NCBI GenBank assembly: GCA_003159675.1
Contig: PLQC01000046.1
Location: forward strand, 1 to 33,317
DNA: 33,317 nucleotides
Source: Limisphaerales bacterium
Lineage (GTDB): Bacteria; Verrucomicrobiota; Verrucomicrobiia; Limisphaerales; BOG-1460
Direction: 5' to 3'
Position numbers and translations under genes: made by a program. Under the pieces are notes generated by a model, which did not search any database, was not told the origin of the DNA, and saw only the letters and a program-made list of their open reading frames with translations. Shown piece after piece: positions 1-33,317 of this stretch (positions are counted from its first letter, which is position 1; every line of letters starts with the position of its first letter).

Positions 1-183
1 TCGATGTCCTGTCACCGTGCCGATGCTCCGCGCTCCGGTCAAACCCTGCCACCGCCCGCAATCCTTCCATCTTTCCCCCGCACCAACGGAAGGGAGTGGG
101 AGAATTTCGAGGCATGCCATCAAAAATGCCACCAAAAAATACTGACAAGCGCGCGCGAATCGCTTTGACTCTTGCTCTGTTTT

Positions 184-1731
184 ATGCCGAAACGCGCCGA
201 TATCCATTCCGTCCTGATCATCGGAGCCGGGCCGATCATCATCGGCCAGGCGTGTGAGTTCGACTACTCCGGCACGCAGGCGTGCAAGGCGCTTCGGGAG
301 GAAGGTTATCGCGTCGTCCTGGTCAATTCCAACCCGGCCACCATCATGACCGATCCGGAGTTCGCCGACCGCACCTATATCGAACCGATCACGCCGGAGT
401 GCGTCGAAAAAATCATCGTTCGGGAGTTGGAGGAAATGCGCCGCATGGGCGTTCCCACCGGCCAATCTCAACTCTCAAATCCCAAATCTCCGATCCCCCA
501 TAAACTCGTCCTCCTCCCCACCCTCGGAGGCCAAACCGCCTTGAACACCGCCATGGCGCTCCACCGGTCGGGCGTCCTGGAACGGCACGGCGTCGAAATG
601 ATCGGCGCCAAGGCCGAAGCCATCCACAAGGGCGAAGATCGCCTCGCCTTCAAGGATCTCATGCTTTCCATCGGGCTCGACGTGCCTGTCTCCGGCGTGG
701 CGCACGACATGAACGAAGCGCGCGGCATCGCGGACAGGATCGGATTGCTTCCGTTGATCATCCGCCCGGCCTTCACGCTCGGCGGCACCGGAGGCGGCAT
801 TGCTTACAATGGCGACGAATTTGAGGAACTCGCCAAACGGGGCATCGATCTCTCGCCCGTCAATGAGATCCTGATCGAAGAATCCCTCCTCGGCTGGAAG
901 GAATACGAAATGGAGGTCATGCGCGACAAGGCCGATAACTGCGTCATCATCTGCTCCATCGAAAATTTCGATCCCATGGGTGTGCATACCGGCGATTCCA
1001 TCACCGTCGCGCCCATCCAGACTTTGACCGACAAGGAATTTCAGATCATGCGTGATGCCAGTTTCGCGGTCATTCGCGCCGTCGGCGTCGAAACCGGCGG
1101 CTCGAACATCCAGTTCGCAGTCAACCCGGACAATGGCCGGATGGTCATCATCGAGATGAACCCCCGCGTCAGCCGCAGTTCCGCGCTGGCGTCCAAGGCC
1201 ACCGGATTTCCCATCGCCAAAATCGCCGCCAAACTCGCGGTCGGTTACCTGCTCGACGAGATCAAAAACGACATCACCCGCGAAACCCCGGCCAGTTTCG
1301 AGCCGACCATCGATTACGTCGTCACCAAGATTCCGCGGTTTGCGTTCGAGAAATTCCCCCAGGCCGATCCCACGCTCACCACCCAGATGAAAAGCGTCGG
1401 CGAAGCCATGGCCATCGGCCGCACGTTCAAGGAAAGCCTGCAGAAATGCCTGCGGTCCCTCGAAATCGGCCGCAGCGGCCTGGGCGGCGACGGCAAACCC
1501 TGGCGTATCGGCACGGAAGTCTATGGCGACCGCGACATCCTCCCCCATGACGTCATCAGCCGCAAACTGAGCGTGCCGAATGCGGAGAGGATTTTCTTCA
1601 TCCGCCACGCCCTCCGCGCCGGATTTACCATCGAAGAGATTTTCAACCTGACGAAAATCGACCGCTGGTTTCTCGTGCAGATCAAGGAGATCGTGGATTT
1701 TGAGGAGGAATTGGCCGGGTCGAAGAATTGA
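184..1731 (+). CDS. carB: Carbamoyl-phosphate synthase large subunit, N-terminal half only (truncated or split)
   Basis: Translation [68 protein letters not shown]..., [54 protein letters not shown] are CarB hallmarks. The ORF stops after ...[28 protein letters not shown], about 515 aa versus about 1070 aa for a full CarB. Confidence 0.93.
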
Positions 1732-1770
1732 CATCGGTGGGGCGAGCGTCCGCGCGAGCCGCAACTGGAA

Positions 1771-1954
1771 CTTGAAGTCACAAATTGTGATTTCAAGATC
1801 GTGGCAGCAAGGGGGCAAGTTCTTGAAATGCCAAACTGGCATCTTAAATGGACCGGTCACAATCTGTGACCGGTTGAAGTTTGAGGTGCCAATTTGGCGC
1901 CTCAAAATTGCTGCGTAAGAAACGTATTGCCGGTTAAGGTCACAAATTGTGACC
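1771..1954. repeat. Cluster of five quasi-palindromes (1771-1797, 1823-1847, 1852-1874, 1881-1905, 1938-1954)
   Basis: Read directly: CTTGAAGTCACAAATTGTGATTTCAAG; TTGAAATGCCAAACTGGCATCTTAA; ACCGGTCACAATCTGTGACCGGT; TTGAGGTGCCAATTTGGCGCCTCAA; GGTCACAAATTGTGACC. Arms are 8-13 bp with 0-2 mismatches and 1-3 nt centres. Confidence 0.9.
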
Positions 1955-2277
1955 ACCTCCGCCACCTCAGGTTCTCACCCTAGCTTCCCTACGCCTTCAT
2001 CGAACACGGAGCATGGATGCTGGCAAACATTTTGAACAGCGACCGGGCGGCCCAGACGAGCGTTCAGGTGGTGCGCGCGTTCGTGCGGCTGCGGCAAATG
2101 CTGGCCTCCAACGCCGAATTGGAGAGCAACCCGCGACCGCCGGATGTTAAGAAGCTGAAAGGCCGGAACGCCTGGCGGATTCGGGTAGGCGACTACCGGG
2201 TGATTTATGAAATTCACGATCGCGAACTCCACATCCTGGTCATCACGGTCGGCCATCGTCGCGAGGTCTATCGTTGA
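1936..2277 (+). pseudogene. Degraded ORF6N-type protein remnant (in-frame TAG at 1981) fused to a RelE/ParE-like C-terminal segment
   Basis: Frame from 1936: KVTNCDHLRHLRFSP*LPYAFIEHGAWMLANILNSDRAAQTSVQVVRAFVRLRQMLASNAELE (ORF6N-like VTNCDHL..LRFSP..LPYAFTEHG pattern), then directly ..NPRPPDVKKLKGRNAWRIRVGDYRVIYEIHDRELHILVITVGHRREVYR (RelE-like C-terminus). Confidence 0.72.
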
Positions 2278-2286
2278 TCCGTGCCG

Positions 2287-2338
2287 CGTCATCAGCCGCA
2301 AGCTCAGCGTGCAGAATGCTGGGAGGATTCCCTTCATC
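2287..2338 (+). repeat. 52-bp displaced copy of carB positions 1551-1602
   Basis: Gap-free alignment of 1551-1602 (cgtcatcagccgcaaactgagcgtgccgaatgcggagaggattttcttcatc) with 2287-2338 (cgtcatcagccgcaagctcagcgtgcagaatgctgggaggattcccttcatc): 45/52 identical by my count. Confidence 0.85.
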
Positions 2339-3706
2339 TTATTCGCCGGTGCGCAGGGTCAGGCGGAATTTTCCCGAAGGCGAAGGCACCAGAACCGGCA
2401 CGGACTCGACCTTGATGCCGCCCTCAGGTTTCAACAGCGCTTCGAGTCGCGCGGCCACGCCACTCAATTCGGCGGCGGTCGGTCCGGATCCGTCCGGCAC
2501 AAATCGCAGGAGACAGTCGCCGCCCTGGCTTTGACGCAATTCATAATGGGCGATCCCGCCCGCGCCGGCGAAGCATTGATCCACCTGCCAGGTCGTCACT
2601 CGCGTACCGTGCGGGGACCTGAGCGCGTCGCGGGCGCGTCCGTGAACGATGTACACGTTGCCGTAAGGCAGTGTGTGGTGCTGCGCGAGATCGCCGATGC
2701 GATAACGCAACAGCGGCATGTAATTATTCGTCAATGTTGTGACCACGAGCTCACCCACCTTCCGGGCGTCCGCATCCACGATTTCGAGAAACGCCGTGTC
2801 GTAGCAGGGTTTCATTTCACCCTGTTCGTTTTCCATCAGCAGGTGACCGGTCTCCGTCGAGCCATACAGGTTGAAGACCGGCACCCCAAACACGCGTTCC
2901 AGAATCCGGCGGTGCACGACGCTCACAAATTCGTAGCTGCACAGAACGAACCGCAGCGTGGAAAACTTCAGGCCGTGACGCTCGCAATAAAGGGCAAAGC
3001 GCGCGCCGTGAACCGGGTCAACATCGAGGAACTGCGGCGACCATTCGGCAATTTCCGATGCCATCCGCGCCAGGTTCGCGTCGCTCAGAAGAAAGGGGAT
3101 GCGGGCGAGATTGACGAACAAGGTGTTCCCGCTGGTGCGGTGAGCGTGGGATTGCCAGACGGTTGGGCAGGTCAGGCCGTTGCAGGCTGGCGAGGTGATG
3201 GTGGCGCGCCGGGCGTTGGGGTGCCCGTCCAGCACGCGGGCGACGAAGGCATTGAGCCGAAGCGCGCGTTCTTCCTGCTCGTTCCACCAGTGCCGGCCAA
3301 AAATCACCGGCAGACTTTCCTCGGAAGTGCCCGAGGTGTGCTCCACTTCGACGAGCTTTTCGCGCAGCAGGGCGTCGAGCGAGCGAGCGCGACCCAGGAC
3401 ATTTTCCGGGAAACCCGCTCGCAGCTCGCGCTTCGTGATGAGCGGCAACCGGGTGAACCGGCTCAGGCCGCCGTCCCCGTCCTGCTCCATCGGTTCCAAC
3501 CAATCACGGTAGAGTGGCACGTTCTGCCAACGTGGAATGAGTTGCGCCAGTCGGGAGACTTGCGCCGTTTCTGCAATCAATTCCGGTGTTGTCAGCACAA
3601 TCGTAATATAGACGAGATTGGCCGATTGCAAAACGGAGACGAACCGCTGTTGCTGAAGCTGCGGGCGAGCCTCATGGACCCGGCCACCGTCGAGCCTTGC
3701 CTCCAA
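2339..3706 (-). CDS. Adenylate-forming enzyme, phenylacetate-CoA ligase / CapK-like
   Basis: EHTSGTSEESLPVIFGR, FNLYGSTETGHLLMENEQGEMKP, GELVVTTLTNNYMPLLRYRIGDLA, GRARDALRSPHG motifs of the PaaK/CapK family. The exact start is uncertain (the annotated start overlaps the next upstream gene). Confidence 0.82.
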   Translation of the reverse strand: MEARLDGGRVHEARPQLQQQRFVSVLQSANLVYITIVLTTPELIAETAQVSRLAQLIPRWQNVPLYRDWLEPMEQDGDGGLSRFTRLPLITKRELRAGFPENVLGRARSLDALLREKLVEVEHTSGTSEESLPVIFGRHWWNEQEERALRLNAFVARVLDGHPNARRATITSPACNGLTCPTVWQSHAHRTSGNTLFVNLARIPFLLSDANLARMASEIAEWSPQFLDVDPVHGARFALYCERHGLKFSTLRFVLCSYEFVSVVHRRILERVFGVPVFNLYGSTETGHLLMENEQGEMKPCYDTAFLEIVDADARKVGELVVTTLTNNYMPLLRYRIGDLAQHHTLPYGNVYIVHGRARDALRSPHGTRVTTWQVDQCFAGAGGIAHYELRQSQGGDCLLRFVPDGSGPTAAELSGVAARLEALLKPEGGIKVESVPVLVPSPSGKFRLTLRTGE

Positions 3707-6149
3707 GCCATGCCGCCATCCCCAGCCACCCGAACAGGATCAGGCCCGCCGCACCCGCAAGAAAAAATCCCAGTCTCACCGAAGCGGACTGGTACCGAAA
3801 CTCAAGCGTTGCCCTGCCCGCGGGCAATACCACCCCTCGAATCGCCTGGTTGGCGACCAGGATCGGCACGGGCTTGCCATCCACGAAAGCCCGCCAGCCA
3901 TTGTCCCAGCGATCCGCCAGCACCACCAGCCCCGAGGTTTCCATTCGCGCGGCCACAACAATGCGGGTTGGAGTTTCATTCCTGATCTCGACCTCACCCC
4001 GGCATCCGGTTGGCAGATCGACCGGCACCTCCACATACGCCACTTCGCGAGGATTGAATTCCAACTGCGAAAGCTTCCATAACCGCTCATTCTCCCTGGG
4101 CACCACCTCGACCCGTTTCGGCACGAACACCCGCGGAAGCACCGAAGGATTTTCCAGGATCCAATAATCGGGACTCCGAAACGCGGGTTGAACTCCCGGC
4201 GGCGGCGAACCGCGGGAAACCACGTAGCGCACCCCCAACATGTCCAGGATCGGAGACAGTTGCAGCGTGTTTGTCTTTGTGATCCTTCCTTGTGGAGTCA
4301 GCCATTGTGTGGCGGCATAATCCAGCTCGGACGAATTGATGCCGGCGGCCGATTTCAGCAGCGACACCCATCTGCCTGGATCCACGGCATCATACCCGCG
4401 CACGTCGTCGAGGCCAACGGCCTCCGCCAGGTCGGGGGGAAAGCAGCCGTTGCCCATGAATCGGCCGGGAGTGGCCATCGCCATTTCACGCAACGCAGGT
4501 ATTTCGGGAAAGTAAAGGGCCGGATCGCTCTGTGTGTTCCGGCCATGACTGAACCAGAGCAGATCGCCCAGAAGCAGCGCCCCGAGCACCGGCATCAGAA
4601 GCCACTGTTCGAGGACCCGGAACCTCAATGCCAGCCAAACGATCAAGCCGGCACCACACCAGACGGCCGCAGCTCTGTAGTGCGCCGAAAGCCACGCCCG
4701 CACCGGCCGCAGGTCCTCCACACTCTCAACCCACAGAAACTGTTGGCCGGCCCGGACATTCTTCTCGAGCTTGGCGAACAGCGGCCCGGGAGAAACCCCG
4801 GCGCGATAGACGCACCATGCCATAAGCCCGGCCAGCAAAGCAATCGGCAGCCACAGCCCCCATCCCCAGTGGCACTCCCCTTGTCGCAAGACTTCCAACC
4901 CGGTGGCCGCCATGGCGAGGATCGCGAACGATGCAGCAAACACCAGCCGGTTGTAAGACAGCATGTTCAACCCGGGGAGACTCAGGAAATCGACGAACCC
5001 AGGCAGATCCAAGCACCAGCTCAGGCTGAACACCGCCAGCCCCAGCCAGAACCAGTTCAGGGAACGTTGACGCCGGCTGCACCACGCCAGGGGAGCCCCG
5101 ACCAGCGTCGCCAGCACCCCCGCGTAGGCCGCCGCCGAGCTCTCCGGAAGGTTGCTCTCGCCAAAATCCGCAAAGAACGGAAAGCTGCCCTTTACTGACG
5201 ATCCATACATGTCTGGAAGCACTACCTGCGGCAGGGCAATCAAACCCACCGGTGGCCGCTCCTCCTTGCCACCCAAACGCTCCATCATCCGATATCCGGT
5301 CCTCGCATATTCAACCACAGGCAAAATGTTGGGCGCGGCCACCAAGAACCCCAACCCCCAGCCCAATACCAGCCCCAGCACCGCCTTCCCCGCCACCCGA
5401 CTCCACAACCGCACTCCATTCATCTCCCATAAACACCACAACCCAAACAAACCCGACACCAGCAACACCAGCGCCGCCACATCCAAATGTCCGCTCACCA
5501 ACACCAATCCCGTCACCACAGCCAGCCCAACCGGTGCGACTCCGCCTCCTCGCACTGTCCGATCCACCGCCAGCAGCAGCCACCCCAGCCAATACGTCCC
5601 CGCCGGCCCCCAGTGCCCTTGCCAAAATACGAAAAACCCGCTCATCGGATAGCACCACGCCACCAGTGTCGCCGGCCAGAAACCCACCCCAACCACCCGC
5701 CGAACGAAAACATAAATCCCCGTTCCCGCAACCATCGCCGCCAGCAATTGCACCCATGGAATGATCCGCGGCGACGGCGTCAAGCACGTGAGCAGAAAGA
5801 ACGGCGAATACTTCGGTGCGATGAATGGCACACCCCCGTACTGGCTCGGTGTCCACAAGGGAAACCGACCCGCCCTCAGCTCCTTCACCGCGAAAATCCG
5901 GTCGGGCTCGTATTGCATAACAAGATCCCCGGACACCTGATCGTGCGGATAACCGTTCGGCGTCTCCAGCGTGTCCGGCAGGTAACACGAGGGCATCGCC
6001 AGAAAATCCAGCGGCAGGAGGATCTTTCGACCCATCAGGGAAGGCCCATACAGAAGAAACTGGCCCACGACTATGCCGAACAGGATAATCGCGAGCCTGA
6101 GAAGTCTGGGATTGGGCCTTCGACCGGGTTGGACCATCTCTTCGTTCAT
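3672..6149 (-). CDS. YfhO-like large multi-pass membrane protein
   Basis: Many hydrophobic segments; LFGIVVGQFLLYGPSLMGRKILLPLDFL, YSPFFLLTCLTP, and a C-terminal VLADRWDNGWRAFVDGKPVPILVANQAIRGVVLPAGRATLEFRYQ typical of YfhO/membrane-protein 6-like families. Start MNEEMV at 6149. Confidence 0.75.
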   Translation of the reverse strand: MNEEMVQPGRRPNPRLLRLAIILFGIVVGQFLLYGPSLMGRKILLPLDFLAMPSCYLPDTLETPNGYPHDQVSGDLVMQYEPDRIFAVKELRAGRFPLWTPSQYGGVPFIAPKYSPFFLLTCLTPSPRIIPWVQLLAAMVAGTGIYVFVRRVVGVGFWPATLVAWCYPMSGFFVFWQGHWGPAGTYWLGWLLLAVDRTVRGGGVAPVGLAVVTGLVLVSGHLDVAALVLLVSGLFGLWCLWEMNGVRLWSRVAGKAVLGLVLGWGLGFLVAAPNILPVVEYARTGYRMMERLGGKEERPPVGLIALPQVVLPDMYGSSVKGSFPFFADFGESNLPESSAAAYAGVLATLVGAPLAWCSRRQRSLNWFWLGLAVFSLSWCLDLPGFVDFLSLPGLNMLSYNRLVFAASFAILAMAATGLEVLRQGECHWGWGLWLPIALLAGLMAWCVYRAGVSPGPLFAKLEKNVRAGQQFLWVESVEDLRPVRAWLSAHYRAAAVWCGAGLIVWLALRFRVLEQWLLMPVLGALLLGDLLWFSHGRNTQSDPALYFPEIPALREMAMATPGRFMGNGCFPPDLAEAVGLDDVRGYDAVDPGRWVSLLKSAAGINSSELDYAATQWLTPQGRITKTNTLQLSPILDMLGVRYVVSRGSPPPGVQPAFRSPDYWILENPSVLPRVFVPKRVEVVPRENERLWKLSQLEFNPREVAYVEVPVDLPTGCRGEVEIRNETPTRIVVAARMETSGLVVLADRWDNGWRAFVDGKPVPILVANQAIRGVVLPAGRATLEFRYQSASVRLGFFLAGAAGLILFGWLGMAAWLGGKARRWPGP

Positions 6150-6340
6150 TCTGGGCTCGCTTGCAGCAGGGCGACGATTCGGCAGAGCGTATCGGCCTCC
6201 ATCTGCGCGCACAAGGCAGTAACGCCCATAGCCGGAAGGATCGAATTTGAGGGCCGGGGAATGTCTGCCAGTTGTCCGAAGCCGGACTGCGCCGCTGCCG
6301 CTCCGTCAAAGGCTTGGCGACCAGAACGAACTTCTGCCAC
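6146..6340 (-). CDS. Small hypothetical protein (GTG start)
   Basis: 64-aa ORF between the FlgM-like gene and the YfhO-like gene; its stop overlaps the next start (ATGA at 6146-6149), suggesting translational coupling. No family recognised. Confidence 0.35.
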   Translation of the reverse strand: MAEVRSGRQAFDGAAAAQSGFGQLADIPRPSNSILPAMGVTALCAQMEADTLCRIVALLQASPE

Positions 6341-6402
6341 CGGTCCCGGAGGAAACGGGGATCGGTTGTAGATCGGGGGAGAAGTCGAGGCCGGAGCCGG
6401 GA

Positions 6403-6678
6403 TTATTCCGGGTTGATCTCTGACTGAATATGATCGGCCAGAAGGCCCGACACTTTGCCCAATACCGCATCCGATGGATACGAAGGATCGTTCACCAGCT
6501 CCTTGGCTCGAGCCACTTGCTCTGCCCGGACCTCTGGAATTTGCTTCAACGCACCGGCCAGATTTTCCGATGCGCTGAGAGCCAAAGTTTCCTTTGCAGG
6601 AGCCGCGTTGCTCACTGGGATCTTCGCCGCCTGTGTCTCTGCCGCTCCTGTTGGTTCGCTGTTCCCGGTTACTCGCAT
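6403..6678 (-). CDS. FlgM-like anti-sigma-factor family protein
   Basis: 91 aa; C-terminal VRAEQVARAKELVNDPSYPSDAVLGKVSGLLADHI matches the general FlgM C-terminal pattern; disordered Ala-rich N-terminus. Confidence 0.6.
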   Translation of the reverse strand: MRVTGNSEPTGAAETQAAKIPVSNAAPAKETLALSASENLAGALKQIPEVRAEQVARAKELVNDPSYPSDAVLGKVSGLLADHIQSEINPE

Positions 6679-6806
6679 AGTCTCACCTTTTCCTGGTCAA
6701 CTCGATCGTTCCTCTATCTGCCACTACATCGACCGACCCCCGCTGCACTTTACACCATTGTCCCGCCGGACATTGCGGATCATCTCATCCGTACTACAAC
6801 GGATAT

Positions 6807-8777
6807 TCAAACGGAATCCAGCGCGCTCAGTTTGGTGGCCGCCTCCTCCCAGCGGGGAATCAATCGCAGAAGACTTTTCTGGATTCCTCCCAGCTCTCGG
6901 TTCAGTTCCATGGCACGGCCGGGTTGCTGGTAGGTTGCCGGCTTCTCAAGTTCGGCGGTGAGTTCGGTCTGGCGCGATTCCAGCAAGTGAATCTCCGTCT
7001 CCAACGAATGGACGATTTGCCGCTGCTCTTTGCGCTCGCTCGAACGGGCCTGTCGCGCCTCGGCTTCGCGGCGTTTTTGTTCTCTTCTGGCGGGGACCCG
7101 CCGGCTCGCATCCTCGGCTTGCCCGGGATGGCCCGGGGAGAGTGCCGACGCGCCGGCAACGGCCGCCGTCAACGCCGTCCGCGCCGAGTGCGCCTTCGTC
7201 TTGTCGACGTAGTAGTTGTAGCCACCAGGATAATGGGTGAGCCGGCCGGCGTTGACGTGCACGACGTGATCGGCCAGCGCGCGGATGAAATAAACGTCGT
7301 GGCTGATTAAAACCAGAGTGCCCTCGAACTGATCGAGCGCGAACAGCAGCGCGTCGATGCTCGACAGATCAAGGTGGGTTGTCGGTTCGTCCATCAACAG
7401 CAGATTGGGCGGATTGAGGAGCAGCTTGACCAGCGCAAGCCGGCTCTTTTCGCCGCCGCTCAAGACGCTGACCCGTTTGAACACGTCGTCTCCGGTGAAA
7501 AGAAAACACCCCAGCAGCGTGCGGACAAATTGCTCGGTAACGCGCTGCGGAGTGTCAAAGGCCTCATCGAGCACGGTCCGGCTAGGATCGAGCATATCGA
7601 CCCGATACTGCGCATAGTAGCCCGCCTTGACATTATGGCCCAACTCACGCGTGCCGCCCTGGGGTTGCAGGACACCCCCGAGAATCTTGAGCAGCGTCGA
7701 TTTGCCGGCGCCGTTCGGCCCGACGAGCACGACGCGCTGGCCGCGCTCGGCCACGAAATCAATCCCGCGATATACCACGTTTTCACCGTAGGCGTGGTGG
7801 ATGCCTTTGAGAGTGATGACTTTCAACCCGCTGCGCTGCGGCTGTGGAAATGAAAAGCTCACTTTCCGGTCCTCGCCGCCCGGCGCTTCGATTTTCTCCA
7901 TGCGGTCGATCTGCTTGAGCTTGCTCTGCGCTTGCGCGGCCTTGGTGTTCTTGGCGCGGAAACGGTTGACGAACTCCATCAGATGCGCGATTTCGCGCTG
8001 CTGGTTCTTGTAAGCGGCGAGGAGCTGTTCCTCCTGGGCTTCGCGCTGGAGAAGGTAATCGTCGTAATTGCCCCGGTAACGGACGAGCTTGCTCTGGCGG
8101 ATTTCCACGATCCCGCCGACGAGTTGGTTCAAAAATTCGCGATCGTGCGAGATGACCAGGATCGCGCCGGGGTAGCCCTTCAAGTATTCCTGAAACCAGA
8201 GGAGCGCGTCGAGGTCGAGATGGTTCGTGGGCTCGTCGAGCAGGAGCAGGTCCGGTTCGTGCGTGAGCAGGCGGGCCAGATGCGCGCGCATCACCCAGCC
8301 GCCGCTCATCTCGCGCGCGGGCCGGTCGAAATCCTTTTCGCGGAAGCTCAGCCCGGCAAGGATCTGCTTCGCCTTGGCTTCGAGTTGATAACCCCCAAGT
8401 TCGTTGAAACGGTCGTGGACATTGTCGTGAACTTCCTCCGGATGCAACGCCTCGATAGGATGATCCGCTTCCCAGGCTTTGATGATCCGGCGGAGCTTCG
8501 TGTATTCCGGCGTGGTGGCGGTGGCGAGTTCGATGACGGTTTCATCGCCCACGGGAGCGCTTTCCTGTGGCAAATGTCCGAAGGAAACGCCGCGTTCGAG
8601 AATGACCTCGCCCTCGTCGGCGGATTCTCCGCCGAGAATGAGGGAGAAGAGGGTGGATTTCCCCGCGCCGTTCGGCCCGACCAGACCGATGCGGTCCTGA
8701 CGGTTCACCTGAAGCGTGGCGTCGGCGAACAACACATGTCCGCCATATGCCTTGCTGATGCCGGAAAGGGTCAACAT
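6807..8777 (-). CDS. ABC-F family ATP-binding protein (Uup/YheS-like)
   Basis: Two ATPase domains: GLVGPNGAGKSTLFSLI, MSGGWVMRAHLARLL..LLLDEPTNHLDL; VGPNGAGKSTLLKILGG, LSGGEKSRLALVKLLLNPPNLLLMDEPTTHLDL; no TM segments; C-terminal coiled-coil region. Confidence 0.93.
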   Translation of the reverse strand: MLTLSGISKAYGGHVLFADATLQVNRQDRIGLVGPNGAGKSTLFSLILGGESADEGEVILERGVSFGHLPQESAPVGDETVIELATATTPEYTKLRRIIKAWEADHPIEALHPEEVHDNVHDRFNELGGYQLEAKAKQILAGLSFREKDFDRPAREMSGGWVMRAHLARLLTHEPDLLLLDEPTNHLDLDALLWFQEYLKGYPGAILVISHDREFLNQLVGGIVEIRQSKLVRYRGNYDDYLLQREAQEEQLLAAYKNQQREIAHLMEFVNRFRAKNTKAAQAQSKLKQIDRMEKIEAPGGEDRKVSFSFPQPQRSGLKVITLKGIHHAYGENVVYRGIDFVAERGQRVVLVGPNGAGKSTLLKILGGVLQPQGGTRELGHNVKAGYYAQYRVDMLDPSRTVLDEAFDTPQRVTEQFVRTLLGCFLFTGDDVFKRVSVLSGGEKSRLALVKLLLNPPNLLLMDEPTTHLDLSSIDALLFALDQFEGTLVLISHDVYFIRALADHVVHVNAGRLTHYPGGYNYYVDKTKAHSARTALTAAVAGASALSPGHPGQAEDASRRVPARREQKRREAEARQARSSERKEQRQIVHSLETEIHLLESRQTELTAELEKPATYQQPGRAMELNRELGGIQKSLLRLIPRWEEAATKLSALDSV

Positions 8778-8805
8778 GAATTCCGCGACTTGAAACGGAC
8801 CCCGC

Positions 8806-9528
8806 CTACTTCAACGCGACATAGACACGATGCACATCATCGTGGTCGTCAAGGGCGTTCAGAAAATCCGCGACTTCCCGGCGCGCTGCCTCGTTGAGTT
8901 CGGTGGAGTTCTTGGCGACGTAACGGATCTCGGTGGCGATGACGTTCCATCCGGCCGCTTTCAACGCCTTGGAGACCGCGTCCAGTTCCCTGATCTCCGT
9001 CAAAAATCGCGCTCCCTTTTGGCCGGCGGGAACCTCCTCGGCTTCCAACGGCTCGATCTCCTGCGCGCCCGCCTCAATCGCGTCCCCTTCGGCGTCGCGG
9101 TTCAAATCGCCGTGAGTGGCTTCGACAACTCCGAGGTGGTTGAAGAAGAAGCTGACGCTGCCGGGCTGGCCGAGCGAGCCGGCCTTGAAAAGATTTCGGA
9201 TTTCCGGCGCGGTGCGGTTGCGGTTGTCGGTGAGGCATTCGACCACGACGGGCACCTTGTGCGGCGCAAAGCCTTCATAGGTGACCAGCTCGTAGGTTAC
9301 CTTCTCATCCGTCTGCCCGGAACCCTTCTTGATCGCCCGCTCGATGGTATCGCGATAGACCGAAGCCTTCCTGGCTTTCTCGACCGCAGCGGCCAGGCGC
9401 GGGTTCAGGTCCGGATCGGAGCCGCCAAGTTTGGCGGCCACCATGATCTCGCGGACCAGTTTGACCACCATCTGGCCTTTTTTCTGCGCGTTGGCCTCGC
9501 GGCCGGCTTGCTTCCATTGAGCGCCCAT
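8806..9528 (-). CDS. YebC/PmpR-family regulator
   Basis: VVKLVREIMVAAKLGGSDPDLNPRLAAAVEKARKASVYRDTIERAIKKGSG, YEGFAPHKVPVVVECLTDNRNRTAPEIRNLFKAGS, GSVSFFFNHLGVVE. Start MGAQWKQAG at 9528. Confidence 0.88.
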   Translation of the reverse strand: MGAQWKQAGREANAQKKGQMVVKLVREIMVAAKLGGSDPDLNPRLAAAVEKARKASVYRDTIERAIKKGSGQTDEKVTYELVTYEGFAPHKVPVVVECLTDNRNRTAPEIRNLFKAGSLGQPGSVSFFFNHLGVVEATHGDLNRDAEGDAIEAGAQEIEPLEAEEVPAGQKGARFLTEIRELDAVSKALKAAGWNVIATEIRYVAKNSTELNEAARREVADFLNALDDHDDVHRVYVALK

Positions 9529-9595
9529 ATCCTGGCACACTGTGAAAGAACCGGGCGCCCGATTCAATGCGAATCGGCCATGGCCTGCCTTTCTT

Positions 9596-10414
9596 CTATG
9601 GCCCTGTTGACGTCAACAGAAGGAGGAAGATCCCGATGGCCAGCGCGATCCGGTACCAGCCAAACGCGCTGAAGGTGTGGGTCTGCACGTAGCGCAGCAG
9701 CCACTTGACCGCGATGAAGGAAACGATCGCCGACACCACGAACCCCAGGAACACCATGTCCCAACGCTCCGGCGCCGCGCCGACAACCGGGTGGCGCAAC
9801 GTTTTGTGGATCTCATATCCGCTCGCGGCAATCATCGTCGGAATGCTGACGAGAAACGAAAACTCCGTCGCGAGCGGCCGATTCAAGCCGAGGATCAGGG
9901 CGAGCAGGATTGTCGCGCCCGAGCGCGAGGTGCCGGGAAACACCGCCGCGATGATCTGGCCCAGGCCGACGGCGATGGCCACGTTCCAACCCACCACGTC
10001 CTTGCGGGGCTTGCCGCGCAGCCAGTATTCGACCGCGAGAAACAGGATCCCGCCGATAAGCAACGCCACGGCGATGGGCTTGGGGTTCTTTTCCAGGTCC
10101 CAGTGGGCTTTTGTGACCAGGAATCCGCCGACCCCGGTGATGAAAAACGCGACGACGATCTTCGCCAGATAGTCGCGCACGGCGGGATCGTTCCATTCGA
10201 AAATGAACTGGTGAAAACGCTGGCGAAACAATGGGATGACGGCCAGGACGGCCCCCAACTGAATGACGACGGTGAACATCTCGCTGGCCTCGAAGCGGCT
10301 GATCTTTTCGAGCCATTGTTCGGCGATCAACAAATGGCCCGTCGAGGAAACGGGAATGAACTCGGTGATTCCTTCAACGAGACCCAGGAAGAGTACGGCG
10401 ATCCAATCGGGCAT
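9596..10414 (-). CDS. uppP: Undecaprenyl-diphosphate phosphatase
   Basis: MPDWIAVLFLGLVEGITEFIPVSSTGHLLIAEQWL and VFPGTSRSGATILLALILGLNR signatures of UppP/BacA. Confidence 0.95.
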   Translation of the reverse strand: MPDWIAVLFLGLVEGITEFIPVSSTGHLLIAEQWLEKISRFEASEMFTVVIQLGAVLAVIPLFRQRFHQFIFEWNDPAVRDYLAKIVVAFFITGVGGFLVTKAHWDLEKNPKPIAVALLIGGILFLAVEYWLRGKPRKDVVGWNVAIAVGLGQIIAAVFPGTSRSGATILLALILGLNRPLATEFSFLVSIPTMIAASGYEIHKTLRHPVVGAAPERWDMVFLGFVVSAIVSFIAVKWLLRYVQTHTFSAFGWYRIALAIGIFLLLLTSTGP

Positions 10415-10552
10415 GGGCTGTTTAGACGGGAAAACGGCGCGAAAGACAAGAAAGAAAAGGGTGACAACGTTGAAATGCTGAAGCGTTGACTGAGTGTCCA
10501 GGCCGGCGGTTTCCCGCGGTAATGCCTGACCCTTTCAACGTTCCAAGGCCTT

Positions 10553-10963
10553 TCACCTCCCCTTCTTGCCCAGGAACGAAGCCAGGGCGCCTTTGGAATC
10601 CTCCTCGTGCTGGTGCACTTTCAACTGGCCGAGGATCGAGTGCCAGCCGATGTAGATCTTGTGCCATTGGTTTTCCACGTTGCGCAACGCGCCTTCGTTC
10701 ATTTCGCCGAGATACCGCAGGGAGGGCGTGTTGCCGATGAGGGTGTGCACTTCCTCCTTGCTCGGCGAACTGACCTCGACGGAGGCCAGGATGATCTCCA
10801 GTTCCTGGACCAGGATGCTTTTGGTTTCGAGGAACTGGTTTTCATCTTCGGCGCTGAATTTCTTGCCGCGGGCGAGATTGACGAACTGGTTGAACTGTTT
10901 CCAACACTCCAGATAGTTCTCCATCTGCGCGATCAATTGTTCCAGCTTTTTGGTTGTGCTCAT
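10553..10963 (-). CDS. Conserved-looking hypothetical protein
   Basis: 136-aa ORF with coding-like composition, co-directional and tightly spaced (9 nt) after the 10973-11281 gene. Confidence 0.65.
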   Translation of the reverse strand: MSTTKKLEQLIAQMENYLECWKQFNQFVNLARGKKFSAEDENQFLETKSILVQELEIILASVEVSSPSKEEVHTLIGNTPSLRYLGEMNEGALRNVENQWHKIYIGWHSILGQLKVHQHEEDSKGALASFLGKKGR

Positions 10964-10972
10964 AAGCGCGTA

Positions 10973-11281
10973 TCAATTCATGGACGACGTGGTGGACTCG
11001 GTTTTCGGCGACAGAAAGACGATGGCGCCGCCGCGCATTTCCCGGGCGGTGATGCGAAGGCTGGCGAAATGAAGGTTGAACTCGGAGAGCGGCATTTGGG
11101 CTGCACGGGCCTCGCGAAACAGTCGCAACACCTCGACGGCTACCTCGTGCAACAGCGCCGGCGGATACCCGGAGGCAACGGTCGTCGCCACCACGTTCCC
11201 CTCCCGGTCCACCGTCATGCTCCCGGATGGCAGCCGTTGAACGCCCGCGCCCGTCCTGGAAAATAATTTCAAGAATCCCAT
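10973..11281 (-). CDS. Minimal Roadblock/LC7-like protein
   Basis: MGFLKLF start; GSMTVDREGNVVATTVASGYPPALLHEVAVEVLRLFREARAAQMPLSEFNLHFASLRITAREMRGGAIVFLSPK follows the strand-helix-strand order of RLC7 domains. Confidence 0.6.
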   Translation of the reverse strand: MGFLKLFSRTGAGVQRLPSGSMTVDREGNVVATTVASGYPPALLHEVAVEVLRLFREARAAQMPLSEFNLHFASLRITAREMRGGAIVFLSPKTESTTSSMN

Positions 11282-12333
11282 GATGCCACAAGTTGCCTCG
11301 TCTGCTCCAGCATCCGCTGGGTTTCCGTGCTGAGCGGCCACGCCACCAGAAAGGTTTTCTGCTCCCAGGGCAGCAAAACGAGACGCCGTTCGAGGCTGCT
11401 CCCCTCGATGTGCGACAGCGGCCCCGCTCCGAGCCGTTCGCTCAATCGCTTGCAGGATTCACCCGCCTGGCGGACCCACCTGGCCGCCTCCTCCCCCGCC
11501 TGCATGCCCCAGCCTTCGGCCGCGCCCGACGCGGGAATGGAGACCACCCACTCGGCGCCTTCGCGGGTCAGCACTGAAAGCTTCCAGACGGTCTTCCGCT
11601 GTTCCACTACCTCCTTCGAGCCGGCCGCGCCAGGACTCGCAAATTCATCCATCGCCTGTGCCATCTCGAGCAGCAGGGCGTTGGCAGGCTTGTTGATCGT
11701 CCGCTCGTGGTCCGGCTCAGCCGGCAGATTCTCGAACGTGCCGGACCTCCATTCCAGAATCCGTCGAAACGCCATTTCACCGGCCGCTCCTTCGGCTTCG
11801 GCATGGATCAACTCTCCCCCCGCAATCCAGATTTTGCCGACGAGCGCCCCATGCGTGATGCGCAGGAGGGTCGAGCTCTGGGACAGGCATTCCATTTGAA
11901 TGATGTCCATGAGGCTCTTGCTCTGTACGCCGCGGAAGCCGCCGACCACGTCGCGTCCAAGCAACGATTCCAGGCACTCGAGGAACATCTGCATGTTCTG
12001 CTGCGTTTCGGGCTTGAGCCAGAACAAATCCACCCCCAACGCGTAGGCGCGCGAGCGAAATTCCTCGTCCTGCATCGCGGTCATCACCACCGTGCGCAAT
12101 TCAGGAAACCGGCGGCGGACAATGGAAAGCACTTGCAAGCCATCCATCTTCGGCATCTTCAAATCGCAGATCAACAGCCGGAACGGCTCCGCCTCGAGCA
12201 ACGCCAGCGCCCGCGCACCGGTCGTGGCAGTGTGAATCTCCGGCTTGCTGGGAAGCTGCGACAGTATCTCCTTGTACATCACCAGCACGTCGGACTCGTC
12301 ATCCAATAGCAGGATTTTGTGGTGTGCTTCCAT
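11269..12333 (-). CDS. Response regulator receiver fused to a DUF4388/PATAN domain and an RLC7-like C-terminal region
   Basis: KILLLDDESDVLVMYKEIL..LLICDLKMPKMDGLQVL..VVMTAMQ (REC); GFRGVQSKSLMDIIQMECLSQSSTLLRITHGALVGKIWIAGGELIHAEAEGAAGEMAFRRILEWRSGTFE (DUF4388/PATAN). Confidence 0.88.
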   Translation of the reverse strand: MEAHHKILLLDDESDVLVMYKEILSQLPSKPEIHTATTGARALALLEAEPFRLLICDLKMPKMDGLQVLSIVRRRFPELRTVVMTAMQDEEFRSRAYALGVDLFWLKPETQQNMQMFLECLESLLGRDVVGGFRGVQSKSLMDIIQMECLSQSSTLLRITHGALVGKIWIAGGELIHAEAEGAAGEMAFRRILEWRSGTFENLPAEPDHERTINKPANALLLEMAQAMDEFASPGAAGSKEVVEQRKTVWKLSVLTREGAEWVVSIPASGAAEGWGMQAGEEAARWVRQAGESCKRLSERLGAGPLSHIEGSSLERRLVLLPWEQKTFLVAWPLSTETQRMLEQTRQLVASWDS

Positions 12334-12665
12334 AGCGGCTCGTCAACGGCTAACTCTCCGATAACGTAAACTCAAGCTCAAAAGGGCCTTCACTCCCCTG
12401 CAAGCGAAGCAAACCGTATTCCCTTCCGCGGGGGCTGGTCGCTTTCCTGCTGGCTCCGTGTGAAAGGGCCGGTTGGTTGGATGTCGATCGCGCAGACATA
12501 TCCCCGTGAAAAAAGCCCGGAGCGATCCGCGGACTTCAATGTGGACACCAGTCCAGCGTTGAGACAATCCTCCGCAACCCGGTCACACAGAGGAATCACG
12601 GCAGTCCCACCGTTCACTCCGTCCGACTGATCCTTCACTTGTCCAAACAAACAAACCGCCTCAAC

Positions 12666-12681
12666 TGGCATAGTTCCTGCA
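12666..12681 (+). promoter_or_regulatory. Candidate sigma-54 (-24/-12) promoter
   Basis: TGGCATAGTTCCTGCA: GG and GC dinucleotides in the canonical GG-N10-GC spacing, about 200 bp upstream of the 12878 gene. Confidence 0.55.
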
Positions 12682-12877
12682 CAGTTTTGCTTCCACAAAG
12701 TCAAAGTTCGGCACCAATCAACATGAATCGTGCATCGGTGAACGGCGGAAGCAGGCTGCAAGCGGTGGCGGAACTCCACGCATTTGGATTCCGCTCACGG
12801 ACTCAAACGATCATCGATGGCACGACAGGTCCGGGCCCCCGCAGTGACATATGAGCGCGCCACCTCACCGAAGTCAT

Positions 12878-14662
12878 ATGTTTGCTTTTCTGAAAAACAT
12901 CATCCTCGGCAAGCCGGTCGAGGACCGCGTCGGCGAAACGCAGGAACCTGCGCCGGCTCCCGCACGCCCCGCAGTGAACGGCCTCCCGCTCCGGCCGCAG
13001 CCCAGGACTCATGCCAACGGAAATGGAAACAGCGTCGAAGTCTCTTTGCAAAACGTGCTGGGCGCGTTCCCCCTCGAACTCAAAGGCAGAATCCGGCAAT
13101 CCGACGTGGGCGAGGCAACGGTTTCCATTCCCATGGAGAAAGTCCTGCCGCAGTTGGGAGCGGGGGCTGTAAAGATTTCTTTCGGAGAACTCCGCCGCGC
13201 CGCGCCGCAACTCTTTACCTCGGGAAGCGACTGCGACCAGATTATGGTGACATTGCCCCTGAATGAAATTCTGCGCCAGGTTGACCCGGCTCTGCTGCCC
13301 AGGCGCCAGAACCAAAAACACATTGCAGTTCCTGACGAAATCAGAAGCCCCTTCGGCGACACCGGCGACGGATTGATCTTCTCGGTAGGCCCGACGAAGG
13401 CGGAAACGCCCGCGCCTCCGCGCGCGACCAGCCCGGCCGCCCCGCGTGCAACCACCCCGGCTGCTCCACGCGCGATTACCCCGGCTGCTCCTGTTCCCCC
13501 GGCGCCGGTTCCCCAAAAACCTGCTCCGCCCGCTCCGACGTCCCCGGCGAAACCGCCGATGACGCAACTGACGCCGCTTCAGCCGATTCCTTTTCGCGGT
13601 TCAATTGGTTCCACACCCACGCCGCCCGCGCCCGTTGTAAAACCGGCTGGTTCTCCTCCAGCCAGCATGGTTCCGCCGGCGTTCCACGGCGTGGGTGCCG
13701 TCAGTCCGCCCCTGACGCCCCGGGAATCGAGCCTGCCCCGTCCTCCCAGGGTGGCTCATGATCCCATTCCCCAGCCGCCCAAGCCCACGCCCGATGTCCC
13801 GTCGCTGCACGTTCCGTTGATGACCCTGACCGAGGGCTGGCCCGAGGCGTTGCGCCACGAAATCGTGCAATTGAATCTGACGGACGCCAATGTCGCCCTG
13901 CCGGCGCAGGCGGTGGAACAGGCCCTCAAGCGCGGCAAGGTGGCGTTTCCGTGGAAAGTGTTGCGCTCCTGGATCAAACCCGCGCCGCTCCCCACCGTTT
14001 CGGTGCACGACAATGCGGCGCTCGAACTGCCGCTCAAAGTCATCGCGCCTCTGTTTCTGACCCGCCAAAAGGACGCCGGCAAGTCGCAACAAAGAGTGGC
14101 GATCGACGAAAACATCCCGAATTTATTCTTCGGTCTTCCGCAACCGGGCGCGCCCTCCGCCGACGGCGGCGCCGCGGCGCCAAGCCATGCGGTCAGCAAG
14201 CCCCTGGACACAAATTACTACGTCTGGAACGACAGTTCGGATACCGCGCAGGTGGCGGAGTCGGACTTCAAGCGCAAATCGGGGGCTTCGCCGGGAACGA
14301 CCTTCGTCACACGTTGTGCGACCCCCAATGAAGTGGCTTCCCGCGCGGCGGCCCTGGATGGCGTGGCCGGCGCGCTGATCGCGTTGCCGGACGGCTTGAT
14401 GGTCGCGAGCCATCTCTCCGCTGATTTGAACGGCGACACGCTGGCGGCGTTCCTGCCGCACATTTTCGGGAAGGTCAGCCAATGCACCAAGGAGTTGCGC
14501 ATGGGCGAACTCAACAACCTGAACTTCACGGTCGGAAATGTCCCCTGGAAGATTTTTCGCGTGAACGCCATTTTCTTTGCGGCCTTTGGCCGCCCCGGCC
14601 AACCGCTGCCAACAGCCCAATTGGCCGAGCTGGCCGCGGAACTGGACAGGAAAAAACAGTAA
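12878..14662 (+). CDS. Two copies of an unassigned ~105-aa domain, Pro/Ala-rich linker, C-terminal Roadblock/LC7 domain
   Basis: MFAFLKNIILG start; duplicated VEVSLQNVLGAFPLELKGRI.../LHVPLMTLTEGWPEALRHEI... blocks; C-terminus FVTRCATPNEVASRAAALDGVAGALIALPDGLMVASHLSADLNGDTLAAFLPHIFGKVSQCTKELRMGELNNLNFTVGNVPWKIFRVNAIFFAAFGR (RLC7). Confidence 0.85.
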   Translation: MFAFLKNIILGKPVEDRVGETQEPAPAPARPAVNGLPLRPQPRTHANGNGNSVEVSLQNVLGAFPLELKGRIRQSDVGEATVSIPMEKVLPQLGAGAVKISFGELRRAAPQLFTSGSDCDQIMVTLPLNEILRQVDPALLPRRQNQKHIAVPDEIRSPFGDTGDGLIFSVGPTKAETPAPPRATSPAAPRATTPAAPRAITPAAPVPPAPVPQKPAPPAPTSPAKPPMTQLTPLQPIPFRGSIGSTPTPPAPVVKPAGSPPASMVPPAFHGVGAVSPPLTPRESSLPRPPRVAHDPIPQPPKPTPDVPSLHVPLMTLTEGWPEALRHEIVQLNLTDANVALPAQAVEQALKRGKVAFPWKVLRSWIKPAPLPTVSVHDNAALELPLKVIAPLFLTRQKDAGKSQQRVAIDENIPNLFFGLPQPGAPSADGGAAAPSHAVSKPLDTNYYVWNDSSDTAQVAESDFKRKSGASPGTTFVTRCATPNEVASRAAALDGVAGALIALPDGLMVASHLSADLNGDTLAAFLPHIFGKVSQCTKELRMGELNNLNFTVGNVPWKIFRVNAIFFAAFGRPGQPLPTAQLAELAAELDRKKQ

Positions 14663-14674
14663 GCACAGGACGCT

Positions 14675-15289
14675 ATGGCTATCATCAATCAGGCAACGAA
14701 GGAATTGCAGGTCAAAATCGTATACTACGGCCCGGCCATGGGCGGGAAAACGACCAACCTCGTGCAGGTGCACGACCACGTGCAAACCGCCGCCGGCAAC
14801 AAGGGGAAACTCGTCTCGCTGGCGACCAGCTCCGACCGCACCCTGTTCTTCGATTTTCTGCCGATCGAAGCCATGTCGATCAAAGGGTTCAAAACCAAGT
14901 TTCAGCTCTATACCGTGCCGGGCCAGGTGATCTATAACACCACGCGCCAGCTCGTCCTGCGCGGCGTGGACGGCATCGTGTTCGTGGCCGATTCGCAATA
15001 CGACAAAATGGCCGAGAACGTGGAGAGCTTTCAGAACCTGGAAGACAACCTGCGTTCCCTCAAACTGAACCTCGCCGATATTCCTTACGTGCTCCAATAC
15101 AACAAGCGCGATCTGCAGAACGTCGCACCCGCGGAATACATGGAGTTCCTCTTGAACAACCGCGAGGTGCAGGTCCCCTCCTTCACTTCCGTCGCCCATA
15201 AATGCGAAGGCGTCTTCGAGACGCTTAACATGATTACGCGTATGCTGCTGAACAAGTTCATCAGCCAAAACACGCCGCAGTACGCATGA
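14675..15289 (+). CDS. mglA: MglA-like Ras-superfamily small GTPase
   Basis: KIVYYGPAMGGKTTNLVQVH (P-loop), FKTKFQLYTVPGQVIYNTTRQLVLRGVDGIVFVADSQ, PYVLQYNKRDLQN (NKRD box). Confidence 0.92.
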   Translation: MAIINQATKELQVKIVYYGPAMGGKTTNLVQVHDHVQTAAGNKGKLVSLATSSDRTLFFDFLPIEAMSIKGFKTKFQLYTVPGQVIYNTTRQLVLRGVDGIVFVADSQYDKMAENVESFQNLEDNLRSLKLNLADIPYVLQYNKRDLQNVAPAEYMEFLLNNREVQVPSFTSVAHKCEGVFETLNMITRMLLNKFISQNTPQYA

Positions 15290-15290
15290 C

Positions 15291-15773
15291 ATGGCCACCT
15301 TGCCCCAACTCCTCGAGGAGGATATCCAGCTTTTCGACGACGCGCTGCGCGAGCTGCTGAAGCAGAGCGACGCAACCACGGCGCTCGTCATCGACAAGGG
15401 CGGCTTCCTCCTCACGCAGCAAGGCGACGGGCGTCAATTTGACCTCACCACCATCGCCGCGCTCGCCTCCGGCGCCTACCTCGCCAACCAGACCATCGCC
15501 AATCTCGTCCACGAAACCAATTTCAACAGCGTTTACCAGCACGGCGAAAAATTCAGCATGTTCACCCTGTCCGTGGACGAACAGTCCATGCTGGTCGTCA
15601 TCTTCCAGGCCGGCGTCAGCGTCGGCGCGGTCAAATACTTCGCCACACCGGCCGCCGACAAGATCGCCCGGCAATTGAAAAACGCCCAGGAACGGGATCC
15701 AAACCTCGGCCTGGATCTGTCCATGCTCAACCTCGCGGACCCCAGCGAAGTGTTCAAACGCAAGCGCGCCTGA
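15291..15773 (+). CDS. MglB-like Roadblock/LC7 domain protein
   Basis: LRELLKQSDATTALVIDKGGFLLTQQGDGRQFDLTTIAALASGAYLANQTIANLVHETNFNSVYQHGEKFSMFTLSVDEQSMLVVIFQAGVSVGAVKYFA. Starts 1 nt after the mglA-like stop codon. Confidence 0.85.
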   Translation: MATLPQLLEEDIQLFDDALRELLKQSDATTALVIDKGGFLLTQQGDGRQFDLTTIAALASGAYLANQTIANLVHETNFNSVYQHGEKFSMFTLSVDEQSMLVVIFQAGVSVGAVKYFATPAADKIARQLKNAQERDPNLGLDLSMLNLADPSEVFKRKRA

Positions 15774-15853
15774 ACGGTCCCAGGCACCCCCTCCCACGCC
15801 TCACGGCAGCCCGCTGTGCGTCCCGTCGCAAAATGGCGCGCTCTTTGATTATA

Positions 15854-15886
15854 CTGCTGTTCAAAAGCGCCCGTTTTGGACAGCAG
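15854..15886. terminator. Hairpin, possible terminator downstream of the mglA/mglB-like genes
   Basis: CTGCTGTTCAAAA-GCGCCCG-TTTTGGACAGCAG: 13-bp arms, one mismatch, 7-nt loop; no strong U-tract follows. Confidence 0.4.
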
Positions 15887-16176
15887 TGATTTCTCTTCCT
15901 CGGGTTCAACCACGGATCGAAGTGCCGCTTCCATGGTTGCTTCGTGCATTTCGTTCAACGCGAAGGAAAGCCGTCGCCGGCGGCCCGCCAAATCCCCTCT
16001 CGGGCGGTGTCCCAGGATCTCCGGCCCCCATTTGCCAACAGTACGGATAGCTTCCGCGCAATGAAGTCTTATACTGACCATGCGGCGTAAAATCCGACCG
16101 GCGTGCGCCGGGAACAAACCCTTTGCCCCCGGAACGGGATCCGGGGAGGAGCAGGCAGGAACTTGGCAATGAGACT

Positions 16177-16827
16177 ATGGCAGTGTGCTTGAACAAGCAA
16201 AGCACGTCGGTGAAATGGGCGCTGCTGCGGAACGGACCCCGGGTCTTTGCTCTTCTGGGAAAAGCCACCCCCTCCGGACTCACTCCATTCACCCATGAGG
16301 ATGTTTCCACCGGCTGGGCCTTGACGTCCGAATTCGGCTGCCTCCGATTGGAACGACTGTCCGGTTATGAAGAAGTCACAGGCGACCGGCTGATGTTGCC
16401 CACCCCGTTCTCCTACGATTATGGTGTCTGCGGACCCAGCGAGTCTCCAGAGCTGACCCGGACGATTTTCGGCCTCCTGCCTTCCGAACTGGATGAATTG
16501 ATCACGGTGCTTCGACGCGGGAGTTTTCCGGTCCTGGGATTCTCCCCGACCGATGTGCGATGCAGCATTAGTTCATGCACCATTCCCGGCTATTGGCCGC
16601 ATGTGGTCGTGTCGAACATGGCCCTGTGCGGGAACGTCGCCTCTCTCGAAACGTTTCTGCGGATCGTGATCAGTTCCCTGCCGCAAAACCACCTCGGAGT
16701 CCGCGTTCCAAGCCTGCAGCCCGTGATCAAAAAGATGCTGCGGCTGATGGTCGTCCAGCGCCGAGGCATCCACTACTGCAAGGAAGCCCTCGCCTCCGCC
16801 CCCACAGGCATGCTGGGCGTCAAATAG
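16177..16827 (+). CDS. Hypothetical protein
   Basis: 217-aa reading frame MAVCLNKQSTSVKWALLRNGPRVFALLGK...; no family recognised. Confidence 0.55.
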   Translation: MAVCLNKQSTSVKWALLRNGPRVFALLGKATPSGLTPFTHEDVSTGWALTSEFGCLRLERLSGYEEVTGDRLMLPTPFSYDYGVCGPSESPELTRTIFGLLPSELDELITVLRRGSFPVLGFSPTDVRCSISSCTIPGYWPHVVVSNMALCGNVASLETFLRIVISSLPQNHLGVRVPSLQPVIKKMLRLMVVQRRGIHYCKEALASAPTGMLGVK

Positions 16828-16891
16828 TCCTCCGAACCCGGAGACAAGCTTCCGCTTGCGCCCGCACGAGAAGCTTGAACTCAAGCACCGA

Positions 16892-18127
16892 TCAATCCCC
16901 CGACTTGCCCTTTCCGTGCACCTGCGCGGCGACCCTCAACCGCAGCGCATTCAGCCGGATGAAACCCGTCGCGTCGTTCTGGTTGTAGGCTTTGGTGGGA
17001 TCCGCTTCCATCGTGGCGATATGGGGGTTGTAGAGGCTGACCGGGGACTTGCGGCCCGCCACCATGATGTTGCCTTTGTAAAGCTTGACGCGCACGGTGC
17101 CGGTCACGTTCCTCTGGCTTTCGGTGACGAACGCCTGCAACGCCAGCCGCTCCGGAGAAAACCAATATCCATAGTAAACCAGCTCGGCATACCGCGGGAT
17201 CAGCGAGTCCCGCAGGTGCATCACCTCGCGGTCCATCGTGAGCGTTTCCATCTGCCGATGCGCGAAATGCAGAATCGCGCCGCCGGGCGTTTCATAGACG
17301 CCGCGCGATTTCATGCCGACATAACGGTTTTCCACCATGTCCACCCGGCCCACCCCGTGTTTGCCGCCCAGCCTGTTGAGCGATTTCATCACGCCGAGCG
17401 GCGTCAGGCGCCTGCCGTTCACCGCCACACAGTTGCCCTTCTTAAACTCAAGCGTGACGTATTCCGGTTTGTCGGGAGCGTCTTCCGGCGAAACGCTGAG
17501 CTTGAACATGTCTTTGTTCGACAGGGCGAAGGCGTCCATCCAGGGGTCTTCCAGGATCCCGGCCTCAAATGAAATATGCAGAAGGTTCCGGTCCATCGAA
17601 TACGGCTTCTTCGCAGTGGCCTGGACGGGAATTCCCTTCTGGGCGCAGTAGGCGATCATCCGCGCCCGACCCGGAAACTGGTCCCGGAACAGGCTGTCAC
17701 GCCAGGGTGCGAGGACCTGCAACTCGGGCGCGAGCGCGGCGGCGGTCAGTTCGAAGCGCACCTGGTCGTTGCCCTTGCCTGTGGCCCCGTGAGCGAGCGC
17801 ATCCGCCTTTTCCTTGCGGGCAATTTCAATCATGCCTTTGGCGATCAGCGGTCGCGCGATGCTGGTGCCGAGCAAGTATTGGTTTTCATACACCGCGCCC
17901 GCCTGGATCATCGGAAAAATGAAGTCGCTCGCAAATTCCTCCTGCAAATCCACGATATACACCTTGGACGCGCCGGTTCTCTTCGCCTTCGCTTCGAGGC
18001 CCTTGAGTTCCTCCTCCTGGCCGATGTTCGCGCAGAAGGCGATCATCTCGGCCTGGTAATTCTCTTTGATCCACGAGAGCAGCACCGAGGTGTCGAGACC
18101 GCCGGAGTATGCCAAAACAATTTTCAT
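16892..18127 (-). CDS. argG: Argininosuccinate synthase
   Basis: [76 protein letters not shown]. Confidence 0.97.
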
Positions 18128-18282
18128 CCCGGGCAATTAAGCGGCAACCGGGCGAAGACACCAGCGGAAAATGAAGCCGGAAATCGCATATCAGTTTCCA
18201 TTGTCATCTGGAAGACAGCGGCACTCGAAGAATGTCACCTGAAACCTGAGGCAAATGACAGAGAACGTATGCGTGAGCGCTA

Positions 18283-19197
18283 TTATTCGCTCGTTCCGCC
18301 GCGCTCCAAAGTCTGATCCTCCCACGACGCCGGATCGTCGAGCGATTCCAGGTGGGTGAATGCCGTGCTGTCAGGCAACGCGCGCCGGATGTCACCCTCG
18401 ATGCGCTCGAGGAGTTCGTGGCCACAGTGGACCGTCCAACTGCCCGGAACCAGCACGTGAATAGATACAAACTTCCGCGACCCGGCCTGGCGTGTGCGCA
18501 ATGCGTGGAACTGAACTCCCTCGCCGGAGTACTGGTCAAGGACCTCGCGAACGGCGGTGACATCCTCCGCGGACAACGCCGTGTCCATGAGGCCCAGAAT
18601 GGACCTTTGCACAATGCGAATGCCCGTCCAAACGACGTTGGCTGCCACGATGAGCGCCACCACCGGGTCGAGCCGTTGCCAGCCCGTCAGCGCGACCAAG
18701 CCGACCCCGGCCAGCACGCCGACCGATGTCCATACATCGGCCAACAAATGATGCGCGTTCGCTTCGAGCGTGATGGAATTGTGTTTGCGTCCCACCCGCA
18801 ACAGCAGCAGCGAGACGGCCAAGTTCACGAGGGTGGCCGCCATGGAGACGGCCAGGCCAACACCGATCTCCGCCAGCGGCTTCGGCGCCATCAACCGCGG
18901 CACCGCCGCCGCACTGATGCTGACCGCCGCCACCACAATCAGCCCGCCTTCGACGCCGCTGGAAAAATACTCGGCCTTGCTGTGACCGTAAGCGTGGTCC
19001 TCATCGGCCGGACGCGCCGCCACCGTCAGCATCGACAACGCCATGATCCCTCCGATCAGGTTCACGACCGATTCGATCGCATCCGAGAGAAGCCCGACCG
19101 ATCCCGTGATGCCGTAGGCCGCTGTTTTGAGGATGATCGTGAAGAGGGCGGCCACGATCGAGATCCAGGCAAAACGGGTCAGCCAGGAGCGGTTCAT
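18283..19197 (-). CDS. Cation diffusion facilitator (CDF) family transporter
   Basis: TGSVGLLSDAIESVVNLIGGIMAL, DEDHAYGHSKAEYFSSGVEG, LEANAHHLLADVWTSVGVLAGV. Confidence 0.93.
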   Translation of the reverse strand: MNRSWLTRFAWISIVAALFTIILKTAAYGITGSVGLLSDAIESVVNLIGGIMALSMLTVAARPADEDHAYGHSKAEYFSSGVEGGLIVVAAVSISAAAVPRLMAPKPLAEIGVGLAVSMAATLVNLAVSLLLLRVGRKHNSITLEANAHHLLADVWTSVGVLAGVGLVALTGWQRLDPVVALIVAANVVWTGIRIVQRSILGLMDTALSAEDVTAVREVLDQYSGEGVQFHALRTRQAGSRKFVSIHVLVPGSWTVHCGHELLERIEGDIRRALPDSTAFTHLESLDDPASWEDQTLERGGTSE

Positions 19198-19198
19198 A

Positions 19199-20413
19199 TC
19201 AGATCATATGGCAGAACATGCCGTCGCGGACTTTGGGCTCAAACCAAGTGCTCTTGGGCGGCATGATTCCGCCCGCATTGGCAATCGTCATCAACTCCTC
19301 GATGCCCGTCGGGAACAGGGAAAAGGCGCATGCATGATCTCCCCGGTCCACCAATCGCTCCAACTCGTCCGTGCCGCGAATGCCACCGACAAAACTGATC
19401 CGGTGGCTCGTCCGCGGATCGTCGATGCCGAAGATGGGATCGAGCACATATTTTTGCAGCAACGTCACGCCCAGTTTCTCCACCGGGTCCATCGCGGCGG
19501 CGAAGCGCGGACGGAAGTTCAGCGTGTGCCACTGTCCGGACAGATAAAGACAAACCTCGTGTCTGCGGGACGGAGCGGCCGCGCCCGGCGATTTGAGGAT
19601 GAACACTCCGTCGAGCCGCTCCAGCAGTTGCGCGGGCGTCAGTCCGTTCAGATCCTTCAGCACGCGGTTGTAGGGGAGGATTTGCAGTTGGTTGTGGGGG
19701 AAAATCACGCTCAGAAAAAAAGCGCTGCGCCCCGCGCCATTGCGGTTCTGGAAAACTCGCGCCGCGGCCGCGCTGCGATGATGGCCGTCGGCGATGTAAA
19801 GAAACGGAACGCTCGCGAATTCGGCCGCGATGAACCGGATGTCCGCAGCGTCCCCGATCGTCCACGACGTGTGCCGCACGCCATCCGCCGCCGTGAAATC
19901 GACCGCCGCCTTCCCGACGGCCCGTTTCGCGACAAACTCATCGATTGCCGGAATGGCCGGATAGGTCAGGAAGACCGGGCCGGTTTGGGAATGCAGGGCT
20001 TCCATGTGGAGAATGCGGTCTTCCTCCTTGTCTGGCCGCGTAAGTTCATGCTTTCGGATGACGCCCCCGAGATATTCCCGGCAGCTCGCCACGCCCACGA
20101 GCCCCACTTGGCTGTGCCGGCCCATGACTTGCCGGTAAAGATGGAAGCACGGCCGCTCGTCCTGGCCCAGTGCGCCGAGGGCCAGCAGCCGGTCAAAATT
20201 CTCCTTCGCTTTCGCGTAAACTTCCGGCGCATGCGGGTCGGCCGAAGGCGGCAGATCGATTTCCGGCCGGCTGACGTGGAGGAAACTGAACGGATTTCCC
20301 GCGGCGATCCGACGGGCCTCCTCCGACGACATGACATCGTAAGGCAACTCGCAAATGCGTCCGGCCAGTTCCGGCCGGGGGCGCATTGCGGCGAAGGGTT
20401 CGACGGTTGCCAT
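19199..20413 (-). CDS. DUF1015 family protein
   Basis: MATVEPFAAMRPRPELAGRICELPYDVMSSEEARRIAAGNPFSFLHVSRPEIDLP and FLYIADGHHRSAAAARV motifs of the DUF1015 family. Confidence 0.9.
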   Translation of the reverse strand: MATVEPFAAMRPRPELAGRICELPYDVMSSEEARRIAAGNPFSFLHVSRPEIDLPPSADPHAPEVYAKAKENFDRLLALGALGQDERPCFHLYRQVMGRHSQVGLVGVASCREYLGGVIRKHELTRPDKEEDRILHMEALHSQTGPVFLTYPAIPAIDEFVAKRAVGKAAVDFTAADGVRHTSWTIGDAADIRFIAAEFASVPFLYIADGHHRSAAAARVFQNRNGAGRSAFFLSVIFPHNQLQILPYNRVLKDLNGLTPAQLLERLDGVFILKSPGAAAPSRRHEVCLYLSGQWHTLNFRPRFAAAMDPVEKLGVTLLQKYVLDPIFGIDDPRTSHRISFVGGIRGTDELERLVDRGDHACAFSLFPTGIEELMTIANAGGIMPPKSTWFEPKVRDGMFCHMI

Positions 20414-20581
20414 AACGCGCGGCGAAGATAGGAGAGGCACCGGTCAAACGCACGCCGAAATTGCATTGGCCGAACCGCCGCAAGGAAGGGATACCCGGAA
20501 CCCGCCGGACGCAACAGATTCTGCTGGCCATCGCGGGGGCCGCGCCGGTAAGCTGGCAGCGCGATCGACACGACGCGCGTT

Positions 20582-21106
20582 ATGGACATCATCTTCAACT
20601 GCCCCGAGTGCGAACAGGAACTCGAGGTCGATAGTTCCGGCGCCGGAACCGAAATCGACTGTCCTTCCTGCGGTGAGAAAATCCTCATCCCACAGCCCGG
20701 CACCGAAGGAACGCGGACGGCCACGCCGACAGACACCGGGAATATTCCGCTCGCTCCGGGCGCCAGCCCCGTCAACCCGATTTCCAGTTCCGCCGCCGCC
20801 AAGGTGGAGATGCACCTCAAGGTGCCGGTGCATGCCGCGCCCGCCGCAAGCCTCATCGCCAAACCAACGGTCGTGGCAGAAATCGTCTCCAGGGATTCAG
20901 ACAAGAAAATCCGCATTAAAACGATCCGCCACACGGATTGCATCGAGGTCGGGCATGATCGGTTCGACGAGATCGTAAGCCAGTTTCTCGGCAAAGTGGG
21001 CGAAAAAAACATCGTCAGCATCAACAGCATCAACTATACGTTCCTCGACATCGGCACGCAAAAGCTCATGACCGAGTACGGCGTGATGGTCATCTACAAG
21101 GGCTGA
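20582..21106 (+). CDS. Zinc-ribbon-containing hypothetical protein
   Basis: CPECEQELEVDSSGAGTEIDCPSCGEKI (CxxC...CxxC), linker, then an uncharacterised ~90-aa C-terminal domain. Confidence 0.75.
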   Translation: MDIIFNCPECEQELEVDSSGAGTEIDCPSCGEKILIPQPGTEGTRTATPTDTGNIPLAPGASPVNPISSSAAAKVEMHLKVPVHAAPAASLIAKPTVVAEIVSRDSDKKIRIKTIRHTDCIEVGHDRFDEIVSQFLGKVGEKNIVSINSINYTFLDIGTQKLMTEYGVMVIYKG

Positions 21107-21167
21107 TCTCACCTCCTCCGGCATTTCTGACCTTGCCTTGGCCATCTCACGTTATTACCGTGCCCTC

Positions 21168-22154
21168 ATGAACCGCTGGTCGATTCGCCTGTTCTTGATC
21201 GCCGTTTGCGTTCTGGCGGTGCCGTATCGCTCTCCGGCGCCATTGATCTACACCCCGGGCGAGGGCTGGACATATGAACCCGCCGGCGGCGAGGGTAATT
21301 GGCAGCGCACGCGCGCCAAGGATCAATTGATCGTCGCCCAGGACGCGTTTGACAAGAAGGACTACAGACTGGCCCTCAAAGCGGCCCGGCGCGTCGTCCG
21401 CGTGTGGCCACTCTCCGATTACGCGCCCCAGGCACAGTATATTGTCGGACGCTGTTACGAGACCAGGGGCGTCGATGAACGGGCCTTCAAGGAATATCAA
21501 ACCCTGCTCGAAAAATACCCGAAAGCGGTCAACTACGAGGAGGTCCTCAAACGCCAATTTGACATCGCGAACCGCTTCCTCGGCGGCGAATGGTTCAGGC
21601 TGTGGACGTACATCCCGTTCTTCCCGTCGATGGATCGCACCTCCGTTCTCTTTGAAAAAATCGTCAAGAACGGCCCCTACAGCGACATCGCCCCGCAAGC
21701 CCAGATGAAAATCGGCGAGGCGCGGGAGAAGCAATCGAATTATGCCGAAGCGGTGAAGGCCTATCAACGGGCCGCGGACCGTTACAATGACCGGCCCCAG
21801 ATCGCGGCGGACGCCACCTATCGCGAAGGCATCGCTTACGAAAAGCAGGCCCAAACCGCCGAATACGACCAAAGTACCGCGGGTCAGGCAATTGCCACCT
21901 TCACCGATTTCATGACGCTCTATCCCGACGACTCGCGGGTGCCGGAATCGCAAAAGACCATCACCCAGCTCCGGATGGAGCAGGCTCGCGGCAACTTCGA
22001 AATTGCCAGGTATTACGAGAAAAACAAGAAATGGAACGGCGCGATGATTTACTACAACGAAGTGTTGCTGCGCGATCCCAATTCGCCGTACGCAGCGCAG
22101 GCGCGCGAGCGGATCGAAGCGATCAAAAAGCACCTCGTGACGGCCGGCCGATAG
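21168..22154 (+). CDS. TPR-repeat BamD/YfiO-like outer-membrane assembly protein
   Basis: N-terminal signal-like hydrophobic stretch; tandem TPR-like units (DAFDKKDYRLALKAARRVVRVWPLSDYAPQAQYIVGRCYETRG; EAVKAYQRAADRYNDRPQIAADATYREGIAYEKQ; ARYYEKNKKWNGAMIYYNEVLLRDPNSPYAAQARERI). Confidence 0.85.
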   Translation: MNRWSIRLFLIAVCVLAVPYRSPAPLIYTPGEGWTYEPAGGEGNWQRTRAKDQLIVAQDAFDKKDYRLALKAARRVVRVWPLSDYAPQAQYIVGRCYETRGVDERAFKEYQTLLEKYPKAVNYEEVLKRQFDIANRFLGGEWFRLWTYIPFFPSMDRTSVLFEKIVKNGPYSDIAPQAQMKIGEAREKQSNYAEAVKAYQRAADRYNDRPQIAADATYREGIAYEKQAQTAEYDQSTAGQAIATFTDFMTLYPDDSRVPESQKTITQLRMEQARGNFEIARYYEKNKKWNGAMIYYNEVLLRDPNSPYAAQARERIEAIKKHLVTAGR

Positions 22155-22156
22155 CC

Positions 22157-22669
22157 ATGCGAGCGATCCGACCGGTTTCAGCCTGTCTCATGCTGTTGAT
22201 GCTGAGCGGTTGCGCCGGCTACAAACTCGGCCCGGCCGGCAGGATCGAGGCCGGCGCAAAAACCCTCCAGATCGACTCGTTCTCCAACCAAACACTCGAA
22301 CCGCGCCTGGGCGATGCCATCAATGCAGCACTGCGGAGAAGCCTTCAGGAAGACGGCACCTACCGCCTCTCCTCCGGCGGCGGGGCGGACATCATCGTGA
22401 CCGGAACCATCCTCCGATACACCCGCAATATCCTGAGTCTTGTCCCCAACGACGTCCTGACCGTCCGGGACTTTCGCGTAAACGCGACCGCGCGAGTGAT
22501 CGCCCGCGACACCGTCACCGGCAAGGTTCTGCTGGACCGTCCGGTCACCGGTTATACCCTGGTTCGCGCCGGTTCCGACCTGACGAGCGCGGAACGTCAG
22601 GCCCTGCCCCTGCTGGCCGATGATCTGTCCAGGAAAGTGACGGCACTGCTGGTGGACGGAACGTGGTGA
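22157..22669 (+). CDS. LptE-like LPS-assembly lipoprotein
   Basis: Lipobox-like LMLLMLSGCAGYKLG; LQIDSFSNQTLEPRLGDAINAALRRSLQEDGTYRL; adjacent (2 nt) to the BamD-like gene. Confidence 0.8.
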   Translation: MRAIRPVSACLMLLMLSGCAGYKLGPAGRIEAGAKTLQIDSFSNQTLEPRLGDAINAALRRSLQEDGTYRLSSGGGADIIVTGTILRYTRNILSLVPNDVLTVRDFRVNATARVIARDTVTGKVLLDRPVTGYTLVRAGSDLTSAERQALPLLADDLSRKVTALLVDGTW

Positions 22670-22792
22670 ACCCGCTCGGCGGCCGGGTGCGGGCAAAAAC
22701 CCCGGTCAAAAAACTTCTTGATTGCCCGCGCGAGTATTGTATCAGTGGATTGTCTTATCGTTTCACAAACAACTAAAACCAAACTAATGATT

Positions 22793-23194
22793 ATGAACAA
22801 AACCATCCTTAAGCTATGGCTTCCGGGTCTGTTGGTTGCCGCCATCGCAGGAATGCCTCTTCACCTCGGCGCGCAGGACACCAACAAACCTGCCATCGAA
22901 AAGAAGGAAACCAAATCCAAGAAATCGGGCGTGCCGTTCCATGGAAAACTCAAGGCCGTGGACAACACCGCCAAGACCCTGTCAGTGGGAACCCTGGTGA
23001 TCCAGGTCATCTCGGAGACCAAAATCACCAGGAAAGACAAGCCGGCGACGCTGGAGGACGGGGTCGTTGGGGAGAACGTGAGCGGCCGGTACGTGAAGAC
23101 GGAGGATGGAAAGCTGAACGCACTGACGATTCACCTTGGATCGAAGGAACCCAAGAGTGAGTTGAAGAAGGACGAAACCGGCGGCGAAAAGTAA
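22793..23194 (+). CDS. Secreted hypothetical protein (DUF5666-like)
   Basis: MNKTILKLWLPGLLVAAIAGMPLHLGAQ signal peptide; GKLKAVDNTAKTLSVGTLVIQVISETKITRKDKPATLEDGVVGENVSGRYVKTEDGKLNALTIHL. Confidence 0.75.
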   Translation: MNKTILKLWLPGLLVAAIAGMPLHLGAQDTNKPAIEKKETKSKKSGVPFHGKLKAVDNTAKTLSVGTLVIQVISETKITRKDKPATLEDGVVGENVSGRYVKTEDGKLNALTIHLGSKEPKSELKKDETGGEK

Positions 23195-23208
23195 ACGGGA
23201 TGTTTTGC

Positions 23209-23243
23209 GAAAGCGGCAGGCCGGTCCCCGGCCTGCCGCTTTC
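23209..23243. terminator. Strong bidirectional terminator between convergent genes
   Basis: GAAAGCGGCAGGCCGG-TCC-CCGGCCTGCCGCTTTC: perfect 16-bp arms, 3-nt loop, followed by CATTTT; sits between the 23194 and 23258 stop ends. Confidence 0.88.
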
Positions 23244-23257
23244 ATTTTGGGCCAAAC

Positions 23258-24256
23258 TCAGCGGCGCCACCAACTGGTTTTCGTCTTGGGTGAACCGGGG
23301 CTCTGCGTGGTCTGGGCGAGAAGCAGCATGGTGCGCGAACGCTCCAGCGCCATCTGGAATTCATCGTAACTCATGAACCGGTCCCGAGGCTCCTTCGCCA
23401 TCGCCTTCATCAAGGCGTCGCTCGTCGCCTGCGTCGATTCCGGCAACACCAGATTGGGCGGCGTCAGCGGCGTGTGCACGTGCGCCGATACGAGTTCCTC
23501 GACCGTGGGTGCTTCGAAGGGAACGTGCCCCGTCAGTGCGTGGTAGAGCGTCCCGCCCAGGCTGTACATATCCGACAGGGCCGTCTCCCGCTCGCGCTTG
23601 ATTTTTTCCGGAGCGACATAATAGGGTGTGCCCCAAGTGACATTCTCCATTTCCTGATCGGCCTCGGCGCTCCGGGCCAGGCCAAAATCCACCAGTTTGG
23701 GCTCGTTGTCGGCGTTGAAGAGGATATTGCCGGGTTTGATGTCGCGGTGCAGGAGATTGTGCTTGAGGGCCATGTCGAGGGCGGAGGCGATCTTGATGCC
23801 GATGTCCAGCACTTCCAACTCCGAAATGCGGGTCTGCTTCTCGATCTTGGTGTCGAGACTGCCGCAGTCCGCCAGTTCCATCACGAGATACCGCTGCCCC
23901 TCCCACTCGTCGAACGTGTAGATGTGAATGATGTTCGTGTGGTTGAGCGAGGCGCAGGCGCGCGCTTCGCGATAAAAATCGTCGAGCGCCTTCTGGTCGC
24001 TCAACAACTCTTTCTTCATCAGCTTCACCGCCACCATTCGAGCCAGCGTGGTGTCCATCGCGCGATACACGGTTCCCATGCCGCCTGATCCGATGACGCC
24101 TTCAAGTTCGAACTGGCGCAGCATCAGCGGCATCATGATCGGATGGCCGCACTTCTTGCACGACTCCGTCGCCAGAGGCCGGAGGTCGCCGGATATGAAG
24201 ACTTTGGTGTTGCAATGGCTGCAAGTGACCATCTTCAGTGGAGCTCTGTCACCCAT
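23258..24256 (-). CDS. Serine/threonine protein kinase with N-terminal zinc ribbon
   Basis: CSHCNTKVFISGDLRPLATESCKKCG; FELEGVIGSGGMGTVYRAMDTTLARMVAVKLMKKEL; LLHRDIKPGNILFNADNEPKLVDFGLARS; GTPYYVAPEKI. Confidence 0.93.
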   Translation of the reverse strand: MGDRAPLKMVTCSHCNTKVFISGDLRPLATESCKKCGHPIMMPLMLRQFELEGVIGSGGMGTVYRAMDTTLARMVAVKLMKKELLSDQKALDDFYREARACASLNHTNIIHIYTFDEWEGQRYLVMELADCGSLDTKIEKQTRISELEVLDIGIKIASALDMALKHNLLHRDIKPGNILFNADNEPKLVDFGLARSAEADQEMENVTWGTPYYVAPEKIKRERETALSDMYSLGGTLYHALTGHVPFEAPTVEELVSAHVHTPLTPPNLVLPESTQATSDALMKAMAKEPRDRFMSYDEFQMALERSRTMLLLAQTTQSPGSPKTKTSWWRR

Positions 24257-24491
24257 GACTATAAAAAGGTAGCATCAATCATTCCGGATACCAAGTCTGT
24301 GTCCCGCCGTCTGAAGCCCTTGCTGCAATGCGGGAAAATCACTCTTCCAATGCGCATTTTCACGACTCGCGTCCAATCGGAATCCAGCCGAAGATCCGCG
24401 CCGAAACCGGCCTCCGCCGCGTCTGACGAAAAAATTCGCTTCCGAAGCCCGTTCGCTTACGAGTTTTATACGATCTGAGCAAGATATTTTT

Positions 24492-24520
24492 TTGACAAAC
24501 GACGCAAAATGGTGTTTTAT
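24492..24520 (+). promoter_or_regulatory. Candidate sigma-70 promoter
   Basis: TTGACA (24492-24497), 17-nt spacer, TTTTAT (24515-24520). Confidence 0.5.
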
Positions 24521-24526
24521 GCAGTG

Positions 24527-24702
24527 CGTTAAGCCATGAATACCACGTTGACAACGCAACAGAATCTGAAGCAGCGCCAGTCCCGGCCTGTCGGGATTTG
24601 GCATCGCTGCGCCATGATCCCAGGCAACGCGGGTGGAATTCTTTAAACAATAATACACATTTCCAGAAAAACCCGCGATTGCCAGTCAGTCGCGGGTTTT
24701 TT
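24527..24702 (+). ncRNA. Candidate small RNA or leader/attenuator RNA
   Basis: Promoter-like element upstream; hairpin GCAGCG.CCA.TCCCG-GCCTGT-CGGGA.TGG.CGCTGC (24571-24610); optional 36-codon ORF 24536-24646; ends in an intrinsic terminator at 24667-24702. The start coordinate is an estimate. Confidence 0.45.
24667..24702 (+). terminator. Rho-independent terminator
   Basis: AAAAACCCGCGA...TCGCGGGTTTTTT: 12-bp complementary arms around TTGCCAGTCAG, T-tract at the 3' side. Confidence 0.8.
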
Positions 24703-24755
24703 GTTTGGAAGCAATCGTTCCGGCACAACGCCGGGACAGAAAAGAAAGGCAACCA

Positions 24756-25103
24756 GTGAAAGAAAATACCAACATCAAAAGGCTGCCGGCACGGTTCGGG
24801 CCTGAGACGCGGTTTGAGGTGAAGCCGGCCCCGCCGGCGCCCTTCTGCGCCACGCACGAGACCGACCTCGACAGGTTGAAACACCGCCTGCTCTTGCGGT
24901 TTCTCGACGAACTGGCGGACCCGAAGTTCACCGGCCACATGCGCCGCGCCGCCAACGAAGCGGCCGCACTGGCTTGGGTAACACCCTATCCGCTGCTGGT
25001 GTTCCCGGGATTGTTCGAGGAGAAGACCCGAGGTGCGCTGCTTCAAGCTGAACGCCAGGCAAGCGTGCGCCAACGCAGCGTCGAGCTGCTGGCGGCGGTA
25101 TGA
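24756..25103 (+). CDS. Hypothetical protein (GTG start)
   Basis: VKENTNIKRLPARFGPETRFEVKP...RFLDELADPKFTGHMRRAANEAAALAWVTPYPLLVFPGLFEEK; AAAGG-like RBS upstream; lies 53 nt after the terminator. Confidence 0.6.
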   Translation: MKENTNIKRLPARFGPETRFEVKPAPPAPFCATHETDLDRLKHRLLLRFLDELADPKFTGHMRRAANEAAALAWVTPYPLLVFPGLFEEKTRGALLQAERQASVRQRSVELLAAV

Positions 25104-25139
25104 ACGCCGTGATGCTTGACATGGGGACGATCCGGCCGG

Positions 25140-25198
25140 GGAACCGTTTGCGCAGGCGAATCCCTGCGTGCAGAGTTTGCGCTCGCGCAAACGGTTCC
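25140..25198. repeat. Perfect 14-bp inverted repeat with an alternative internal pairing partner
   Basis: GGAACCGTTTGCGC (25140-25153) and GCGCAAACGGTTCC (25185-25198); GTTTGCGC also occurs at 25175-25182, forming GTTTGCGC-TC-GCGCAAAC. Confidence 0.85.
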
Positions 25199-25346
25199 TC
25201 GCGCCAGTCTTGCCCGGACGCCGCGCCGCGCGTGTGGGGATGCGCCCCGGTGCCTTTCCAGGACATTTCCCGGCTTGACTGCACGCGTCTGAGTTTCCAT
25301 ATTACAATTACGATTCTGGTAGGTTCAGAAGAGACTCGAGATTTGT

Positions 25347-27179
25347 ATGCCGAAGCCGAAGGCCCGAACGTCTGCGCCAAAACCCGGCGCGCGAAAGGAC
25401 AAGAGCCCTTCCTCTACCGACAGAACAATCCGGGAACCTGAATCCGTATCCACAGATCAAAACAGCTTCGCTCCGGCGCACTCCTCCCCATTCGCGGCCA
25501 ATGGCCAACCCCCGACTCCGGGTTCCGCCGCCCCAACGGACGCGCCGGCCGCTAACAACGTCGAGATCGCGGAGAAAATAAAGGAGTTGATCCGGCTGGC
25601 CCAGGAGCAGGGCTACCTGACGTATGGGGATATCAACGACGCGCTCCCGGCCAATTTGATGACCCCCGAAGGCCTGGATGAAATCTACATCAAACTCCGC
25701 GGGCTGGAGGTCGAGATCGTGGATCAGGCCGAGGTGGACCGCATCAAACAGGCGGATCTCGAAGAGGAGGAGGACAAGAACCGGCTGGACATCCTGGACG
25801 ACCCAGTCCGCATGTATCTCAGGCAAATGGGCCAGGTTCCGTTGCTGACGCGCGAACAGGAGGTCGAGATCTCCAAGCGCATCGAGGACGCCGAAAAGGT
25901 AGTGAAGCGACTGATCTACAGCCTGGGGTTTGCGGCCAAGGAACACATTGCGCTGGCCGAAAAACTCGTCTCCGAGCCGCCCAAAGAACGCTTCGATCGT
26001 GTCGTTCTCGACAAGAAAATCGACAGCCGGGACGATCATCTCCAGGCCCTTCGCAAACAGCTCAAGCAACTGGGCGAACTCGATCAGCAAGTCGATCAAC
26101 ACTATGCCGCATGGCAGGCCGAGGCCGCCGGGCCCAGACGGGACAGGCTGTACGCGACGTTCAAGAAACTGGACCGCAGGTTGTGGAAGGCCTTTGACAA
26201 GTTCTACTACAAGCAGCGGGTCATCGAGGAGATGACGCTGGTGGCCGAGAACATCCACGACAAGATGCTGTTGGGCCTGCGCACGATCGAGGGGTTCAAG
26301 GACCAGCGGAAATCGGCGGCGCCGCACGGAATCGTTCAATCGGAAGAGCGCAAGATCAAGGCGCTCGAAGAGTTCGTTCGGATGCCGCACCAGGACTACC
26401 TCAAGGTCTTCACACAATTGAAGCACTTCGCCGCAAAAGCGCTCCAGGCCAAGACAGAGATGGTCGAGGCCAACCTGCGCCTCGTCATTTCCATCGCCAA
26501 GAAATATACCAACCGCGGCCTGTCGTTCCTCGATCTGATCCAGGAAGGCAACATGGGCCTGATGAAAGCCGTCGAAAAATTCGAGTATCGACGCGGCTAT
26601 AAATTCTCGACTTACGCCACCTGGTGGATACGCCAGGCCATCACACGCTCGATCGCGGACCAGGCCCGCACCATTCGCATCCCCGTCCACATGATCGAAA
26701 CGATCAACAAGCTGATGCGGGCTCAAAAGCGGCTGCTCCAGGATTTCGGCCGCGAGCCGACGCCGGAGGAACTGGCGGACGAAATGCAGTTGCCGGTCGA
26801 CCGGGTGCGCGCGGTGCTGAAAATGGCGCAACAGCCCATTTCCCTCCAGTCGCCGGTGGGCGACGGCGAAGACACTAACTTTGGCGATTTTATCGAGGAC
26901 AAGTCCACGGAAAGTCCGTCGGAGATGACCAGCTTCAGCCTGTTGAAAGACAAGTTGAGCGATGTGCTGTCCAGCCTCTCGGAACGCGAGCGGAAGGTGT
27001 TGGAGCTTCGCTTCGGGCTCGGCGACGGCTATTCCCGCACCCTCGAGGAAGTCGGCAAGCAATTCAGAGTCACGCGCGAGCGGATCCGGCAGATCGAAGC
27101 CAAGGCGCTCCGCAAGATGCGGCATCCCACGCGCCTCCGCCAACTGCACGGATTCCTCGAAATCGAAGCGACCGAGTGA
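25347..27179 (+). CDS. rpoD: RNA polymerase primary sigma factor (RpoD/SigA)
   Basis: [80 protein letters not shown]-terminal [31 protein letters not shown]. Confidence 0.97.
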
Positions 27180-27185
27180 CCCGCG

Positions 27186-27557
27186 TCAGGGCCTGGGCAC
27201 ATAGACCTGCACCGCGGCAAGCAGATCCTCCATCGAATCGGTCTTCCGCATGAAACCGCTGGCGCCCCGAAGCATCGCCTGGTCCAGCAAGTCCTCGTCC
27301 GGCATCCCCGTGAACATCACCACAGGCAGCTTCGGAAAATTGGCTTTGAAATACCCCAGCAGTTCCAGTCCGTTTTCACCCGCCAGCCTGATGTCCAGGA
27401 CGGTCAGATCGAGGTGTCCTTCGTCCGCCAACGCCATCGCCTCGTGCCCCGTGTTCGCCGTGGTGACCTCATACCCTTTTCCGCCGAAAAAAGCCGACAA
27501 CATCTCCAGGATCGGCCCGTCGTCATCCACAAACAGAATTCGCGGATTCATAGCCAT
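27186..27557 (-). CDS. Stand-alone response regulator receiver domain
   Basis: PRILFVDDDGPILEMLSAFFGGKGYEV..LDLTVLDIRLAGENGLELL..PVVMFTG. Confidence 0.92.
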   Translation of the reverse strand: MAMNPRILFVDDDGPILEMLSAFFGGKGYEVTTANTGHEAMALADEGHLDLTVLDIRLAGENGLELLGYFKANFPKLPVVMFTGMPDEDLLDQAMLRGASGFMRKTDSMEDLLAAVQVYVPRP

Positions 27558-27652
27558 GCTTTTAGCACACCGGAGTCGGATTGCAAGCAGAAGGGATCGC
27601 GCGTTGCCATAAAATGCTTGGTCAATTTTCCACGATCCCCTAGTCTCCGGAC

Positions 27653-28132
27653 ATGGTTCGCGTTGGCATTGGTTACGACGTCCACGCTCTGGTGGCGGGG
27701 CGCAAACTCGTTTTGGGCGGCGTCACCATTCCGCATTCCAAAGGACTCGACGGACATTCCGATGCGGATGTGTTGATGCACGCCGTTTGTGACGCCATCC
27801 TCGGGGCGCTCGGCGAGGGGGACATCGGCCACTTTTTTCCCAACACTGACCCGCGCTGGAGGGGCGCCCCCAGCCGCGTCTTTTTGGAGGAAGCCGCCCG
27901 CCAGGTCGCGTCCCGGCAGGGCCGGATCGTCAATGTGGATTCAACCCTGGTCGCTGAAGCTCCCAGGATCAATCCGCACATCCAGGAAATGAAAAGCCGC
28001 ATCGCGGAGGCTCTGGGTGTCGGCCCCGATCGCGTCGGAATCAAAACCACCACCAACGAACGCATGGGCTTCATCGGCCGCGAAGAAGGCATCGCCGCCA
28101 TGGCGGTGGCCGGCGTGGATTTGCCCGCATGA
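27653..28132 (+). CDS. ispF: 2-C-methyl-D-erythritol 2,4-cyclodiphosphate synthase
   Basis: MVRVGIGYDVHALVAGRKLVLGGVTIPHSKGLDGHSDADVLMHAVCDAILGALGEGDIGHFFPNTDPRWRG..KTTTNERMGFIGREEGIAAMAV. Confidence 0.97.
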   Translation: MVRVGIGYDVHALVAGRKLVLGGVTIPHSKGLDGHSDADVLMHAVCDAILGALGEGDIGHFFPNTDPRWRGAPSRVFLEEAARQVASRQGRIVNVDSTLVAEAPRINPHIQEMKSRIAEALGVGPDRVGIKTTTNERMGFIGREEGIAAMAVAGVDLPA

Positions 28133-28224
28133 ATTCGAGGTCCAAAGCCGGGTGTTTGCGGTTCGTGTGAACCCACGCCGGCGACGGATTGAATCCTGCA
28201 ACCCCCAACCTGCAATCCGACCCA

Positions 28225-28494
28225 ATGCCCAAAGCCGAGATCCGTTGGAAGCGCGTGACTGAAGAAGGCCTGAAGATTCAGGTTTATGCGCAACGGGTCA
28301 GCCGCGACTGGCGCTTCTACGTCCGCGGGAAACGGTTCGATCAATGGCAGCCCCTGACGGAACCGCCGCTCGAGGATTGGCTCGAACTGCTCGATGCCGT
28401 GCGGCGCCTCGTCACGCGACGGCGATTGCAGCCTGACCACGAAGAACGGCTCTGTCGCCGGATTCGTGAACGATTTCCGGAAGCGGAAGTCTGA
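28225..28494 (+). CDS. Hypothetical protein
   Basis: MPKAEIRWKRVTEEGLKIQVYAQRVSRDWRFYVRGKRFDQWQPLTEPPLEDWLELLDAVRRLVTRRRLQPDHEERLCRRIRERFPEAEV; coding-like composition. Confidence 0.65.
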   Translation: MPKAEIRWKRVTEEGLKIQVYAQRVSRDWRFYVRGKRFDQWQPLTEPPLEDWLELLDAVRRLVTRRRLQPDHEERLCRRIRERFPEAEV

Positions 28495-28512
28495 GCGGCT
28501 CGAGGATGCCTT

Positions 28513-28932
28513 TCAGCGGTCCTCGTCGGTTTCGCCCCTCATCCGCGACTTGAGCAACTCCTGCTGCTGCTCGCAGACGGCGCGCATGCAGTCCCCCAAG
28601 ACCTTCAGGTCCACGGGCTTCTTGAAGTAATTCTTCACGCCGACTTCCGTGCTCCGACCGCGAATCACCATCCCGTCCAGGGCGCTTACCACGATCACCG
28701 GAACGTCGGCCGTCGAGGGTTGCGAGCGGAGGATTTCGCACACCGATGCACCGTCGATGTCCGGCAACATCAGATCGAGCAGGATGACATCCGGCAGCAG
28801 ACGCCGGGCCTGGTGCAACGCCTCCACGCCGTTGAAGGCCGTGTAAACCTCGAATCCCTGTCGCGAGAGGTTGTATTCGGTCAGTTGGACGAAATCCGCT
28901 TCATCGTCCACCACCAGCACTTTTGGTTTCAT
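28513..28932 (-). CDS. Stand-alone response regulator receiver domain
   Basis: MKPKVLVVDDEADFVQLTEYNLSRQGFEVYTAFNGVEAL..DVILLDLMLPDIDGASVCEILR..PVIVVSAL..KNYFKKPVDL. Confidence 0.93.
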   Translation of the reverse strand: MKPKVLVVDDEADFVQLTEYNLSRQGFEVYTAFNGVEALHQARRLLPDVILLDLMLPDIDGASVCEILRSQPSTADVPVIVVSALDGMVIRGRSTEVGVKNYFKKPVDLKVLGDCMRAVCEQQQELLKSRMRGETDEDR

Positions 28933-28990
28933 GGCTGTCAAGGGTGCCTCTTCCGCGTTACCGTCACGCGGCGGTTGTGTTAAATACCTG

Positions 28991-30157
28991 TCACGGAGTG
29001 GAATGTCCGGCTCCCTCCGGCTTCCCAATCCCGTCCGGGCGTGCGGCTTCGTCCGCAGGGGCGGATCCACGCGATCGACCTTGGAAGGCAGTCTGCTCGA
29101 CCGCGCGCATCGCCCGGGCCTCCGCCTCGTCCACCCACAACCGGAATCGTGACACGGCCGCGGCGTTCACCGGATCCAGAAGGCGCGACAAATGGAATGC
29201 GGTGTCACGAACGGCTATGCCCGCCTGCTCGGCATCGCAACCGTTCAGGTATTGTTCCAGATGGTTCTCCACGGGCACCATGAGCAGAGGCTTGCCCAAA
29301 TAAACAGCTTCGCACACCGACTCGAACCCCGCGGTGCAGGCCACGCCGCGGCTCGAGGCCATCATGCGGAGAAACTTGTCGCCATGAATCCGGTGAAACA
29401 CGAGGGTGGCATCGTGCCGTTCCTCCTCCGGCGCGCCGGGTTTGTCATAAAAGCAATGGATCGGAACCTCGGGATGTTCCCCGTGCCAGCGGATGATTTC
29501 CGGCGCGTAACCGTGGTTGAGCAGATACACAAGCAGATACCCCCCCACGGAGTCGGACCTCAGCTCGAACACCTGCCGGCGCAGAATCGGCGGGGACACA
29601 AACAGGTTGCGCTCGGGAATATCCGGAGCCGGGTAAAAGGACAGCGCGAGCCGCGCCGACCGCGCGCCCGTGAGGCGGACGAACTGTCGCATCCCGAATT
29701 GCTGCGCGGCGAACTCCCTGACCTTCACAAACTGCGGATGCTCGATCATGAACTGATGACCCACGACGAGAACCGGGGTCGCATGGGGCCGCAACAGGTT
29801 GTACACGCCCATGAGGGGTTCGAGAAAATTGACGATCAGGTCGGGCTGAACCGCTTTGATGGTTTCGCCGATGGCGCCAAGGCTGCGGCGGAAGCCGGGC
29901 AGTTGGCGGACGAGACAGGCAGCCGACGCTGCCATCGAGACGGCCCGGCCTTTGTTGAGCGAGAATCCGGGACTGGCGATCCGGCGAACAGGGACGGAAA
30001 ATCCCTGCTCAAAGAATGCCGGCAGGCTGCGGGTCTGATTCGAACCCACCAGCACGGCCGCCACGCGATGCCCCCGCCGCTGGAACATCTGGCTCATCGC
30101 GATCGCCTGCGTCATGTGTCCCCTCCCCTCGCCCTGGACTGTGAACATCACTTTCAT
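28991..30157 (-). CDS. Glycosyltransferase, MurG/UGT-like fold
   Basis: MKVMFTVQGEGRGHMTQAIAMSQMFQRRGHRVAAVLVG; C-terminal ASSRGVACTAGFESVCEAVYLGKPLLMVPVENHLEQYLNGCDAEQAGIAV. Confidence 0.82.
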   Translation of the reverse strand: MKVMFTVQGEGRGHMTQAIAMSQMFQRRGHRVAAVLVGSNQTRSLPAFFEQGFSVPVRRIASPGFSLNKGRAVSMAASAACLVRQLPGFRRSLGAIGETIKAVQPDLIVNFLEPLMGVYNLLRPHATPVLVVGHQFMIEHPQFVKVREFAAQQFGMRQFVRLTGARSARLALSFYPAPDIPERNLFVSPPILRRQVFELRSDSVGGYLLVYLLNHGYAPEIIRWHGEHPEVPIHCFYDKPGAPEEERHDATLVFHRIHGDKFLRMMASSRGVACTAGFESVCEAVYLGKPLLMVPVENHLEQYLNGCDAEQAGIAVRDTAFHLSRLLDPVNAAAVSRFRLWVDEAEARAMRAVEQTAFQGRSRGSAPADEAARPDGIGKPEGAGHSTP

Positions 30158-30905
30158 GAAATCGGATGAGGCGGATGTTTCCATCGTAATCCTCCACCAG
30201 GGCCGTGCAGTTTTCCACCCAATCCCCGCAGTTCATGTAGAGCACGTCTCCGACGGGACGGATCTCCGGGCGGTGAATATGTCCACAGATCACCCCGTCC
30301 ATGCCGCTTTTCCGGCTGAACTGGATCATGGATTCCTCGTAATCGGTGACATACTTCATGGCCGACTTGGCCTTCAGCTTGACGTAGGAAGCGAACGACC
30401 AGTAGCCAAACCCAAGGTTCCGCCGGATCCGGTTGATCCACACGTTCAGATCCAGGATGCGATCGTAGAGCGCCGAGCCAAAGCGATCCAGCAACCGGTT
30501 GAAATGCATCAGGCCGTCGAACTGGTGCCCGTGGAGAACGAGGTAACGCTTCCCATTCGCCGCCGTGTGGACCGTCCGCTCGACGAGCCGGACAGTGCCG
30601 AAATTGATGCCGAGGAACTTTTCCAGGAATTCGTCATGATTGCCGGTGATGAAGGTCACCCGGGTTTTCTTGCGGTTCTTTCGCAGCAACTTTTGAATGA
30701 GCACATTGTAATCGTCGGCCCAATACCATTTGCGGCGCAATTGCCAGCCATCAATGAAATCCCCGACGATGTACAGGTGCTCGCATTCGGTTTCTCGAAG
30801 GAACTCGAGAAGTTTCCCCACCTGGGAATGCTTCGTGCCCAAGTGAACGTCCGATATCCAGATGGCGCGATACTTCACGTGCTTGGGGCAAATCCGTTGC
30901 GTCAC
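30009..30905 (-). CDS. Metallophosphoesterase, UDP-2,3-diacylglucosamine diphosphatase (LpxH)-like
   Basis: AIWISDVHLGTKHSQ, YIVGDFIDGW, ITGNHDEF, LVLHGHQFDG, GVICGHIHRPEIRPVGDVLYMNCGDWVENCTALVEDYDG. Confidence 0.88.
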   Translation of the reverse strand: MTQRICPKHVKYRAIWISDVHLGTKHSQVGKLLEFLRETECEHLYIVGDFIDGWQLRRKWYWADDYNVLIQKLLRKNRKKTRVTFITGNHDEFLEKFLGINFGTVRLVERTVHTAANGKRYLVLHGHQFDGLMHFNRLLDRFGSALYDRILDLNVWINRIRRNLGFGYWSFASYVKLKAKSAMKYVTDYEESMIQFSRKSGMDGVICGHIHRPEIRPVGDVLYMNCGDWVENCTALVEDYDGNIRLIRFHESDVHSPGRGEGTHDAGDRDEPDVPAAGASRGGRAGGFESDPQPAGIL

Positions 30906-31071
30906 CGCAACCTTCGTCCGCCCGCGGGCGCCTTGGCAAGGCCAAATCCGTTTCGATACACGTTCTTAACCTGTGTCACCGGACCGACACGGAACTGTAA
31001 CACATCGCTGGCCGTCCCGGCCAAAAAACCGGCTGACTTCCTCCGCGCCGTTCGCTACCTTGCGCGGAGAG

Positions 31072-31848
31072 ATGACTGAACCGCCGTTGATCCTGATTTC
31101 GCCGAGCATTGAAAAGGAAGGTGTCGAGTTCCATGACAGATCCATCAGCCTCTCGGAGGCCTATCCGCGCGCCGTGGCGCACGCCGGGGGAATCCCCCTC
31201 GCCCTGCCCGTGGGCACCTCCCGGGAATTGATGGCCGAATGCGTGCGCCGCGCCGACGGAATTCTTCTCACCGGAGGAGACGATATTGAACCCGGCCTTT
31301 ACGGAAACGGACTTCCCACGAAATTACGCCGGACGGTGGGAACGACCCCGGACGGTGGAGAGCGCGATTTGCGGGAGCTGATATTGATCGACGAGATTTT
31401 CCGGCAGCGCAAGCCGCTGCTCGCGATCTGCCGGGGGCACCAGCTCCTGAACGTGGCCCTGGGGGGAACACTGATCGTCGATATTCCCACGCAGGTGCCG
31501 AAGGCCATCAACCACAGCCGGATGGACCGGCGAAGCGAAAAGGTGCACGAAGTGCGATTGACACGGCAATCGTTACTGTCCAAGATCATCGGTGAGCGAA
31601 TACTGGGCGTGAACAGCACGCACCATCAGGCTGTGGGCCGGGTCGCCGAGCCGTTGCAGGTGACCGGGACAACCGACGATGGAATTGTGGAGAGCATGGA
31701 ACTGAAGTCCGAGGCGGCGCGCCTCCTTCCTTTCCTGCTGGCAATACAGTTTCATCCCGAGCGCCTGACGGATCGCTACGCCGAACATGGAGCGATTTTT
31801 TGCGCATTTACACAGGCGTGTGCCTTGCATCGTAAAAAGAACCTATGA
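31072..31848 (+). CDS. Gamma-glutamyl-gamma-aminobutyrate hydrolase / class I glutamine amidotransferase-like (peptidase C26)
   Basis: GILLTGGDDIEPGLYG, RKPLLAICRGHQLLNVALGGTLIVDI, VNSTHHQAVGRVAEPL, LAIQFHPERL. Confidence 0.9.
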   Translation: MTEPPLILISPSIEKEGVEFHDRSISLSEAYPRAVAHAGGIPLALPVGTSRELMAECVRRADGILLTGGDDIEPGLYGNGLPTKLRRTVGTTPDGGERDLRELILIDEIFRQRKPLLAICRGHQLLNVALGGTLIVDIPTQVPKAINHSRMDRRSEKVHEVRLTRQSLLSKIIGERILGVNSTHHQAVGRVAEPLQVTGTTDDGIVESMELKSEAARLLPFLLAIQFHPERLTDRYAEHGAIFCAFTQACALHRKKNL

Positions 31849-33188
31849 AGGGCAACATATTATTGGTGGATGACGCCGCGGACATCCGCGAGCTGCTGGC
31901 CAACATTTTGCGCGACAGTTATGCCGTCACCGAAGCGGACAGCGGTGCCGCCCTGAAGCAGGCTTTCCAGGAACAACAGCCGGATGTCGTCCTGTTGGAC
32001 ATCAAACTGCCCGATGCCGACGGGCTGGACCTGCTGCCGCAAATCAAAAAGCAGTGGCCGGAAACGGAGGTCATCGTTCTGACCGGCAACGCCACGTTTG
32101 AAGCCGCCGTCGAGGCCACCAAACGCGGCGCGTATCACTTTCTGAACAAGCCGTTCGACCCGCAGGGACTGCTCGTCACGGTCGAGCGCGCGCTGGAGCA
32201 CAAGCAGCAGAACGAAGAGAACAGCACCCTGCGCCGCGCGCTCTCCACCATGAGCGGAGGCACCGCGCCCGTTTTCCAAAGCCTCGTCATGCAGACCGTC
32301 GTGCGCACGGTCGAACGCGTCGCGCCCAGTGATATTTCGATTCTCATCACGGGCGAAAGCGGCACGGGCAAGGAAGTCATCGCGGACCTGCTCCATGCCC
32401 TGAGCCCGCGGAGCAAGGGCAAAATCATCAAGATCAATTGCGCCGCGCTGCCGCGTGAACTCATCGAAAGTGAATTGTTCGGCTCGGTCAAGGGCGCCTT
32501 CACCGGCGCGCACGCGGACCGCGAAGGCCTGTTCCGGCAGGCGGAAGGCGGCACGCTGTTTCTGGACGAAATCTCCGAAATGCCGGTGGACACGCAAAGC
32601 AAGCTGCTCCGCGTCCTGCAGGACCAGGAAGTCCGTCCCGTGGGCGGCAAGGTGAGCTACAAGACCAATTGCCGCATCGTCGCCGCCACCAACCGCCGGA
32701 CGGAGGAAGCCATCAAGGATGGAAAGCTCCGCGAAGACCTGTTCTATCGCATCAGCGCCATCTCCGTTCATCTGCCCCCGCTGCGGGAGCGGCGCGAAGA
32801 CATCATGCCCCTGGCAAACGCCTTCCTCAAACGCTTCGTCGCCCAGGCCAACCGCCCCATCCGCGGATTCACGCCCGAAGCCGTGGACCGCATCACGGGT
32901 TTCGAGTGGCCGGGCAACGTGCGCCAGTTGCAGAACGAGGTCCAGCGCGCGGTCCTCTTGTGCGAGGGAGGGGACATCGACTCCACCGACCTGTCCATCA
33001 CCAGCGTGCCGACGGATACGGAAGGCGTTCACGACACCAATTTCACCCTGCTGGAAGGCGTCGAACGCAACGCCATCGTCCAGATGTTGAGGGAAACCGG
33101 CGGCAACAAACTGGAAACCGCCAAGCGCCTCGGCATCGGCCGCCAGACACTCTACAACAAAATCAAGGCATACGGAATTGAAGTCTGA
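31845..33188 (+). CDS. Sigma-54-dependent NtrC-family response regulator (REC-AAA+-Fis HTH)
   Basis: ILLVDDAADIRELLANIL; ITGESGTGKEVIADLLHALS; ESELFGSVKGAFTGAHADREGLFRQAEGGTLFLDEISEMP; C-terminal NKLETAKRLGIGRQTLYNKIKAYGI. Start overlaps the preceding stop (ATGA). Confidence 0.95.
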   Translation: MKGNILLVDDAADIRELLANILRDSYAVTEADSGAALKQAFQEQQPDVVLLDIKLPDADGLDLLPQIKKQWPETEVIVLTGNATFEAAVEATKRGAYHFLNKPFDPQGLLVTVERALEHKQQNEENSTLRRALSTMSGGTAPVFQSLVMQTVVRTVERVAPSDISILITGESGTGKEVIADLLHALSPRSKGKIIKINCAALPRELIESELFGSVKGAFTGAHADREGLFRQAEGGTLFLDEISEMPVDTQSKLLRVLQDQEVRPVGGKVSYKTNCRIVAATNRRTEEAIKDGKLREDLFYRISAISVHLPPLRERREDIMPLANAFLKRFVAQANRPIRGFTPEAVDRITGFEWPGNVRQLQNEVQRAVLLCEGGDIDSTDLSITSVPTDTEGVHDTNFTLLEGVERNAIVQMLRETGGNKLETAKRLGIGRQTLYNKIKAYGIEV

Positions 33189-33317
33189 CCGCGACGCGCC
33201 CCCGGGGCGCATCTTGACACTGCCCCCGATCGCAAACAGGCCGGAGCGCGCCGTTTAGAGCCAGCGTGAAAAGCTGGAAGGGTAGCACAGGCCACCGGCC
33301 AATAGTGTTCGGCATAG

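Follow-up and report, generated by a model that had tools for sequence, protein, structure and literature searches.

An MglA-like GTPase gene flanked by roadblock (RLC7) genes and by a divergent response-regulator operon raises the question of whether these genes form one G-protein switch and, if so, what that switch would control. The locus comes from an uncultured Limisphaerales bacterium of the Verrucomicrobiota (assembly GCA_003159675.1). The window, meaning the whole stretch of DNA that was analyzed, spans positions 1–33,317 of contig PLQC01000046.1.

Six genes and four roadblock modules

The original prediction had described a six-gene divergent cluster, and all six open reading frames were confirmed at 10553–15773 of the 33-kb window. 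The rightward operon consists of dupRLC, mglA, and mglB, and the leftward operon of recPATAN, rlcS, and p136. The features are as follows:

10553..10963, minus strand: p136, 136 aa, with invariant residues in ECWKQF, FLExK, QxxE, SxR, WH, and GQLK
10973..11281, minus strand: rlcS, 102 aa from an ATG start, a minimal roadblock protein with a short N-terminal MGFLxxF tail
11269..12333, minus strand: recPATAN, with REC, PATAN/DUF4388, and a C-terminal roadblock-like domain
12851..14662, plus strand: dupRLC, 603 aa, with two copies of a ~110-aa domain separated by a Pro/Ala-rich linker, and a C-terminal roadblock
13022–13366 and 13796–14131, plus strand: the two copies of the dupRLC duplicated domain (hhalign of the copies, AlphaFold2)
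14315–14659, plus strand: the dupRLC C-terminal roadblock domain (Pfam in homologues, AlphaFold2, Foldseek)
14675..15289, plus strand: mglA, a GTPase of Group 1 type by its motifs (GxxxxGKTTN, R55 in G2, TVPGQ, and NKRD)
15291..15773, plus strand: mglB, a roadblock protein matching NCBIfam MglB at 5.7e-19, below that model's curated cut-off, and Pfam Robl_LC7 at 9.8e-8, above cut-off

Of the gene limits first proposed, the existence of the six frames stood, the minimal roadblock gene was corrected to 10973–11281, and dupRLC may start at the internal ATG at 12878, where homologues such as that of locus L045 begin. The proteins had been read as a duplicated-domain protein with an RLC7 module, an MglA-like GTPase, an MglB-like RLC7 protein, a REC-PATAN phosphoreceiver protein with an RLC7-like C-terminus, a minimal RLC7-like protein, and a 136-aa protein without an assigned family; each description agrees with the evidence below.

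MglA matched the MglA chains of Myxococcus xanthus (4e-61) and Thermus (2e-58). Among the best 80 of its 378 relatives, the MglA motifs were fixed or nearly fixed: R55, beside the G2 threonine, and TVPGQ occurred in 80/80 sequences, as did N143, K144, and D146 of the G4 NKxD motif. The G2 arginine, TVPGQ, and NKxD are the residues that PMC4316618 lists for Group 1. MglA is thus assigned to the Group 1 type by motifs, with its catalytic motifs intact; the MglA+MglB tree holds close homologues only, and the assignment rests on the motifs. An adjacent MglB gene was present in the window and in nearly all loci. It begins 1 bp after mglA in the window and within 0–39 bp of mglA in 76/76 loci measured. 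By analogy, MglB is the likely GTPase-activating partner of MglA.

The two dupRLC copies align with one another as a genuine tandem repeat (98.4% probability in hhalign, E 4e-15, 27% identity), and both fold confidently in AlphaFold2 (pLDDT about 95), with the linker modeled at low confidence. Neither Pfam nor a PDB sequence search matched the duplicated domain. Foldseek of dupRLC did not name its fold either, the top 50 matches listed all being of the roadblock family. At the C-terminus, Pfam detected Robl_LC7 in 38/38 homologues, and the model showed the canonical α-β-β-α-β-β-β-α roadblock arrangement, again with a pLDDT of about 95.

RlcS had no Pfam match. It was modeled as β-β-α-β-β-β (pLDDT 84.8), corresponding to the core β2-α-β3 without flanking helices, and its top 50 Foldseek matches were all of the roadblock/LC7 family, including MglB and LAMTOR. 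The rlcS start overlaps the recPATAN stop by 13 bp, and exactly this overlap in 59/63 loci suggests translational coupling of the two genes. RecPATAN itself matched Pfam REC at 1.7e-19 and DUF4388/PATAN at 2.1e-14, with DUF4388 detected in 46/46 homologues. All 46 homologues keep D11, D12, D57, and K107, which makes phosphorylation of the REC domain plausible. Its C-terminus appears roadblock-like from profile matches, at E=0.0013 against a PDB Robl_LC7 chain and with Pfam Robl_LC7 in 4/32 homologues (best 0.0014). In one related locus (L115:1621–4532), recPATAN and rlcS are tandemly duplicated.

For p136, there was no Pfam or NCBIfam match above cut-off and no PDB match below E=0.1. The protein, aligned in 38 loci at 50–75% identity and conserved in the order, is probably helical, judging by its sequence. 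A bacA/uppP gene (9596–10414 in the window) lies beside p136 in a gene order conserved in about 35 loci. ExbB/ExbD-type genes lie directly beside p136 in two loci (L140:3379–4479 and L141:6911–7961), and ExbB/ExbD-like genes also occur within a few kb of mglA in loci L128 and L130.

Comparing the roadblock families pairwise with hhalign yielded no match, probably because the alignments are shallow, so we used AlphaFold2 models and PDB profiles for roadblock assignment instead. On this basis, four roadblock modules surround one GTPase, as the original prediction had proposed with its "up to four": Pfam identifies those of MglB and dupRLC, the AlphaFold2 models and Foldseek those of dupRLC and rlcS, and profiles only that of the recPATAN C-terminus. 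The possibility that the putative RLC7 proteins are unrelated folds was tested, and roadblock folds or profile matches were found instead.

Co-occurrence and candidate promoters

A scan of one genome per species yielded the 378 MglA relatives from which the best 80 were fetched. Named matches were from Verrucomicrobiota, mostly Limisphaerales/Pedosphaera. Among these 80, p136, rlcS, recPATAN, and dupRLC were all present and syntenic in 51/55 loci with at least 5.5 kb of upstream sequence, which is far more than chance. Co-occurrence in other genomes was also tested across 38 genomes of the order. Each of the 22 MglA-positive genomes had a dupRLC match, beside mglA wherever the contig reaches, and each had both p136 and rlcS (22/22; Fisher 7e-7 and 1e-7, respectively). 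In G003, G005, G010, G026, G028, and G033, the recPATAN/rlcS/p136 set, or part of it, lay on another contig than mglA, and there p136 and rlcS stayed together. Four genomes had p136 without an MglA match: dupRLC is cut by the contig end in G027 and G035, G009 is 57% complete, and G029 is the fourth. The p136 of G029 (C6:27382–27783) is diverged, is found without rlcS, and adjoins argG. The components of the block make up two divergent operons that occur consistently within one genome.

Across 195 genomes of the phylum, the duplicated domain was found in 16/16 MglA-positive genomes and in 3/179 others, using a profile built from seven of the 195 genomes plus the window; leaving out the profile-building genomes, the counts were 8/8 and 3/179. 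In G151, G188, and G123, the domain lay on another contig than MglA, so the association is more than a shared neighborhood. In distant loci, too, PATAN proteins adjoin mglA or the gene for the duplicated domain (PAS-PATAN in L129, REC-PATAN in L138, and also in L152). The MglB match was convincing in most, not all, of the distant loci. Phylum-wide, the core thus comprises MglA, MglB, and the protein with the duplicated domain, frequently together with a PATAN protein. Both p136 and rlcS were found in the order, whose genomes were those covered by the searches for them.

Some loci carried irregularities of content or label. One MAG has two mgl clusters (L107 and L044, both JAJPHR01 records). 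In the second of these, a PATAN protein lies on the plus strand upstream of dupRLC, within a 742-aa frame that begins like an unrelated secreted protein. Three MAGs labeled Akkermansia muciniphila or Methylacidimicrobium (L087, L117, and L076) carry typical clusters nested among Limisphaerales, and these labels are probably wrong.

Transcription of both operons appears to start from sigma-54-type promoters, for which the region between them contains two candidate elements:

12408..12423, minus strand: sigma-54-like −24/−12 element GGGAATACGGTTTGCT, towards recPATAN, scoring 11.7 in the window
12666..12681, plus strand: sigma-54-like −24/−12 element TGGCATAGTTCCTGCA, towards dupRLC

Judged by shuffles and spacing controls, at a threshold picked after the sites had been seen and across 63 related loci, the rightward element scored at least 12.2 in 54/63 loci against 4.0 expected (1–5 at other spacings), and the leftward element did so in 42/63 against 4.0 expected, both at the strict GG-N10-GC spacing; other spacings on both strands gave 1–8 loci. 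An initial looser threshold was dropped, since its 60 observed against 43 expected was close to chance. The site at 12666–12681 is the only one scoring at least 12.7 on either strand of the whole window. Leftward, the consensus reads GGAAC in place of the classical GGCAC. A scan of the intergenic region for sigma-70 promoters and terminators found none. A sigma-54 activator gene lies at 31845–33188 in the window.

Linkage to pilus motors

Control of type IV pili is suggested by the neighbors of the block, which adjoins pilus-motor genes in related bacteria. A PilU-type (PilT/PilU-family) ATPase gene lies directly 3′ of mglB, on the same strand, in 13/60 loci with enough downstream sequence. 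The PilU label needs six changes on the MglA+MglB tree, where all 13 loci fall within one 20-row clade; a single gain with losses is thus the likeliest history, and repeated gain is also possible. This neighboring PilU has diverged, sharing about 50% identity with the PilT-linked copy of the same genome. A PilB/GspE-type ATPase gene lies directly upstream of dupRLC in L128 and L130, from another family of the class. In L129, from the same phylum but outside the class, such a gene lies directly downstream of mglB and is followed by a PilC/GspF protein. PilU or PilB/GspE therefore adjoins the block in three lineages.

Within the order, a PilU orthologue was present in 20/22 MglA-positive and 6/16 MglA-negative genomes (Fisher p=0.001, uncorrected for ancestry), an association confounded by shared ancestry. 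PilT-family ATPases, near-universal at 37/38 genomes, were uninformative. At the window locus, no pilus gene is adjacent; the same genome has a pilT-pilU tandem on contig C165, with pilB elsewhere, away from it. Directly after pilU in this genome is a gene for a 158-aa protein (L125:6416–6892) that has no Pfam match and resembles a degenerate receiver domain. We rejected a flagellar target, as the 97%-complete window genome had no FliG match and FliG occurred in 10/22 MglA-positive against 7/16 MglA-negative genomes.

On balance, it is more likely than not that the block controls the motor of a type IV pilus (type IV filament). It is unlikely that its target is instead a type II secretion system or a type IV-filament machine of another kind, distinct from a motile pilus. 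The ATPases of L128–L130 score best against PilB yet fall under its cut-off, and that of L129 passes the GspE cut-off, so the machine of these loci could be a secretion filament; in L135, GspF-family and pseudopilin-like genes lie no more than about 5 kb from mglA. Against secretion, PilB models outscore GspE in 3/3 of the PilB/GspE cases, and PilU, which adjoins mglB in 13 loci, is an ATPase for retraction and lies outside the type II system.

A Myxococcus-like front-rear polarity module that steers several surface structures, with pili as one output, seems quite unlikely, even though a Group-1-type MglA accompanied by further roadblock and REC proteins recalls MglA/MglB/MglC/RomR (PMC9481161, PMC12719032). 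None of RomR, RomX, RomY, MglC, and SgmX is evident among the genes of the cluster. We consider it very unlikely that the output lies outside appendages altogether, in transcription or envelope metabolism, with the proximity to pilus genes incidental. Such an output would suit the bacA/uppP gene that adjoins the block in many loci, the ExbB/ExbD genes of L140 and L141, and the other roadblock/GTPase systems (conservons) that couple to histidine kinases rather than pili; however, the bacA adjacency looks like inherited gene order, and adjacency to pilus or filament ATPases recurs in three lineages.

Known MglA systems and a proposed mechanism

The block is a variant of the MglA/MglB switch with an unusual partner set, as originally proposed: MglA and MglB are joined by extra roadblock proteins, REC-PATAN, and p136. 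With the Myxococcus xanthus and Thermus MglA-MglB systems it shares R55, TVPGQ, NKRD, and an adjacent MglB, as well as extra roadblock and REC partners and type IV pili as the likely output. Unlike in those systems, the partner genes here sit together in two divergent operons, REC shares a protein with PATAN and a roadblock-like domain, and dupRLC, p136, and rlcS have no recognized counterpart. Cyanobacterial PixG and its relatives likewise combine REC and PATAN in one protein, and PATAN regulators there bind PilB1. RecPATAN differs in its C-terminal roadblock-like domain and in being operonic with a small roadblock gene, divergent from a GTPase switch. Actinobacterial conservons (Cvn) also place a roadblock protein and an MglA-like GTPase in one cluster. 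Conservon membership was rejected, as the present cluster has no histidine kinase (CvnA) or CvnC, and its GTPase has TVPGQ and the G2 arginine rather than Group 2 motifs.

The locus had also been called uncharacterized. This stood for the component set, which we did not find in the literature, but not for the PATAN-mgl neighborhood, which is not new: PATAN proteins near mglA/mglB are already reported in PMC4316618, citing Makarova 2006, and PATAN near Group 1/5 MglA is a shared feature of such neighborhoods (Makarova 2006; Wuichet and Sogaard-Andersen 2014). In its available portion, the 2014 survey lists Verrucomicrobia only for Group 5 and does not describe dupRLC, p136, rlcS, or the PilU/PilB linkage. 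A Methylacidiphilum globin-roadblock paper mentions an mglAB-like pair (PMC4476040). A search of open-access literature, which most subscription papers fall outside, found no description of the six-gene block, its two families, or a Verrucomicrobiota pilus link; the family libraries searched gave no match for either family, p136 or the dupRLC duplicated domain. Most of what is understood about the Ras-like MglA switches of bacteria comes from Myxococcus, whose partner genes are scattered. In the present locus, by contrast, one compact, co-inherited block combines the GTPase with its roadblock partners, a phospho-input, and the two families. This narrows the candidate MglA regulators and effectors to a short list open to testing, and the largely uncultured Verrucomicrobiota would gain a candidate for small-GTPase control of pili.

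If the block does regulate a pilus motor, MglB would speed GTP hydrolysis by MglA, and phospho-signals would enter via the REC domain of recPATAN. RecPATAN, rlcS, and p136 might act as a unit, given their apparent translational coupling and shared travel, setting the MglA nucleotide state much as the RomR/RomX GEF does; RomR/RomX is the MglA GEF, and RomY aids MglB (PMC9481161). DupRLC could bind MglA or MglB through its roadblock domain, its tandem domain linking MglA-GTP to the PilB/PilU motor ATPase in a SgmX-like role. In M. xanthus, MglA-GTP with SgmX promotes polar localization of PilB (PMC7519303), and the Synechocystis REC-PATAN protein PixG binds PilC and PilB1 (review PMC12288463); the present block brings a PATAN input and an MglA switch together. 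The output would be polar placement of pili, or only pilus activity. The GEF and effector roles are drawn by analogy. A Verrucomicrobiota MglA pathway in which dupRLC is the standing MglA-GTP effector on PilB/PilU, and recPATAN-rlcS-p136 a phosphorylation-controlled exchange complex replacing RomR/RomX, is a tentative proposal, possible though doubtful as a whole.

We also rejected the idea that a chemosensory array is a required input, since CheW occurred in 15/22 MglA-positive against 6/16 MglA-negative genomes (p=0.10). One genome has a compact chemosensory cluster (G000:C52:36859–39905) with three CheW domains, one in an 818-aa frame, which could feed the REC domain.
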